Source: Leptospirillum ferrooxidans C2-3 (GTDB taxonomy: Bacteria > Nitrospirota > Leptospirillia > Leptospirillales > Leptospirillaceae). From it: 64,000 nucleotides of DNA. The stretch lies in assembly GCF_000284315.1 (NCBI RefSeq), contig NC_017094.1:2387486-2451485 (forward strand), in the 5' to 3' direction. The notes beneath the pieces are model-generated. The model was not told the origin of the DNA and did no database searches. It saw only the letters and a program-made list of their open reading frames with translations. The position numbers and the translations under genes were made by a program. Positions 1 to 64,000 of this stretch are shown in pieces (the stretch's first letter is position 1; every line of letters starts with the position of its first letter).

Positions 1-107
1 GTCTATAGGAAAAAGGAGCATCATTCCAACAAATAAATTTATGTAATCCAAAAAAAATAGAATCGGACAATATGCCATCCGCGATAAAGAGTCTTCGGAA
101 AGCCGGG

Positions 108-137
108 AAACAGAAAAGAGCGACACTAAAGATCGCT
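108..137 (-). terminator. possible terminator after the Fis-type gene
   Basis: On the minus strand a 5-bp stem (AGCGA/TCGCT, 9-nt loop) is followed by a T-rich stretch (CTTTTCTGTTT). It lies directly after the stop codon of the minus-strand Fis-type gene. The stem is short, so this is only a weak intrinsic-terminator call. Bases 1-107 show no gene that can be supported. Confidence 0.35.
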
Positions 138-140
138 AGA

Positions 141-722
141 CTATTGGCATGCCCCCCCCTCCAGATCTTCATTTTGCTTCAATTTTTCCCGAAGGGTCGT
201 GCGGCTGATTCCCAGAAGTCTGGCACCCTTGACCTGATTCCCGCGGGAAATCGCCAGGGCCTCTGAGACCAGAATCTCTTCCATCATCGACCGGAAAAAA
301 GCAAAGATCCCCAGCCCTCCCGGTGCTCCCCGGCCGCTTGATCGAACCATGAAATCCCGGACTTTTCTCCGGATAAGATGATCAAAAGCCTCACCCCTTC
401 CGTCTTCCCACCTCAGACGGTCCAGGAAAAGGTGCAGCTTATGGGGAAGCTCAGTCGCGTCTCCCGAAAGGATCAGAGGATGGCGGATCCCCCGCCGATC
501 CCGTTCCGATAGGGAATCCAGATCCATTACCAGAAGGTCGATCCCGGGAAAGTCATCCATTGGACGATAATCCTCCAGAAACCTCTCCGCGCGAAGTCCA
601 AATCGGTCCAGAACCAAATCAAGCTCATTCATCACCCTTTCCGAACGGGAGTGAAGGGTGATCCTGATCGAATGGGGGCCGGGGAGGGCATGGCCATCCC
701 CGGGAAGATTGGACTGGTTCAT
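141..722 (-). CDS. Fis-type DNA-binding regulator with a receiver-like N-terminus
   Basis: A 193-residue protein. The last ~45 residues form a Fis-type helix-turn-helix: a helix around EEILVSEAL, then [21 protein letters not shown], the pattern that ends NtrC-family activators and RegA-type response regulators. The first ~120 residues alternate hydrophobic strands and helices and include LLVMDLDSL, which recalls a receiver domain, but a full set of phospho-acceptor residues is not evident. There is no AAA+ domain, so it is not itself a sigma-54 activator. Its ATG overlaps the clpB stop (ATGA at 719-722), so the two are probably translationally coupled and co-expressed. Target genes are unknown. 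Confidence 0.7.
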
Positions 723-3310
723 GTGCCATGCGGCCGGAAAGTAAAGTCAATTCCGTCAAAGTCCACCGAAACAACCGACCCTTGGGAAATCCCCCCGGAA
801 AGGATTTTCTGGGCGAGGGGATTCAGGATCAGGGACTGGACCGCCCTTTTCAGTGGTCTTGCCCCATAAACGGGGTCATATCCCACAGCGGTGAGCTCTT
901 CTTCGGCCGCCGGAGAGATCTCAAGCTGTATGCCCTGGTCTTTCAGACGGGCATTGAGCCCGTCGAGCTGGATGCGGACGATTCGTCCAATCTCATGTCT
1001 CAAAAGAGGGTGGAAAACGATGATCTCATCGATCCTGTTCAAAAATTCCGGACGAAATGTCTTCGAGAGGATCTCCAGAACCTCCTGCTTCGTCTCATCC
1101 GCATCAAGGCCCACCCGTTCCCGGATAATGTCCGATCCGACATTCGAGGTCATGATGATGACCGTGTTCCGAAAATCGACCACCCGTCCCTGTCCGTCCG
1201 TCAGTCTCCCGTCATCAAGGACCTGGAGAAGGATATTGAAAACATCGGGATGGGCTTTTTCGACCTCGTCGAGCAAAATGACCGAGTAGGGTTTCCTCCG
1301 GATGGACTCCGTCAGCTGGCCACCCTCCTCATATCCCACATAACCGGGAGGTGCCCCGACCAGACGGGAGACGGCATGCTTTTCCATATACTCCGACATG
1401 TCGATCCTGATCATGGCCTGGTCACTGTCAAAGAGAAACTCCGCCAGCGCTTTTGCCAGTTCCGTCTTTCCGACACCTGTGGGGCCCAGAAAGAAGAAGG
1501 AGCCCAAGGGTCGATTGGGATCCTGGATGCCGGCGCGAGCCCTCCTGATGGCATTCGATACCGCAGCCAACGCCTCCTGCTGCCCAACGACCCGGCTTCC
1601 CAGCCTCTCTTCCATCTGGAGGAGCTTCTGGACCTCCCCTTCAAGCATTCTTGAGACAGGAATCCCGGTCCACCGGCTGATCACATCGGCAACGTCTTCC
1701 TCCTCGACCTCTTCCTTCAAAAGCCGGTTTCCCTGATTTTCGAGAAGTTTCTGGCTATCCGCCAGCTCCTTCTCGAGCTTCGGAATCCGGCTGTACTGGA
1801 TTTCTGAGGCCCGGTCGAAGGAACCTTCCCGGATGGCCATTTCCATCGCCTGCCTCGCCTCTTCGATCTGTTGCTTGAGGGTTCTGACCGTACCGATGTC
1901 TTTTTTCTCCCCGTCCCACTGAACCTTCAGCCTGGCAAGCTCGGATTTTTTGGACTCAAGCTCGTTTTCGACCTCCTGACGTCGGCCAAGGGATTCCGTG
2001 TCCTCCTCTTTAGCAAGGGCCATCTTCTCCATCTCGAGCTGGCGAATGCGCCGGTCGACATCGTCTAGCGTCCTGGGCATACTGTCGATGGCGACCCGAA
2101 GCTGGGAAGCGGCCTCATCGATCAGGTCGATCGCCTTGTCCGGCAGAAAACGTCCAGAGATATACCTCTGGGAGAGGACCGCTGCGGCAACGATGGCGGA
2201 ATCCCGAATCCTGACCCCATGATGGATCTCATACTTTTCCTTGAGCCCCCGGAGAATCGCGATCGTATCCTCAATGGACGGCTCTCCTACCAGAACCGGC
2301 TGGAACCGTCTCTCAAGGGCGGCGTCCTTTTCAATATGCTCCCTGAACTCGTCGAGCGTAGTGGCTCCGATTGCCCGAAGCTCACCTCTCGCAAGAGCCG
2401 GTTTCAGAAGGTTCGAGGCATCCATGGCGCCGCCCTCTGTCGCTCCGGCCCGAACAATCGTGTGAAGCTCATCGATGAACAGGATGATCCGGCCATCCGA
2501 ACCGGTCACTTCTTTCAGAACCGCCTTGAGGCGTTCCTCAAAATCCCCGCGATACTTGGCACCGGCCAGAAGCGATCCCAGATCGAGAGCGAAAATAGTC
2601 CGGTCCTTCAACCCTTCGGGAACATCCCCGGAAACGATCCTCTGGGCCAGCCCCTCGACAATAGCAGTTTTTCCCACACCGGGATCTCCGATCAGGACAG
2701 GGTTGTTCTTCGTTCTCCGGGAAAGCACCTGGACAACCCGGCGGATCTCCGCATCCCTTCCGATCACCGGATCCAGCTTGTTCTGTTTGGCCATGGCGGT
2801 CAGGTCACGGCCAAATTTCGAAAGGGCCTGATACTTGTCCTCCGGATTCTGGTCGGTGACTCTCTGGTTTCCCCTAACCTCTGTGAGGGCTTTCATTACT
2901 TTTTCACGGTCGAGCCCCGCCCCCTTGAGAAGCTTCGATTCGGTTCCGGAGCCCCCGATCATCGCCAGAAGGATGTGCTCGACACTGACAAAATCATCCT
3001 TGAAGGTTTTGGCTTCTTCCTGAGCGCGATCCAGAAGATCCCCGGTCGATCGGGACAGGGAGGGACCCGACCCGGCTCCGGACCCTGTCACTGTGGGCAA
3101 AAGTTTTATGGCCTCATCTGTTTTGGCTTTCAGGGCCTCCTGACCGGTTCCCATTTTCTCGAGAAGGGGAATCACCAAACCCCCTTCCTGAACCAGAAGT
3201 TCCCTCAGAAGATGGATCGGCTCAACCAACGTGTTGCCGCGTCTCCTTGCCTCGTCGACCGCGGACTGAAGCGCTTCCTGGGACTTGATCGTCAGCTTTT
3301 CAAGATTCAT
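719..3310 (-). CDS. clpB: ATP-dependent disaggregase ClpB
   Basis: An 863-residue Hsp100 chaperone of full family length. It works with DnaK/DnaJ/GrpE in the cytoplasm to pull proteins out of aggregates. The order is: N-terminal double-Clp repeat (about 1-150); first AAA+ domain with Walker [11 protein letters not shown] and the following [23 protein letters not shown] segment; a long coiled-coil middle domain (about 400-530) that separates ClpB from ClpA/ClpC; second AAA+ domain with [10 protein letters not shown], and the small C-terminal D2 domain. The ATG at 3310 has an AAAGGA ribosome-binding site 7 bases upstream. No CIRCE operator was seen upstream. A Fis-type regulator gene overlaps its 3' end. 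CbpA and CbpM co-chaperone genes lie 7 kb away on the same strand. Confidence 0.97.
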
Positions 3311-3561
3311 GAGTGCATCCTTTCTTGTTGGGACTGGAGCTGTTTGGACACGGAAGGAGAAACAAAATCTCCCTATTCACCACTTCGCATGAGATGATCA
3401 TATCCCTCGGAAGCGGAAGTTTCCAGAGAGTCGGAAAAAGGTCGAAGTCGGGATGACAAGGGGGAGGAGTTCACAGGGCAGGAACACTTGAGGGTGGCGG
3501 CCAGATCAAAAGCCACCACCCCGAAAAGGAATAAACGGAAGGACCGGATCAGGTCAGCGCG

Positions 3562-4386
3562 CTACTTTCCGGACGAAGTATTGTCCACTGGCCTTGGCTG
3601 ACTGTCGACATAGGCAGCGATATCGAGAGATTCCTGATCGGTCAGATGGTTTCTGCCAGGAGGCATGTTCATGCGCAAAAACGGCGCAAGCAGATGGACG
3701 GACGCCATACCCGACTTCATCGTGTAGGAATTGGGTCCCCATAGTGGCGGCGACCGGTGAATGCCATTTTCCCCCTGACCGGAAGCACCATGGCATGAAG
3801 CGCAATTTTTGGAATACAACTCAAGCCCCTTGAGGGTATCCGGAGAGCGGGGATGGTCCGGTCCACGGAAAAAACTGCTCTCCTTGTCGGGAGACGATAT
3901 CTTTACATAACCTTTTCCCTTGAGGAAGTGTCCTATGGGGGCTCCCCTTGATAGCCAGAAAAGATAGACATCAAGGGCCTTAAGGGTTTCACTGTCAGGA
4001 GGTGCGGCATTCAGCGCGTTTCGAAAACACATCCGGATCCTGTCATCGAGCCAGACGGTCCGGTGTGTTTTCGGATCAACCATGGGATACATGGGATAAG
4101 CCCCCCACATCGGAGCCGCATAGGGCTTTCTCCCCTGATCGAGATGACAGCTCGCACAGGTCAGTGAGTTCCCTTTATACCCGGGAACAAAGTGGCCGGT
4201 GTCCGTAAAAATCTTTTCTCCCTTTTTCACAAGTTCCCCAAGGGGACCCTCCGGGTAATGGCCTTTTGGGGGCGGGGAGAAAAACTCCGGAGACGTGGCT
4301 CCATTGGACGGTTCTGGGGAAAGGACAAACCCCACTGCGGACAGAACAAGTATCATCAAATAGAACAATCCGGTCTGTTTTTTCAA
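3562..4386 (-). CDS. TsdA-like dihaem cytochrome c (copy 1)
   Basis: A 274-residue exported cytochrome with an N-terminal signal peptide (about 1-29) and two CxxCH haem sites: CASCH at residues 77-81 and CASCH near residue 197. The fold pattern matches thiosulfate dehydrogenase TsdA: NSLTCASCHLDQGR, a conserved cysteine in RIRMCFRN (Cys120, where TsdA has its unusual haem-1 cysteine ligand), the YLFWLSRGAPIG helix, and a C-terminal MNMPP...DIAAYVDSQPRP segment that supplies a methionine ligand. By family it would oxidise thiosulfate to tetrathionate or reduce tetrathionate; in an iron oxidiser another electron-transfer role is possible. The start is a TTG with AAGGAG upstream. It follows a paralogue on the same strand. 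Confidence 0.75.
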   Translation of the reverse strand: MKKQTGLFYLMILVLSAVGFVLSPEPSNGATSPEFFSPPPKGHYPEGPLGELVKKGEKIFTDTGHFVPGYKGNSLTCASCHLDQGRKPYAAPMWGAYPMYPMVDPKTHRTVWLDDRIRMCFRNALNAAPPDSETLKALDVYLFWLSRGAPIGHFLKGKGYVKISSPDKESSFFRGPDHPRSPDTLKGLELYSKNCASCHGASGQGENGIHRSPPLWGPNSYTMKSGMASVHLLAPFLRMNMPPGRNHLTDQESLDIAAYVDSQPRPVDNTSSGK

Positions 4387-4471
4387 TGCACAGGTCTCCT
4401 TGAATTCGGGGAAACGGGTGGCTGGAGTCGAAGCTCCTTCCCGAAACGATTGATCCGAAGGTTTTCAGCCG

Positions 4472-5275
4472 TCATTTCACCACCGGTTTTTCCGGTCTTG
4501 GCTGGCTGTCAACATAGGCGGCAACATCCCAGGATTCCTGGTCGGAAAGGGTCGATCCCTTTGAAAGGGGCATGTTCATCTTGATGAATCCGGCCAATTT
4601 TCCAACATTGTAAAGACCGGCTCCCTTGTTAAAAGACTTTGCACCCCAGACAGGAGGAAACGCCATCTTCCCGCGGGATTTTCTCCCCTGACCATGGAGA
4701 CCATGGCAAAGGGCGCATCTGGCTTCATAGACCTTCTTCCCAGAAAAAGGATCTGGAGATCGCGATGGAGGAGCCATGTGAACCATGCCAGCTCCAGAAA
4801 GCTTCACTCCGACAGGAGCGCCCTTCGACATCCAGTAGCTGTAGGCAAGCAGAGCCCTGATCGTTTCGCTGTCGACCGTTGGAGCTGTTCCATTCATGGA
4901 GAACCTGAAACAGCCCTGGATACGCTCGGCGAGAGAGTTGACCTTGTGATTTTTTTCCCGATATCGGGGATACATACCATAGGCTCCCCAAAGTGGCGCC
5001 GAATAGGCTTTCCTTCCCCTGTTCAGATGACAGCTCTCACAGGTCAGGTCATTTCCGGAATAGTGGCCGGCATACTTTCCGGTCTGTGTGAAGATGTGCT
5101 CCCCCTTCCTGACCAGATCCCCGAAGGACCCGGCAGGAATGGATCTCTCCGAAGGAGGAGAAAAGATCTTCTCCCCTTCCGTTTCTGCCCCGGCGGTTGC
5201 CATTCCTCCAAAAACAATGGCAGAGAGTAGAATCGGCCAAAATATCCTCTTGATGAAAACTGTTTTTTTGAGCAT
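4472..5275 (-). CDS. TsdA-like dihaem cytochrome c (copy 2)
   Basis: A 267-residue exported dihaem cytochrome, paralogous to the downstream gene. The start is placed at the ATG at 5275 because GGAAGGAG lies just before it and a signal peptide follows at once; an in-frame ATG eight codons earlier is less likely. Haem sites are CESCH and CALCH. The RIQGCFRFSMNGTAP segment, with its cysteine, and AYSYWMSKGAPVG are even closer to thiosulfate dehydrogenase TsdA than in copy 1. The C-terminus reads MNMPLSKG then DVAAYVDSQPRP. The two copies probably arose by tandem duplication. With the c4-type cytochrome upstream they could form a periplasmic electron-transfer chain. Confidence 0.75.
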   Translation of the reverse strand: MLKKTVFIKRIFWPILLSAIVFGGMATAGAETEGEKIFSPPSERSIPAGSFGDLVRKGEHIFTQTGKYAGHYSGNDLTCESCHLNRGRKAYSAPLWGAYGMYPRYREKNHKVNSLAERIQGCFRFSMNGTAPTVDSETIRALLAYSYWMSKGAPVGVKLSGAGMVHMAPPSRSPDPFSGKKVYEARCALCHGLHGQGRKSRGKMAFPPVWGAKSFNKGAGLYNVGKLAGFIKMNMPLSKGSTLSDQESWDVAAYVDSQPRPEKPVVK

Positions 5276-5317
5276 ACCGTCTCCTTCCTTTGTGGTCACA
5301 TATTCCTTACAAAAAGT

Positions 5318-5998
5318 CTACCTTGATCCGGAGTAGGGAGGCTTCAGGCTTGAGAAATACTCCGCAACCGCTTTTCTCTCCTGGGGAGAAAGTCTTTTGG
5401 CAATTCCCCTCATCAACCCCTGGGGATCGTCTTTCCTTTCAAGAAACGCGTAGGCGATCAGCTGACGCATCAGATATGTCCTGTTTTGCCCGGCAATATA
5501 GGGAAACAGAGGAGGGACTCCATAGCCGTCGGCTCCATGGCAAACCACACAGGCCGGAATATTCTTCTTCCATAATCCTTGATGGGCGATCTGTTTTCCA
5601 AGACTCACCCTCTCCGGAGACAAAGTTTCCGTGTCCCTGAGTTTCGGGGAATGCACCTTTGAATAATAGGTCGCCACCGCCAGGATATCCTTGGGGGAAA
5701 GGTTCTGGACTACTCCGGCCATGACAGGACCATAGCGGGCTCCCTTCTGGACCTCCGTAATCTCCCGCTGGATATACTGGAGGGTCTGCCCGGCAATCCG
5801 GGGCGCTCCAATGGAGGGCATTCCCCCGCCCTTCAAGCGATGGCATTCCATGCAGGCGGTATTTCCCGGCATCCCGTTCCCGGCTTCGGCGATATGCTTT
5901 CCCCAGGAGTAAAGATCTCCTGCCAAGGCCGGGGATCCACTCGAAAACATCCCCGTCAAAAATGAAAAAAGAAAAAACGATACGAGCTTTTTATTCAT
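5318..5998 (-). CDS. dihaem cytochrome c4-type protein
   Basis: A 226-residue periplasmic protein with a signal peptide (FFLFSFLTGMFSSGSPALA) and two similar haem domains: CMECH in the first and CVVCH in the second. Each is followed by a typical class I ending (SPKDILAVATYYS and SPQERKAVAEYFSSL). The two-fold repeat, the PRIAGQ and PYIAGQ motifs and the length fit cytochrome c4, an electron shuttle to terminal oxidases. The start is the ATG at 5998 with AAGGAG upstream; an in-frame ATG 46 codons earlier lacks a signal-peptide context. It is the first gene of the three-cytochrome cluster and probably the promoter-proximal one. Confidence 0.85.
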   Translation of the reverse strand: MNKKLVSFFLFSFLTGMFSSGSPALAGDLYSWGKHIAEAGNGMPGNTACMECHRLKGGGMPSIGAPRIAGQTLQYIQREITEVQKGARYGPVMAGVVQNLSPKDILAVATYYSKVHSPKLRDTETLSPERVSLGKQIAHQGLWKKNIPACVVCHGADGYGVPPLFPYIAGQNRTYLMRQLIAYAFLERKDDPQGLMRGIAKRLSPQERKAVAEYFSSLKPPYSGSR

Positions 5999-6554
5999 GG
6001 AACACTCCTTTTTTGAGCACTTCTCAGAAATTGGCCGCTGTGGGGATGTCTCAAACGGGATCGGGAAGATTGTTCGGAACTGGAGCTGAAAAATATTCCG
6101 GAACCCGTTCTCTGGACGGACAGATCCCTTAATCATCCTTCCATAACCCTTGCAAAGTCAATATTTTTCACGTGAAAGCATCATTAAATACAGCCCCGTC
6201 ATGGATTATTTTTAAGGTATATAATTCATGAACAATTAGTGTTAAAATGCACCTGATTTCAAAGACCATATCCGACCATATTTCATAATAAAAACAAATA
6301 CATAAAGAGACGATCAATAAAAAATAATAAATCAAAAATAGTTACAGATAATTTTATCAGAACCAAGAGGAAACAGATAAGCTATCGACAGGCAAAATCC
6401 CTCCAAACGATCGGAGATCCCTCCTGAATGAGGGATTGCCCTGGAGAATCTTTCCCATGATTTTTGAAATCAAGGATACCGTTACAGAACATCGGCTCTA
6501 ATCTCCTGATCGGTGGCGCACCACCGGACCGGTCAAACGAATGGGTAAAACCCT
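5999..6554. other. 556-bp divergent intergenic region
   Basis: AT-rich region between the minus-strand cytochrome cluster and a plus-strand diguanylate cyclase. No gene was found. It contains a perfect 12-bp palindrome at 6166-6177, a TATAAT on the plus strand at 6220-6225 without a convincing -35 box, and a hairpin of 7 bp arms (ATCCCTC/GAGGGAT, 6-nt loop) at 6417-6436 about 120 bases before the cyclase start. Promoters for both flanking genes must lie here, but none can be placed firmly. Confidence 0.6.
6166..6177. promoter_or_regulatory. perfect palindrome TTTCACGTGAAA
   Basis: A 12-bp perfect inverted repeat 168 bases upstream of the c4-type cytochrome start. Read on the minus strand it is followed 5 bases later by TTGACT, which resembles a -35 box. 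This position suits an operator for a dimeric regulator of the cytochrome cluster. No protein partner is identified. Confidence 0.35.
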
Positions 6555-7871
6555 ATGGACGATCCAATCCTGTCGCACGATGAACTGAAAGCCCTCCTGA
6601 ACAAGAAACACGCACACCAGAGCGATGATGGTGACGGGTCCGTCTTTCAGAGCGCCCTGTCCTTTCTCGAGTGGGTCGAGTTCAACAACTCCTCGAAGGA
6701 TCTGATTCTCATCCACGGAGAAAAGTTCCAGATCCTTTACGCCAACAAGGTTTACCTCGAAAAGGTTCAAAAAACGCTTGACGAAATCAAGGGGAAGCCC
6801 TACTGGACCGTCTACCCCAAACTGGACGGCCCACTGGCATCGTCTCTGGAAGGCTATATCACCGGACTGGAGCAGGAAGAAAGAATTTCGGGAACGGACG
6901 GGGTCATTTACAGGGCCCGGATCTTCCCGAGGAAAATCCGGGGAGCGTTCCAGCTCTCGATCCTGATCCTTGAAAACATCTCAAAGCAGATCAACTTCGA
7001 AAACAAGCTCATCCTGTCGACCAGGATCCTTGAATACAGCCGGGAAGCCATCATTGTGACCGACTCTTCGAACAGGATACAGTCGGTCAACCCCGCATTT
7101 TCAAAAATTACAGGATACGCCCCGTCCGAGGTCGTTGGAGAAGATCCCAGGATTCTCCGGTCAAATGTTCACTCCACCGAATTCTACAAGGAGATGTGGC
7201 TGACGCTTTTGTCGAAGGGCCATTGGGACGGCGAGATCATCAACAAGAAGAAAAACGGGGACCTCTTCACCTCCTGGCTCTCCATCACAACGCTCATGAC
7301 CGGAGGGATCATCGATCACTTTGTCGGGATTCTCGATGACATCAGCGAAAAGAAAATCCGGGAGGAGCAACTCACGAGGCTTGCCTACCAAGATCCACTG
7401 ACCGGACTTGCCAACCGCTACCTCCTTCTCGAACGCATTCCCCAGATTCTGGCGTTCTGCAAACGGCGGGACATGAAAGCTGCCATTTTGGCCATCGACC
7501 TCGACCGGTTCAAACCGGTCAACGACAATTATGGCCACATTGTGGGAGACAAGCTGCTGCAGGTTCTCGCCAAGCGTCTGGCGCTCGGCATCCGTGGAGA
7601 AGACATCGTTGCGAGGATGGGGGGAGACGAGTTCATCCTGATCGTAAATGCCATCACAAATCCTGAAGATGCGGCAAAAGTTGCGGAAAAGGTCCAGACC
7701 CTGATGTCGCAGGTTGTCGAGATTGATGGCCATGAAATCGTCCAGAGCGCCAGTATCGGCATTGCCATTTATCCCGACGACGGGGAGGATCCGGAGATTC
7801 TCATGAGAAATGCGGACAAGGCCCTGTATTTTTCGAAACGGAAAGGCCGGAACAACTACCACTTCTTTTGA
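6555..7871 (+). CDS. PAS-PAS-GGDEF diguanylate cyclase with FliM-like N-terminus
   Basis: A 438-residue cytoplasmic protein predicted to make cyclic di-GMP. Residues about 45-140 look like a divergent PAS domain, 150-265 a clear PAS/PAC domain (ITGYAPSEVVGEDPRILRS), and 270-438 a GGDEF domain with an intact GGDEF at about residue 356. An inhibitory I-site is present (RGED five residues before it), so product inhibition is expected. There is no EAL domain. The first residues, MDDPILSHDELKALLN, closely resemble the N-terminal CheY-P-binding peptide of flagellar FliM (MGDSILSQAEIDALLN in E. coli, recalled). No strong ribosome-binding site precedes the ATG. The gene is convergent with a GGDEF-EAL gene 28 bases away. 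Confidence 0.93.
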   Translation: MDDPILSHDELKALLNKKHAHQSDDGDGSVFQSALSFLEWVEFNNSSKDLILIHGEKFQILYANKVYLEKVQKTLDEIKGKPYWTVYPKLDGPLASSLEGYITGLEQEERISGTDGVIYRARIFPRKIRGAFQLSILILENISKQINFENKLILSTRILEYSREAIIVTDSSNRIQSVNPAFSKITGYAPSEVVGEDPRILRSNVHSTEFYKEMWLTLLSKGHWDGEIINKKKNGDLFTSWLSITTLMTGGIIDHFVGILDDISEKKIREEQLTRLAYQDPLTGLANRYLLLERIPQILAFCKRRDMKAAILAIDLDRFKPVNDNYGHIVGDKLLQVLAKRLALGIRGEDIVARMGGDEFILIVNAITNPEDAAKVAEKVQTLMSQVVEIDGHEIVQSASIGIAIYPDDGEDPEILMRNADKALYFSKRKGRNNYHFF

Positions 7872-7899
7872 TCGAACGGAAACTGACCGCAGGATAAAC

Positions 7900-10500
7900 T
7901 TAGGAAAACCGTCCCAGAAAATCCTCGAACTCAGAAGGAGAAAGAGGGTGGGCAAAGAAGAACCCCTGGCCGAAATCGCAACCGATCGAGGCCAGAAGGT
8001 CTCTTTGGCCGGGGGTCTCCACCCCTTCGGCAATGACAGCGAGCCCCATCTTGTGGCCCATGATGACAATGGCTTCCGCCATGGCCAGATTTCCGTTCCG
8101 GGTGTCAAGGCTTTTGACAAAGGACTGGTCAATCTTCAGATAGTCGATATGAAATTTGAGCAGGTAGGACAGGGAAGAGTAGCCCGTCCCGAAGTCGTCG
8201 ATGGAAATCTGGATCCCCTTCCCGGCAAAGGCCTTAAGCTTTTCCGTCACACTTTTCTCGATATCGAGGAGAAGACTCTCGGTGATCTCGATCGTCAGGG
8301 ACTTGCCAGGTAGGGAAAGGCTGTCGATATAGGCAAACCATTCGGCCATAAACGGGCTTTTGCTCTGAAACTGAACCGTTGACATATTGACACTGACCTG
8401 GAAGCCCTCCGGAGAGATTTTCGCCCAATGCTTCACCCATCTTGCGGCTTCCCGGAACACAAAGTCACCGATTTCGACAATCAGACCGGTTTCTTCGGTT
8501 ATGGCGATGAATTCCCCGGGGCAAATCATCCCCAGTTTGGGATGATGCCACCGCAACAGGGCTTCGGCCTTGACGATCTTCCCGGTTTTCAGATCCATGA
8601 TCGGCTGAAAATACAGTCCGAACTCCGACAGGGCAAGAGCATTCCGGAGCTCATTTAAAAGAACAAGCCTCCTGAGGGCTTTTTCCTGAAGCGCGGAGGT
8701 AAAATAGGCAAACCGGTTGCGACCGCTATTTTTGGCAACATACATCGACTGGTCGGCGTTCTGGAGAAGCTTGTCAGCATCCGAACCATCCGCCGGATAT
8801 ACGGTGATTCCAATTGAAGCCGAAATAAAAACACTCTCCTCATCCTCTCCGAGAACAAAGGGAAACGACAGACGGTCCAGGATACTCTGGGCAACCTCTT
8901 CGATGTGATCGGCGGCGTGAACATGAGACAGGATCACGGTAAACTCATCTCCACCGAACCTTGAAACCGTGTCCGACTCACGAATGCAGGAGGAAATCCG
9001 GGAGGCGGCCTCGATCAGAAGCTTGTCTCCCGTCTGATGGCCAAGCGTGTCGTTGACCTCTTTGAAACGATCGAGATCAATGAACAGGAGGGCGAGCGAA
9101 ACATCTCCCCGGTGGGATTTCTTGATCTCTTCCTTCAGACGGTCCAGAAACATGAAACGATTGGGGAGCCCTGTCAACAGATCGAAGTTCGCCTGCCGCC
9201 AGATCATCTCCTGGGATTTTTTCTTTTCAGTGACGTCTTCTATGTTGATGACAAAATAATCGACCTCGCCTGTTGATTTTCGGACTGCCCTGACAGCGGT
9301 ATGGCCATAAATGATCTGCCCATCGCTTCTGAGCAGACGCTTGTCTTTTCGATAAAAATCGATCTCGCCCCTCATGACCCGATCATAGTCTTCCCGGGCA
9401 GCGTATCGATCTTCGGGATCCTTGATCTCCTCCCATTGCCTGGCAAAAAGCTCACTTCTTGTGTATCCGGTCATACGTAGAAAGCTTTCATTGGCCTCAA
9501 GGAAATGGCCATCGGGAGAAAGAGCCACCATTCCGATCAATGCACTGTCGAAATACGCGCGGAAGCGCTCCTGGCTTTTGGAAGCCTCGGAAACGGCCTC
9601 CTGCCTCATCCGTTCTCGGTCAAAATTATCGAGGGCAAAAGAAATATCACGCACCATCTCGTCGAGAAGCGAGACGATTTCCGGATCGAAGGCCTCGGGA
9701 TCAGGATGGTAGACACCCATGATGGCATAAGGAACTCCGCCCCGGAGAAGAGGGAATGTTCCGCTCGAACCCCATCCGTAAAAACGGGCGCGCTCATGCC
9801 AGATGGCTGTGAGGGGATCCTCCGAGAAGTTCTGGACAAGGATGATCCGGCTCTCCCGGAAACTTGTCCCCGATGGTCCATTTCCTTCAGGAATTCCCGG
9901 ATCGGAAGACAAGGCAATGCCGTCGAGATAATCCGCACCGGTTCCGTAATTTGCGCGAATTTCCAGTCGATTCGTTTCAGGGTTGTTTTCGGCGATATAG
10001 GCAAGGCTCATTCCACCAAAACGAACAGCTACCTCACAGACCATGGGGAAGAGCTTCGTCTCATCCTCCATCCGGATAATGGCCTGATTGACCTCCGAAA
10101 GGGCCCGATTGATCCGGATCTGTCTCTTGAGGGATTCTTCGGTCTTGACGCGCTGGGAAACGTCCCTGGCAAGGGCCATGACAACCGGAGCTCCATCCTT
10201 GATGTGGAGACCAAGGTGGACCTCCACCGGAAAGGTCGTACGGTCTTTACGACGATGGATACCTGAAACCAAAAAGGTCTTTCCCTGACGGAGAGCTTTC
10301 CAGCGGTCCCTGGCGGTGGGGATTCCCATACCGACATCCAGGTCGAAAACAGTGAGGGAGAGGAGTTCTGATCGGGAATATCCGAGACTTTCGCAGGCAC
10401 GCCGGTTCACATCGAGGATCCGCCCCTCAAGATCATGCAGGAAGAACGCATCGGGAGCCTCTTCAAGAAAGCCTCTGAGCCCTGACTCATCCCCAATCAT
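7900..10500 (-). CDS. PAS-GAF-PAS-GGDEF-EAL cyclic di-GMP protein
   Basis: An 866-residue soluble sensor. A PAS domain (about 10-120) is followed by a GAF domain (130-300; GIPEGNGPSG and FPLLRGGVPYAIMGVY), a second PAS/PAC (312-425), a GGDEF domain with intact RFGGDEF near residue 515 and an I-site (RESD), and an EAL domain with AEALLRW near 644 and SIDDFGTGYSS near 767. Both catalytic signatures are intact, so it could make or break cyclic di-GMP; which activity dominates cannot be told. No transmembrane segment was seen. The ATG at 10500 has AAGAAGGTG upstream. Its GAF resembles those in the 1362-residue protein at 55.5-59.6 kb. Confidence 0.95.
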   Translation of the reverse strand: MIGDESGLRGFLEEAPDAFFLHDLEGRILDVNRRACESLGYSRSELLSLTVFDLDVGMGIPTARDRWKALRQGKTFLVSGIHRRKDRTTFPVEVHLGLHIKDGAPVVMALARDVSQRVKTEESLKRQIRINRALSEVNQAIIRMEDETKLFPMVCEVAVRFGGMSLAYIAENNPETNRLEIRANYGTGADYLDGIALSSDPGIPEGNGPSGTSFRESRIILVQNFSEDPLTAIWHERARFYGWGSSGTFPLLRGGVPYAIMGVYHPDPEAFDPEIVSLLDEMVRDISFALDNFDRERMRQEAVSEASKSQERFRAYFDSALIGMVALSPDGHFLEANESFLRMTGYTRSELFARQWEEIKDPEDRYAAREDYDRVMRGEIDFYRKDKRLLRSDGQIIYGHTAVRAVRKSTGEVDYFVINIEDVTEKKKSQEMIWRQANFDLLTGLPNRFMFLDRLKEEIKKSHRGDVSLALLFIDLDRFKEVNDTLGHQTGDKLLIEAASRISSCIRESDTVSRFGGDEFTVILSHVHAADHIEEVAQSILDRLSFPFVLGEDEESVFISASIGITVYPADGSDADKLLQNADQSMYVAKNSGRNRFAYFTSALQEKALRRLVLLNELRNALALSEFGLYFQPIMDLKTGKIVKAEALLRWHHPKLGMICPGEFIAITEETGLIVEIGDFVFREAARWVKHWAKISPEGFQVSVNMSTVQFQSKSPFMAEWFAYIDSLSLPGKSLTIEITESLLLDIEKSVTEKLKAFAGKGIQISIDDFGTGYSSLSYLLKFHIDYLKIDQSFVKSLDTRNGNLAMAEAIVIMGHKMGLAVIAEGVETPGQRDLLASIGCDFGQGFFFAHPLSPSEFEDFLGRFS

Positions 10501-10620
10501 GATCGGTTCACCTTCTTCTTGAAGCAGATTTCTTGCAAAGGCTCGAATCCATCATCAGATTGAGCCTAAAAACAACGGACCAATTCATTTCAAAACAGGG
10601 TGCGGTCGTGCCGGAAACGA

Positions 10621-10920
10621 TTACATTTTCCGCTGGACGTGCCATTCCAACCGGGACTTCAGGTCCAGAATGATCCCGACTCCCGCCTTGTTGACACCAA
10701 GCTCCCTTTGAAGGAAAAGAATGAACTCCAGCCGTTCAACCATCTGTCTCGAGAGACATGGCTCCGGTTGATCCACCACCGGGGAGATCAACCCCTCCCG
10801 AACAAGATACCGCAATTGAGTTCGGGAAATATGGAAACGGGACTCGATCCATTCATAGCTGACCCACTGTGCGGACGAAACACCCGAATTGTCTTGATCC
10901 GGTCCTTCAAAGCTCATCAT
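10621..10920 (-). CDS. cbpM: CbpM/MerR-type modulator of the DnaJ-like chaperone
   Basis: A 99-residue protein with a MerR-like winged helix (WIESRFHISRTQLRYLVREGLISP) and a C-terminal helix ELGVNKAGVGIILDLKSRLEW, the signature shared by HspR and CbpM. It lies 53 bases downstream of a cbpA/dnaJ-like gene on the same strand. In E. coli CbpM binds the CbpA J-domain and blocks its co-chaperone and DNA-binding activity; here the pairing suggests the same. HspR-like DNA binding is the alternative. Two adjacent ATG codons could start it; GGGTGGGG precedes them. Confidence 0.8.
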   Translation of the reverse strand: MMSFEGPDQDNSGVSSAQWVSYEWIESRFHISRTQLRYLVREGLISPVVDQPEPCLSRQMVERLEFILFLQRELGVNKAGVGIILDLKSRLEWHVQRKM

Positions 10921-10973
10921 TGCCCCACCCTTTCCCTTCGGGATACACCCATGGAAAAAAAATGTTTTCCCTG

Positions 10974-11837
10974 CTAATTCCGGGAGTCCGCAACCTGACG
11001 AACCTTGATGGGAGGAGAGGCCGAGGACAACTCCCTCATCAACTGATCAATCCGCGAATCCCCACCCGGGACAGGAAGAACCGCCATGACCCGGACATAA
11101 AGATGGCCACCCGTTCCGTGAAAGGAGGATCTGGCCCCCTTGTCCTTCAGACGGAATACCTGGCCAGGCTGGGTCCCTGGCGGAATGCGGATTCTTGACG
11201 CTCCGTCCGGAGTCTCGACTTCCAGTGTCGTCCCGAAATAGAGCTCCCCTGGGGTGACCTTGACCTCGGAATATAAATCGACGCCTTTGCGGTCGAAGCG
11301 GCTGTCCGGAAGGACATGGTCGATGATGACCTGGGCATAGATGGAAGACTTGCCGTCTGCAGATGGCACATTCACCTCAAAACCCATTCCGGCCTCAGCT
11401 CCGGCGGGAATATCAAGATTCACTGTCTGCCCGCCCCCCCCCGGACTGGACAGTTGAACCGATTTTCGGGCACCCCTGATCGCTTCCATGAAGCTCAGGG
11501 TCAGATGAATGGTCGTCATTGATCGCTGTCCACCCATCCCGCCAAAAAGATCCCAAAAGGCGGATTCACCAAAAGGCTCCCCTTCAGTGGAGCGCTTTTG
11601 TCTGCGGCTACTCCCAGCTCCTGGCGGCGGAGCGGACCGTTCCATATCATAGGCCGCCCTCTTTTCAGAGTCGGAAAGGATTTCATACGCCTGGTTGATC
11701 TCCTTGAACTTCTGCTCGGCGGTACTGTTTCCGGGATTCAGGTCCGGATGATACTTGCGGGCCAGTTTCCTGTAAGCTTTACGGATCTCTTCGGCTGAGG
11801 AGGTTTTTGTGACTCCCAGCAACTGATAATAGTCCAT
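10974..11837 (-). CDS. cbpA: CbpA-type DnaJ co-chaperone
   Basis: A 287-residue J-protein. Residues 1-70 are a J-domain with the HPD motif (KYHPDLNPG) that stimulates DnaK ATPase. There is no cysteine-rich zinc-finger domain. The two C-terminal beta-sandwich domains follow ([13 protein letters not shown], then [27 protein letters not shown] and [20 protein letters not shown]), giving the class II/CbpA layout. The ATG at 11837 sits 5 bases after the nadB stop and has AAGGA upstream. It is followed by the CbpM-like gene, which supports the CbpA assignment over a generic DnaJ. Confidence 0.9.
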
Positions 11838-11842
11838 AGGGA

Positions 11843-13375
11843 TCAGTCCTTATTCTTTACCGCTGGAGCGGGCATCTCAGAAACGACATAATTTGCGCCG
11901 GCCACTGGTGCCGTCAGAATATCTTCAAGAATCAGCCTTGCGACCAGCAGGCCATTTCCCAGAGCAAACCTTCCCCCTTCAACGGGAGCCTGTCTTGAGG
12001 TTCCAATCATTTCGAGGATCTCAAGCAACCCTTTCTGGACCAGAGGCAGTGTCCGCACGATTCCGGCGCTGTCCCAGAGGATCTGTCGAAGACGGGACCA
12101 ACCTTCCTCGATGTCGACCGATGGCAATAAAGCCTGATCGGGTTCATCACTTGAGTTATCTCCCGTCTCGGGGAGATGACGAACAGATCCAATCGCATCA
12201 GCAACCCGGCTACCCATCACCAGGGCTTCCAGAAGGGAGTTGGAAGCCAGACGGTTGGCACCATGAACTCTCGTGCTCGCCACCTCACCAATCGCATAAA
12301 GTCCCGGAAGGGTCGTCCGGCCATTCATGTCGCTCCTGATTCCCCCCATCTGGAAATGGGCAGCAGGGCGAATGGGGGCCGGCGTTGTCTCCAGATCAAC
12401 CCCAAGCTCAAGGCAATGTCGGTAGACTTGAGGAAATCTCTGGGCGACCCGGCCTTTTGGAAAATGCGTCAGGGATAAAAAGATCCCCTCCTCCGGAGAT
12501 TTTCTCGACTCAAGCCACAAGGCTCGGGAGACAACATCCCTTGGCGCCAGTTCACCGTCCGGATGATAGTCAAACAGGAATCTCCGGCCCTTCCGGTTGA
12601 CAACTCTCGCCCCTTCCCCCCGCATGGCTTCCGTCAACAGAAAAGGAGCCTGCCCGGGAATATCCAGAACAGTGGGATGAAACTGGTAATAAGCCATCCG
12701 TTCGATTTCGCACCCTGCCCGGGCAGCAACGGCGACTCCATCACCCCGTTGGAGTCTCGGGTTCGTGGAACGGAGGAAGAGGGAACTCCCTCCTCCTGTC
12801 GAAAGAATCGTGGCTCCAGCTTCAATTTCAAGAAGTTCATGGCCCGTCTCTCCCAGAAAAAGAGCACCTGTGACCCTCCCTTCAGGATTCTTTCTGAGCC
12901 GGTAGAGCTGATGGTTCGACAAGAATCGGAAAGCGGGATCCTCTGAAACCTTCTTGGCCAGCGAGGACAGGATCAGGAATCCTGTCCTGTCCCCCCCCGC
13001 ATGAACAATACGGGGAACCGAATGGGCCGCTTCCCGGGTGGTCAGGAATGTCCCGTCAGAATCCCGGTCAAAGGGAACATCGAGGGACAAAAGTCCTTTC
13101 CAGACCCTTTCTCCATCTCCGACAAGCGTACGGACAGATGGCTCGTCGCAGAGCCCGGCACCCGCCCTGAGAGTATCCTGAACATGGCGTTCGCAATCCT
13201 CTGGACCGAATCCCCAGGGCAAGGCGAGCCCGCCCTGGGCATAATAGGAACTCCCGCTTGAAAGGGGGCCCCTCGAAACAAGAAGAACCGATCCATGGGG
13301 CAAAAGGGAAAGCACTGCCTGATATCCCGCGATACCTCCACCGACAACCAGAAAGTCAACCGACTCTTTTTTCAT
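11843..13375 (-). CDS. nadB: L-aspartate oxidase (NAD biosynthesis)
   Basis: A 510-residue FAD enzyme that oxidises L-aspartate to iminoaspartate, the first step of de novo NAD synthesis. Seen: an N-terminal dinucleotide-binding [68 protein letters not shown] and [26 protein letters not shown]. These separate NadB from the related fumarate reductase/succinate dehydrogenase flavoproteins. The start is placed at the ATG at 13375, 7 bases after the upstream lipoprotein stop; an earlier in-frame start would overlap that gene. nadA and nadC are not in the window. It forms an operon with the lipoprotein, cbpA and cbpM genes. Confidence 0.93.
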
Positions 13376-13382
13376 CACAGGG

Positions 13383-13928
13383 TTAACCAGCCTTCTGGGC
13401 TGGAGCAATCTGAACTCTCAGAAAGTCATCCCCGGAAATGGACAAAAGGACAGCATGACCTCCCGGCTTGGGAATGGACACCAGAAGCCTGCATTCCCCG
13501 GCTTTCAGATATCCCCCGCCCTCTCCCGGCTTGGCTCCCACCACCATTCCTGACAGGACCCAATGGGACCTCAGGAGCATGGTCCCCAGACGATCATCCT
13601 CCACACCCGAATCTGCTGTCAGATGAAGTCTGACATGGTCTAGCCGGACAAAAAGCGCCGAAAGGTCGGCTGCGACATGGCCATCGGAACGAATGGATGG
13701 AGAAAGCAGGGACAGAATGGCTTGCTGATCCTCTTTTCCGTAATCTTTGGAGATCTCCTTCGTAATATTCCAGGCCCCGAAAAGGGCCTTCTGCTCGGGA
13801 GTCAGCTCAACGGCCTCGGAACACGCCCCCAAGATTAAAAAAACAGAGAAGAAAAGCGTCTGCAAAGACCATAAGAACGAGCCACTTTCCTTGTCACAGT
13901 GTCTGTCTGTCCCTTTGAAATGCCTCAA
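13383..13928 (-). CDS. predicted lipoprotein upstream of nadB
   Basis: A 181-residue protein with a positively charged start, a hydrophobic segment (LFFSVFLILGAC) and a lipobox ending in cysteine near residue 36, so it is probably anchored in a membrane facing the periplasm. The remainder is soluble with no domain I recognise. A TTG start at 13928 is chosen because AAGAGGAT lies at a good distance upstream; no in-frame ATG gives a complete signal peptide. It is the first gene of the nadB operon and is divergent from gltX. Confidence 0.65.
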   Translation of the reverse strand: MRHFKGTDRHCDKESGSFLWSLQTLFFSVFLILGACSEAVELTPEQKALFGAWNITKEISKDYGKEDQQAILSLLSPSIRSDGHVAADLSALFVRLDHVRLHLTADSGVEDDRLGTMLLRSHWVLSGMVVGAKPGEGGGYLKAGECRLLVSIPKPGGHAVLLSISGDDFLRVQIAPAQKAG

Positions 13929-14086
13929 GCGATCCTCTTTTCAGAAAGAAATCCATTTTCCACATCAACGCATCATTATATGGAGCAGAAGGTGAAAGAT
14001 CAAAATTTCTTAATTCCCATTTGAAATAAAGTCGTTAAAAGGATATGATTTTCAATCATTTCACCCTTTCAATACTGGAGTATCCA

Positions 14087-15538
14087 TTGACATCCCTAAA
14101 GAGACCTTCAAAAAATCCTGTACGTGTCCGATTTGCGCCAAGCCCTACCGGTGCACTGCATCTCGGAGGTGCAAGAACGGCCCTTTTCAACTACCTCTTC
14201 GCCAGACATCATGGGGGAGAGTTCATACTGAGGGTTGAGGACACCGATCGGGAGCGTTCCACAGAGGAATCGGTATCAGGTATATTTGACGGCATGCACT
14301 GGCTGGGACTCGAATGGGACAGCGGCCCTTTTTACCAGAGCCAGAGAATGGAACGGTATCTTGAAGCAGCACAAACTCTTCTCTCTTCCGGTCAGGCCTA
14401 TCGTTGCGACTGTCTCCCCGACGAATTGGAGGCAAGAAGAAAAGAAGCAATGGCGGCCGGACTTCCACCAAAATATGATGGCCGTTGCAGAAACAGGAAC
14501 GTGTCTCCCGACAAGCCCCATGTCATCCGTTTTCTGAACAGCAGAAAAGGAGATGTCATCGTGGCTGACCTCATTCGGGGGAATGTCCTCTTCGACGCTG
14601 CCGTTCTGGACGATCTGGTCCTGGTCCGGACAGACCGCACTCCGACCTACAACTTTGCCGTTGTCATCGACGATTGGGATATGAACATCTCCCACGTGAT
14701 CCGGGGAGACGACCATATCAACAACACACCCCGCCAGATCCTTTTGTTCGAAGCTCTGGGGGCAGAGCTTCCCGCTTTCGCCCATATCCCGATGATTCAC
14801 GGAACAGACCGTACAAAACTATCCAAACGCCACGGAGCCACCTCTGTCACGGCCTATCGGGAGATGGGATACCTTTCGGATGCCATGGTCAACTATATCG
14901 TACGTCTCGGATGGTCCCACAAGGATCAGGAGATTTTTTCCCGAGCAGAGCTCATCGAGTTTTTTGATCTCGATCACGTCGGCTCCTCTCCATCGATCTT
15001 CAATCCGGAGAAACTGTTATGGCTGAACGCACATTACATGAAAACAGCCCCTGGAAAAGATCTCCTGCCACATCTGATCCCCTTTCTACCAGAAGAAAAG
15101 GATCCACTCTATCCCGGATCCAGGGAAACAGGAGAGACGGCAAGCCATATCATCCGCGCCATTGATGAATGGAAGGGACGGACAAGAACCCTTGTGGAGC
15201 TCGGAGAGAGTCTTCAGCCCTTTCTTGACCGCCACTTCTCCTACAGTCCCGAGCTCTCGAAAAAAGGTTTCACGCCTGAAAGCATCCCCATCCTCAGTGA
15301 ACTTGCCGTTCGCTTCGAATCCCTTGATGTCTGGGATCATGATCACGTGGCTGAAGTCCTCAAATCCGCCACACTCGACCTCTCCCTGAAGCTTGGCCAG
15401 GTTGCAAGCCCCTTGCGAGGGGCGCTGACTGGCCAGACGGTCAGCCCCGGAATCCACGAGGTCCTTCTCCTGCTTGGACGCAATGAATCTCTCTCACGGA
15501 TCAGGAGAGCCATCAAACACCTTGGAGAAACGCCATGA
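14087..15538 (+). CDS. gltX: glutamyl-tRNA synthetase
   Basis: A 483-residue class I synthetase. The HIGH-type motif is in RFAPSPTGALHLGGARTALF and the KMSKS motif is KLSKRHG; the FILRVEDTDRER segment is typical of GluRS. It charges tRNA-Glu for translation and also feeds tetrapyrrole synthesis through Glu-tRNA (hemL is 15 kb downstream). The start is taken as the TTG at 14087, preceded by CTGGAG at a proper distance; an in-frame ATG at 14045 has AAGG only 2 bases away. The stop overlaps the next start (ATGA at 15535-15538). Whether it charges tRNA-Gln as well cannot be judged. Confidence 0.95.
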   Translation: MTSLKRPSKNPVRVRFAPSPTGALHLGGARTALFNYLFARHHGGEFILRVEDTDRERSTEESVSGIFDGMHWLGLEWDSGPFYQSQRMERYLEAAQTLLSSGQAYRCDCLPDELEARRKEAMAAGLPPKYDGRCRNRNVSPDKPHVIRFLNSRKGDVIVADLIRGNVLFDAAVLDDLVLVRTDRTPTYNFAVVIDDWDMNISHVIRGDDHINNTPRQILLFEALGAELPAFAHIPMIHGTDRTKLSKRHGATSVTAYREMGYLSDAMVNYIVRLGWSHKDQEIFSRAELIEFFDLDHVGSSPSIFNPEKLLWLNAHYMKTAPGKDLLPHLIPFLPEEKDPLYPGSRETGETASHIIRAIDEWKGRTRTLVELGESLQPFLDRHFSYSPELSKKGFTPESIPILSELAVRFESLDVWDHDHVAEVLKSATLDLSLKLGQVASPLRGALTGQTVSPGIHEVLLLLGRNESLSRIRRAIKHLGETP

Positions 15539-16050
15539 CCCAGGACGATCAGAGACATCTTCCGGAGAATCCCCTCCCGTATGATCCTCACCGGAACTTT
15601 GTCCAGAAGCTCCGGAGATTTCTCCTTCGGCTGGACGACTATGTTCATCTCATGGTTGCGCTTTTCCTCATGGCCGGAGCGGTGGTCGTTCTTTTGCACT
15701 CGGCGTTCAGCCTGACATCCCTTTCGATTGATTCCGTCCTGAACCTGATCAATGACATGCTGTTCGTGATCATTATCCTGGAACTCCTCTGGATCATGCT
15801 GAGCTATCTGGGGCGCAGGCGATTCCCCATCGCCTCGTTCATCCTGATCGGAATCATCTCCACCATCAGGCGTATCCTTCTCATCGAAGCCCAGGCATCC
15901 TTCAACAGTGAAAAAAGCACAACATTCTTCTCCCCGCAAACAGTTGACCTTCTTCTCTATGTCGCGATTGTGGTCATTCTTGTTGTTGCCTACTATTTAC
16001 TGGTCAGGATATCTGTCATGAACGAGGCAGAAACAAGACTCAGGGATTAA
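15535..16050 (+). CDS. PsiE-like four-helix membrane protein
   Basis: A 171-residue inner-membrane protein with four hydrophobic segments: about 40-62, 70-90, 98-118 and 140-160. The layout and the LLELLWIMLSYL and RRILLIEA stretches fit the phosphate-starvation-inducible PsiE family, whose biochemical role is not established. Its start overlaps the gltX stop by four bases, so it is translationally coupled to it. No Pho box was looked for successfully. Confidence 0.65.
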   Translation: MTQDDQRHLPENPLPYDPHRNFVQKLRRFLLRLDDYVHLMVALFLMAGAVVVLLHSAFSLTSLSIDSVLNLINDMLFVIIILELLWIMLSYLGRRRFPIASFILIGIISTIRRILLIEAQASFNSEKSTTFFSPQTVDLLLYVAIVVILVVAYYLLVRISVMNEAETRLRD

Positions 16051-16067
16051 TCCATCAGAACAAAACC

Positions 16068-16661
16068 TTGGACAAGAACTTGAAAACAGGCCCCTCCAGA
16101 ATCCCCAAAAAAACGATCTTTTGGGGATTTTTCTTCTCTATCCTGATCCTCATAACGATCTCGCCTCTCGTCTCCATCTTTCTTTTCGCCGAGGGTTTCA
16201 TTCACAACGATCCTTCAAGAATCTCTTCTTTCGTCGACTATCCGGCCCTGAGACACAACCTGAAGCAACAGTTTTCCTCCTATGAACAACGGAGAAGCCG
16301 AACCGACCGCTCTTCCTTCGGATTTCTGTTCCATCCCCTTCGCGGAGCAATCACATCCGCTGTCATAGACCGATATGTCAACCCTTCCCTTCCCCGCAGA
16401 ATCCTGGGTCCGAACCATCCTTCCCCCAAATCGGCTTCAGAGTCCCCTTCAAGACCCTCTCCTGTTCGCTATGCAGGTTACTCGCACCATGGATTCAATA
16501 AGTTCACCGTCAAACTGCGCCTGAATCTCCCCGATCCCCGCATGAGAGGGCAGGTATTCGGTCTTGTTTTTACAAGAAAACATTTTTTGAAATGGATTCT
16601 AACAAATGTTTCATTGCCGGATCCGTTAATCCGGGCTATTCTCAAGAACGCACAAGGCTGA
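16068..16661 (+). CDS. DUF2939-type membrane-anchored protein
   Basis: A 197-residue protein with one N-terminal transmembrane helix (about 17-42) followed by FIHNDPSRISSFVDYPALRHNLKQQ, which matches the start of the DUF2939 family (a residue pattern recalled as VDFPALRxNLKxQ). The rest is basic and proline-rich, probably periplasmic. Function unknown. The TTG at 16068 lacks a clear ribosome-binding site, so the start is uncertain. It is 17 bases after the PsiE-like gene and likely in the same transcript. Confidence 0.55.
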   Translation: MDKNLKTGPSRIPKKTIFWGFFFSILILITISPLVSIFLFAEGFIHNDPSRISSFVDYPALRHNLKQQFSSYEQRRSRTDRSSFGFLFHPLRGAITSAVIDRYVNPSLPRRILGPNHPSPKSASESPSRPSPVRYAGYSHHGFNKFTVKLRLNLPDPRMRGQVFGLVFTRKHFLKWILTNVSLPDPLIRAILKNAQG

Positions 16662-16829
16662 CCGGACACCTCGCCAATGATCCTCCTTAAATACCTGCTT
16701 TCCGGATTCGTTTTTTGAAGAACCCCCGCAGCCTGTGTTAGATTATAGTCTCAGTTCACAAAATCTGAGATTTACCATTGATACCCGGGTGATCAATGGC
16801 CTTTCTGAATACACTAACGAGGAGCCGAC

Positions 16830-17243
16830 ATGTATTATTGCGCCGTCCGCTTTCAGGACGAATCATATGAAGTCACCATCATCAACGAAGGCGAGTCCAT
16901 CATTTTGCACACCAAATCCCACCCCGCTTCCGGGGATATTGAACGAATCTTGGGCAATCGGCCAAAGTCACGCATCCTGGTTGAAAAAGATCATCCCAAT
17001 AGCCATGCGATCGATCTTCTCGCTAAATTCCTCTCGGATACCCAGCATGAAACCCTTCTCCTGAGCAAAAATGAACTTCAGGAGATTTTCTCCCGCCATC
17101 ACGAGGTCATTCCCCACATCAACGACACACACCAGATGGCCAGGCTTGCCCTCTATCACTGGAAATCGGATCATGCGCCCGATGATCTCTCCGGCGGGTT
17201 TCTCCACGAACTTGCTACAGGACTCGACGAAAACGAGGAATAA
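16830..17243 (+). CDS. hypothetical protein
   Basis: A 137-residue soluble protein, not recognised. It starts with beta-strand-like MYYCAVRFQDESYEVTIINEG and continues with helices. No signal peptide, membrane segment or metal motif was seen. The ATG has a very good ribosome-binding site (GAGGAG, 7 bases), which argues that it is real. It is preceded by a 168-base gap containing a short inverted repeat (CTCAG/CTGAG at about 16751-16770) and followed by a terminator-like hairpin, so it may be monocistronic. Confidence 0.6.
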   Translation: MYYCAVRFQDESYEVTIINEGESIILHTKSHPASGDIERILGNRPKSRILVEKDHPNSHAIDLLAKFLSDTQHETLLLSKNELQEIFSRHHEVIPHINDTHQMARLALYHWKSDHAPDDLSGGFLHELATGLDENEE

Positions 17244-17264
17244 ACTAATATTTCCTCTCCGAAT

Positions 17265-17301
17265 TCCGGTTTGAGGGTGGACACATTTCCCTGAAACCGG
17301 A
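17265..17301 (+). terminator. hairpin after the hypothetical gene
   Basis: Inverted repeat TCCGGTTT (17265-17272) / AAACCGGA (17294-17301) with an inner AGGG/CCCT pairing, followed by GTTTGG. It lies 22 bases after a stop codon. The T-tract is weak, so it may terminate, or stabilise the mRNA end. Confidence 0.45.
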
Positions 17302-17476
17302 GTTTGGATGTTTGTATTCTGCCTCATTCTCGAAAACCCTTCCCGCTTCATTCTCCTCCAAAACCAATATCTCTTGATTCTTTCCATTACTAAAGGTAGT
17401 CTTCCCGTGCTTCCCATAAAAATTCTAAATATGAGTTTTTTTGACATTTTCTTCCTTTAAAAAAGGGGGAGATACC

Positions 17477-17938
17477 ATGATCCAGGAATTCAAGACCTTT
17501 ATCATGAGAGGCAATGTTCTAGACATGGCCGTGGGTATTGTCATGGGAAGCGCATTCATGGCAATCATCCAGTCTTTGGTAAATGATGTGATCATGCCTC
17601 CCATTGGGTACATTCTTGGCAATGTCAATTTTTCCAATCTCTATTTCCTCGTCAAGGAAGGATCGACTCCAGGTCCTTACGGATCTTTAATGCTTGCCAA
17701 AAAGGCCGGAGCCGTCACCATCAATTATGGAGTCTTCATCAACTCCATCATCAGTTTCCTGATCATCTCCACGGTCGTATTTTTCATGGTCCGGGCCGTC
17801 AACCGTTTAAAGACGGTCGCACTCAAACCAGCTCCCGTTTCGGTTGAAGTGACCACCAAGGAATGCCCGTATTGTTTTTCGACCATTTCCATCAAGGCCA
17901 CAAAATGCCCAAACTGCACATCCCTTTTAAACGGGTAG
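17477..17938 (+). CDS. mscL: large-conductance mechanosensitive channel with C-terminal zinc ribbon
   Basis: A 153-residue inner-membrane channel that opens under membrane tension to release solutes during osmotic downshock. TM1 contains [20 protein letters not shown], the conserved pore-lining region; TM2 is around [19 protein letters not shown]. After the usual C-terminus comes an added zinc-ribbon-like tail with CPYC and CPNC pairs 14 residues apart. The start is the ATG at 17477 with GGGGGA upstream; an earlier in-frame ATG lacks this. Such tails occur in some other MscL proteins (recalled). It is followed by OmpA-type envelope genes. Confidence 0.95.
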
Positions 17939-18013
17939 AAACAAATGCCATTCTATGCAGTCACTTTTATTCTTTCGCACCGGTAAAGGCTCTTCAAAAT
18001 GCAAGGAGGCATG

Positions 18014-18796
18014 ATGAACCAATTCAAAAAACAAGCTATCACCGGGTTATCTTTGGTGACATTGGCATTGTTTGGCGGGTGTGTTTCCATTGAATCGGGA
18101 ACCATCTCGGAAAGTCACAACGGATCCACTGGAACCGTTGTTCACTCTACAACCAGTCAGGATGGTTTTCTCGAGATTTTCGGAACCCGCAAGGACACTT
18201 CAAAAGCAAACAAGGCTCTTGCTTCACAGTGCACGAACAGTCGACTGACGGATGTGGTCGACCAGGTCTCCAAAAGGGATGTTTTGTTATTGGTCCAGAT
18301 CTACACGGTCAGAGCCCAGGGAGTCTGTCTTCCTGTCGCTGCTCCGGCTCCTGCTCCTACCCCAGTCGTTGCCCCAGCACCTGCTCCGGTTGTCCACCAG
18401 CTTGTCCATGCAAAAAAAACCAAAAGAGGGCTTGTGTTCACCCTCGGCTCCGTTCTTTTTGCAACAAACAAATCCAATTTGAACGAGAATGCCAGAAATA
18501 GTGTCAACGAATTAACGGCGTATCTTAAGGATCATCCCAACAGAAACATCCGAATAGAGGGCTACACCGACAGTACTGGATCCAAAAAGTACAATCAGGT
18601 TCTTTCTATTCGCAGAGCGAAATCGGTTGAAGAATCTCTCCTAAAAGCCGGTATCGACAAAAACAGGATGCAGGCCAAAGGGTACGGCCCCCTCTTTCCA
18701 GTCGCAACCAACAAAACCGCTGATGGACGTCAGCTTAACCGCCGGGTGGAAGTTGTTATTTCTGACAAACACGGTCACTTTCTCAAGAACCGATAA
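18014..18796 (+). CDS. OmpA-family lipoprotein
   Basis: A 260-residue lipoprotein. The signal peptide ends in the lipobox LFGGC. Residues about 20-110 form a small domain shared with the next gene (GTISES, then SQCTN, RDVLLLVQIYTV and VC), followed by an Ala/Pro linker (about 110-130) and a C-terminal OmpA peptidoglycan-binding domain (about 140-255) with NIRIEGYTDSTGSKKYN, LSIRRAKSVEESL and QLNRRVEVVI. It should tie the outer membrane to the cell wall, as Pal does. Of three possible ATGs the one at 18014 has the best spacing to AAGGAGG. Confidence 0.9.
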   Translation: MNQFKKQAITGLSLVTLALFGGCVSIESGTISESHNGSTGTVVHSTTSQDGFLEIFGTRKDTSKANKALASQCTNSRLTDVVDQVSKRDVLLLVQIYTVRAQGVCLPVAAPAPAPTPVVAPAPAPVVHQLVHAKKTKRGLVFTLGSVLFATNKSNLNENARNSVNELTAYLKDHPNRNIRIEGYTDSTGSKKYNQVLSIRRAKSVEESLLKAGIDKNRMQAKGYGPLFPVATNKTADGRQLNRRVEVVISDKHGHFLKNR

Positions 18797-18820
18797 CATT
18801 AAACATTTGTGGAGGCTTGA

Positions 18821-19138
18821 ATGATAAAAAATACATTTCTCGCATTAACAGCAGCTATCTCTCTTTCCGTATTTGGCGGTTGCACCTGGATCAATTCCGG
18901 AAGTATCTCTGAAAGCAATAAAGCTACAGCTGGTACCCCCATTCATGCGACTGTAACCAGTGATTATGGATTATTTCATATCACTTCTCCCAAGGATCTG
19001 ACACAAAAGACCAATGAAGCCCTTATGTCCCAATGCCAGAGCGGTACCATGACCGACGTTCAGACGCAGTTGAACGTGAGAGATTTCTTTCTTCTCGTAC
19101 AGGTTTATAAAATGGAAGCCTCAGCCATCTGTAAATAA
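18821..19138 (+). CDS. short lipoprotein related to the OmpA-gene N-terminus
   Basis: A 105-residue lipoprotein (lipobox VFGGC) that aligns along its whole length with residues 1-110 of the preceding OmpA-type protein: SGSISES, SQCQSG, DVQTQLNVRDFFLLVQVYKM and AIC. It lacks the linker and the OmpA domain. Two conserved cysteines after the lipobox could form a disulfide. It is 24 bases downstream, with its own GGAGG, and the pair ends at a strong terminator. Function unknown. Confidence 0.75.
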   Translation: MIKNTFLALTAAISLSVFGGCTWINSGSISESNKATAGTPIHATVTSDYGLFHITSPKDLTQKTNEALMSQCQSGTMTDVQTQLNVRDFFLLVQVYKMEASAICK

Positions 19139-19161
19139 TACGTCTTGGTGATATGGCAGGG

Positions 19162-19193
19162 GGGATTCTGACTTTGTCAGAATCCCTTTTTTT
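19162..19193 (+). terminator. intrinsic terminator after the OmpA-type pair
   Basis: An 11-bp perfect stem (GGGATTCTGAC/GTCAGAATCCC) with a 3-nt loop and seven T residues at 19187-19193. It ends the mscL/OmpA side of transcription. Confidence 0.9.
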
Positions 19194-19273
19194 ATGATTT
19201 TTTCATCACAGACCTAAGCGAGCCCATCCGAAATAATCAATTCAATTTATTTGATAGCTCTCACATTCACAAT

Positions 19274-19304
19274 AAAAAAGGGCAATGACCGAAGCCATTG
19301 CCCT
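19274..19304 (-). terminator. intrinsic terminator of the first oxidoreductase operon
   Basis: On the minus strand a 9-bp stem (AGGGCAATG/CATTGCCCT, 8-nt loop with CTTCGG) is followed by a run of six T. It lies 42 bases after the stop of the 87-residue gene and so places that gene in the same operon as the four oxidoreductase subunits. Confidence 0.9.
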
Positions 19305-19345
19305 ATCTCTTGCGGAAATCCATTTCACTGAGAATCTAAAGCGAA

Positions 19346-19609
19346 TCAGGCAAGATCTTCTTCCTGTAACAAATCCGCTTCATTTTCAGTTCCTTCCGAA
19401 TCTCCAAATATTTTCTTCGAGTAATAGTCTGCCCAATCCAGATACATTTTCCCGCTATCTCTTATGGCCACAAAAGAGACCATTTTAGCCCTTAAATCAT
19501 CGGGAGATACTCCGGATTGCTCAAGATTTCGAATCTGGGCATCGAGCAAGAACAGGAAGCGGTCCATTGCATCGCTCACTTCGTCCAGTGCATTCTTCAT
19601 CTCGCTCAT
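19346..19609 (-). CDS. small helical protein, last gene of oxidoreductase operon 1
   Basis: An 87-residue acidic, mostly helical protein with no cysteine or recognised domain. Its ATG has AAGGGG upstream. It follows the delta ferredoxin subunit by 41 bases and precedes the operon terminator. Five-gene 2-oxoacid oxidoreductase operons are known in Hydrogenobacter (recalled), where the fifth, small product is called epsilon; this gene is in the right place to be such a subunit or assembly factor, but I see no sequence proof. Confidence 0.6.
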   Translation of the reverse strand: MSEMKNALDEVSDAMDRFLFLLDAQIRNLEQSGVSPDDLRAKMVSFVAIRDSGKMYLDWADYYSKKIFGDSEGTENEADLLQEEDLA

Positions 19610-19650
19610 GGAACATTTCCCCTTTGCTGTAACTTAATCCGACGGGGAGC

Positions 19651-19863
19651 CTAACGATCCTGCATCGTAATGGCTTTATGCTTTGCTGCGTCACAAACAA
19701 CGACGCAGAGCTCGCATCCCTTACATCGGGATTCGACAACAAATGCAACCTTTTTTTCATCATTCATCATGATGCAGTTTGCTTCAGGACAATACATGAT
19801 GCATAGTCTGCATCCTTTGTTGGCCACACATGCTTCTTCATTGATTTCTGCAACGTAATACAT
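19651..19863 (-). CDS. 2-oxoacid:ferredoxin oxidoreductase delta subunit (copy 1)
   Basis: A 70-residue 2[4Fe-4S] ferredoxin-like subunit. The second cluster motif is canonical (CKGCELCVVVC, Cx2Cx2Cx3C). The first has a stretched spacing, C-x5-C-x2-C-x3-CP (from Cys12). It would pass electrons between free ferredoxin and the thiamine-diphosphate site. It lies between the gamma subunit (19 bases upstream) and the 87-residue gene. Confidence 0.88.
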   Translation of the reverse strand: MYYVAEINEEACVANKGCRLCIMYCPEANCIMMNDEKKVAFVVESRCKGCELCVVVCDAAKHKAITMQDR

Positions 19864-19882
19864 TGATTTTTCCCGCCTTTGG

Positions 19883-20572
19883 TTAAGCCATCATCTGGGG
19901 CGTATAGTGAGCATTTTTAGCAAACTCTACCGCTCGATCGAATCCCTGTCGGATTGTTTCAAGATTTTTCTGAAGAAGCATTTCTTTCTTGGCAAATTTC
20001 TTCTTGATGGCTTCATCAAGAGTAGCCGTACCGCCGGATGCGACATACTTTTTACCAAAACGATCCTGAAGAGCGAGATCAAGGGCATTCATCGACACAA
20101 CATTGGTCAATCCCACAAGACTGCCAATCATTGCCATGTTGGTTGCCAGCTCTGTTCCCGCGACTTCATGGGCAATCTTGGTAGCTGGAACATAAAAAAC
20201 AAGAGCATTGAGTTTTTCAAGACCCTCTTTTTCAGCGTCACTCAGAAGGTCGATATCATCATTGATGATGACGATCCCGTTCTTTTTCAATCCAGAGAAA
20301 AAGGGCATCGTATAGGACTTGCCCATAGTGATCACCTGGGGATGAAAAACCATGACCACATCCGGAAAGACTAATTCCCCGCGATCAAAGATTTTTTCGG
20401 GACCGATCCGGGCATAAGCTTCCGCCGGAGCCATTCTTTTTTCAGCTCCAAAAAATGGGTTACTGATGGCAAACAAATTTTCTTTGGATGCTGCCATTGC
20501 CAAGATATGGGCTGAGGTCACAACACCCTGCCCACCCAATCCAGACATACGAACATTGATTCTGGTTTTCAT
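19883..20572 (-). CDS. 2-oxoacid:ferredoxin oxidoreductase gamma subunit (copy 1)
   Basis: A 229-residue subunit beginning with the family hallmark RMSGLGGQGVVTSAHILA, followed by FGAEKRMAPAEAYARI and ATNMAMIGSL. This is the gamma domain of pyruvate/2-oxoglutarate:ferredoxin oxidoreductases, encoded separately as in multi-subunit enzymes. It is 27 bases downstream of the beta gene. About 30-40 percent of positions look identical to the copy at 24712-25407 by eye. Confidence 0.93.
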   Translation of the reverse strand: MKTRINVRMSGLGGQGVVTSAHILAMAASKENLFAISNPFFGAEKRMAPAEAYARIGPEKIFDRGELVFPDVVMVFHPQVITMGKSYTMPFFSGLKKNGIVIINDDIDLLSDAEKEGLEKLNALVFYVPATKIAHEVAGTELATNMAMIGSLVGLTNVVSMNALDLALQDRFGKKYVASGGTATLDEAIKKKFAKKEMLLQKNLETIRQGFDRAVEFAKNAHYTPQMMA

Positions 20573-20599
20573 GTTCTCTCCTTCAGAAAACGGATTTGA

Positions 20600-21493
20600 T
20601 CAGTTGTTAGCAGAAGCTGCCAACTTGTCCGCTTTTTTCTTTGCATTCATATCATCGATAAACGCCTGTGCTTCCGGGGTGATAAATTCGCGGAACTTGA
20701 AACGCTCACCAGCCGATTCAGAATCCCTCATTTCCTGCAGACCTTCCATGCTCTGTTTTCCGATTTCCAGAATACAGGGGGTATAGATCTGAAGATATGT
20801 GGGGCCAATCTCGCGGGCAATCAACACAGCCTGCTTTACAACCCTTTCGACAAGGCTGGGCTTGCTGGTCGTCAAAACGGCAACATATGCGCAACCAGAC
20901 TCTCTCGCAATTTCCGGAAGTCTGACTTTTTCAAACTTTTTCCCCTGGGGGGCCATCTTTGCAACAAAACCTTTCTGCATAAGGCCGGACTCTTGACCTC
21001 CGGTATTGGCATAAAGCTCGTTGTCAAAACAGATGGTGGTGAATTTCTCCTGACGAAACCAGGATTGGAGTGTCATATCCAGTCCGATGTCTACAGTCGC
21101 TCCATCACCGGCAAGAACGATGACGTCCTTCACCTGATTTGGAAAACGGTAAGCCAATGCCCTTTTAAGCCCTGTGGCGATTGCGTTCTGGTTTCCGAAC
21201 AGGGAATGAATGTTCTGGACCGCAACCATCGGGAAAACAAGACTGGTACAACCGGTCGATCCAACCATGACCGTATCTTCCGGAGCGGGAATCGAGGCCA
21301 TGATATGCCTGAAGGCGATTGACTCGGGACACCCTGCGCAAAGGGAATGCTCGGCAATCAGCTCGGTGGAAGAACCGACATCTTTCCAGCCACGATCATT
21401 TTTTCCATATGTGGCATGGTCAACGAGATCCCGGTAATCCTGAGGGATAATGTCCCAGAACTCAGGATTGATGACAATTTTTTCTTTGCTCAT
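20600..21493 (-). CDS. 2-oxoacid:ferredoxin oxidoreductase beta subunit (copy 1)
   Basis: A 297-residue thiamine-diphosphate-binding subunit. Seen: CAGCPES near residue 53, VMVGSTGCTS, and the diphosphate/Mg motif GDGATVDIGLDMTL followed by FDNELYANTGGQESG. Together with alpha it carries out the reversible reductive carboxylation of acetyl-CoA or succinyl-CoA. The ATG at 21493 has GGAGG 7 bases before it. Whether the substrate is pyruvate or 2-oxoglutarate cannot be read from these motifs. Confidence 0.93.
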   Translation of the reverse strand: MSKEKIVINPEFWDIIPQDYRDLVDHATYGKNDRGWKDVGSSTELIAEHSLCAGCPESIAFRHIMASIPAPEDTVMVGSTGCTSLVFPMVAVQNIHSLFGNQNAIATGLKRALAYRFPNQVKDVIVLAGDGATVDIGLDMTLQSWFRQEKFTTICFDNELYANTGGQESGLMQKGFVAKMAPQGKKFEKVRLPEIARESGCAYVAVLTTSKPSLVERVVKQAVLIAREIGPTYLQIYTPCILEIGKQSMEGLQEMRDSESAGERFKFREFITPEAQAFIDDMNAKKKADKLAASANN

Positions 21494-21542
21494 TGAAAAC
21501 CTCCTAGGTGACTATATTTTAAGTGTTGAATCCCGTGATATC

Positions 21543-22748
21543 TTATTTTTTGTTCATCCTGGCAATCGTTCTCTCTACTTCTTCGACAATGACCTCTGGA
21601 GGCATGGTCATACCGCCAGCGACATGAGGTCCCGCAATAACTCTCTCATTTCTTTCGACAACTGAGGCGATTTCTCTTGCCATCCAGCCGGCGACATTGA
21701 ATTCGGGGACAAAAATGTATTTGGCGTTTTTTGTCGCTTCCCGAATTTCTTCTTTTGGAAAGGGCCTGATCGTCTTGATCTTGACCAATCCCACTTTCAC
21801 GCCCTTGTCACGGAACAGGCGGATGGCTTCCCTTGACTGGGAAACGGCCGTTCCAGAAGACACCAGGAGAATTTCAGCATCGGGGTTTTCTACTTCAATC
21901 AGTCCATTCAGAAGTTTTCTGGTCATCTTCCGTGAGCGCTCCATTGCCGCTTTGACTTCAAGCTGCCAGCTGGCATGGGTCATGTAGGAAATATAGTTTG
22001 ATTTCATGATGAATGGATCCCTCATGTGTCGGATCGGAGCCGTTTCCATATCCATTACAGGGGTGGGGTTCGCATAGGGATTGTAATGGGGAAGAGCCAC
22101 ATTTTCGGGCGTCATGCTCACGACATCTTTTGTATGAGTCACAAAGAATCCGTCACAAATGACACCGATCGGAAGATGGACCTCGGGAAGCTCGGCAACG
22201 ATGTACCCTTTCATCATGAAGTCGAAAAGATCCTGTGCGTCTTCTGCGTGCCACAAGAGCATCCCGGTCTCGAGCATAAATGCAATTTCCAGGGTATCCG
22301 GCTGAATTGTCAGCGGAGAGTTTACGCCCCGGACGGTAAAGACAACCTGAATGGGAAGCCTTGCTCCGGCCCACATCGGGAAGTTTTCGAATGCACGAAG
22401 GGTTCCTGGTCCGGCTGTAGTGGTAAAGACACGGGCGCCGCCGAAAGCTGCACCGGCACATTGTCCCATAACAGCAAACTCAGATTCGCCTCTCATGTAA
22501 TCGCCGACATATCCATCCGCATATAATTCGCCAACAAGGGACGACGCTTCACTTTGTGGGGTGATGGGATAGGCAACCGAGAAATCGACACTGCTTCTTT
22601 TGACAGCCTCTTTTATGACTTCAGATCCTGTAAGGAAGGCTTGAGTACGGGGAGAGTTGAAAAAAATCTCTTCAGGAGCAGTGATGATCTGACCTTTTTT
22701 ATTGGGTGTCCCGATTTGGGGGACATTGGGGTTTTCATGGGTTCCCAT
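21543..22748 (-). CDS. 2-oxoacid:ferredoxin oxidoreductase alpha subunit (copy 1)
   Basis: A 401-residue subunit with FLTGSEVIKEAVKRS, SVAYPITPQSEASS, GAAFGGARVFTTTAGPGTL and a C-terminal VGLVKIKTIRPFPKEE region, the pyrimidine-binding and C-terminal parts of the 2-oxoacid:ferredoxin oxidoreductase alpha chain. The start is the ATG at 22748, preceded by AAGGAG; the frame is open for 92 more codons upstream but without family similarity. It heads operon 1 (alpha, beta, gamma, delta, small gene), which fits CO2 fixation by the reductive TCA cycle. Confidence 0.93.
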   Translation of the reverse strand: MGTHENPNVPQIGTPNKKGQIITAPEEIFFNSPRTQAFLTGSEVIKEAVKRSSVDFSVAYPITPQSEASSLVGELYADGYVGDYMRGESEFAVMGQCAGAAFGGARVFTTTAGPGTLRAFENFPMWAGARLPIQVVFTVRGVNSPLTIQPDTLEIAFMLETGMLLWHAEDAQDLFDFMMKGYIVAELPEVHLPIGVICDGFFVTHTKDVVSMTPENVALPHYNPYANPTPVMDMETAPIRHMRDPFIMKSNYISYMTHASWQLEVKAAMERSRKMTRKLLNGLIEVENPDAEILLVSSGTAVSQSREAIRLFRDKGVKVGLVKIKTIRPFPKEEIREATKNAKYIFVPEFNVAGWMAREIASVVERNERVIAGPHVAGGMTMPPEVIVEEVERTIARMNKK

Positions 22749-23576
22749 GGTGTTCTCCTTATATGTTGGATTGCATATGGTCCAGAATGCCATCGCCATT
22801 TTGGCATAGTGGGGCATCAATGTTGCGACAGGAAGAAAATCTTCTATGCCGCCAGGCGCTATACACACATCTTGCAAGAATCGGAAAACGAATTGGTTCT
22901 TTTTATGGTCAAAGCTGTTGTTATATTCGTTTCTTTTAAGATGGCTCCATTTCAACCAGCGATATCTTGAACCATTTTCTGATAATAAATAAAAACTTCT
23001 ATTCTGAAATCTCCGGAGTAGCAACTATCCTGCTTTCCATCGGGTCGCTCCGGGCGATCCGATGACTCTCCTACGAACTTTTCCACCCCTGAGCGATCCT
23101 CGCTAGAGAATGGTTTTCCGGTCTCACGAGCGGAAGGTCCTGTTTCTTCGGGACCTGAGAAAAAGACGTTCTCTTTTTCTCCTTACATGTCCCTCCTCAG
23201 GCATTTATCCTCGGACCGTTCCGGCCTTCAATCTCCCGGTGGAGTCTTCGGATTCGCAGGAGCCACTGAGTGTACAGTCTGATCTTGTTATAATAGGGAC
23301 ACGATAACAGAAAATCAGATCGTTCACTAACCCCTATTGCCTTGCGGGCGAAGAAGAATGAGGATTACGCTCGCTTTTATTCAGTAACTCATTTATGACA
23401 GAAACCCGGGAAATAAGTCTCGCAAAAAAAACGGCCCACCTCATCGTAAGTCATGAGCACATAAGCGGTTAAGACATAAGAATCATATCCACTCTAATGC
23501 ATTTGTGGGAATGTAATGATTTTCAATCCGTTTTTCTCGACTGATTTCCTGGACTTCCAGAAAACTGGAACTCTAT
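22749..23576. other. 828-bp gene-free region dense in hairpins, upstream of operon 1
   Basis: No supported gene. Inverted repeats seen: 11-bp stem with 5-nt loop at 23038-23064 (one G-T pair); AGCGA/TCGCT at 23092-23104; AGGTCC/GGACCT at about 23136-23156; GAGAAAAAG/CTTTTTCTC at 23157-23181; and a two-part hairpin at 23278-23319. A leader or non-coding RNA is possible on either strand. The pattern does not match RNase P, SRP, tmRNA or 6S RNA as far as I can recall their consensus sequences. Confidence 0.55.
23286..23294 (+). promoter_or_regulatory. extended -10 element TGTTATAAT
   Basis: A perfect TATAAT (23289-23294) with the TGn extension on the plus strand, facing away from operon 1 and towards a region with no gene. 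No good -35 box. It sits inside a two-part inverted repeat. If active, its transcript would be a non-coding RNA antisense to the space between the two operons. Confidence 0.4.
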
Positions 23577-23999
23577 TTAGCCGACAGTTAACCTTGAAAG
23601 ACTTGACACATACTCGGTTTCATCAAAAGTTTGAGCTCTTCTCGTTGCCCTGAAAGCGATATCAGCAAATACACCAATGATGGCATGAAGAGCATCGTGA
23701 TCGCTCAGCCCTTGCTCCACCAGACGAAGAAAGGCCATTTTGACCTCTGGGGGATACTCTTTCTCGATCTGGTTCTGGACTTGAAGGTGGAACATCAAAT
23801 GAACAAAGGGATTGACGATGCCCCCGTCCACTTCCTGTGGAGACGCAGAACCTTCACCTAACGCCCAGAAAGGTTCCAGTTCAGGATGGAGATCCATCAA
23901 TTCAGCGATGCTTTGATCCTCTCCTTCAAGGGGGCCGACTTTTTTTCTTTGCGCAATAGAGGAAAATCGCCATTGGTTTTCTCGATCAAAAAGATTCAT
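23577..23999 (-). CDS. DUF1841-like protein
   Basis: A 140-residue soluble protein. The central and C-terminal parts, with HPELEPFWALG, NPFVHLMFHLQVQNQIEKEYP and DHDALHAIIGVFADIAF, match the DUF1841 family as recalled (helical, with conserved histidines that might bind metal). Function unknown. Its ATG abuts the stop of the 94-residue gene (TAA then ATG), so the two are cotranslated. It is the last gene of oxidoreductase operon 2. No clear terminator follows; a 6-bp hairpin lies at 23555-23570. Confidence 0.65.
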   Translation of the reverse strand: MNLFDRENQWRFSSIAQRKKVGPLEGEDQSIAELMDLHPELEPFWALGEGSASPQEVDGGIVNPFVHLMFHLQVQNQIEKEYPPEVKMAFLRLVEQGLSDHDALHAIIGVFADIAFRATRRAQTFDETEYVSSLSRLTVG

Positions 24000-24284
24000 T
24001 TAAGGTGTCTCCGTTGTATGCAATCTTCGACCCCTGGCACCTGATCCATAAACCATGAAGACTTTTTTCCCTTGACGCAAATGGTAGGATTCCCAAGCTG
24101 GACTCACCCCGTTCAAAAAGGCTTTTGAGTCTTCCCCTGTTGCTTTGAAGTAGTCAGGATAAGTCAATCCCGCATCATAAACATCGACCAATAGACAATC
24201 TGTTGTAAAGCCATCCCCTTCGAGAACAATTCCCTTGAGGATCTCCCTGATTTTGTCCGGATCACTGATTTCAACCGCTTCCAC
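24000..24284 (-). CDS. small protein in oxidoreductase operon 2
   Basis: A 94-residue protein, not recognised. It has an alpha/beta look, with LVDVYDAGLTYPDYF and KKVFMVYGSGARGRRLHT. It starts at a GTG with GGAG 7 bases upstream. It lies 86 bases after the delta subunit. By position it could be the fifth (epsilon) subunit or an assembly factor of oxidoreductase 2. It is not visibly related to the 87-residue gene at the same place in operon 1. Confidence 0.55.
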   Translation of the reverse strand: MEAVEISDPDKIREILKGIVLEGDGFTTDCLLVDVYDAGLTYPDYFKATGEDSKAFLNGVSPAWESYHLRQGKKVFMVYGSGARGRRLHTTETP

Positions 24285-24370
24285 TCAAGAACTCCAATAT
24301 CAAAACACAGGCAGGAAGCCTGGTCCCTCAAATGACAGGAAACAGACTTCCCCCAGATTTGGGCAACTGA

Positions 24371-24682
24371 TTACTTTGCGACCTTTTCCAGAACAACCGT
24401 TTCCGGGAGCTCTTTCCACTTTGCCGGATTGAATCCTGCCTTGTTCATCTCGAACGGATTTTCAAGCTCGCTGATCATGATCATCTTGATAGCATGGTGC
24501 TTTGCCATCGTGTCACAGATGCTCACGCAAATTTCGCAAGCCTTGCAACGATCAACAGCGACAAACGCTGTCTTCTTGTCGTTGTCATAGAGAATTGTGT
24601 TGGTTTCCGGGCAGAACTGCGTACAAAGCTTACAGGCTGTCTCCGAACAGATTGCAGTATCAACATGGGCAACAAGATACAT
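24371..24682 (-). CDS. 2-oxoacid:ferredoxin oxidoreductase delta subunit (copy 2)
   Basis: A 103-residue ferredoxin-like subunit, related to copy 1 but with a ~30-residue C-terminal extension. The first iron-sulfur motif is stretched (C-x4-C-x2-C-x3-CP, from AICSETACKLC), the second is canonical (CKACEICVSIC). It is 29 bases downstream of the gamma gene. Confidence 0.88.
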   Translation of the reverse strand: MYLVAHVDTAICSETACKLCTQFCPETNTILYDNDKKTAFVAVDRCKACEICVSICDTMAKHHAIKMIMISELENPFEMNKAGFNPAKWKELPETVVLEKVAK

Positions 24683-24711
24683 CTTGAGTCACCTCTCCCG
24701 CTAGAATTTGA

Positions 24712-25407
24712 TTAAACCTGAACTTTCTCTTTCACCTTTGCCCAGCCACGTTCGACTGCAAAATTATAAGCGGCAACAATGACTTCCATGTTCTTCTTCA
24801 ACAACTGCTCTTTTTTCGCGAACTTGCGCTCAATGACGTTGTCCAGGGCTGCAGTTCCTCCTGACACAACAAATCCCTTGCCAAGGAATCTCTCCTTGAC
24901 CGATTGTTCAAGGGATGGAAGATCAGGGATGCCCATAATAGCGCTGACAGCACCAACCATGGCCATATTGGTGGCAAGGTCCGTATCGGCAATTTCTCTT
25001 GAGAGCTGTGTTGCAGGTAAGTAATAGACTCTGGCATTTCTCTCCATCAATTCTCTTTCCTCATCGGCAACGAGATTGATCGGAGTCTCCGAGTTGATCA
25101 AAACCACACCATTGGGCTTCAAGCCGGAATAGAACGGCATGGTATAGGATTTACCATGGGTGATCACCTGAGGATGGAAGATCATGATCAAATTCGGGTA
25201 GATGATCTCTCCGATTTCATAGATTTTTCCATTGGCGATCCTGACATAGCTCTCAACCGGCGCAAGTCTCTTTTCCGAACCGAAAAATGGGACGAGCGTG
25301 CTTTCTCCGCCCATGATCACCATTCCATTACTGAGAATGTGGGATGCGGTAACAACTCCCTGACCACCGATACCGGCCATTCTGATGTTATAGCGTTCCT
25401 TGTTCAT
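24712..25407 (-). CDS. 2-oxoacid:ferredoxin oxidoreductase gamma subunit (copy 2)
   Basis: A 231-residue gamma subunit with RMAGIGGQGVVTASHILS, FFGSEKRLAPVESYVRI, LIMIFHPQVITHGKSYTMPF and ATNMAMVGA. It is a clear paralogue of the gene at 19883-20572 along the whole length. It is placed between beta (34 bases) and delta. Confidence 0.93.
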   Translation of the reverse strand: MNKERYNIRMAGIGGQGVVTASHILSNGMVIMGGESTLVPFFGSEKRLAPVESYVRIANGKIYEIGEIIYPNLIMIFHPQVITHGKSYTMPFYSGLKPNGVVLINSETPINLVADEERELMERNARVYYLPATQLSREIADTDLATNMAMVGAVSAIMGIPDLPSLEQSVKERFLGKGFVVSGGTAALDNVIERKFAKKEQLLKKNMEVIVAAYNFAVERGWAKVKEKVQV

Positions 25408-25441
25408 GTAATCTCCTTTACCTGACTAAAAAGACCAATGA

Positions 25442-26317
25442 TTATTCAGCTGATTTGGTTGCCTTGGTTTTCTTTGGCTCGATGGATTCAAGAAACGCCT
25501 TGGCTTCATCGGAAATGAATTCCTGGAACCCATAACGCTCGGCTTCAAGGGACTTGGCATCATCAATCACTTTGGGTGTCGGAATCGCGTATTCAATATT
25601 GCAGGAAGTGTAGGCCTGGATGAAGGTCGGACCGATTTCCCTGGCAATGAGAACAGCTTTTCTGACAACAGACGCAACTCTTGTCGGATTGGTGACGGTC
25701 ATTCTGACAATGTAAGGAACATTGGCAGTCTTTGCCAGTCCGAGCATGTCCATTTTTTCATACTTTTTACCCTTTGGGGCCATTTTGAGGATTGCGCCAC
25801 GCTCGGTCATACCAGACTCCTGACCACCCGTGTTTCCGTATACCTCATTGTCCAGCATGATCGTGGTGAATTTTTCCTTACGGAACCAGGAATGCAATAC
25901 AGTCGAAAAACCGATATCGGCCAATCCACCGTCACCTGCCATGACAACCACATCCTTGGACTGGTCTGGGAATCTCATTTCCAAACCGCGCTTCAGACCG
26001 GAAGCCACTGCGTTTGTATCTCCATAGTTACCATAGATAAAGGGAATAGAGGTTTGGGAAAGGGCAAGACGTCCGCATCCGGCTGTTCCAACAAGGATGG
26101 TATGTTCCGGGTTTGGAAGACCAATCATCGTCAAACGGATGAAAAGGGTCATTGCACATCCTGCACACATCGGGTGCTCTTCGATGATTTCCTTGAATGT
26201 CCCCATCTCGGATACTTTTTTCTGTTTTCCGTAGGGTCCGCGCTCAACCAGATCCCGATATTCCTTTGTCATATATTTTTCGAGGGCTGGCGAGATTTTC
26301 AGATTATCCATGCTCAT
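25442..26317 (-). CDS. 2-oxoacid:ferredoxin oxidoreductase beta subunit (copy 2)
   Basis: A 291-residue thiamine-diphosphate subunit: HPMCAGCAMTLFIRL, ILVGTAGCGRL, GDGGLADIGFSTVLHSWFRKEKF and LDNEVYGNTGGQESG. Note CAGCAM where copy 1 has CAGCPE. A paralogue of copy 1. The ATG at 26317 has GGAGG 8 bases upstream. Substrate (pyruvate versus 2-oxoglutarate) undecided. Confidence 0.93.
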   Translation of the reverse strand: MSMDNLKISPALEKYMTKEYRDLVERGPYGKQKKVSEMGTFKEIIEEHPMCAGCAMTLFIRLTMIGLPNPEHTILVGTAGCGRLALSQTSIPFIYGNYGDTNAVASGLKRGLEMRFPDQSKDVVVMAGDGGLADIGFSTVLHSWFRKEKFTTIMLDNEVYGNTGGQESGMTERGAILKMAPKGKKYEKMDMLGLAKTANVPYIVRMTVTNPTRVASVVRKAVLIAREIGPTFIQAYTSCNIEYAIPTPKVIDDAKSLEAERYGFQEFISDEAKAFLESIEPKKTKATKSAE

Positions 26318-26475
26318 TAGGTGTTCCTCCAGAGTGACCTGTTATAAAATTGATCCATATCATAAAAGAAAATTCAATCGTTCAATCCATCTTGATACAC
26401 TCCTTGCCAGTCTTTCCAAAAATGGGCAAACACCGGCAAGGAGACTGTTCCGGGCCAATCACCCGGAGGACATCA

Positions 26476-27714
26476 TTAAAACACGAACTTCTTGTCCGGG
26501 AAGATGTACTGGAGAATCATCTCTGTCGGAAGGGAGATTCCTCCGAAAACCCGGGGACCAGGAATGATCTCTGCCTTTGAATATCCGTAAAGGGCTGCGG
26601 CAACATCCCGGTAAAGCCAACCGACACAATTGAATTCCGGAACAATAATTCTTTTTGCGTTCTTGCAGGCATCCCTGAGCTCTTTTGTCGGAAATGGCCT
26701 CAAGGAACGGATCTTGATCAAGCCGATACGTTCTCCCAAGTCTTCCTCCGCCTGACGGACCGCTTCCCTCGACTGGGAAACAGCGCTCCCCGATGCAATG
26801 ACGATCGTGTCCGCATCAGGATTGACGATCTCGACCAGACCACCCATGTACAAGTCGATGTACTTTCTTGATCGCTCAACAGCTGCCCAGACTTCCTGTT
26901 GCCAGGAGGCATGCACATGATAGCTGATGAAGTTGGATTTCTGGATCGGCGCATCCCTGGAAAGACGGGCAGGGGGATTCTCATTGTCCATCACCGGAAC
27001 GGCTTCATGGTAGGGATCCCTTGGGGGAAGTTTGATATCCTTTGATGGCATCATTACATATCCGCGGGCATGGGTCACAAAAAAACCATCAACCGCCACT
27101 GCTACAGGGAGTGTAACTTCAGGCCGTTCGGATATGATAAAGGCCTTCAACGTATAATCAAAGAAATCTTGCTGATTTTCTGCATGAAAAACGATATTTC
27201 CGGTATTGATGAGATAGGCCAATTCAGCATTGTCCGGCTGGATGGAAAGGGGAGCATTGATAACCCTGCACATGATCAGGAGGACAATGGGCATCCTGCC
27301 TCCGGGCCAGGAAGCAACAACTTCCATGCCACGCATGAGGCCAGGTCCTGCCGTTGCCGTCAAAGATCTCGCACCCGCCCGGGAAGAACCGGCAATCGCT
27401 GACATAACGCCGATTTCCTCTTCTCCACGGTAGTATTCCTTTACATAACCTTCTGCCCAAAGAGCACCGACCTGCTGCATGGTCTCGCTCTGGGGAGTGA
27501 TCGGATAAGAAATGGCCACATCCACATTTGCACGACGGATTGCTTCCTTTGCAGCTTCCGAACCGGTGATAAAAGCACGTTCCCGGGGAGCTTCAAAAAA
27601 CATATATTCGGGGGTAACGACTTTTTGCTTGGCAGCCTCGGATGTTTCAGATTCCTTGACTACCCCAGCACCGGCAGACGTCGGTTTAACCTCTACCCCA
27701 GCACCTTCTGACAT
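26476..27714 (-). CDS. 2-oxoacid:ferredoxin oxidoreductase alpha subunit (copy 2)
   Basis: A 412-residue alpha subunit: FITGSEAAKEAIRRANVDVAISYPITPQSE, AIAGSSRAGARSLTATAGPGLMRG, and a C-terminal IGLIKIRSLRPFPTKEL. The first ~30 residues (MSEGAGVEVKPTSAGAGVV) are a low-complexity extension not found in copy 1. AAGGAG precedes the ATG. It heads operon 2 (alpha, beta, gamma, delta, 94-residue gene, DUF1841). The beta gene starts 158 bases downstream, a longer gap than elsewhere in the operon. Confidence 0.93.
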   Translation of the reverse strand: MSEGAGVEVKPTSAGAGVVKESETSEAAKQKVVTPEYMFFEAPRERAFITGSEAAKEAIRRANVDVAISYPITPQSETMQQVGALWAEGYVKEYYRGEEEIGVMSAIAGSSRAGARSLTATAGPGLMRGMEVVASWPGGRMPIVLLIMCRVINAPLSIQPDNAELAYLINTGNIVFHAENQQDFFDYTLKAFIISERPEVTLPVAVAVDGFFVTHARGYVMMPSKDIKLPPRDPYHEAVPVMDNENPPARLSRDAPIQKSNFISYHVHASWQQEVWAAVERSRKYIDLYMGGLVEIVNPDADTIVIASGSAVSQSREAVRQAEEDLGERIGLIKIRSLRPFPTKELRDACKNAKRIIVPEFNCVGWLYRDVAAALYGYSKAEIIPGPRVFGGISLPTEMILQYIFPDKKFVF

Positions 27715-28118
27715 GAGACATCTCCTTCATCAACGCCTGGATCTTCAGATCCGGACGAGATCAATAATAAATTGAGCCGGTCAATGCGACACGACTTTTT
27801 TAACCTGGTCGACTTGACCAGGTCCTACCGGATCACGGAAAACGCTAGAAATGCCCGATGGACAACCAGAGAACACCCCAAAAACCCGGGCGAAAAATAA
27901 ACCAACCACGTTCCCATGGAAAGGCCTACAGACGATCCGGAGCTGAGATCCTGATCAAATAAAGATCCAAGAGACAAAATTAGCGTCCAGCCCATCAAAA
28001 AGGGACCGATAACGCATCAACCCTTATTTCAGGGCGAAAAGAAGCATTCCTTTAATCACCAGCGAATCATATGGAGTTTGACCCTATCATGGTCCGGGAT
28101 TCCAAGTCAATTCGATCC
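27715..28118. other. 404-bp region upstream of operon 2
   Basis: No gene. It holds the perfect inverted repeat at 27803-27823 and otherwise only short repeats, such as CCCT/AGGG around 28019-28034. The operon 2 promoter should be here, on the minus strand, but no convincing -35/-10 pair was identified. Confidence 0.5.
27803..27823. promoter_or_regulatory. operator-like inverted repeat upstream of operon 2
   Basis: Perfect 8-bp arms ACCTGGTC (27803-27810) and GACCAGGT (27816-27823) with a 5-base centre, about 90 bases before the alpha 2 start. On neither strand does a T-run follow, so it is not a terminator. A dimeric regulator site or a leader hairpin is possible. Confidence 0.45.
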
Positions 28119-28715
28119 TCAGGCGCCACCACGCGATTCTTCTCCAAGAATGCTTTTCAAAACATTATAAGCTTCAATGACTTTTCTCATCTCGGCCTCA
28201 GAACTTCTGTCTCCTTGTCTCACATCCGGATGAAGCCTCTTCACCAGATTTCGGAAACGATTTCTCACCTCAGTCAATGTCGCCGTGACTTCAACGCCAA
28301 GCACCAAGCATGCCTCAGAGTGGCTGAGCCCCGGATCAGAGCCGGAGGAATTTCCCGAATCTCCCCCTCCGGACCCAGTCGCATGACCAAAGAACCGGCT
28401 CCAGGAAATCCTTGATCTGGATTTTCTGGGCCGGTTCCACAAGACACAGTCCACATCTTCAAAACGCTCTTCCAGAAATCCCGCTCTCCTTTGAATCTGA
28501 AGAAGAGCCCCCCATGAGTTCACCTCATCAAGCTCTCTTAAAAGACAACCAAAAAGACGCAGGAGTTCAGAATAGCGCTCATCGAACAATATGTATGACT
28601 CGGGCTGGATCAGAAACATGCGCTCAAGGGCGAACTCCATCCCCTTCCGGCTTTCCGATACCATTTCTTCAAGCCGCCGCCTGAGAGCGGCACGTTCCCG
28701 GTAATAATCCTTCAC
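28119..28715 (-). CDS. protein with C-terminal J-domain
   Basis: A 198-residue protein. The first ~100 residues are charged helices, then comes a Gly/Ser-rich linker (GSGGGDSGNSSGSD), and residues about 132-195 form a J-domain with SEACLVLGV, RNRFRNLVKRLHPDVRQGD and AYNVLKSIL. HPD is intact, so it should stimulate a DnaK-type ATPase; the N-terminus would bring the client. It starts with GTG, GGAG upstream. It is 17 bases after a small gene. Confidence 0.75.
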   Translation of the reverse strand: MKDYYRERAALRRRLEEMVSESRKGMEFALERMFLIQPESYILFDERYSELLRLFGCLLRELDEVNSWGALLQIQRRAGFLEERFEDVDCVLWNRPRKSRSRISWSRFFGHATGSGGGDSGNSSGSDPGLSHSEACLVLGVEVTATLTEVRNRFRNLVKRLHPDVRQGDRSSEAEMRKVIEAYNVLKSILGEESRGGA

Positions 28716-28732
28716 CCGTCTCTCCGGTTAAT

Positions 28733-28945
28733 CTAGAAGTTTTCCAGAGACTTCATCTCGTCTTCAAGTTCGGACAACCTCTCTCGCAAATCGTCACCCT
28801 GAGCCTGCGAAAGCCATCCGACATTCACACCCTCATCAAGAGCCTCGACCACCTTTTCCCACAACCCGCTGTCCACGCTGGTTCCGTTTTCAAATGCAGT
28901 TCTTAGCTGATTAATGGTTTCGCTGATCGCCTGATGACTTTTCAT
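28733..28945 (-). CDS. small hypothetical protein
   Basis: A 70-residue acidic helical protein, not recognised, ending in a possible coiled coil (LRERLSELEDEMKSLENF). It probably shares a transcript with the J-domain gene downstream. AGGTAAGG lies just before the ATG. Confidence 0.5.
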   Translation of the reverse strand: MKSHQAISETINQLRTAFENGTSVDSGLWEKVVEALDEGVNVGWLSQAQGDDLRERLSELEDEMKSLENF

Positions 28946-29140
28946 TCCTTACCTCCATCTGATTGTCCAATTCCCCGGGAGCCCCGGGTTGATCACAAAG
29001 AAGTCATTGCAATATATCCTCCGCAGCGACCGTAGTAAATAGGATCTGGAACTTAAAACCAAACATCTGTCTTCCCATTATAACGCACAATCCGGAAAAA
29101 ATGGGATCGGCTTCGACGTCACAAAATCACCACAAATTCT

Positions 29141-29168
29141 TTCCAATCTTCCGGGGTTCGACTATAAT
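29141..29168 (+). promoter_or_regulatory. possible promoter of the hemL operon
   Basis: TATAAT at 29163-29168 with TTCCAA at 29141-29146, spacing 16. The -10 is perfect and the -35 poor. It lies 54 bases before the hemL start. Confidence 0.45.
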
Positions 29169-29221
29169 GGCGGACAATCTCATCGGATCACTCCGAAAAA
29201 CATTGATTATCAGGAGGTTCA

Positions 29222-30538
29222 TTGACGCATTCAGAGGAGTTTTACAACCGGGCAAAAACGATTTTTCCCGGAGGGGTCAGCAGCCCTGTCCGGGCTTTTG
29301 GAGCGGTCGGGGGGGTACCTCCCTTTATCAGGAGTGCAAAAGGATGTCTTCTGACAGATGTTGACGGAAATGAATATATAGATTACGTCCTTTCTTATGG
29401 TCCACATATTTTGGGACACGGCGATCCGGACGTTCTGGACCGCTTGCATGCGGCCATCGACCGGGGGATCAGTTTTGGAGCACCATCCGAAGAGGAACTC
29501 CAACTCGGAGAAATCATCGTTTCGGCCCTTCCATCGGTGGATCGATTGAGATTTGTCAATTCCGGAACGGAAGCCACAATGAGTGCAATCCGGTTGGCCA
29601 GGGGTGTGACAGGAAGATCGAAGATCCTCAAATTCGAAGGAGCCTATCATGGCCATGCCGACTCCCTCCTGGTCAAGGCCGGATCGGGAGGCGCCACATT
29701 CGGGGTTCCCTCATCTGCCGGAGTTCCTCCTGAAATTGCCCGAGAAACACTGACACTTCCCTATAACGATACCGAAGCCCTCAAAACCCTTTTCTCCTCC
29801 GAAGGGGACAAGATTGCCTGCGCCATTATTGAGCCCGTCAGCGGCAATATGGGTGTTGTCCTTCCCGACGATGAATTCCTCAGGGAACTCCGGCGTCTGA
29901 CCGAAAAATACGGGGCACTTCTGATCGCCGATGAAATCATGACCGGTTTTCGTCAGACCTATGGGGGCGCGCAAATTCTTTTTTCCATGGAGCCCGATAT
30001 CACAACTCTTGGAAAAATCATCGGAGGCGGACTTCCCGTAGGCGCATACGGCGCCTCTGCCAAAATCATGTCCCAGATTTCCCCTGAAGGCCCTGTCTAT
30101 CAGGCCGGCACCCTCTCTGGAAACTCGGCATCGATGGCCGCCGGTCTCGCAACCATCCAGAAACTCAAGACACCGGCCCTTTATTCCCAACTTGAAGAAC
30201 AGGGAAGGAAACTCTCCCAGGGGCTGAAGGAAATCATCTCTCGCCTCTCCCTCCCCGCAACGGTCAATCGCATGGGATCAATGATGACCGTTTTTTTCAC
30301 TCCGGACCCCGTTACCGACTGGACATCCGCTGCACGTTCGGATACAGCCCTGTTCCGGGTCTTTTTTCATGAATCCCTGAAGCAGGGAGTTTATCTTCCC
30401 CCTTCACAGTTTGAAGCGTTTTTCCTGTCCACCCGACATGACGATGAAGTCATCCGGATCTCGATCGAAAAAATGTCCAGAGCCCTCATCGCCTGCCGCA
30501 ACTGGATCGATCAGGGACGGCCCGAATACAACCCATAG
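29222..30538 (+). CDS. hemL: glutamate-1-semialdehyde 2,1-aminomutase
   Basis: A 438-residue PLP enzyme that turns glutamate-1-semialdehyde into 5-aminolevulinate, for haem and other tetrapyrroles. Seen: FPGGVSSPVRAFGAVGGVPPF, DYVLSYGPHILGH, RFVNSGTEATMSAIRLARG, the cofactor lysine in TLGKIIGGGLPVGAYG, and YQAGTLSGN. These distinguish it from other class III aminotransferases. It starts with TTG; AGGAGG is 5 bases upstream. First gene of a long plus-strand run (to 38.1 kb). Demand for haem is high in an organism with many c-type cytochromes. Confidence 0.95.
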   Translation: MTHSEEFYNRAKTIFPGGVSSPVRAFGAVGGVPPFIRSAKGCLLTDVDGNEYIDYVLSYGPHILGHGDPDVLDRLHAAIDRGISFGAPSEEELQLGEIIVSALPSVDRLRFVNSGTEATMSAIRLARGVTGRSKILKFEGAYHGHADSLLVKAGSGGATFGVPSSAGVPPEIARETLTLPYNDTEALKTLFSSEGDKIACAIIEPVSGNMGVVLPDDEFLRELRRLTEKYGALLIADEIMTGFRQTYGGAQILFSMEPDITTLGKIIGGGLPVGAYGASAKIMSQISPEGPVYQAGTLSGNSASMAAGLATIQKLKTPALYSQLEEQGRKLSQGLKEIISRLSLPATVNRMGSMMTVFFTPDPVTDWTSAARSDTALFRVFFHESLKQGVYLPPSQFEAFFLSTRHDDEVIRISIEKMSRALIACRNWIDQGRPEYNP

Positions 30539-30549
30539 GAGAAACACTC

Positions 30550-31143
30550 TTGAGCCAGCCACTCGACGAAACCCGCATCTCCAAAATGAGACTCATCTTT
30601 CAGGAAAGTCTTTCCGTCAAGGAGGCATTCATGAAGGATTCCCTTCCACAGCTTGCTAAGGTCGTTGACATGATCGTTTCCTGCTATCGTCAGGGAGGAA
30701 AGGTACTCCTTTTCGGAAACGGTGGGAGCTCATCGGATGCCTGCCATATCGCAGGAGAGCTTGTCAGCCGCTTCTACAAGGACAGGAAAGGTCTACCTGC
30801 CATTGCCCTCGGAACAAACATGGCCACACTCACCAGCATCTCCAATGACTACTCGTATGAAGACATCTTTTCCAGAGAGGTCGAAGCCCATGGTCAAAAA
30901 GGGGATATCGCCATCGGTATCAGTACAAGCGGAAATTCGAAAAATGTCCTGAAAGCCATGGAAAAAGCGCGCCAAATGGGCTTGAAGACCATCGCACTCA
31001 CCGGTGGCACCGGAGGAAAGCTTAAAGACAATGCCGACCTTTCCATCGTCGTCCCTTCAAAAATGACGCCGCGCATTCAGGAAACTCACATTACACTCGG
31101 ACATGCCGTCTGCGAACTGGTGGAGGAAGAGCTCTTTGCCTGA
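30550..31143 (+). CDS. gmhA: phosphoheptose isomerase
   Basis: A 197-residue SIS-domain enzyme converting sedoheptulose 7-phosphate to D-glycero-D-manno-heptose 7-phosphate, the first step to the ADP-heptose of LPS core. Seen: FGNGGSSSDACHIAGELVSRF, IGISTSGNSKNVLKA, and ETHITLGHAVCELVE with the conserved histidine. A TTG start follows AGGAG. The next gene supplies a later step of the same pathway. Confidence 0.92.
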   Translation: MSQPLDETRISKMRLIFQESLSVKEAFMKDSLPQLAKVVDMIVSCYRQGGKVLLFGNGGSSSDACHIAGELVSRFYKDRKGLPAIALGTNMATLTSISNDYSYEDIFSREVEAHGQKGDIAIGISTSGNSKNVLKAMEKARQMGLKTIALTGGTGGKLKDNADLSIVVPSKMTPRIQETHITLGHAVCELVEEELFA

Positions 31144-31663
31144 TCCCAACAGGACCATCCCTTCTTCATATTCTTCAGCAGGGAAGATCCACACTCTCCA
31201 GACACTCCTTCCGGCGCTTGAAAAACAGCGCCAGGCCGGACATGACATCGTCTTTACCAACGGATGCTTCGACCTTCTTCATGCCGGACATGTAGAGGTT
31301 CTTGAAGAAGCCCGAAGCCTTGGGGATTTCCTTGTTGTTGCAATGAACACCGACGCTTCTGTTTCCCGTATCAAGGGACCCCTTCGCCCCATTGTCCCGG
31401 AAAACAGGAGAACTCGCGTCATGGCGGCCATTGGAGCCGTTGATGCCGTTATCCTCTTCGATGAGCCAACACCATTGGAGCTCATCATGGCAATAAAACC
31501 TGATGTTCTTGTCAAAGGAGGAGACTGGGAGATCTCAAGCATTGTCGGAGCCCCTTTTGTGCTGGAGCGCGGAGGAGAGGTTCTCTCCATTCCACTCGTT
31601 CCGGACTCCTCAACCACAGGTCTTGTGGAGATGATCATCAAAAAATATGGACAATGCCCATAG
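31136..31663 (+). CDS. rfaE2: heptose 1-phosphate adenylyltransferase (RfaE2/HldE C-terminal type)
   Basis: A 175-residue nucleotidyltransferase: FTNGCFDLLHAGHVEVLEEA (the HxGH active-site motif), GPLRPIVPENRR, LFDEPTPLELI and KGGDWE. It adenylylates D-beta-D-heptose 1-phosphate, and corresponds to the C-terminal half of bifunctional HldE; the kinase half is not in the window. A TTG at 31136 is chosen because GGAGG is 9 bases upstream; it overlaps the gmhA end by 8 bases. Its own 3' end overlaps mfd by 17 bases. Confidence 0.88.
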   Translation: MPDPNRTIPSSYSSAGKIHTLQTLLPALEKQRQAGHDIVFTNGCFDLLHAGHVEVLEEARSLGDFLVVAMNTDASVSRIKGPLRPIVPENRRTRVMAAIGAVDAVILFDEPTPLELIMAIKPDVLVKGGDWEISSIVGAPFVLERGGEVLSIPLVPDSSTTGLVEMIIKKYGQCP

Positions 31664-34600
31664 AAATGGCCTTTCCTTGAAAAGATTTTTTCCAAGCCTG
31701 AGTCACCGCATCAAACAGCTTCTTCCTCCCGCTTTGACCCGGGGAGATGAAATCTCCCTTGCCGGAATTCCCCCCGAGGCCTCCTTTCTGCTCCCGGGTC
31801 TTATTCTCGATCAGATCCCCGACAGAACGCTCTGGATTCTGACGGCCAACATGGAACGGGCGCGATCCCTCTACAATGACATCAACAGCTTCAATGCCCT
31901 TTTTCCGGAAGCCCCGGATGGGCTTCTTCTCCCCGAAGAAGAGATTCTTCCTTATGAGGAAGAGAGCCCTCCCGACCTTCTGAGAGCCGAAAGAATCTCG
32001 GTATTATCCGAGCTCTCAAGACGACCGGTCTCCTTCGTCGTTTCAACCTTTCCTGCCATCGCCAGAAAAACGTTACCCAAAAGACTTCTGTCAGGGGGAC
32101 TTTCCGAAATCACCCTGGGAACACTTGTTGACCGGCAGGAACTCATCCAATCCCTGGTCGCCCTCGGATTTTTCAGGGTTCCACAGGTCACTGCCCCGGG
32201 AGAGTTTTCGGTGAGAGGTGCCATCCTTGATCTTTATACACCTTCAAGGCCTGAACCGGTCAGACTCGAATTTACGGACGATGAGCTGACCTCCATGAGA
32301 GGATTTGATCCCAATACCCAACGATCCATGGGGTCCATCGAAAAACTGGATCTTGCTCCTAGCCATGAATGGCTGCCGCCCATAAACCGAAGCCATTTTT
32401 CTGAAGAACTGAAGGACTTCCTTTCAGTCCACCAGGCCACCCCGCTGGCCCCCGGAATCGAGCGGTACATCGGACAGTTCTACGACGATATCACCAGCCC
32501 GCTGGACTACACCCCCGATCCTGTACTCTTCATCGAAGATCCCCATGCCCTCGAAATCCGGATCAATGACTGGCAGGAGAGGATTCGCGATGCATACGAA
32601 TCCATTCCGGCGGAAGAGCGGGCATTGCTCCCTCCGCCTGAAAAGGCCTTCATTCCATTCGGAGCCAGAGAAAAAACCCCTTTTTCCTTTGGCTCCGACC
32701 ATCCAAGGATCCTCTTGTCTGTCTTCCGCGATGACCCCGATGCGCCCGATCTCTTTTCTCCTCCGGAAAAACTGATCGACAGGAATGAATCATGGATCTT
32801 GAGGCTCCGGGAACTCTCCTCCCGGATGAGGGTCATCACCTTTTTTGGCAGCCGTGGGCAACGGGATCGCTTCCAGGAAATCCTTGAAAACCAGGCCATT
32901 CCTTTTACGCCCCTTTCAGAGCTCCAGGAAGAGAATCCTCCTCCGGAAGGATCGATCCAAACGATCCTCGGAGATATCGGAGAAGGAATCTACATCGCGC
33001 CAGATAACACTCTTCTGGTTTCCGACACCTTCCTGTTCCGAAAAAAATATGACCGCACCAGAGAAACTCGCTTCCGGACAGCTGCGGCGGCCTTCCGGAG
33101 GGACCAGATCAGACTTGCCGAAGGGGAACCGGTTGTCCATCTACAGCAGGGGATTGGTATCTATCGGGGGCTTAGAGAAATCGAAGTGGGGAACATTCCC
33201 GGCGAATTCCTGATTGTCGAATACCGTGACGGAGACAAGCTCTATGTTCCGGTCGACCAGGTCGATCTTCTGAAACCCTGGAGGGGACCAGAAGGATCTC
33301 CCCCCAAACTCGACCGTCTTGGTGGCCATTCCTGGCAAAAAACCCGATCGAGGGTACGGAAGGAAATCGAGAAAATCTCCCAGGAACTGGTCGATCTCTA
33401 TGCCAAAAGGAAAGCACTTCCGGGATTTCCCTTCTCCCAGGATTCGGTCATGATCTCAGAATTTGAAAATGCTTTTCCCCATGACCTGACCCCAGACCAG
33501 GAAGAAGCCACCCGGGATATCCGCGAAGACATGGAATCCCCCACTCCTATGGACCGGCTGGTTCTTGGAGAGGTGGGGTTTGGAAAAACCGAAGTCGCCA
33601 TGAGAGCGGCCTTCAAGGCCGTCGCCGATGGGAAACAGGTTGCGGTGCTGGTTCCGACGACCCTTCTTTGCCTTCAGCATTTTGAAACATTCAAGGAACG
33701 CTTTTCCGGATTTCCAGTGAGGGTCGAACAGATTTCCAGGATCCTGACTGCCAAGGAACAAAGACTCCTCCGGCAGGATCTTTCGGAGGGGAAGATCGAC
33801 ATTATGATCGGAACATCCGCCCTCCTGGGCGCCCAGAACATCTTCCGGGACCTGGGACTCCTGATCATTGACGAAGAGCAAAGATTCGGTGTCGGACACA
33901 AGGAAAAACTCAAAAACAAATACCCGACTGTCGATGTCCTGACTCTGTCGGCGACACCGATTCCCCGAACACTGCAGATGTCCCTTTCGGGTCTTCGAGG
34001 AATCAGCTTCATCATGACCCCTCCTCCCGGTCGAAAGCCGATCAAGACCGCCATTCTGCCATTCGACCGCCATCGTATCAGGGAAGCCATCGACCGGGAA
34101 CTTGCACGGGATGGTCAAGTCTTTTTTATCCACAACCGCGTCAGCTCGATCTCCCGCATGGCTCACTATATTTCAAGCCTCTTTCCGGGGGTTCCGGTCG
34201 GAGTCGCCCATGGGCAGATGGATAGCCAGCTCATGGAGACCATCATGGACCGATTTATCTCGGGTCATTATCGTATCCTCGTCTCAACGGCGATCGTGGA
34301 GTCCGGTCTCGACATTCCCCAGGCCAACACCATCATCATCAACCGCTCGGACCTTTTTGGAATCGCGGAACTCTATCAGCTCCGGGGAAGGGTCGGACGA
34401 TCCGGAACGCAGGCCTATTGTTACTTCCTTGTCGCCGGAGAAGGCGGTCTGACCGAGCTTGCAAAAAAACGGCTGAAAACGCTTCAGGACAACACAGAGC
34501 TGGGATCCGGTTACCAGATCGCCATGAGAGATCTGGAAATTCGCGGAGCAGGAAGCCTTCTCGGCCATCAGCAAACCGGACATATCTCCATGGTGGGACT

Positions 34601-35099
34601 TGACCTCTACATGGAGATGGTCGAGGAAGCCATTCAAACCCGGGTTGAGCCTGTCGCGATTCCCGTTGTCCGGGAAACACCCAGAATCGATCTTGGAAGA
34701 GAAGCCCGTCTCCCGGAAGATTATGTCGTTCACCCCGGATTGCGAATTGACTTTTACAGGCGTCTGGCACATTCTTTCAAGGATTTGGAGATCGATCAGA
34801 TCGAATCGGAGCTCAGGGACCGCTTTGGGCCCTTGCCAAGATCGGCCAGGGCATTGATCCTTGGGGCAAAAATCCGGGTCATGACCACCCGAATGGGAAT
34901 CTCGGAAGTTCGTCTCAAAGACAGGGAAATCTTTCTCAAGCCTTCAGCAGAAAAAGCTCTCTCCCCCCGTAATGCGGGAAAGATCGCCCAGGCGTTCCCC
35001 GACCGGATCACCTTTCACCGGGACGGATCCTTTACACTTTCGGGACCGGCTTCCGGATTTCCGGATGATCTGGCCAGACTTGAAGAACTTCTTTCGTAA
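31647..35099 (+). CDS. mfd: transcription-repair coupling factor
   Basis: An 1150-residue translocase that removes stalled RNA polymerase from DNA lesions and recruits UvrA. Order: UvrB-like N-terminal domains (about 20-340), RNA-polymerase-interaction domain (about 480-560, around EPVVHLQQGIGIYRG), RecG-like helicase with Walker A GEVGFGKTEVA and DEEQRFGVGHKEKLK, TLSATPIPRTL, then GRVGRSGTQAYCYF and the C-terminal TRCF domain. Length is normal. The ATG at 31647 lies inside the upstream gene and has no clear ribosome-binding site; a TTG at 31677 is an alternative start. Confidence 0.96.
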   Translation: MDNAHRNGLSLKRFFPSLSHRIKQLLPPALTRGDEISLAGIPPEASFLLPGLILDQIPDRTLWILTANMERARSLYNDINSFNALFPEAPDGLLLPEEEILPYEEESPPDLLRAERISVLSELSRRPVSFVVSTFPAIARKTLPKRLLSGGLSEITLGTLVDRQELIQSLVALGFFRVPQVTAPGEFSVRGAILDLYTPSRPEPVRLEFTDDELTSMRGFDPNTQRSMGSIEKLDLAPSHEWLPPINRSHFSEELKDFLSVHQATPLAPGIERYIGQFYDDITSPLDYTPDPVLFIEDPHALEIRINDWQERIRDAYESIPAEERALLPPPEKAFIPFGAREKTPFSFGSDHPRILLSVFRDDPDAPDLFSPPEKLIDRNESWILRLRELSSRMRVITFFGSRGQRDRFQEILENQAIPFTPLSELQEENPPPEGSIQTILGDIGEGIYIAPDNTLLVSDTFLFRKKYDRTRETRFRTAAAAFRRDQIRLAEGEPVVHLQQGIGIYRGLREIEVGNIPGEFLIVEYRDGDKLYVPVDQVDLLKPWRGPEGSPPKLDRLGGHSWQKTRSRVRKEIEKISQELVDLYAKRKALPGFPFSQDSVMISEFENAFPHDLTPDQEEATRDIREDMESPTPMDRLVLGEVGFGKTEVAMRAAFKAVADGKQVAVLVPTTLLCLQHFETFKERFSGFPVRVEQISRILTAKEQRLLRQDLSEGKIDIMIGTSALLGAQNIFRDLGLLIIDEEQRFGVGHKEKLKNKYPTVDVLTLSATPIPRTLQMSLSGLRGISFIMTPPPGRKPIKTAILPFDRHRIREAIDRELARDGQVFFIHNRVSSISRMAHYISSLFPGVPVGVAHGQMDSQLMETIMDRFISGHYRILVSTAIVESGLDIPQANTIIINRSDLFGIAELYQLRGRVGRSGTQAYCYFLVAGEGGLTELAKKRLKTLQDNTELGSGYQIAMRDLEIRGAGSLLGHQQTGHISMVGLDLYMEMVEEAIQTRVEPVAIPVVRETPRIDLGREARLPEDYVVHPGLRIDFYRRLAHSFKDLEIDQIESELRDRFGPLPRSARALILGAKIRVMTTRMGISEVRLKDREIFLKPSAEKALSPRNAGKIAQAFPDRITFHRDGSFTLSGPASGFPDDLARLEELLS

Positions 35100-35166
35100 C
35101 AACGGGTTCTCTCCAGACAGATCCGGACCCCCACGCTCAATTCAAAATACCAAAGGAGATGATCCA

Positions 35167-36078
35167 TTGACCTTTCTTCATAAAAAACGCCCATCTTTGA
35201 CAGGGATCACCCTGAAAAACGTTCTCGTTGCCACTCTTGTCGCGGGAATCGCCATCAGCGCCGGATGCAACAGGGCTCCTCAAAAGGGTGTCGTCGCAAC
35301 CGTGGGAAATGCATCGATTACATCGGCCCAGCTTTCCGCAAAGCTTTTTTCACTGGGCGTTCAGCCTCCCGTCAACCCGAATACGGTCTCCGATGTCCTG
35401 AACCATATGGTCGACCAAAAGCTCTTGACGCAGGAAGCCAAGGATGAAGGTCTTGCATCTGACCCCACGATCAAGTCCGAGATCGCCAGAGCTGAAGACC
35501 GGATCCTGAAAAAAGCCCTTCTGAAAAAGGAAGTCGAAGACAAGCTCACCGTCACAGATGCCGACATTTCAGACTACTATCAGAAACATGAAAAGGAAAT
35601 TCGCCAGCCAGGCTATGTTGAAGCCAGACAGGTCGTCTTTCCGACTCAAAAAGATGCCGATCACTTCAAGAACAGCCTCGACCGAAAAGGAGGCTTTAAA
35701 AAAGCCATCAAAACCTTCAAGGGCGGTCCTCTTGGCCGAATTTTCGAAGGCACCCTTCCCCCCAAGTTCATGCCTTTCTTCTTTGGCGTGAAGGAGGGAG
35801 CCGTTACCGGGCCGATTGTTCTCAAAGATGGCGTCCACTATTTCCGGATCGACCACTTTGTCGCCGGACACCAATTGTCTCTGGCCGAATCCAAGGAAGG
35901 GATCAGAAGACTTCTCAAACGTGAAAAGCGCACCGATCTGACCCAGGCGTTGACAAACAAGCTCAGGGCCAAGACGAAGATCAATATCAACCAGCCGGAA
36001 CTTGCCGCGCTTGTCGCCCAGAGCCAGAACCTTCCGGGTAACACGGCGACTCCCGGACAAGCACCAAAGGGCCATTGA
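35167..36078 (+). CDS. SurA/PpiC-like lipoprotein foldase
   Basis: A 303-residue lipoprotein (lipobox ISAGC). N-terminal SurA-type chaperone helices with VGNASITSAQLSAKL and LNHMVDQKLLTQEAKDEGL are followed by a divergent parvulin-like domain (about 155-260: EARQVVFPTQKDADHF and FFFGVKEGAVTGPI). Catalytic residues of parvulin are not clearly kept, so it may act as a chaperone only. A TTG start at 35167 has AAAGGAG upstream. The 3' end overlaps the next start. Confidence 0.8.
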   Translation: MTFLHKKRPSLTGITLKNVLVATLVAGIAISAGCNRAPQKGVVATVGNASITSAQLSAKLFSLGVQPPVNPNTVSDVLNHMVDQKLLTQEAKDEGLASDPTIKSEIARAEDRILKKALLKKEVEDKLTVTDADISDYYQKHEKEIRQPGYVEARQVVFPTQKDADHFKNSLDRKGGFKKAIKTFKGGPLGRIFEGTLPPKFMPFFFGVKEGAVTGPIVLKDGVHYFRIDHFVAGHQLSLAESKEGIRRLLKREKRTDLTQALTNKLRAKTKININQPELAALVAQSQNLPGNTATPGQAPKGH

Positions 36079-36956
36079 TCACCCGAATACGGCTATCCGG
36101 GATTCTGGCAGGATTTCTGATCCTGACCTCCTGCCATTTCAAGGGGCCCACGGACGAAATCGTGGGCTCCATCGGAAAAGAAATTGTCACTGTTTCAGAT
36201 CTTCAGCATGAGGCTGCATTTATCGGCATTTCAGACCTGACCAAAGGGGATCCTGCCCTATGGTCAGAATCTGTTCGTAAAACGGTTCTCGGGGAAACCA
36301 TCCGGGACCAGCTCTTTCTCGATTTCATCCGGGACCGGCGTATTTCCTTGCCTCCCGACGATCTTGAACAGCTCCCCGAAGACAAGACCATGCGTGAACT
36401 CGAAAAAAAAAGGCTCCTGATCCGGGAGGCCATAAAGCGCATCGCTCCCCGACAGATCATCTCCGATCAGGAAATCAGGCTTTATTATCACAATCATATC
36501 AATAGCTTCTCTTTCCCTGAGCAAGCTCTTGTCCGTCATATCGTCACATCCGACCGCAATGAGGGGATCGCAATTCAAAAGGCACTCGACGCTGGAGCAT
36601 CCTTCTCCGCTCTCGCCAAGGCAAAATCCCTGGGAATGGAGGCATCGGCCGGTGGCCTGATGGCCCCTTATGGCAAGGGAGAGATGCCTCAGCCTTTTGA
36701 CAAGGTCTTTGATCTCTCACCGGGAGAAGTGACGGATCTCCTTCCATCCACCTATGGGTACCATCTTTTCAAACTGGTCAGACTGATTCCCGAAAACGTC
36801 AAGCCCCTGTCCCAAGTCAGGGAAAAGATCCGGGCCATCCTTATCGCCAGGAATCGCCGCCGGCTCCTTCAATTCTGGCTCTCCGAGCAGGAGCTCCAGA
36901 AACCCTGGAAACCCACACGTCACTACAGGAAGATTTTTCCAGTCGATCTGGAATAG
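36075..36956 (+). CDS. parvulin-type peptidyl-prolyl isomerase lipoprotein
   Basis: A 293-residue protein with a lipobox-like LTSC near residue 20, a SurA-type N-terminal region (VGSIGKEIVTVSDLQHEAAF), and a parvulin domain (about 165-260: ALVRHIVTSDRNEGIAIQKAL, FSALAKAKSLG, GGLMAPYGKGEMPQPFDKVFDL, YGYHLFKLV). A paralogue of its neighbours. It begins with TTG overlapping the previous stop (TTGA). Likely helps fold outer-membrane proteins in the periplasm. Confidence 0.85.
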   Translation: MITRIRLSGILAGFLILTSCHFKGPTDEIVGSIGKEIVTVSDLQHEAAFIGISDLTKGDPALWSESVRKTVLGETIRDQLFLDFIRDRRISLPPDDLEQLPEDKTMRELEKKRLLIREAIKRIAPRQIISDQEIRLYYHNHINSFSFPEQALVRHIVTSDRNEGIAIQKALDAGASFSALAKAKSLGMEASAGGLMAPYGKGEMPQPFDKVFDLSPGEVTDLLPSTYGYHLFKLVRLIPENVKPLSQVREKIRAILIARNRRRLLQFWLSEQELQKPWKPTRHYRKIFPVDLE

Positions 36957-37029
36957 AATGACAGGAGACCCCCATTCCACAGACGGGTCATCTTTTAAAC
37001 GACCCTTAACAGCATAAAGGCCACTTTTC

Positions 37030-38079
37030 ATGACTCTCCACCTCTCCAGGACAACAAAAGTCCTTTTTGGCAAGACATACTTTCTTTCCGGAATACTGGC
37101 ATCAGCTCTCTTCATTTTCTGCCAGACACCCGCCCAGGCCGACGAAAAGCCGATTCTTCTCGATTCGGTTCTTGCCGTGGTCAACCATCACGTCATCACA
37201 AAAAGCCAGATCGACCGCTCTCTTGCCCCGACATTCAAAAAGCTTCATGCACAATACCGGGGCTCGGCCTACAGGGAACTAGTGACATCCCTTGAGTACA
37301 AGCTCATGATGAAAAAAATCAATGAGCAGCTTGAAATGGAAGAGGCTGACAGGACCGGGCTGACATTAAGCGACGAAGAGCTCGACCGGACCATCGATTC
37401 GATCATGCAAAAAAACAACTTCACCGCCCGATGGCAGCTGAAACAGGCGCTTTCCGAGCAGGGAATGAACTATCATCAATACCGGGAACAGCTCAGGAAA
37501 CAGATGACCATCCTGAAACTCATCAATACGGAAGTTCGCTCAACGGTGGTGATCAGCCAGGATGAGGTCCGCCAATACTACCTCGACCATCGGGAACAAT
37601 TTCGCCTTCCCCCCCATGTCACCCTTGCCGACATTTTTCTCAAGCTTCCCCCCGATGCGACACCCGCCCAGATCGCTGCGGTCCGGGAAAAGGGAAACCA
37701 TATTCTCCGGCAAATCTCAAGGAAAGATGATTTTGCCATTCTCGCGGGCTCGGAATCGGAAGGACCAAATTCTGACAACGGGGGAAATCTCGGAGACCTG
37801 ACCAAAGATCAGCTCCTTCCGGAGCTCATTGGACCGGCATTCTCAGTTCCGGTTGGTGGAACAAGCGGCCTGATCCAGACGGACAGGGGTTTTTACATCA
37901 TCAAGGTCCTCAAGCGGGAAAGCCACCCTTACAAGAGGTTCCGTGACCTGAAAGCCCGCATCCAGGATGACCTTTCGAAGAAAACAACCCGAAAGAGACT
38001 TCTGACATGGCTTGAACAGCTGAGGGGAAAATCCTATGTCGTCATCTACATGACTCCTCCTCCGGACGAAAAAACCTAG
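37030..38079 (+). CDS. surA: periplasmic chaperone SurA
   Basis: A 349-residue exported protein (signal peptide about 1-37, ending AQA). The SurA N-terminal domain starts with LDSVLAVVNHHVITKSQIDRS, and a single parvulin domain follows (HVTLADIFLKLPPDA, FAILAGSESEGPNSDNGGNLGDL, GFYIIKVLKRE). It escorts unfolded outer-membrane proteins across the periplasm. E. coli SurA has two parvulin domains; one is common elsewhere. The stop codon shares CTAG with the engB stop on the other strand. Confidence 0.9.
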   Translation: MTLHLSRTTKVLFGKTYFLSGILASALFIFCQTPAQADEKPILLDSVLAVVNHHVITKSQIDRSLAPTFKKLHAQYRGSAYRELVTSLEYKLMMKKINEQLEMEEADRTGLTLSDEELDRTIDSIMQKNNFTARWQLKQALSEQGMNYHQYREQLRKQMTILKLINTEVRSTVVISQDEVRQYYLDHREQFRLPPHVTLADIFLKLPPDATPAQIAAVREKGNHILRQISRKDDFAILAGSESEGPNSDNGGNLGDLTKDQLLPELIGPAFSVPVGGTSGLIQTDRGFYIIKVLKRESHPYKRFRDLKARIQDDLSKKTTRKRLLTWLEQLRGKSYVVIYMTPPPDEKT

Positions 38080-38711
38080 GAAGGGCTTCCGTAGAGCGAC
38101 TCTGAAACCTTGGCGGAAAGAAGATCCATCCCGTCTCCATTCTTGGAAGAGACCAGAATGGGGGTCAGATCGACACCGGGATTTCTGGAAAGAACCGCCA
38201 TCCAGTCCATCTTGATTCTGGACTGCTCCTGACGGTTCAGCTTGTCCGATTTTGTAATGACAACCGATACCGGAAGCCCCATGGACAAAAACCATGAAAG
38301 GGCCTGGAGATCGGACTCCAGGATATCCCTTCTGGAGTCGACCAGAAGAAGCATACGGCTGATATTGCCGAGGCGCCTCAATAGCCTTCCGGCAATAGCC
38401 CGGGAGTCGGTTGCCTCATCCCGGCCCCGTTGCATGTATCCATATCCGGGAAGGTCAAGAAAATACCCCCCCGTTCCAATTTCATAAAGGTTTGCCAGAG
38501 TCGTCTTTCCCGGCATGCGACCTGTCCGGGCCAGATGGTGGCTCCTTGCAAGACGGTTCAAAAGGGATGATTTTCCCACATTCGACCGACCTGCCATGGC
38601 TATGATTCCCCCTTCAAGGGGAGGAATCTCCATGGATGGCCCCACCGACAGGAGAAAAATGGCTGGAAAATCCCGATATTTCACTGATGGCTTTGTTTGT
38701 GCTGGATTCAT
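38076..38711 (-). CDS. engB: ribosome-biogenesis GTPase EngB/YsxC
   Basis: A 211-residue GTPase needed for large ribosomal subunit assembly. G1 GRSNVGKSSL, G3 DLPGYGY and G4 TKSDK are present; the switch I stretch reads GRMPGKTTLANLYEI. The ATG at 38711 is preferred because AGAGGAT precedes it and the N-terminal extension before G1 matches the family length. Its first ~53 bases are antisense to the start of anmK. Confidence 0.93.
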   Translation of the reverse strand: MNPAQTKPSVKYRDFPAIFLLSVGPSMEIPPLEGGIIAMAGRSNVGKSSLLNRLARSHHLARTGRMPGKTTLANLYEIGTGGYFLDLPGYGYMQRGRDEATDSRAIAGRLLRRLGNISRMLLLVDSRRDILESDLQALSWFLSMGLPVSVVITKSDKLNRQEQSRIKMDWMAVLSRNPGVDLTPILVSSKNGDGMDLLSAKVSESLYGSPS

Positions 38712-39945
38712 GTGCGGATCCTCTCTCGATGGTTTGGATGGAGCGCTGATCCGGGTCCGGAAAAGATCTGTCTCGCTTCTGGCTTTTGCCCATCACCCTT
38801 TTGACAATAGTTTTTCTGATACGATCCGGAATGGTCTGGCGGGAAATGCTCCCGGGAAAACGATTTCCGGATTTTGGGGCATGACGGAAAATCTCGTTTC
38901 CCTTGTGGAATTGGATCTTTTCAAAAAACTGCTGGCATCGGCCTCGATCTCGGAAAAAGAGGTCGACCTGATCGGAAGCCACGGAATCACTTCCTCCCAT
39001 CATCCTTCGGCCGGACTATCCCTTTCGGGCATCCCCATCCCGGGTCACACGGTACAACTGACCAATCCCCATTTGCTGACGGAGGCTTTCGGCATTCCCG
39101 TAGTCTCGGACTTTCGCCGTACCGATGTCGCCTCTGGAGGGGAAGGCGCCCCCCTCGCACCAATCTTTCACAGAGCGGTGTTGACCCATAAAACGATCAA
39201 CAGGGCCTTTCTGAACCTCGGGGGAATCGCCAATATCACCAGCCTGCCTTCCCGGCGCGGCTCCGGAAATCCCATTATCGCCTTTGACACCGGTCCCGGG
39301 AACATGTTGATCGACGCGGGAGCCCGATGGATCTCCAAAGGAAAAAGAGGATTCGATCCAAACGGCGAAATGGCAGGCAATGGGCAAGCAGTGGAATCTC
39401 TTGTCGAAAAAGTCTGCCAGGACCCATGGCTCCACCGGGCGCCACCAAAGTCCACCGGGCGAGAATCCTGGGGAGAAGATCGTTTCCGGGAAATTCTCGG
39501 ACAAATGCCCCTCCGATTCTCTCCGGAGGACCTGATGGCGACACTGACCGAAATCACCGCGTTGTCTGTCGCGAAGTCCCTGGACTGGATAACGCCCTGT
39601 CCCGAAGAGATTATCGTGGGCGGGGGCGGAGCAAGGAACCTGACGCTCATGAACCGGCTCAGGATCCGATGCAACAAGGAGGTCTCCCCGTCCGAGACCC
39701 TTGGCATACCGGCCCAGGCCGTGGAATCGATGGCCTTTGCTTATCTGGCCCTTCTCAGCATGACACAAAGACCCGGAACATTGCCCGAACTTACGGGTGG
39801 AAAAGCCGGCAGGGTTTTGGGAACCGTTACCTTTCCCTCCTCCCGCTCCCTTGCCTCAATTCTTCCAGGAATGATTCGCGGTGGCGATATCCATCTTCCG
39901 TTCCCAGATCGAGCCAGGGCTCGGATGTTACCTGGGCCCGGATAA
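38659..39945 (+). CDS. anmK: anhydro-N-acetylmuramic acid kinase
   Basis: A 428-residue kinase that opens and phosphorylates 1,6-anhydroMurNAc from turned-over peptidoglycan to give MurNAc 6-phosphate. Seen: AGFMCGSSLDGLDGALI (usual form GMSGTSxDG), IGSHGITSSHH, VVSDFRRTDVASGGEGAPLAPIFH, AFLNLGGIANIT, AFDTGPGNMLIDA and VGGGGARNLTLMNRL. The ATG at 38659 has AGGAG upstream. The C-terminus runs ~40 residues past the expected family end and overlaps murU antisense by 119 bases. The next two genes suggest that the product is recycled to UDP-MurNAc. Confidence 0.92.
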   Translation: MAGKSRYFTDGFVCAGFMCGSSLDGLDGALIRVRKRSVSLLAFAHHPFDNSFSDTIRNGLAGNAPGKTISGFWGMTENLVSLVELDLFKKLLASASISEKEVDLIGSHGITSSHHPSAGLSLSGIPIPGHTVQLTNPHLLTEAFGIPVVSDFRRTDVASGGEGAPLAPIFHRAVLTHKTINRAFLNLGGIANITSLPSRRGSGNPIIAFDTGPGNMLIDAGARWISKGKRGFDPNGEMAGNGQAVESLVEKVCQDPWLHRAPPKSTGRESWGEDRFREILGQMPLRFSPEDLMATLTEITALSVAKSLDWITPCPEEIIVGGGGARNLTLMNRLRIRCNKEVSPSETLGIPAQAVESMAFAYLALLSMTQRPGTLPELTGGKAGRVLGTVTFPSSRSLASILPGMIRGGDIHLPFPDRARARMLPGPG

Positions 39946-40579
39946 AACCACCTTTTCCGAGATATTCCCGATAAAGCTCCACGATAGAAAAAGGTGGAGC
40001 GAGATTTTCTCCAAGACCTGAAAACACATCAGGATTGATCAGATGAATCCCCGTAAAAAAATGGGGAACATCCCCCGCCACCGAATCGAATGGAGGGAAT
40101 GCAACACCCTCATTTTGAGTCGTGGCAATCCTTCCGGATTCGGATTCCGGCCCGGATGGAGACAGAACCAGAGAAATCCTTTCACCGGATGTCCGGTGAG
40201 CCAAGATCCCCTTGCCCAGATCGTACCCTGTCAGGATATCGCATGTGGCAACCACAAGGATATCCGATTCCTGAAAAAATGGTTTTGCATGAAGAATCCC
40301 TCCTCCTGTCCCCATGACAATATCCTCATAAGACCAGAGAATCTCGATACCTGATGGAAGAGCCCGGCTGATCCCCTCCCGGATTGTCCCGGCATCATGG
40401 TGAAGGTTGACGATGATCCGGGATATCCCGGCATCCCTCATTTGACGGATGACCCGGATTCCCATGGGAACCCCGTCGACTGGAACAAGAGGCTTCGGGA
40501 TGTTCGGGAAAATCCCCCTGAGACGGGATCCCGCTCCCGCCATCAGGACAAATCCTGTGACATCAGAACCTTTCTCCAC
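39827..40579 (-). CDS. murU: MurU-like nucleotidyltransferase
   Basis: A 250-residue sugar-1-phosphate nucleotidyltransferase: VLMAGAGSRLRGIFPNIPKPLVPVDGVPM, VNLHHDAGTIREGI, SYEDIVMGTGGGILHA, TCDILTGYD and EPWLDLGTEDGY. The nearest family by architecture and context is MurU, which makes UDP-MurNAc from MurNAc 1-phosphate; a glucose- or mannose-1-phosphate transferase is the alternative. The start is a GTG at 40579, 2 bases after the amgK stop; the open frame extends further but lies within amgK. Confidence 0.78.
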   Translation of the reverse strand: MEKGSDVTGFVLMAGAGSRLRGIFPNIPKPLVPVDGVPMGIRVIRQMRDAGISRIIVNLHHDAGTIREGISRALPSGIEILWSYEDIVMGTGGGILHAKPFFQESDILVVATCDILTGYDLGKGILAHRTSGERISLVLSPSGPESESGRIATTQNEGVAFPPFDSVAGDVPHFFTGIHLINPDVFSGLGENLAPPFSIVELYREYLGKGGFIRAQVTSEPWLDLGTEDGYRHRESFLEELRQGSGRRER

Positions 40580-40581
40580 CC

Positions 40582-41667
40582 TTACTTTTCCGGGTTTCTG
40601 AGAAAAGGAAGAAAGGATTGCACAAGAGGTGCAACGGATGGCTCCCAGAGAGCCAGTCGCTTCATATTCCGATGTGTTCCGGAAACCGCTTGCATATACC
40701 CGGGATTTCCCTTGACATCCCGAATATAGAAAAACCGGCCACAAGCCTTCAGATTTCGCTGGAGAGCCATTCTAGCGAGAAGGTTTCTGTGCTCTCCTTC
40801 GGAAAGACTCTCCGGAAGAATCCCGAGGCTGATCCCGCGATGGTAATGTCCCGAAACCAGCTCATTGAGCAAATCGTCGGGAAGAACCCTGTAAGCATCA
40901 AACACCCAGGAGGCCAGATCATACAGGGGAGAGCCCATCAGCATATCCTGAAAATCAATCAAGACAGCCCCTCGTCCAGCGATCATGATGTTTCTGGAAT
41001 GAAAGTCCCGATGGACCGGAACGAGTGGCAATCGTCCGGAAAGGACCGATGCCTCTTCCTGAAAGAGGGAGCGTATTGTTGAAAGCGCGCTTTTGTCGGA
41101 AAGGGAGACTCCATATTCGAGAAAATGCTCGAACTCCCAGAAAAGGAGCTCCTCAGAATAGACCCGTGATTTAAGCCACGAGAACTCCCCCGGAATGGTT
41201 TGTCTTCCGAAGGAGAGCAAAAGATCCAGAATCCGCCAGGACAGAAGACTCTCTTCCTCCGGATGTTCCTGAAGATAAGAGTACAGGCTCCAATCCCCCA
41301 GATCCTCTTGCAACAGAAGGGAACCGTCGTCGTTTTCTCCCAGAATTTCTGGCACCGGAAGTGATGATGCGGAAAGCAATTTTCCAATCAGGAGAAAAGG
41401 ATCTCCCGGGGGCAAATTTTCTCCCCGGCCTGTTTTTTCCTCCGATGCCTTGAAACCCTCGGGCTTTCCCTTGACCATCAGGATCGCCGACAGGGGAGCA
41501 GTCTTTGAAACCACCCTGTAATATCGTCTGTTGGAGGCGTCTCCTGTCAGCGGGATGACCTCAAGACTGTCTGGCCCATCGCCGGAAAGAACAGGGAAAG
41601 CCTTTTTCATTCGGAAATGGAGCCAATCGTTCACATCATTGGAAAGTGGTGACTGCATTGTTATCAT
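40582..41667 (-). CDS. amgK: AmgK-like anomeric sugar kinase
   Basis: A 361-residue aminoglycoside-phosphotransferase-fold kinase. Seen: LTGDASNRRYYRV at the N-terminus, LLLQEDLGDWSLYSYL, the catalytic VHRDFHSRNIM, and LIDFQDMLMGSPLYDLASWVFDAYR. These match AmgK, which phosphorylates MurNAc/GlcNAc at C1. The ATG at 41667 has AAGGA 6 bases upstream; the frame stays open 92 codons further without similarity. Together with murU (2 bases downstream) and anmK it forms most of the MurNAc salvage route; the MupP phosphatase was not seen. Confidence 0.8.
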   Translation of the reverse strand: MITMQSPLSNDVNDWLHFRMKKAFPVLSGDGPDSLEVIPLTGDASNRRYYRVVSKTAPLSAILMVKGKPEGFKASEEKTGRGENLPPGDPFLLIGKLLSASSLPVPEILGENDDGSLLLQEDLGDWSLYSYLQEHPEEESLLSWRILDLLLSFGRQTIPGEFSWLKSRVYSEELLFWEFEHFLEYGVSLSDKSALSTIRSLFQEEASVLSGRLPLVPVHRDFHSRNIMIAGRGAVLIDFQDMLMGSPLYDLASWVFDAYRVLPDDLLNELVSGHYHRGISLGILPESLSEGEHRNLLARMALQRNLKACGRFFYIRDVKGNPGYMQAVSGTHRNMKRLALWEPSVAPLVQSFLPFLRNPEK

Positions 41668-42662
41668 CAGGAATCCTTCTCCATTCATCCAAACAACCGG
41701 CCTTTCCAGACCGGGTTCGTCTGACAGCGCTGTGGACTCAAAAAGAACACCGCTCAAAACGCCAGCCGGGTCATTGCCCAACGGGGGATCCGTCGGCTTC
41801 TGGAAATGACATCCAGAAGAGAGAGAAATATCCGCTTGAAAGACCGGAAACGTCCACGACAGCGTCCGCTTGGGGGCGGGTCCGTGATTCCCTGCCATAG
41901 TCATCATGGTCAGCTCTATAGAATTGGCTCTAGAGCTGACCAACTAAAGTTGGCGGCTTAAGCCTTGTGATGAAAAGTCAAGAATGGGAATGCACGGGCA
42001 ACTGTTCAAGTCGTTCGGCAAACCATACCTTGATAATGGATTGCCGGGTCATACAGTCTTCCCTGCTTCCCGATCCAAACGCGCTTTTTGGCTCGCAATC
42101 TTCGCTTCGATTTGAGTAACTCCAGAACAACAGTCATACCATCACCCTCATCGAACTACGGACGGAAATCAGGCGAATCACTCTCTCTCTCTGCAGGTAA
42201 TGATGGCCGACCAGTGTTCCCGATTGGTCAGCCCTATCTCCAAATATCTGGACCCATCTTCTGTTTTTACCGGTAGTTCCAATAGACTTGGGCGAAGTTG
42301 AACATGGTATAGAAAATATACCATCATCTCATCAGTTTCAAAAAATAAAAGAGCCTACAGTCTAATACACGATTGAAAAAAACCGATCCCCCCAGGGAGA
42401 AAATGTATTCTCTGATTTCCCGGTTTTCGGTTCTGACGACAGAAACCAGCTGCGGCAAACGAAGAATCCATTCTCAAATGGATATCAAGGATGGGCACTC
42501 CGACATCATCTTGACCCGGTCCCCGACAAAAATACAATCAGGAAAAGATTTTTCATCATAATGCGCAGACATCATTGACCTCGCGAATTCCATCTGCGAA
42601 GCACGCCTCTTAAAATAAACAGGGGAAGATTTATCGGCAAGTGACCATGCTAGAATATCCTC
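41668..42662. other. long region without a supported gene
   Basis: About 1 kb between amgK and mutM. The first part (to 41943) is an open frame upstream of amgK without similarity. From 41907 to 42233 there are several inverted repeats built around GGTCAG/CTGACC, and a CT repeat (6 units, 42181-42192). On the minus strand near 42040-42150 a ~30-codon frame ends in TQIEAKIASQKARLDREAG, a helix-like tail that could be a gene remnant. 42240-42660 shows nothing clear. Confidence 0.5.
41907..41953. repeat. nested inverted repeats
   Basis: TGGTCAGCTCTA (41907-41918) and its exact complement TAGAGCTGACCA (41931-41942), 12-base loop, followed by overlapping CCAAC (41940-41944)/GTTGG (41949-41953) with a TAAA loop. 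No T-run on either strand. A third, imperfect one is at 42205-42233 (GGC-GACCA/TGGTC-GCC). Confidence 0.7.
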
Positions 42663-43538
42663 ATGCCAGAACTTCCAGAAGCCGAAACAATCCGCAAACA
42701 ACTTCTTCCCGTTCTTTTGGGATCCCGTGTGCGCTCTCTCCGGAGCGGCCCTTATCCAAAAATCTTCCTGTCCGACATACCGGATCTTTCGGGATGGCAA
42801 TTTTCCGACTTGGGCCGCATCGGGAAAGTTCTTCTTTTCTCCATGAAATCTCCTGCCGGTGAGTCCGGGACGCTCCTGACCAGACTCGGCATGTCGGGGC
42901 AATGGAACATATCCGGTAACAGGCAGGATTCCCAACTCCCCCTCCAACCCTCCCAAACAACCATTCATACCCATCTGGCCATCACTCTTGAGACCCCCGA
43001 AGGCGAGAGGCTCCTGTCTTACCGGGATCCCCGACGTTTCGGACGAGTCGAGTGGCAAACCGACATAGCTCTTTCCGGGATCCTTCAAACGACCGGCCCC
43101 GATATTCTCAAAATCCGGGCCGAACAGTTTGAACACAGTATCCGGGCTTCCCGGCGTTCGATCCGGACGATTCTCCTCGACCAGAAGATCGCGAGTGGGA
43201 TCGGGAATATCTATGTCTCGGAAATTCTTTTTGAATCCGGGATCCACCCGGACCGGAAAGGCTTCCGGATAACAGGGGCCGAGGCGCGCCGCATCCTCGA
43301 ATCTTCCGCAGTTGTCCTCCAGAAAGCCATCGATCGTGGAGGAAGCTCTATCCACAGCTTTAAGGACGCCTTCGGAGAAGAAGGGGGGAACCAGAGCCAG
43401 CTGCAGGTGTATGGACTCGATGGATCACCTTGTCCACTCTGCAAGAGTCCGATTCTCAAAAAAGAGGAGGGAGGCCGATCCAGTTATTTTTGCCTGCGTT
43501 GCCAGCCCAAAAAAAGAACATCCCCCGCCAGGTCCTGA
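42663..43538 (+). CDS. mutM: formamidopyrimidine-DNA glycosylase
   Basis: A 291-residue base-excision glycosylase/AP lyase that removes 8-oxoguanine. The N-terminal MPELPEAE carries the catalytic Pro2 and Glu3; LLTRLGMSGQW and YRDPRRFGR are conserved; DQKIASGIGNIYVSEILF is the H2TH region; the C-terminal zinc finger uses CPLC and CLRC. Full length. Relevant to oxidative stress in a metal-rich habitat (inferred). The stop codon lies inside a hairpin that probably terminates the convergent gene. Confidence 0.96.
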   Translation: MPELPEAETIRKQLLPVLLGSRVRSLRSGPYPKIFLSDIPDLSGWQFSDLGRIGKVLLFSMKSPAGESGTLLTRLGMSGQWNISGNRQDSQLPLQPSQTTIHTHLAITLETPEGERLLSYRDPRRFGRVEWQTDIALSGILQTTGPDILKIRAEQFEHSIRASRRSIRTILLDQKIASGIGNIYVSEILFESGIHPDRKGFRITGAEARRILESSAVVLQKAIDRGGSSIHSFKDAFGEEGGNQSQLQVYGLDGSPCPLCKSPILKKEEGGRSSYFCLRCQPKKRTSPARS

Positions 43539-43550
43539 CCTGACGGGGGA
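43509..43550 (-). terminator. intrinsic terminator of the minus-strand regulator
   Basis: Stem TCCCCCG/CGGGGGA plus inner CAGGTC/GACCTG (43521-43550). Read on the minus strand it is followed after 5 bases by seven T. It overlaps the last codons of mutM on the other strand. Confidence 0.7.
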
Positions 43551-43574
43551 CAAGTGATTCGAAGAAACATAGGA

Positions 43575-44276
43575 TCAGGGGGTTTGATCGGAGGGGGTGT
43601 GGCGGGGATCTCTTCGTTCGGAAAATTTGACCGACCACCCGGGAACCTGATCGATCATGGCCGCCACCGGCTTCCGGAAAAAGCTTTCCACATCGAGGGG
43701 CTCCATTTTTTTCCCGATCTTTTCAATCTGGTCCCGAATGGTTCTCGGATGGCGATCCATCTCTTTTGCCACCAGGCCGACATCTCCCAACCTTCCAATC
43801 ATCTGAAGGATCTTCCACTGGTGGTCCGTAAGCATGTAGCGCGCTCTCTTGAAATGCTGGTAATACCCCAGAAAATCCTGGAATCCTCCGGGAAGGGGCA
43901 GCCAGGACTCCGGAGAAGAGCTTCCGGAAAAAGGAGGTGAATCCAGTATGAATTCGTATCGGGAGACAAATTCTTCTTTCGATACCACCTGATCCAGTAC
44001 AGGCAGAAAAGCAAGCCACTTCCGGATGGACAGTTTTTTGGATTCCTCCCCGACCAGAATGACGGGTGGAATCATCAGGTCACGCCATATCACATCGGGA
44101 GGATCGGGAAATCGTGAGTTCAGGATCATTCTGGCCGGTTTCAGAACTTCGAGATATGGCATGATTTCATTCCAGTTTTTGACAAACACCCACGACTCTG
44201 AAAAAGGCCGATTGGGAGGAAGCAGTCGCTCAAGAGAACGATCAAAAATCAGTGTGACTTTTGGCAAAAGAACCAT
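43575..44276 (-). CDS. DNA-binding regulator with receiver-like N-terminus
   Basis: A 233-residue protein. Residues about 5-115 have a receiver-like alternation of strands and helices without an obvious phospho-acceptor set. Residues about 148-195 contain a helix-turn-helix: LTDHQWKILQMIGRLGDVGLVAKEMDRHPRTIRDQIEKI. The family is uncertain; the layout resembles the Fis-type protein at 0.1-0.7 kb. It is divergent from the acyl-ACP desaturase across a 447-base AT-rich gap holding a palindrome, so it may control that gene. The ATG has no strong ribosome-binding site. Confidence 0.6.
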   Translation of the reverse strand: MVLLPKVTLIFDRSLERLLPPNRPFSESWVFVKNWNEIMPYLEVLKPARMILNSRFPDPPDVIWRDLMIPPVILVGEESKKLSIRKWLAFLPVLDQVVSKEEFVSRYEFILDSPPFSGSSSPESWLPLPGGFQDFLGYYQHFKRARYMLTDHQWKILQMIGRLGDVGLVAKEMDRHPRTIRDQIEKIGKKMEPLDVESFFRKPVAAMIDQVPGWSVKFSERRDPRHTPSDQTP

Positions 44277-44497
44277 CCGTTTCTATTTTTTGTTGAAAAG
44301 CTTCTTGTTGTTCCACTCTCCCCTATAAAGAAGAGCCCGGGGAAAATACACTTTTTTCATTCATTTTTCAAGAATAATTTCATTTTATATAAAATTGATA
44401 ATGAGTTAATTCAGTACACACTCAGACCTGCTGAAAAGAACATTCCAATCGATCTATCTCCAAAACACCCATCACAAAAGATAATCACCATGACAGA

Positions 44498-44513
44498 TGA
44501 AACATCCGTTTCG
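44498..44513. promoter_or_regulatory. palindromic site upstream of the desaturase
   Basis: TGAAAC-ATCC-GTTTCG, with a half-site GTTTCA at 44528-44533. The wider context ATGAAACATCCGTTTCGAA is identical at 17 of 19 positions to a site at 45753-45771 before the outer-membrane protein gene. A shared dimeric regulator is implied. Confidence 0.7.
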
Positions 44514-44614
44514 AAAACCTGAAAGATGTTTCATTCCTCACTCCAATCATAAATCCATAACTCATTTAAAAATATAAATTTTATTAGATAGCATGAAAAT
44601 TGCTATATCTTTTG

Positions 44615-44630
44615 TGGTTCGTTTTTTGTG
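44615..44630 (+). promoter_or_regulatory. weak sigma-54-like element
   Basis: TGGTTCG...TTGTG with GG at 44616-44617 and the -12 element at 44628-44629, 10 bases apart. TGG, CG and TTG match the consensus; the -12 GC is GT here. It is 102 bases after the palindrome and 94 before the desaturase start. Weak alone, supported by the parallel arrangement at 45.8 kb. Confidence 0.35.
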
Positions 44631-44723
44631 CCTTTTTAAGGGGAATCTCATGGGCGGTTGGCCATTTCGTACCAATCTGTTTGACCATGCGGGCCCCGAA
44701 ACCTTCTTCCATTGGAGTAACCT

Positions 44724-45593
44724 GTGAATCTGACCCTTGATGTCCACACACTGCGACCTTTGATCAGCGACTATAACCGCCTGGCGGACGATTCCGACTG
44801 GAATCGCTTCGGACTCCTGGAGAAACAGGAGATCGACTCGTCCCTTTTGACCCAGGGGCAGAAAGAGGCGGTCATCTTCGTCACCCATATCGAAAACCAC
44901 ACACCCACCTATATTTCGGACTATCTCTCCCGCTTTCCCATCGACGGCGGCCGGGAACTGAAACATTCGATCCACAACCGGGAGCTTTTTCATTTTATTA
45001 TCCGATGGGGGCTTGAAGAGGACCGTCATGCCGAAGCCCTTGCCCTTTACCAGTTGGCGGCAGACATCGCTCCAAGCACCGACAAGCTCTTGAACGACAT
45101 GATCGAAGAGTCGATAAAACCTTTCTCGATCGGATTTTCCGAACCAGTACAGGTCTTTACCTATACGTTTCTCCAGGAAAAGGCGACACAGCTTTATTAC
45201 CAGTGCCTTTCAAAAGCGGTCTCTGAACCGGTGCTGGCCCATCTCCTTCGGCAGCTGGCGAAAGATGAATCCCGTCATTTTGCGTTTTTCTCAAAGATTC
45301 TCGATGCCTATCTCGATGCCCATGGAGAACGGGCGATCGATCTGATCCTTGAGGTTTCTCTGTCTTACCGGATGCCTCTTCACAATACGCTTAAAGACTA
45401 TAGAAGACGGGCGATTCTCATGTCCCGGGAAGCTCCGGGATACCACCGGAAATTCCCGGTAGGCGTTCTTGCTGAGCATCTCGAGCACTCAGCGGAACGT
45501 CACCCTCAGCTTTCCGTGCCTCTCCACCGAGCCTCCGCCCGGATGCGTGCCGGGATGGAGAGCCCCTCCCCCATTGCCTCTTCCCTGAACTGA
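44724..45593 (+). CDS. acyl-ACP desaturase family protein
   Basis: A 289-residue soluble ferritin-like di-iron protein. The two iron-binding motifs are visible: WGLEEDRHAEAL (ExxRH type) and KDESRHFAFFSKIL, plus an upstream Glu in VTHIENHTPTYIS. This is the stearoyl-ACP desaturase/DesA family, which puts a cis double bond into acyl-ACP using O2 and ferredoxin. It would adjust membrane fluidity. It starts with GTG and has GGAG 6 bases upstream. Expression is probably controlled through the palindrome at 44498. A terminator follows the stop. Confidence 0.88.
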   Translation: MNLTLDVHTLRPLISDYNRLADDSDWNRFGLLEKQEIDSSLLTQGQKEAVIFVTHIENHTPTYISDYLSRFPIDGGRELKHSIHNRELFHFIIRWGLEEDRHAEALALYQLAADIAPSTDKLLNDMIEESIKPFSIGFSEPVQVFTYTFLQEKATQLYYQCLSKAVSEPVLAHLLRQLAKDESRHFAFFSKILDAYLDAHGERAIDLILEVSLSYRMPLHNTLKDYRRRAILMSREAPGYHRKFPVGVLAEHLEHSAERHPQLSVPLHRASARMRAGMESPSPIASSLN

Positions 45594-45620
45594 TCGTACC
45601 CGCCAATATATCCCTTCTTC

Positions 45621-45650
45621 CGGGGGCCAGTTCATCGGCCCCTGTCTTTT
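45621..45650 (+). terminator. intrinsic terminator after the desaturase
   Basis: Stem CGGGGGCC/GGCCCCTG with one G-T pair, loop AGTTCATC, followed by TCTTTT. It lies 28 bases after the stop. Confidence 0.8.
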
Positions 45651-45753
45651 ATTGATCCGGTGTTTTCTTTGATCTTCGATACGGCCCTTCTCCGTTTTCA
45701 GGTTTTTTCGTTTCCTGTACCTTGCCTCAATAAAAATATTTTAAATACATCTA

Positions 45754-45769
45754 TGAAACATGCGTTTCA
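45754..45769. promoter_or_regulatory. palindromic site upstream of the outer-membrane protein
   Basis: TGAAAC-ATGC-GTTTCA, a perfect 6-bp-arm palindrome, almost the same as the site at 44498-44513. It is 61 bases upstream of a sigma-54-like element, a usual distance for an enhancer-type binding site. Confidence 0.75.
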
Positions 45770-45830
45770 AAGGGAAGAGAAAAAAATCGCCCAAAAAAAT
45801 AAAAACATTATTTTATAAAGATTAAAAATC

Positions 45831-45846
45831 TGGCATTTGCTTTGCT
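45831..45846 (+). promoter_or_regulatory. sigma-54-type promoter
   Basis: TGGCATTTGCTTTGCT: TGGCA at -24 and TTGCT at -12, with GG and GC separated by 10 bases, as the sigma-54 consensus demands. It is 156 bases upstream of the outer-membrane protein start. Confidence 0.6.
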
Positions 45847-46002
45847 TATGTGATGGCGTTCATCGTCCATTCCCAATAAATACCCTGACTTATAAAGCAG
45901 GAGAGGATTTTTGGCGGGAGATGACGGGTGTTTCTCTTAAACATTGTGGTCTTTCACTCCGGCGAAGAACCATTCGTCATGACTTCTTGAAGGAGGTTCC
46001 TC

Positions 46003-46809
46003 ATGTTCTCAGTACGAAAACAGTCCAAGGCCAGACTCGCAGTTCTTTCTCTTGCCCTTTTGTCCGCGACCGCTCTGTCTCCGGTGGCATCCGCCTGGGC
46101 TGTGGACGGTTCGGCTACCCCTGCCGCACCGGCATCGAACCCGACACCCATCAATGCCACGGCACAGGGCCAGATGATGAACATGCAGATGGCTGCCATG
46201 CAGAACGCCGCACAGAACACACCGATGGATTCGTCCTTTGACGGAAACGTTCCCAAATCCACAAGCCTGTCGGCAAACTTCGGATGGATGGATACCTTTG
46301 ACAACAGCCAATTCAACGGGGGCTACGGTGGCGGAGTCACGGCAACCCACTGGATTACACCGCATTTTGGCCTGACCGCTTCCATCGAAATTGAGTCTTT
46401 CGGATTAAACCCAATAAATAATTATATGGCTAATGCAGGGAAGGGTGCATACAATCAGGCAGGAACCCCAGTAATCCCAATCACACTTGGCGGAGTCTAC
46501 GACTTCACTGCCGGAAGATCTTGGGTCAATCCCCAGATCTTCGGCGATGCTGGTCCTGCCATTACCCTAGATGGTGAATCCATGCCACTCTATGCTGACT
46601 TGGGAGTAGGTGTGGTCACCCCCCTTGCCAAGATCTCAGATACATTGGCCGGAATTGACATTTTTGCGAACATTCGGATGGCTTACCTAAGCAATATGGG
46701 AGGGTTGGCAGGTACAGCAACTGATGCTTTAGGGGTTCCGAACAATGGTACCGCCGGAAGCGCCATGTTCTACATGCCCGTAGAATTCGGCGCCACATTC
46801 GTATTCTAA
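46003..46809 (+). CDS. predicted beta-barrel outer-membrane protein
   Basis: A 268-residue exported protein with a clear signal peptide (about 1-34, ending AWA), a Met/Gln/Ala-rich stretch (AQGQMMNMQMAAMQNAAQN), and then alternating strand-like segments that end in FGATFVF, a terminal aromatic typical of outer-membrane barrels. Family not identified. AAGGAGG is 7 bases before the ATG. The middle (about 46400-46750) is more AT-rich than the start and may encode surface loops. Expression appears to be controlled by the palindrome and sigma-54-like element upstream. Confidence 0.75.
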   Translation: MFSVRKQSKARLAVLSLALLSATALSPVASAWAVDGSATPAAPASNPTPINATAQGQMMNMQMAAMQNAAQNTPMDSSFDGNVPKSTSLSANFGWMDTFDNSQFNGGYGGGVTATHWITPHFGLTASIEIESFGLNPINNYMANAGKGAYNQAGTPVIPITLGGVYDFTAGRSWVNPQIFGDAGPAITLDGESMPLYADLGVGVVTPLAKISDTLAGIDIFANIRMAYLSNMGGLAGTATDALGVPNNGTAGSAMFYMPVEFGATFVF

Positions 46810-46834
46810 GTTTTTCCTGTCACAGTGCTTTCAG

Positions 46835-46858
46835 AAGGGGGCCTTTTGGCCCCCTTTT
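46835..46858 (+). terminator. intrinsic terminator after the outer-membrane protein
   Basis: Stem AAGGGGGCC/GGCCCCCTT with a TTTT loop; the T-run is the last four T. 26 bases after the stop. Confidence 0.85.
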
Positions 46859-46981
46859 CCATTCTCATCCTCACATTCCCCAAAATCCCTTTCAAGAAGA
46901 TTTTTTTTCAATCGGCTAGAATACAACCATCTTCCCTCTTTGAAACGCCTTGTCCATCACCTGTCTTTTGGAGAGATCTCC

Positions 46982-49495
46982 ATGACGACACCGGACCTTC
47001 TGCAGAAAAGACCCCATAGACCATTCCTTTTCCTCATGATTCTCCAGACGGTCCTCTTTGTATTGGCACCCAACCCAAAAAGCAGCGCATCACCACCTCC
47101 CGTCAGAATTCATCCATCCCCGGTCAAAACTCCCCACCCCCTTGAGGTTTCCATCGAGGGACAGGTTCTTTCCGGATCACACCCGATCAAGGGAGCCAAA
47201 GTCTTTCTGACCAAGTCCCGAAGAAAAGCCGACCGGACACCAATCACCCTTTCCAAGCCCCAAACCACCGATTCCCATGGAAGATTTTCCTTCCACTTTC
47301 TCCCCCCTGCCGATCCCGGCCTTGTCTATATCGTCGTCAGGGGAGGAGATGGCGGTGGTGGGCAAAACCGGTCTCTTTCCATGATTGCACCCGTCTGGAT
47401 GGCCAACGGAGCCATTCCCCGAACCCCCGTGATCAGGACCGTGAACAGCCGGATTGTCTCAACGGCCGTCGCCACCTTTCTCCCTACCCTGGAGCTCGAC
47501 AGGATCTTCGGAGACCCGAAAAGACTCTCCTCTCTGTTTGCCCAGTACCGGGGAGAAATCGATCTTCAGAGCGGACAATTTGAAACTGGCGGTTTTGAAA
47601 GCTCCCTCTCCCTGGCCAGCCAGACGACACTCTCCGGATGGGCCCATGCCGCATCCCTGTGCGCAAGCCACCCGGAGACCTGTCAGGGACTGTTTCAGGA
47701 GGCCGTCTCCGGAACAAACGAGGTCCTCCCCCAAAACACCCTGGATCTTCTGGAAGGGGCCGGTGGATTCCCCGACAGGAATCAGGACAGGATTCTTGAG
47801 AGATTCGGACACCATTCTGGAAAGAACTCCCCGAACACCCCGACCAGGAGTCTCTCCGTCCGGGTCTCCCTCTCCGGAGAGCCCCTTCCCCGATCCCGAA
47901 TCACACTGACCGCCATCGATCTTCTGGAAAACACCCAAAAGACGATCGCCACCGGAATGACCGATCACAAGGGGAAAGTGACCCTGCACTACCGCCCCGA
48001 GCCGCATCGACGACTCTATCTCACCGCATGGGGAGCCATCCGGAAGGGACTCTCCAATCCTGCCATCCGTCTTATGGCCCTTCTCCCGTCTCGTCAGCCG
48101 GGAAAGGCCCACTCCCTTCCCCCTGACAAAAGATCCGTTTCCGTCGTCATCAATGAACTGACCACCCTGGCCGCCGTCAACAGCTTGAGACAAGCCATCA
48201 CGGGCGACAGGATCGACCCGGCCCCGCTGTCATCCACCGGCTTCCAGAACGCTTGGACACTCGCCACAAAAATCGTACAGACCGGAAGCGGAAAGCTTTC
48301 CCCCTCCCTCTCTTCAGATACATTGTCGGTCGAATCGGCCCTTATTGGACTGTGCGACAAACAACCGGCTTCTTCCTGCCGGAAACTCTTCTCCCTTCTC
48401 TCCACCCAAAACCATCGGGTCAAGGACACCCTTGAAGCCAGCCTCTCCCTTTCGGGCCACCCCACAAGCCACCAACAGGAAATCCTTGCCCTTCTTCCGG
48501 GAACCACTCCTGAACTTTCCGACTTTCTTCTGAAGCTCGATTTCCCGGGAATTCCTTCCGGACAATCCTGTCGGATCCCACAGGGGTCGATGGCCATCGA
48601 CAGCAGGGGATCCCTCTGGGAGATCTGCTCCGGCCCACGAAAGCTCATTCACCTCTCTCCGGATCCCCGACCGGGGAAACCCTTTCTAAGGATTTCCTCT
48701 GAGACCTTCCCCGGAAAAGGAGCCGCACTCCTCACGATCGATCCCCGGGGAAATCTCTGGATTGCCGAAAAGGGCAGACTGATGGAAAGGACTCCCGACG
48801 GGTCCCTCCCGTGGAAGAGCTTTCCCGGAATCAGCCATTCCCCGATGGCAATGGTCCAGAATCCCGCAACGCACACCATCTGGGTCTCTGAAGGGAACGC
48901 GCTCGTTATCTTCGACGATCAGGGAAAACGTCTTCACCGGATTGCTGAAGCGGGAATCAATGCCCTTGCCGCAGACGATGGGGGCAATATCTGGGCCAGC
49001 CGCCGGAATCAAAGCCTTGTAGTGGAGTTCGATCCCGACTGGAACATCAAAGGGCGCTTCAAACGAACCGCCGGGATCAGCCACCCGGCAGCCATGGCCA
49101 TCGACTCGAATGGCACCGTATGGATCGGAAACCACGATCCGGACTCCATAACCGGGCTCTCAGACGATGGCAATCCGGTCACAGGATCTCCACTCTCCGG
49201 AGGAGGACTCGACGACCCGGCAGCCATCTCCATCGACGGGGAAAATACCTTGTGGGTCGTCAATTCCCACGGGAACAGCCTGTCCGCCTACTCCCAGGAT
49301 CAAACCCCTCTCTCTCCCGAAGGGGGGTTCAGGGGGGAGGGGATTTTCCGCCCGTTCGACATCCAAACAGACGGATCCGGCAATCTCTGGATCCGGAACC
49401 ACTCCAGGGAGAACCCTGTCCAAGGGGGCTCCATCACGCTTTTTGTCGGGGTGGCATCTCCGCAGACGACTCCTCTCTCACTGTCTCCCAGATAG
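46982..49495 (+). CDS. secreted beta-propeller (Vgb/NHL-like) protein
   Basis: An 837-residue exported protein with a signal peptide (about 15-36). Residues about 55-125 resemble a carboxypeptidase-regulatory-like beta-sandwich (IEGQVLSGSHPIKGAKVFL and DSHGRFSFHF), a second one is near 300-350, then a helical part, and residues about 530-820 are repeated blades such as IDPRGNLWIAEKGRL, DDGGNIWASRR, IDSNGTVWIGNHDPDSITGLSDDG and IDGENTLWVVNSHGNSLSAYSQDG-like units. The blades match the virginiamycin B lyase/NHL propeller type. Role unknown; surface binding or scaffolding is possible. The ATG at 46982 has GGAGAG upstream. Confidence 0.75.
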   Translation: MTTPDLLQKRPHRPFLFLMILQTVLFVLAPNPKSSASPPPVRIHPSPVKTPHPLEVSIEGQVLSGSHPIKGAKVFLTKSRRKADRTPITLSKPQTTDSHGRFSFHFLPPADPGLVYIVVRGGDGGGGQNRSLSMIAPVWMANGAIPRTPVIRTVNSRIVSTAVATFLPTLELDRIFGDPKRLSSLFAQYRGEIDLQSGQFETGGFESSLSLASQTTLSGWAHAASLCASHPETCQGLFQEAVSGTNEVLPQNTLDLLEGAGGFPDRNQDRILERFGHHSGKNSPNTPTRSLSVRVSLSGEPLPRSRITLTAIDLLENTQKTIATGMTDHKGKVTLHYRPEPHRRLYLTAWGAIRKGLSNPAIRLMALLPSRQPGKAHSLPPDKRSVSVVINELTTLAAVNSLRQAITGDRIDPAPLSSTGFQNAWTLATKIVQTGSGKLSPSLSSDTLSVESALIGLCDKQPASSCRKLFSLLSTQNHRVKDTLEASLSLSGHPTSHQQEILALLPGTTPELSDFLLKLDFPGIPSGQSCRIPQGSMAIDSRGSLWEICSGPRKLIHLSPDPRPGKPFLRISSETFPGKGAALLTIDPRGNLWIAEKGRLMERTPDGSLPWKSFPGISHSPMAMVQNPATHTIWVSEGNALVIFDDQGKRLHRIAEAGINALAADDGGNIWASRRNQSLVVEFDPDWNIKGRFKRTAGISHPAAMAIDSNGTVWIGNHDPDSITGLSDDGNPVTGSPLSGGGLDDPAAISIDGENTLWVVNSHGNSLSAYSQDQTPLSPEGGFRGEGIFRPFDIQTDGSGNLWIRNHSRENPVQGGSITLFVGVASPQTTPLSLSPR

Positions 49496-49567
49496 TCGGC
49501 CAATAGGGTGGAAAGGATCGGAAAGATCGGATCTTGTCAGGGAAGAACGATTGAGTGAGAGAGAAAA

Positions 49568-51037
49568 TTACTTTCGATGGAAAGAGTTCTCGAGCGGATC
49601 GTAAAGGACATAAGGGCCCCGTGTCTGCCTGTCGGATCTCTTATGGATATACATGGCCTGGTCAGCATGGTGCAGAAGCGCATCAACATCCCCGGAATCC
49701 GTTGGGAAGATCGTTACGCCAAAACTGGCCTGAATCGTAAATTGCACATCTTTCCAAACGATCGGCATCCCGATCACTCCGGCGATTCTCTCAAGAAAGG
49801 AATCGATCTCCGGGAGGCTGTCCATCCCTTCCAGTAACAGCAGGAACTCGTCTCCGCCAAGCCGAACGGCCGTATCACCAGCCCGTATCACATGGCGCAG
49901 CCGTTCACCGACCACTGTCAGGACCCGGTCACCAGCCTCATGTCCGTAACTGTCATTGATCACCTTGAACCCGTCGAGATCGACATAGACGATCGCCGTC
50001 AGGGTCTCCTTTTGCCGGGTCCGGAAAAGCACTTCGGAAAAGATCTCCCCAAAAGCCATCCGGTTGACCAGACCGGTCATCGGGTCTCTCTTGGAGAGTT
50101 CCACCCGGCTCAGAAACTCAAGCTTCCTGGCAAAAAAATCTTCGATCATTGTCTTGATGCGCTGAAGCGACGAAATGGCTTCCGCGTCGAAAACTCCGTA
50201 CAGGGCAGAGACAAAACCAAGGCCATAAGACATTTTCCCAGCCGTTACAATGGGCACAATAACCGCGCTGTACCATTTCTGCTCGACCATGACGCCCTTG
50301 ATCGCCTGACGTTCAGGGTTGTCCGGATAATGGTTGTCGAAAGCGATCTCGTTTGAACCCCAGGCGCGAAGGGTCAGTGGACAGGGACCGGCCGCCGGGT
50401 TTCCGCAAACAGCCGGAACGGAAGAAACACCCGGACCCACGGCAGACAAATAACAGATCTCATTCGTCCCCTTCACCTCGCTCACCGAAGCGATATGAAA
50501 AAGCGATGTCCGGATGATTTGCTCATTGACAATTTCCAGGATGGATTCGTTGGATTGTTCGAAAAGTGTCTCGTTCAGCAACTCCCCGATTCCGATGAGC
50601 ATCTCAAGAAACAGGGTCCGGCGCTTCTCCTGGGTCACATCCTGCTGATAGCCGACAAAATACTGGACAGCTCCATCGGAATTGGTGACCGGAGAAATGC
50701 TGAGTTCATTATAGAAAAGGGAGCCATCTTTCCGATAATTTCGAAGGACTCCATGAAAAGAGGTTCCGGAGGAAAGCGCCTGTCTGATTTGTCGGATTTC
50801 GGCCTGATCCGTATCGCTTCCCTGGAGAAAGGAACAGTTCCTTCCCAAAACTTCGGACTCGGGGTACCCCGTGATCCTGACAAATGCTGGATTGGCATAA
50901 ACGACCTGACGAGTGACTGAATCCGCCAGAAGAATGCCTACAGGGGCCCCTTCCGCTATCTTTTTGAAGAAGCCGATTTCAAAAACGGAATCGTTTTCAG
51001 AATAAGGAGGAATGATCGTTTCCATACCTTCAATCAT
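49568..51037 (-). CDS. LOV-GAF-GGDEF diguanylate cyclase
   Basis: A 489-residue soluble protein. Residues about 20-135 form a PAS domain with the full LOV signature: GRNCSFLQGSDTD (photoactive Cys at about residue 68), RNYRKDGSLFYNELSISPV, and FVGYQQDVT with the glutamine that contacts FMN. A GAF-like domain follows (about 145-310), then GGDEF (about 320-485; LGGDEFLLLL near 392, I-site RAGD). Blue light may therefore control cyclic di-GMP synthesis. The ATG at 51037 follows AAGAGGTGG; a TTG 15 bases earlier and an ATG 12 bases later are alternatives. TTGAC/GTCAA inverted repeat overlaps the start (51046-51062). Confidence 0.9.
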   Translation of the reverse strand: MIEGMETIIPPYSENDSVFEIGFFKKIAEGAPVGILLADSVTRQVVYANPAFVRITGYPESEVLGRNCSFLQGSDTDQAEIRQIRQALSSGTSFHGVLRNYRKDGSLFYNELSISPVTNSDGAVQYFVGYQQDVTQEKRRTLFLEMLIGIGELLNETLFEQSNESILEIVNEQIIRTSLFHIASVSEVKGTNEICYLSAVGPGVSSVPAVCGNPAAGPCPLTLRAWGSNEIAFDNHYPDNPERQAIKGVMVEQKWYSAVIVPIVTAGKMSYGLGFVSALYGVFDAEAISSLQRIKTMIEDFFARKLEFLSRVELSKRDPMTGLVNRMAFGEIFSEVLFRTRQKETLTAIVYVDLDGFKVINDSYGHEAGDRVLTVVGERLRHVIRAGDTAVRLGGDEFLLLLEGMDSLPEIDSFLERIAGVIGMPIVWKDVQFTIQASFGVTIFPTDSGDVDALLHHADQAMYIHKRSDRQTRGPYVLYDPLENSFHRK

Positions 51038-51181
51038 CCACCTCTTTGACAATAAAGGTCAAGCTTCTAAAAGACTATCTTTTTTGTCACATATACCGAA
51101 CGATCCGCCATGATCCTTCCGAAAACAGCCACCCGCAACCGACTGGCGAACACCTCCCCCTCTTGTCCCGACTTCTCTTTT

Positions 51182-54100
51182 TCAGATTCCGATCAGGGCG
51201 ATCAGATCCTCATTCGTCAGCCGGCCGGTCATCTCCGATCCCTCCAGGAGATCGGATGCCAGGTCGCGCTTCCTCTTATGAAGATCGAGGATCTTTTCCT
51301 CGATGCTCTGGGTCGCAATCAGCCGGTAAATGGTCACCGGCCTCTGCTGTCCGATCCGGTGGGCCCGGTCTGAAGCCTGATCCTCCACCGCCGGATTCCA
51401 CCAGGGGTCGAGATGGATCACATAGTCGGCAGCCGTGAGGTTGAGCCCCGTTCCACCCGCCCGAAGGCTGATCAGAAAAAGATCTCCCTTTCCGGACTGG
51501 AAATCGCTGACCCGCTTTTCCCGCTCCTTCGGAGAAGTGCTCCCATCGAGATACTGGTAGGATATTCCCCTGGCATCCAGAGCCTTGGCCACCTGCTCAA
51601 GCTGACCGGTGAACTGGCTGAAGACAAGCGCCTTGTGGCGATTCTTCAGAAGTTCGTCCGACAGCTCCAGGAAAGCGGTAAGCTTGGCTCCCGGCAGAAG
51701 GGATCCCGGATCGACAAGGGAGGGATGACAGAGGGCCCGCCTGAGCTTGGTAATCTCCGCCAGAATATGGATCCGTTGGACCCCCTTCTCCTCTCCGAGA
51801 CTGGAAAGGGCCTCAAGAGCGCTCTGCCTGAGGGCCTCGTAAAAGACACGCTCATCGGAGGGAAGCTCGACCTTGATCGTGACCTCGGTCCTGGGCGGAA
51901 GCTCCGAAAGAACCATGCTCTTGGTCCTTCTCAACATAAAGGGACGGACCAGTGAACGAAGGGAGGCCAGGACACGGGTATCCTTCCCCCGTTCGATGGG
52001 GCCGGAAAATCTCGACTGGAAACGCTCCCTGGAGCCCAGAAGAAGAGGGTTGATCGCGCTGAAAAGACTCCACAGCTCATCGAGATCATTCTCGATCGGC
52101 GTTCCGGAAAGGGCCAGCCGAAAATCCGCCTGAATCTTTCTGGCCGCCTGGGCCCGTTTTGTCTCGGCATTCTTGAACGCCTGGGCCTCGTCGAAAACAG
52201 CCATCGTCCAGGACGTCTTCGACAAGAGTTCCTCCTCCATGGCAAGGAGTCCGTAACTGGCAATCAGGACATCAAGCGGTCCAAGCCCCTCGACGCGGGA
52301 GATCCTGTCCTGGGCTTCCCTCAGGACGTGGACATTGAGGGAGGGGGCAAAGCGTGCGATCTCCGCACTCCAGTTGCTGCAGACCGAGGTTGGCGCAACA
52401 ACGATAATCGGGCCGGAGGGGGCCCGGTCGAGCATCACCGCAATCGCCTGGACCGTCTTCCCGAGCCCCATGTCGTCGGCCAGACAGGCCCCTGCCCCCC
52501 ACTCGGCCAGCCGGCTCATCCACAGAAACCCTTCGAGCTGATAATCCCGAAGTTCGGCCTGAAGGGTCGAAGGGAGGGAGGGAGTGTAATCGGCCGCTTT
52601 CCGGATCCGTTCCCTGAAGGCCTTCCATTTCTTGTCCCCGGTCACAGACCCGGCCTCCGAGAGCATCTCATCAATCGCCAGAGTCCCAAGATGGCTGACC
52701 CTCTGTCCGCCCTTTTCCTCCTCGGAAACCTCACGGAACCTTTCAAGCTGGGATTTGAGCCGCTCGGTCAGGGTCAGGAACCTCCCCTCTCCCAGAGGGA
52801 CAAATCGACCGCGGGACTCCTTGAGGGCCGACAGGAGGTCCTTCATCCCGATGACCAGATCCTGGTCGACCTCCACCTTGCCGTCAATGTCGAACCAGTC
52901 CCTGGCTTCACGAATCTCAAGATGAAGTTTTTTGGAGGTCACGGGGGAACTGACCTTCAGCGTCTCCCCCTTGGGCCATTCGATTTCCCGGGGATGAGGC
53001 GTCTCCTGAAGTTCGAGAAGAAGCTGTAGAGCCTCTTCCGGATCGTCGAGAAGGTAGGTCTGACCTTCGGGCGGGCGGCCCGCAAGGACCGGCAGAGAAT
53101 CCAGAAGACGAGAAAGGAAGGACAGCTCCTCCTCAAGGTTCCGGCGTACGTGAACGGTTTTTCCGCCCTGTATCCCGTTGACAAGCCTCCCTCCGCCCCC
53201 CGCCGGAAAGAAGTGCCCTTCGGCTCCGAATGGCCGTACCCCCACCGTGATCGCAAGACCCAGGTCCAGAGGCTCGATCTGAAGGACCGGAATCGTTTTC
53301 CCTTCCACCGCCGGAAGATCGGATTCGGTGATCTCGGCCCTCACAGAGAGGAAGGGGACCTGTTGCTGGAGGATGGAAATGACACGGTTCCGGGCTTCCT
53401 TCGGGACCAGAAGCCCCGTATTCGGAATCCGGGCTCCCATGGAAACAAACGCTTTGGAGAGTTCGATCGCCCGATAGCGGGTTGCGGAGAGCCGTTCGAG
53501 ACAGACGGAAGGAGTCTCACTCCGATGGGAAAGATCGAGACGGTATCCATCCTTGACCTCGGTGATCACAAGTTCCGGAAGAGAGCCGACAAGCTCGATC
53601 CTGGTGGCTGGACTGTCGGCAAGATAGAGTGCCGGGTGTCCGACCAGAGCCAGAATCGAGTCGTATGGATCGGTCGCATAATCGACCTTTCCATAGTATC
53701 CATAGGAATAGCTCCGGATTGTTTTGGCCACCGCCTTGTCCTCTTCCGATAATGGAAGGGATGAATCCTGGGCCTGGATCCTCTTGAGGGCGATCGGCTT
53801 GACCCCTCTCCACTCCCCCTTCTTGAAGCTCTGTTCGACAGGAAAGGCCTGAAGACGTTTGATATCCAGAAGCCATGCAATCCTCCGCTCCCGTTTTTCC
53901 TCCAGATCAGCCTTTTCCCCAAGAAGAGATTCAATGCCGGTGAGACTCCTCTCCCAGGCGTTGTCCTTCGGGAAAAGATTCAGGAACGGATGGAGAAGAA
54001 AGTCGATTTTTTCCTCTTTCCTGAACGCCTCGATCTCCCCGGACGTCTCTCCCAGCCGCAGGAGAATTTCGGCATAGATGCCGGCAGGAAGGGGCATCAC

Positions 54101-55327
54101 ATCCCGAAAGTTCAGAAATTCGGAAAAAAATGTGTCCTTGTGCTTCCGGGCCTTGTCAGGCAGCAGAATCAGGAGGGCAAGAGACAGAATAGCCCTTGAA
54201 AGCGGCTCTTCAAAAACAGGCCTCTTCCAGAGATCTTCGATCAGAATCTGCGCGTCTCCATCGAGACCGGACTGGGAGAGATCCAGGGCCATGATCGCCT
54301 TGTAGCCCTCATAGCTCCATGTACTCCCGTTGTCCAGAAGATCGAAAAGCCTGGGAAGTTCGGTCTGTCGAAGCTTGCTTTTCCTGTCCAGAAGGAAAAG
54401 AGAGAGGGCGTAGAAAAGACCGTAGGGGTCCTCGGGAAGAATTTTCCTTTTGCCAACAATCTTCCGGTATTCGGCAGTCATCTCCCGGAACAGAAGTGCG
54501 CTGGACTCGAACTCCTCACGGAAAAAAGCCTCCCAGCCCCGGATTCCGGAAACAACAAAGCTTGACGGAGGCTCGATATCGGGAAACCGGGAAACCCAGG
54601 ACATGTGACCGGCTGTCAAGCCAAGACGGAGAAGGACGGAGCGGAGTGGACGCCCCTCAATGGAGCCCACGATCGTCCGCGCATGGCCAATGGCAGACTC
54701 GATTCCAGAAGTGACAAATCCCCTCCTGGCAAGAGAATCGATCTTGAGCATAAGGACATACCTCTGAAGGGATTCGTCCAGAGAGGCGATCCATCCGGCG
54801 GGAAGATGGGTCTCTAAAAGGTGGTTCGTGAAGGGAGCCATCCATCTGGAAGCATCAAAGGCTCTCTCCGCCTGGGCAAGGAGCTTCTGGAAATATGCCG
54901 GATTGTTCGAGTAAAAAGCCAAAAAAAGCTGTTGAAAAAACGTCCCGCTCGAAACGTTGGCATAGGCATTGTTTTCCTGGTATTCCGATACGATGGACGA
55001 ACGGATGGCCCTGGCAAGAGTGGCCCCTTCGGGTCGGGAAAAGATCTCCCGAAGAGACAATGCGATCAACCCATTGTCATCCATCCAGCCATCCTTCCCT
55101 GCTCGCCAGCGGGGAAGATCAAGACGGGAACTGATTCTCTCCAGAACCTCAATGCTCCATGGCTCATCTTCCGATGGCCGTGGCAGACCAGGGGTAGCCA
55201 GAATCTTGACGATTTTTATTTTTGATTCCACCTCTCCCAGCAAGAAGAGCGCTCCGAGAACATATCGCTCAAGGGGGTCAAGAGAGGAAAAGAATTCTTC
55301 CGAAGTCAGATTTTTTTGGTCTTTCAA
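51182..55327 (-). CDS. SNF2-family DNA helicase/translocase
   Basis: A 1381-residue protein. The first ~900 residues are a large helical region without a recognised domain; the last ~480 form the SNF2 core: LRDYQLEGFLWMSRLAEWGAGACLADDMGLGKTVQAIAVML (motif I DDMGLGKT), VVAPTSVCSNW, FDEAQAFKN (motif II), LALSGTPIEND, VFSQFTGQLEQ, LISLRAGGTGLNLTAADYVIHLDPWWNPAVEDQASDRAHRIGQ. Such bacterial SNF2 proteins move along double-stranded DNA; some occur in defence systems, but no partner gene is adjacent here. It starts with TTG, with GGGGGAG upstream. Confidence 0.92.
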   Translation of the reverse strand: MKDQKNLTSEEFFSSLDPLERYVLGALFLLGEVESKIKIVKILATPGLPRPSEDEPWSIEVLERISSRLDLPRWRAGKDGWMDDNGLIALSLREIFSRPEGATLARAIRSSIVSEYQENNAYANVSSGTFFQQLFLAFYSNNPAYFQKLLAQAERAFDASRWMAPFTNHLLETHLPAGWIASLDESLQRYVLMLKIDSLARRGFVTSGIESAIGHARTIVGSIEGRPLRSVLLRLGLTAGHMSWVSRFPDIEPPSSFVVSGIRGWEAFFREEFESSALLFREMTAEYRKIVGKRKILPEDPYGLFYALSLFLLDRKSKLRQTELPRLFDLLDNGSTWSYEGYKAIMALDLSQSGLDGDAQILIEDLWKRPVFEEPLSRAILSLALLILLPDKARKHKDTFFSEFLNFRDVMPLPAGIYAEILLRLGETSGEIEAFRKEEKIDFLLHPFLNLFPKDNAWERSLTGIESLLGEKADLEEKRERRIAWLLDIKRLQAFPVEQSFKKGEWRGVKPIALKRIQAQDSSLPLSEEDKAVAKTIRSYSYGYYGKVDYATDPYDSILALVGHPALYLADSPATRIELVGSLPELVITEVKDGYRLDLSHRSETPSVCLERLSATRYRAIELSKAFVSMGARIPNTGLLVPKEARNRVISILQQQVPFLSVRAEITESDLPAVEGKTIPVLQIEPLDLGLAITVGVRPFGAEGHFFPAGGGGRLVNGIQGGKTVHVRRNLEEELSFLSRLLDSLPVLAGRPPEGQTYLLDDPEEALQLLLELQETPHPREIEWPKGETLKVSSPVTSKKLHLEIREARDWFDIDGKVEVDQDLVIGMKDLLSALKESRGRFVPLGEGRFLTLTERLKSQLERFREVSEEEKGGQRVSHLGTLAIDEMLSEAGSVTGDKKWKAFRERIRKAADYTPSLPSTLQAELRDYQLEGFLWMSRLAEWGAGACLADDMGLGKTVQAIAVMLDRAPSGPIIVVAPTSVCSNWSAEIARFAPSLNVHVLREAQDRISRVEGLGPLDVLIASYGLLAMEEELLSKTSWTMAVFDEAQAFKNAETKRAQAARKIQADFRLALSGTPIENDLDELWSLFSAINPLLLGSRERFQSRFSGPIERGKDTRVLASLRSLVRPFMLRRTKSMVLSELPPRTEVTIKVELPSDERVFYEALRQSALEALSSLGEEKGVQRIHILAEITKLRRALCHPSLVDPGSLLPGAKLTAFLELSDELLKNRHKALVFSQFTGQLEQVAKALDARGISYQYLDGSTSPKEREKRVSDFQSGKGDLFLISLRAGGTGLNLTAADYVIHLDPWWNPAVEDQASDRAHRIGQQRPVTIYRLIATQSIEEKILDLHKRKRDLASDLLEGSEMTGRLTNEDLIALIGI

Positions 55328-55475
55328 AAATGCTTCTCCCCCGGGAATTCAAACGGTAACAATCTCAGGCAGGCTTTATTGTCGGAACATTCCGGTAGCG
55401 AATCTCAAAAATGGATCTTAAGCCAAAAGATTTCAGGAAGACAATCTTTTAAAAAGACGGTCCCCGGATCTTCAT

Positions 55476-58400
55476 TCAGGAAACCAGTTTCCCGAGGAGG
55501 CGGATCATTTCCCTCTGATCGGACAGCAGATCCTTCATAGTAGAGGATGCCCCCTTCTCCGGAGCCATCAAGGATAACCCGTCGAGTGATTCGTGAAAAT
55601 GGCGGGAGATTTTTTTGATCTCCTGAAACTCCATGCGGGATCCGAATCTTTCCCTGCCTTCCCCGGCGATAAAAGACTCCCAAAAGCACCGGCTCTCCCG
55701 GATCTCATCAAAACACATCCTGGTCCCTTTCGGATTTTCCATCCACATGCGGAATTGCCTTTTTTGTTCCAATGCCGCCCGTAAAAGGTCAATCTCCCCT
55801 GAAGGCCAGGTGAGGTCGGCCCAGAAGAACCAGTCCTCCGGAAGGGAAAAGGAATCCATCCATGCCGGAAGAGTCTCCGGATTCTGGGGAAGACCCACCG
55901 CATGGCCCTGAACAAGGCTCCCTCCGGAGGCCAAAAACAGGATCCCCTGCTCAAAATATTCCACCTCTCCCAGGAGAAGGGGGACCTTCATCATACCCGC
56001 CATGGACAATACCCCCGAGACAATCGCGATGGAATAAGGATCGGAAAGAAGTGTCCGGGTCACCGATCGATCCATTGCGATTTTGGAAACGCTCAGGCCG
56101 GAAAGTCCCGTCAGGGAGGAGCTTCCGCTTCCAAAACCGCCCAGAATGACCCCGGTGCCGCTATCCCTCAACGCTTCGATCAAGACACGCGATGCTGAAA
56201 GATCGCGAAGCACCGCAGATTCGGAAATTTCGATATTGACAGCGCTTCGGGGAATTCCCGGAAAATCTTTCCACAAGCCACTCCACTCGTCCAGGAACCC
56301 TGAATCCAGGAAATGAAGCGCTCCGACATTGACGGAAACGGGATCATCCCACCCAAGCCCTTTCCATTTTTCCAGTTGGCACAGAACATTCCGGATGACC
56401 ATTCTCCCAAGAGCCGAAATCAGCGGAGCATCGGCTTCAACGATATCGATGAACTCCTCCGCGCAAAGAACTCCCCTCTCGGGATGGTTCCACCTCAGAA
56501 GAGCCTCGAAGCTGACCACTTTCCCTGTCCGGATATTCACTTGCGGCTGGTACTGGAGAAACAGCGCCCCTGGAGTTTCCAGAGCCATTCGCAGATCTCC
56601 CCGAACGCGGGAAGATCGGTCGAGATCCTCCTGCAGCGATGGCTCATAGGCCACCCATTGGTTCTTTCCGCGTTCCTTGGCCTGATACAAGGCAAGATCG
56701 GCGTGTGACAATAGCCTTTCGGCATCCTCTCCGTCTTCCGGGAAAACCGCAATACCGATACTGCCGGAAAGGGTGATGGCATAGTCTTCCACTTGAAAGG
56801 GGAAGTTCATCGCCTGAACAAAGCGGTCCATGATTTCATCAATTCCATCGGAGATCCCGATGGATTCGATCAAAAGTCCAAATTCGTCCCCGCCCAGACG
56901 GGCAAGAATATCATTTTCCCTCAAAACGGCTTTTATGTGATCCGATACCTCGACAAGAAACCTGTCTCCGGTTTCATGGCCGAACCGGTCGTTGACCTCC
57001 TTGAAACCGTCCAGATCCAGAATGGCCACCAATACCCGGTTTCCACTCCTTTTGGCCATTCTTAGCGCTTTCTCCACCCGGTCGGAGAAAGCCCTCCTGT
57101 TCGGGAGTCCCGTGAGGGGATCATGGAAAGAAAGATACTCGAGTCTGGCCTGTTCATCCTTGATCCGGGTGATGTCGGTAAAAACGGCGACATAATGGGT
57201 CGGCACCCCGTCGGAATTCCTGACGGCGTTGATGGTCAAAAGCCCCCGAAGGAAGGTTCCGCTCTCAGAAGCGATAGAAACTTCCCCTTTCCAGGACCCA
57301 TCCACGGTTGCCTTCTCCTGAATGTCCTGCCAAAAGTCCTTTCCGTTTTCCAGGAGAGGGAGCTGTTCCAGGGGTTTCCCGATGAATTCCGGTTCAGCGA
57401 TCCCCGTCATGCCGGTAAAGGCCCGGTTCATTGCAAGAACGCGCATTTCGGAGTTGGCGATCACCACCCCTTCATGCGTATTCAGTGCCACAGAGGCTGC
57501 AAGTTCCATATTGGCCTCGTTTGTCTTGCGGAGACTTTCCCTGTCCCAGTTATCAAGGGCAAAAGAAAGGGTTGATGCGAATTGTCGGAACAGGTCGATC
57601 TGTTCCGGAAAAAAGGAGTGCAGGCGATCGTAATAAAGCCCCATCACCCCGATAACCTTGCCTTCCCTTGAAAAGGAAAAATTGGCACTCGACGACAGAT
57701 CGAAGCGTTCGGCCTTCTGAAGCCATGGAGCAAAAGACGGGTTCGAGGAAAAGTTCGGGTAGATTACCGGATCCCCTGTCCGCAAGGCCTGCCCTCCCGG
57801 TCCCTGTCCTTCAGGAATATCCGGATCGGAAGAGATCACCAACCCTTCGGCATACCCCTTGGAACGACCTTCCACCACGATAAAATCGAGCCTTTTATCC
57901 TCCCTGAGGAGGCCAATCCACCCAAGGGCAAGACCGGCTGTTTCAACCGCGATCCGGACCGTCTCCCGGTAGAGGACTTCCGGAGAGGGTACCTCCGCCG
58001 TCAGGCGATTGATCCGGGAGAGCGCCTCATAGAGAGAAGCAAGCTGCTTCCGGCCCTCTTCGCTCTGTTTACGGCTGTTTTCCCGGTCCAGATTGTCCAG
58101 GGCAAAAGACAGGCTTCGGGCTATGCTTTCCAGCAACCGGAGCATTTCAGGAGAAAAGAGCCCCTCCTCCAAAGTGCCTAACTTCATGAGTCCCGCAACC
58201 CGGCCCCCTCGAAAAAAAGGAACAGAGGCGCCCGAACGGATCAGATGATCTTCCGGAGAAGGATCTCTCCATAACCGGCTCTTTCCGGTTTCAAGCGCTT
58301 CCAGGGAAAGCCCCCTTTCCAGATCCTGAAGAGACTTTCTGCCGTCTTCTTCCGAATTTTCCCCAAAGATGCCGCAAAAGGCTTTCTGGCGGAGAATTCC

Positions 58401-59564
58401 CTCAGGGTCCAGTTCAGCGATCCAACAGCTCAGGGAGCGAGGAAAACGAGAGGTCATCGCATTGCAGACAAACTCAAAAAGCGGGGAAGACTCGGGAACC
58501 CCAAGAATCATCTCATCCACAGCGGACAGAACTTCATTGATGGCCTTCAGATGAAGAATTTCCTGTTCTTCCCGGATCCTGTCCGTCATGTCATAACCGC
58601 TGACCACGATTCCCAGGGGGGTCCCGTCCGGATTCATGAGCGGGATCCGGGTCACTTCCATCTTGATGGATAGACCGTCTTTGCCCGTTACGGTTTCGAT
58701 CGAAACCGTTTTTTCATTTTTTTCCATGACCTGCCGCTCGAGATTTTGGCAAGCTGAAAAAAACTCCTGATAAACAGGATTCTCACGGGCCATTTCCCGG
58801 TCGGTCCGGTTTTTCCAAGAGCTCTCGTCAAGACCAAAAACATCGAGTGCGGCCTTGTTGGCCAGAAGCCAGCCTCCCTTCGAATCCTTCAGGAGGAGGG
58901 AGGTCGGAACCGCTTCCAGAATGGCCGAAAGGTAGGACTTCGCCACGGAGACCCGGTCAAGGGAGGTAACGGTTCTTCGAAAAAAGTACAGCGAGAGGGA
59001 AAACAGCGCAAATGCGCTCATCCCCACACTCACGATTCCCGCCTCGATCAAGACAAGTGTCCTGGAAAGTCCCCGAGAGACTTTCTCGAGTCGCTTGATC
59101 GAATGCGAGGCCCTTCTCGAGATCGATTGCCTGGTCAGGATAATCTCGTGGATGGTCCCGAACAGGTGTCCCTGACGGGATGTGCCGGGGGCCTGGATTG
59201 CCCTGAACAGTCTTGCCCATGCCCGGTCGAGCCTGTTGATCAGAATCCGGTCGGATGGTGTCCACGAAAACGGCAAATCCATAACACTTTCGATTTCGCT
59301 GTGAACCTGGACGGCCCATCCTGAAAGGATCTCCGGGGAAAAAAAATGGACAGATCCATTCGATGCCAAAATCTGAAGGGCAATATCGGTCGAGTCGAGC
59401 GTTGAGAGAATCTGGGCTCCTGTACGGATCCGGTTGTCGACATGGCTCTTCTCGCGGGTCAAATGCCAGAAAATCAGCAACAGAACCCATCCCGAAAAAA
59501 GAAGGACTACACCTGCCATGGCAATCCCCATGGGAAGTCCCGACCAATTTTTGTGCTGCTTCAT
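55476..59564 (-). CDS. membrane PAS-GAF-GAF-PAS-GGDEF-EAL protein with degenerate EAL
   Basis: A 1362-residue inner-membrane sensor. Two transmembrane helices (about 12-34 and 170-192) enclose a periplasmic region of ~130 residues. Then: PAS (about 215-335), GAF (340-500), GAF (515-675), PAS (690-800), GGDEF (805-970; RLGGDEFGLLI near 890, I-site REND) and EAL (990-1240). EALLRW is present, but the DDFGxG motif is replaced by GGFGSGSSS near 1140, so phosphodiesterase activity is doubtful. A C-terminal region (about 1260-1330) has SRCFW and SRHFH, recalling zinc-binding CZB-type domains. Diguanylate cyclase activity is likely. Confidence 0.92.
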   Translation of the reverse strand: MKQHKNWSGLPMGIAMAGVVLLFSGWVLLLIFWHLTREKSHVDNRIRTGAQILSTLDSTDIALQILASNGSVHFFSPEILSGWAVQVHSEIESVMDLPFSWTPSDRILINRLDRAWARLFRAIQAPGTSRQGHLFGTIHEIILTRQSISRRASHSIKRLEKVSRGLSRTLVLIEAGIVSVGMSAFALFSLSLYFFRRTVTSLDRVSVAKSYLSAILEAVPTSLLLKDSKGGWLLANKAALDVFGLDESSWKNRTDREMARENPVYQEFFSACQNLERQVMEKNEKTVSIETVTGKDGLSIKMEVTRIPLMNPDGTPLGIVVSGYDMTDRIREEQEILHLKAINEVLSAVDEMILGVPESSPLFEFVCNAMTSRFPRSLSCWIAELDPEGILRQKAFCGIFGENSEEDGRKSLQDLERGLSLEALETGKSRLWRDPSPEDHLIRSGASVPFFRGGRVAGLMKLGTLEEGLFSPEMLRLLESIARSLSFALDNLDRENSRKQSEEGRKQLASLYEALSRINRLTAEVPSPEVLYRETVRIAVETAGLALGWIGLLREDKRLDFIVVEGRSKGYAEGLVISSDPDIPEGQGPGGQALRTGDPVIYPNFSSNPSFAPWLQKAERFDLSSSANFSFSREGKVIGVMGLYYDRLHSFFPEQIDLFRQFASTLSFALDNWDRESLRKTNEANMELAASVALNTHEGVVIANSEMRVLAMNRAFTGMTGIAEPEFIGKPLEQLPLLENGKDFWQDIQEKATVDGSWKGEVSIASESGTFLRGLLTINAVRNSDGVPTHYVAVFTDITRIKDEQARLEYLSFHDPLTGLPNRRAFSDRVEKALRMAKRSGNRVLVAILDLDGFKEVNDRFGHETGDRFLVEVSDHIKAVLRENDILARLGGDEFGLLIESIGISDGIDEIMDRFVQAMNFPFQVEDYAITLSGSIGIAVFPEDGEDAERLLSHADLALYQAKERGKNQWVAYEPSLQEDLDRSSRVRGDLRMALETPGALFLQYQPQVNIRTGKVVSFEALLRWNHPERGVLCAEEFIDIVEADAPLISALGRMVIRNVLCQLEKWKGLGWDDPVSVNVGALHFLDSGFLDEWSGLWKDFPGIPRSAVNIEISESAVLRDLSASRVLIEALRDSGTGVILGGFGSGSSSLTGLSGLSVSKIAMDRSVTRTLLSDPYSIAIVSGVLSMAGMMKVPLLLGEVEYFEQGILFLASGGSLVQGHAVGLPQNPETLPAWMDSFSLPEDWFFWADLTWPSGEIDLLRAALEQKRQFRMWMENPKGTRMCFDEIRESRCFWESFIAGEGRERFGSRMEFQEIKKISRHFHESLDGLSLMAPEKGASSTMKDLLSDQREMIRLLGKLVS

Positions 59565-59751
59565 TTACCCTCGTTCTATTTTGATAACCAGCACAAAACT
59601 TGCTTCCTGAAGGAGACACAAGCCTCCTCATCCATGAGACAGTCCGGAAAGGTTCCTTGATCAGGGATAGATTTCCAGGAGCATCGCCCTTATATTGTAA
59701 CTGGTTCTTTGATCCGGAGAAATACGCATTTCATATCGGGAGGAAAGTCTT

Positions 59752-62334
59752 TTGGAAAGTCAGGGACTGTTCGATTCTGGACGCTTTTTTGAACAGGCAC
59801 CGGACGGGATTTTCTTCATGGATCCGGACTCACTGATTGTCCTGCAGGCCAATGGAGTCTTCTGCCGCATGCTAGGCTACCAGGGGCCCGATCAAATCGT
59901 CGGAAAACCTGTCTCCATATTTACCAATTCCTCCGAATCCAAAACGCGCCAGGTGATCCGAAGCCTTGATCGATCCGGTTTCCATTCACAAAAGGCCAAT
60001 CGCCGCTTCAGGCGACTCGACGGCACAAGAATCCATGTCAGCGTCAGTTACTCCTGCATCACCTATGGGCAAACAAGGGCCATCATGGCCCATGTCAGGG
60101 ACGTATCCCGGGAAATGGAAACAGAAACCTTCAAACAGATCTCTCTCGAGCTCGATCGAATGATTCTTTTGGGCGAACCTCTTGACTCTCTCCTCTCCAT
60201 GATCGTGAAGAGACTCGATGAATCCTTTCATTTCCTGATGACCTACTTTTCGATGCCAAACCCTGACGGAACCATCCGTTATGTCGAAATTGCCTCTTCG
60301 GTCCCGGACTTCCCGAAGCTTTTTTTGGAAGCTTCCGGACATTTTCGCTGGGATACCCCTCCCGGAATCCACAGGGTCAGCTCCAAGTCTCTTCACACCA
60401 GAAAGCCCCTCTTTGTGACCCTGGAAGACTTTCGGGACTCTCCGCTCTTTTCCTGGTATGAAGAAGTCGGACTCAGCGTCTCCCAGGTCATTCCCATCCT
60501 CAGAAAAGACAAATCACTTCTTCCCTGGGGAACGCTGACCGTCAACTCACAACATGAACAGGATATTTCTCCGGGATTCCGGGAACAGCTGATCGAGTTC
60601 TCGGAGAAAATCCGTCTGGCTTTTATCCGTTATGAAGAACAGAACCAGTTGCGGCTTCAGAAAGCCGCTCTGGATTCTTCCCGAACCCCTTTCTTTATCG
60701 CCACTCCCGACGGGAGGATTCAGTGGGCCAACAGGGCCTTTTTTTTCATGATCCGTTATCCCCATGCGGAACCCTGCGACTTTTTCATCCGGGAACTCTT
60801 TCCCCCTTCCAACGTGGGCGGGGAATTGTCCCTTGAGGAGGTTTGTGCGTCAAAAGAATTTTACCAGGGTGAATTTCAGGGCGTGTCACATGATGGGACA
60901 GCTTTCTTGACGGAGACGGTCGTTTCCCCCCTGATGGACGAAAAAGGGACCGTCAACCAGATCCTGGTTCACCAAAAAGACATTACCCTGGACAAAGAGC
61001 AGGAAAGAAAGATCTGGAGATTGGCCCACATCGATTCCCTGACGGGTCTTTTGAATCGCAATGCCTTCATGGCGGAGTTCAAGAGAAAGATCCAGATCCA
61101 GAGAGAGTCCGTCTCGGAGATGGCCCTTTTGTTTATTGATCTGGACGGATTCAAGGAGATCAATGACTCGCTTGGCCATTCCATAGGCGATCAGCTCCTG
61201 TGCATCATGGCGGAGCGACTCTTAAAAATGGCCCATCACGAGGATCTGGTTGGCAGAATCGGTGGAGACGAGTTTCTTCTCCTTTGTCCTGTCGATCCGG
61301 ATCGATCTCTTCTCAATGAATTCCTTAAACGTTTCATCAGGGTGATGTCCGCTCCCGTCCAGATTGATGAACATCTTCTGGTGACGACCGTTTCCGTCGG
61401 AGTTTCTCTTTTCCCCGATGACGGGGAGGATGAAACACTCCTCCTACGAAGGTCTGACATCGCCATGTACCATGCAAAAAGCCTTGGAAAGAACACCGTG
61501 CAGTTTTTTGACCCGAAATTCGAAGAAAAGATTCAGACCCGCTACGAAAAAACCCAGTCTCTCAGAAACGCCATCTTGAGAAAGGAATTCGTTTTTTGCT
61601 ATCAGCCACAGATCAATGTCGAAAACAATAAAATCGTTGGCGTTGAAGCGCTCATCCGATGGAACAAGCCTGGAGAAAAAGTCCCTCTCTCCCCTTCCCA
61701 CTTCATCTCTCTGGCGGAAGAAACAGGCCTCATTGTCCCGATTGGAGAATGGGGACTTCAAACGGTCCTGGAAACGATCCGCAGACTGAAACGAAAAGGA
61801 TTTCCGCCCATTCGCGTTGCACTGAATTTTTCAGCACGTCAGTTCTGGAATAACAATTTCTGGGACACACTCCTGACAACACTCGATCAGAATCGGGAGA
61901 TTCTCGGCTGGCTTTCCATTGAGCTGACAGAAAGCCTTCTGATGAAAGACATCCGGGAGTCCAAAAGCCGACTGGACCAGTTAAGAAGCATGAATGTCCG
62001 GATATCGATCGATGACTTCGGAATCGGCTACTCCTCCCTTTCCTACCTGACCCAGCTGGTGACAGATGAAATCAAGGTCCCGCAGGAGTTTGTCCTCAGG
62101 ATGAGGGAAAATCCGACGGACATGGCCCTGGTGAAAACGATCATCCAGATGGCTGAGAATCTGAATCTCGATCTGGTTGGAGAAGGGGCCCAGACACCAG
62201 AAGAGGTCGCCATTCTGAAAAGCCTCTCCTGTCCGGTCATTCAGGGATTTGCCCTGTCAAGACCGCTGCCTATCGATGAGCTGGAAGTCTTCCTGACGCA
62301 ATACACAAGGGAACATCCGGAGAATGTCCCATAA
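59752..62334 (+). CDS. PAS-GAF-PAS-GGDEF-EAL cyclic di-GMP protein
   Basis: An 860-residue soluble protein: PAS (about 10-125), GAF-like (130-295), PAS (300-420), GGDEF (425-590; RIGGDEFLLLC near 504) and EAL (605-855). The RxxD I-site is HHED, so inhibition by product is probably lost. EAL has VEALIRW near 631, ALNFSARQF, IELTES, IDDFGIGYSSL and GEGAQT; the usual lKiD reads IKVP. Phosphodiesterase activity is plausible. A TTG start at 59752 has GGAGGAAAG upstream. It is divergent from the 1362-residue protein, separated by 187 bases. Confidence 0.93.
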   Translation: MESQGLFDSGRFFEQAPDGIFFMDPDSLIVLQANGVFCRMLGYQGPDQIVGKPVSIFTNSSESKTRQVIRSLDRSGFHSQKANRRFRRLDGTRIHVSVSYSCITYGQTRAIMAHVRDVSREMETETFKQISLELDRMILLGEPLDSLLSMIVKRLDESFHFLMTYFSMPNPDGTIRYVEIASSVPDFPKLFLEASGHFRWDTPPGIHRVSSKSLHTRKPLFVTLEDFRDSPLFSWYEEVGLSVSQVIPILRKDKSLLPWGTLTVNSQHEQDISPGFREQLIEFSEKIRLAFIRYEEQNQLRLQKAALDSSRTPFFIATPDGRIQWANRAFFFMIRYPHAEPCDFFIRELFPPSNVGGELSLEEVCASKEFYQGEFQGVSHDGTAFLTETVVSPLMDEKGTVNQILVHQKDITLDKEQERKIWRLAHIDSLTGLLNRNAFMAEFKRKIQIQRESVSEMALLFIDLDGFKEINDSLGHSIGDQLLCIMAERLLKMAHHEDLVGRIGGDEFLLLCPVDPDRSLLNEFLKRFIRVMSAPVQIDEHLLVTTVSVGVSLFPDDGEDETLLLRRSDIAMYHAKSLGKNTVQFFDPKFEEKIQTRYEKTQSLRNAILRKEFVFCYQPQINVENNKIVGVEALIRWNKPGEKVPLSPSHFISLAEETGLIVPIGEWGLQTVLETIRRLKRKGFPPIRVALNFSARQFWNNNFWDTLLTTLDQNREILGWLSIELTESLLMKDIRESKSRLDQLRSMNVRISIDDFGIGYSSLSYLTQLVTDEIKVPQEFVLRMRENPTDMALVKTIIQMAENLNLDLVGEGAQTPEEVAILKSLSCPVIQGFALSRPLPIDELEVFLTQYTREHPENVP

Positions 62335-62552
62335 AGAACATCTTCCGGGTCATCGTTTCCGATAGGCTTCAATTCAGATCTGAACCCGCCACTGGAGGTC
62401 GCCCCGTTTCACAGACGTTGCCATGAAGATCCCCTTTCCCCGAAGACCCAAAATAGATTAAAGTGAACGGGTAAACGGAATTCGATCGCACCAGGATTGC
62501 ATCCAAAAATCCATTTTGGGAGAAGGACGTTTTCAGGAATGACAGGGGGGAA

Positions 62553-62627
62553 TGGTGGGCGATACAGGTTTCGAACCTGTGACCCCTGCCGTGTGAAGGC
62601 AGTGCTCTACCGCTGAGCTAATCGCCC
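62553..62627 (-). tRNA. tRNA-Val (CAC)
   Basis: A full cloverleaf on the minus strand: acceptor stem GGGCGAT/ATCGCCC, D-arm GCTC...GAGC, anticodon stem CTGCC/GGCAG with loop TTCACAC (anticodon CAC, reading GUG, valine), T-arm ACAGG-TTCGAAA-CCTGT, and an encoded CCA end (62553-62555). The flanks 62335-62552 and 62628-62737 show no gene. Confidence 0.95.
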
Positions 62628-62737
62628 ATTCAGAACGCCCATCATAACCAAATGGCCTGAGTTAGACAAGAGCCCGTCAACTTCTGACGGATCCCCGTTA
62701 TTGGCCGGATATCAGATACAGGAGAAAAAGAGACCTC

Positions 62738-64000
62738 GTGGAAATCAAAGAGACATTAAACCTTCCCAAGACAAATTTCCCCATGAAAGCGGGGCTTCCA
62801 GAAAAAGAACCTTCCATTTTGAATCATTGGAACTCGATTGGCCTCGAACAGGCCCTTTTGTCCAGGATGGGTAGCCGGCCCCTTTTCATTCTCCACGACG
62901 GCCCTCCCTACGCCAACGGACACCTTCACATGGGACATGCCCTGAACAAGGTGCTGAAAGACATGATCAACCGTGTCGCTATCCGGGAGGGCAAACGCCC
63001 TGCCTACATTCCCGGCTGGGACTGTCATGGGCTCCCGATCGAACACAAGGTCCTGAAAGACCTGAAAAAGAATCGATCCGAACTGACACCTGTCGAGATC
63101 CGGACGAAATGCCGGGAATCCGCGAATGAATTCGTCAAGATCCAGATGGAGGAGTTTCGCCGGATGGGAGTGATGGCCGACTGGGATCACCCCTATCTCA
63201 CGATGTCTTTTGACTATGAAGCCACCATCCTCGATTCTTTCAGGGAAATGGTGAAAAAAGGACTGGTCTACAAGGGCGTCAAGCCGGTTCTCTGGTGCCC
63301 CCAGTGCGAAACAGCCCTCGCCGAGGCTGAGGTCGAATACGAAGACCATACCTCCCAAGCCGCAACGGTTCTTTTTGCAACCCCCGAATCCGGAACCTCT
63401 CCTGAAAACACCTTCATTGCCATCTGGACCACGACCCCATGGACACTGCCGGCCAACAAGGCGGTCGCCTATCATCCTGATGCCGACTATCTTGAACTCA
63501 GCCACACCGGCGGAGAAGACTCCGGCCCCTTTTCCAAAAATGACCGGCTCTTTGTCTCAAGCGCGCTCTGGACAGAAGAGGGAAGCTTTGCCGGGCTCGG
63601 CAATCTCTCGGGAGGATTTTCCATCGTCAGGACCCTGAAGGGAGAGGATCTCGCCCGGGAGATTCCCTTTGTCACATCTCCCCTCACAGGAGCCAGGGTT
63701 CCCCTTCTTCCGGGGGATTTTGTCACAATGGACCAGGGAACGGGGATGGTCCATATCGCTCCCGGCCATGGAGAGGACGACCATCGACTGGGACTCCTCC
63801 ACGGACTTCCCGTCGAGGCACCCGTGGACAATCGCGGACGATATCTGCAGACCCTTTCCGAAATGGGACTTGACGAGTTTGTCGGAAAACCCGTCATGGC
63901 TTCAAACGAGCAGATTCTGGCGCTTTTATCCTCCCTTGGCCGTCTGATTTCCCATTCTGCCTATCGCCACTCCTACCCTCACTGCTGGAGATGCAAAAAA
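62738..64000 (+). CDS. ileS: isoleucyl-tRNA synthetase (5' part)
   Basis: 421 codons, open to the window end, so the gene is cut. The HIGH motif is in GPPYANGHLHMGHAL; GWDCHGLPIEHKVLK, RRMGVMADW, KPVLWCPQCETALAEAEVEY, and the editing-domain WTTTPWTLPANKAVAYHP are typical of bacterial IleRS (the YEDH form). The last residues seen are SYPHCWRCKK, just before the rest of the catalytic domain. The start is a GTG at 62738; AGGAG lies ~13 bases upstream, so a nearby alternative cannot be excluded. Confidence 0.96.
   Translation, partial: MEIKETLNLPKTNFPMKAGLPEKEPSILNHWNSIGLEQALLSRMGSRPLFILHDGPPYANGHLHMGHALNKVLKDMINRVAIREGKRPAYIPGWDCHGLPIEHKVLKDLKKNRSELTPVEIRTKCRESANEFVKIQMEEFRRMGVMADWDHPYLTMSFDYEATILDSFREMVKKGLVYKGVKPVLWCPQCETALAEAEVEYEDHTSQAATVLFATPESGTSPENTFIAIWTTTPWTLPANKAVAYHPDADYLELSHTGGEDSGPFSKNDRLFVSSALWTEEGSFAGLGNLSGGFSIVRTLKGEDLAREIPFVTSPLTGARVPLLPGDFVTMDQGTGMVHIAPGHGEDDHRLGLLHGLPVEAPVDNRGRYLQTLSEMGLDEFVGKPVMASNEQILALLSSLGRLISHSAYRHSYPHCWRCKK

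Follow-up and report, generated by a model that had tools for sequence, protein, structure and literature searches.

A probable sigma-54 regulon of an acyl-ACP desaturase paralog, an OmpW-like barrel and a small membrane peptide in Leptospirillum

Introduction

Regulons of the NtrC, NorR and PspF type are built from -24/-12 promoters, upstream sites 60–150 bp away, and an AAA+ activator with GAFTGA and a Fis-type helix-turn-helix (HTH), with a site cluster adjoining the activator gene. The system described here shares these features, but differs in what it would control (one of two acyl-ACP desaturase paralogs, a barrel of OmpW-like fold and a very small membrane peptide), in its TGAAAC array and in the putative N-terminal Cys4 PAS-like sensor of its candidate activator. 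In Pseudomonas, the TetR-family protein DesT provides transcriptional control of the aerobic desaturase by membrane state; the present desaturase also appears to be under transcriptional control, here by sigma-54-dependent activation.

Sigma-54 has been presented as a controller of the bacterial exterior (Francke et al. 2011, PMC3162934), and envelope components seem to be governed by it here as well. The main text of that paper covers neither Leptospirillum nor a desaturase, whereas what is proposed here is a regulon whose site, promoter and candidate activator are all specified. An rpoN insertion of P. aeruginosa arose in a fabA screen, and its authors considered any effect probably indirect (PMC3462791). 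The kind of system, sigma-54 with an enhancer-binding protein, is ordinary, but we found the regulon itself undescribed: the open-licence papers searched yielded no description of a desaturase/outer-membrane protein (OMP) sigma-54 regulon.

We propose that the desaturase, the OmpW-like barrel and a 43-aa peptide probably form a sigma-54 regulon under the activator encoded at C1:210198-211598, acting through TGAAAC half-sites. With its site, promoters, activator and three targets specified, this regulon can be tested, and it bears on how bioleaching members of the Leptospirillum family adapt their membranes.

Genomes and scoring

The window is the whole stretch of 64,000 nucleotides that was analysed (C1:2387486-2451485) from a source genome consisting of a single contig of 2,559,538 bases; positions without a contig name refer to the window. 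The genome set comprises the source genome (G000), its congeners (G001-G002), members of the same family (G003-G020) and other families of the same phylum (G021 onward). Many of the relatives are draft assemblies and several are metagenome-derived; genome counts ignore kinship, so that the events counted in these related genomes are not independent. Sigma-54 elements were scored with a matrix hand-built from the consensus. The source genome was scanned for the regulon by pattern searches, and several of the joint-pattern matches fell in coding sequence or unrelated repeats.

A repeated element upstream of the desaturase and OMP genes

An earlier note on this DNA had reported a 19-base palindrome in two copies with 17 of 19 bases identical, one before the desaturase gene and one before the OMP gene. 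Both positions and the identity are confirmed: ATGAAACATCCGTTTCGAA lies at 44497-44515 and ATGAAACATGCGTTTCAAA at 45753-45771. The note had noticed no further copies, and an exact search of the 2.56-Mb genome with ATGAAACATNCGTTTCNAA likewise returns these two matches only, one ahead of the desaturase and one ahead of the OMP (rough chance expectation for 17 fixed bases, <0.001). The predicted sites are as follows.

44498..44513, no strand: palindrome TGAAACATCCGTTTCG, predicted activator-binding, upstream of the desaturase; kept in both congeners and in another genus
44528..44533, no strand: further half-site, GTTTCA, which three genomes of the genus have conserved
45754..45769, no strand: perfect palindrome TGAAACATGCGTTTCA, predicted activator-binding, upstream of the OMP; conserved in G002

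The perfect copy before the OMP reads TGAAAC-ATGC-GTTTCA. With at most one mismatch allowed, the genome contains TGAAAC-N4-GTTTCA 11 times, whereas the reversed control gives 3; the nine near-palindromes outside the window lie mostly within ORFs, and a sigma-54-like element was found near 0 of the 9. A third copy of the core, at 192702, lies within thiL and was rejected as chance; a copy on contig C267 of G003, within an apparent hemE coding sequence (judged from its translation), was rejected as well.

Across 30 upstream regions, which were partly picked for promoter presence, GAAAC/GTTTC is found 109 times, where shuffled sequence gives 9.8. TGAAAC is present in 27 of the 30, with a half-site consensus of approximately YATGAAACAT. 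The half-sites upstream of the G004 OMP gene are not palindromic (TGAAACCACATGAAACCTATGAAAC). The palindrome of the earlier note is real and conserved in relatives, but TGAAAC half-sites describe the motif better, and the conserved GTTTCA at 44528-44533 had been overlooked. The predicted functional unit is the TGAAAC half-site, arranged in inverted, direct or mixed arrays 60–150 bp upstream of the promoter. We could not match the TGAAAC array to any described site.

The outer-membrane protein and its promoter

Two features of the window concern the OMP.

45831..45846, + strand: predicted -24/-12 sigma-54 promoter TGGCATTTGCTTTGCT of the OMP, with -24/-12 spacing and a strong element at OMP orthologs in 10/10 genomes
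46003..46809, + strand: predicted 8-stranded outer-membrane beta-barrel with an OmpW/NspA-like fold and a C-terminal Phe, assigned from a structural model, Foldseek and the C-terminus

The promoter, already proposed by the earlier note, has the -24/-12 spacing; it is very strong and is the sole strong sigma-54 site within the window. It lies 59 bases past the palindrome, not 61 as first given. When 350 bases upstream of the OMP orthologs were scanned, all ten genomes showed a sigma-54 score of at least 20, compared with a dinucleotide-shuffle expectation of 0.07. In nine of the ten, at least one half-site stands in the activator interval; the G007 promoter has no perfect TGAAAC half-site there. 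A further contig (L275) shows the same pairing of half-sites and promoter.

Throughout the source genome, TGGCAYN6TGCW matches 25 sites, TGGCATTTGCTTTGCT among them, against 2 for the reversed control, and these probably represent a compact set of strong sigma-54 promoters that are largely real. A half-site pair about 70 bases upstream occurs at the OMP site only. By eye, from the translations, one of the 25 sites precedes an apparent nifH and another an apparent lpxC.

The model of the OMP (pLDDT 68.5) has eight strands and a fold resembling OmpW, NspA and OmpX, with OmpW as the best Foldseek match (E=3.2e-5). At the sequence level, Pfam gives no match at E<0.1, and the protein does not match the OmpW profile. 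Its C-terminus, EFGATFVF, is conserved; a terminal Phe is typical of outer-membrane barrels. Near the OMP gene of G004 (contig C33, L193:1864-2560), a GTTTCA/TGAAAC cluster and TGGCATATTGCTTGCT precede the gene of a 169-aa, apparently secreted protein, which is a possible further regulon member in this one genome.

The desaturase, its promoter and its paralog

The desaturase and its promoter occupy the following positions.

44589..44604, + strand: likely sigma-54 promoter (-24/-12) for the desaturase, TAGCATGAAAATTGCT; three genomes of the genus keep it as TAGCAYGRAAATTGCT
44724..45593, + strand: acyl-ACP desaturase-family di-iron protein, 289 aa, sigma-54-linked paralog (PF03405, DesA2 match and paralog tree)

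The match to PF03405 in Pfam (E=6.7e-15, 55 bits) places the protein in the family, with desaturase activity as a prediction. Its translation contains two [DE]ExRH di-iron motifs, EEDRH and DESRH, and its nearest PDB match is the acyl-ACP desaturase DesA2 (E=2.5e-7).

Alignment of the desaturase intergenic region from the three congeners reveals four conserved blocks: the palindrome, the GTTTCA shortly past it, TAGCAYGRAAATTGCT at 44589-44604, and a block adjoining the divergent gene. The likely promoter TAGCATGAAAATTGCT lies 73 bases past the palindrome and reads TAGCA rather than TGGCA in the genus, a non-consensus A replacing the first G of the -24 GG. The earlier note had placed a weaker sigma-54 element at 44615-44630 (TGGTTCGTTTTTTGTG). 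We rejected this as the desaturase promoter: its GC is missing and the two congeners do not conserve it, and the conserved candidate is the element at 44589-44604. For the desaturase promoters of G004, G011 and G012, the interval expected to carry the half-sites contains no perfect TGAAAC.

Two desaturase paralogs occur in the relatives, and the maximum-likelihood tree can be cut into halves of 13 and 13 sequences. A sigma-54 element (score at least 19.5) is found for 12/13 in the half with the window desaturase, as opposed to 0/13 in the other half, which contains the second desaturase of the source genome and acts as a built-in negative control. This second gene (C1:1107670) has no element upstream, and the uncontrolled group is supported in the tree at 88/87. 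The paralogs likely stem from a single duplication, which is not proven because the root of the desaturase tree is not fixed. These data suggest that, after duplication, one copy alone is inducible. In NaCl-adapted L. ferriphilum, a desaturase gene, paralog unspecified, is reportedly 4.9-fold up (PMC9053815).

Short motifs do recur, as the core copies inside thiL of the source genome and the apparent hemE of G003 illustrate. We nevertheless give almost no credence to the motif and promoter matches being coincidences or neutral relics, a reading already contradicted by the conserved alignment blocks, by the 10/10 OMP promoters where 0.07 are expected, and by the paralog specificity. The scan of relatives that the earlier note had suggested as a check recovers motif and promoters upstream of both desaturase and OMP orthologs, in support of its proposal that a shared regulator site couples the two genes.

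The divergent gene as an improbable binder

As a candidate binder, the earlier note had named the product of the gene divergent to the desaturase.

43575..44276, - strand: divergent putative regulator, 233 aa, judged an unlikely binder

The palindrome would then be the operator of this protein, which would repress or activate the desaturase and the OMP. The divergent orientation, a C-terminus that looks HTH-like on reading, and conservation of the gene in three genomes of the genus are all compatible with such a role. However, Pfam and NCBIfam give no recognised domain and no AAA+ domain, and among all loci compared its relatives occur only in these three genomes, yet OMP and desaturase genes elsewhere still have TGAAAC arrays. 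In another genus, the pairing of motif and desaturase is retained with a sigma-54 activator in place of the divergent gene. We therefore rejected the gene as binder, being genus-restricted and not tracking the motif, and consider its role as operator-binding protein very improbable. Since it is seen only in this genus, the 233-aa product is probably not the binder, although it may regulate something.

A candidate activator outside the window

The earlier note had also remarked that a distant activator may be needed, and a candidate is indeed encoded outside the window, beside a small membrane ORF.

C1:210198-211598, - strand: candidate sigma-54 activator (enhancer-binding protein), outside the window, with a half-site cluster at its 3' end
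L112:3830-3961 (G000:C1, about 209.8 kb), - strand: 43-aa membrane ORF (MNKQASVGAAPMVLFAFITVFPVLLFVIFEKFQAPLIGGIGTF), downstream of the activator, with conserved relatives

The protein matches PF00158 (Sigma54_activat, AAA+; E=5.7e-59) and PF02954 (HTH_8, Fis-type HTH; E=3.6e-10), and has a Walker A motif and GAFTGA at residue 218. The source genome also encodes rpoN (PF04552, E=1.5e-62, at C1:1499324). Scores against the NCBIfam activator equivalogs are all far below cut-off. Four invariant cysteines, C-x8-C-x3-C-x(about 17-20)-C, mark the N-terminal domain. Pfam returns no PAS match for this N-terminus; a low-confidence model of the domain (pLDDT 70.6) weakly matches PAS folds (PpsR, E=6.6e-5), including haem- and redox-sensing ones, and a phylum-level relative has a clear PAS match by profile. 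Among the activator relatives compared, fourteen activators fall in one supported clade (96/94), with long branches flagged.

A dense run of GAAAC/GTTTC surrounds and extends just past the stop codon of the activator gene, and is followed by GGGCATACCGCTTGCT and then by the 43-codon membrane ORF, which has no match in Pfam or NCBIfam. The same order of half-sites, -24/-12 element and membrane ORF of 37-45 aa is found at the activator tail of G000, G001, G002, G004, G005, G006, G010, G011 and G012; in G004 the membrane peptide stands at the C33 copy. Tail half-sites are absent in G003, G007 and G008, so the self-linked site is not universal. In G006, which belongs to another genus, the palindrome sits between a sigma-54 activator gene and the ortholog of the desaturase (69% identity); CGGCATCCTCCTTGCT lies some 110 bases downstream from the palindrome. 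The sites, their conservation, the promoter strengths, the activator domains, the association of half-sites with the activator gene and the paralog specificity can all be read directly from the sequences.

Because the source genome encodes about 14 related activators, the protein at C1:210198-211598 is assigned by association. The same regulon might be driven by another of these enhancer-binding proteins, which would then have the 210-kb activator gene as one more target, marked by the adjoining half-sites. Besides the number of related activators, this reading draws on a loose phylum-level group in which a similar Cys-PAS activator adjoins a zinc-ribbon gene that has a sigma-54 promoter of its own, which makes cross-regulation possible. 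We regard it as unlikely: the half-sites abut the stop codon of the 210-kb activator across genera, in G006 the activator travels with the desaturase and its palindrome, and half-sites are absent from the tail of the closest paralog in the source genome (1233 kb). The protein at C1:210198-211598 is thus the best candidate for binding the TGAAAC sites, judging by genomic association.

Proposed mechanism

In our model, TGAAAC half-sites make up the repeated element, which serves as an upstream activating sequence and would be bound by the enhancer-binding protein encoded at C1:210198-211598. This protein carries the putative N-terminal Cys4 PAS-like sensor, an AAA+ domain with GAFTGA and a Fis-type HTH. 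When the signal is present, the activator would assemble on half-sites 60–150 bp upstream and allow RNA polymerase-sigma-54 to form the open complex. Three targets are predicted in the source genome: the desaturase through its promoter at 44589-44604, the OmpW-like barrel through the one at 45831-45846, and the 43-aa membrane peptide encoded next to the activator. The window desaturase would be the inducible paralog; since the second desaturase lacks the elements, lipid unsaturation and the composition of the outer membrane would shift jointly under this circuit. We infer binding, activation, sigma-54 dependence in vivo, co-induction and the existence of a signal from sequence.

A redox, iron or oxygen signal is plausible given the Cys4 PAS-like domain, which is not in itself evidence of any of them. 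Tentatively, and with considerable doubt, one could imagine that the activator senses iron-sulphur, redox or oxygen status and that the TGAAAC arrays switch on an oxygen- and iron-dependent desaturase, the barrel and the membrane peptide. Such a regulon would link envelope remodelling to redox state in an extreme iron oxidiser, and it would be related to a broader group of Nitrospirota activators tied to an Fe-S carrier operon.

Related loci

At G000:C1:699925-700500 (locus L256), a 65-aa zinc-ribbon protein is followed by an A-type Fe-S carrier (PF01521). A strong sigma-54 promoter stands before these genes in 12/12 family genomes for which there is upstream sequence, and ahead of it lies a palindrome that is related to the present one but distinct from it (about TGTTYC-N4-GRRACA). 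In G022, G026 and G028, which belong to other families of the phylum, the zinc-ribbon gene lies directly 3' of a Cys-PAS sigma-54 activator. Upstream of the zinc-ribbon/Fe-S-carrier genes of G021, a member of a different family, there are five TGAAAC/GTTTCA half-sites (L259:2609-2693, contig C31), which suggests that the half-site is older than the Leptospirillum family.
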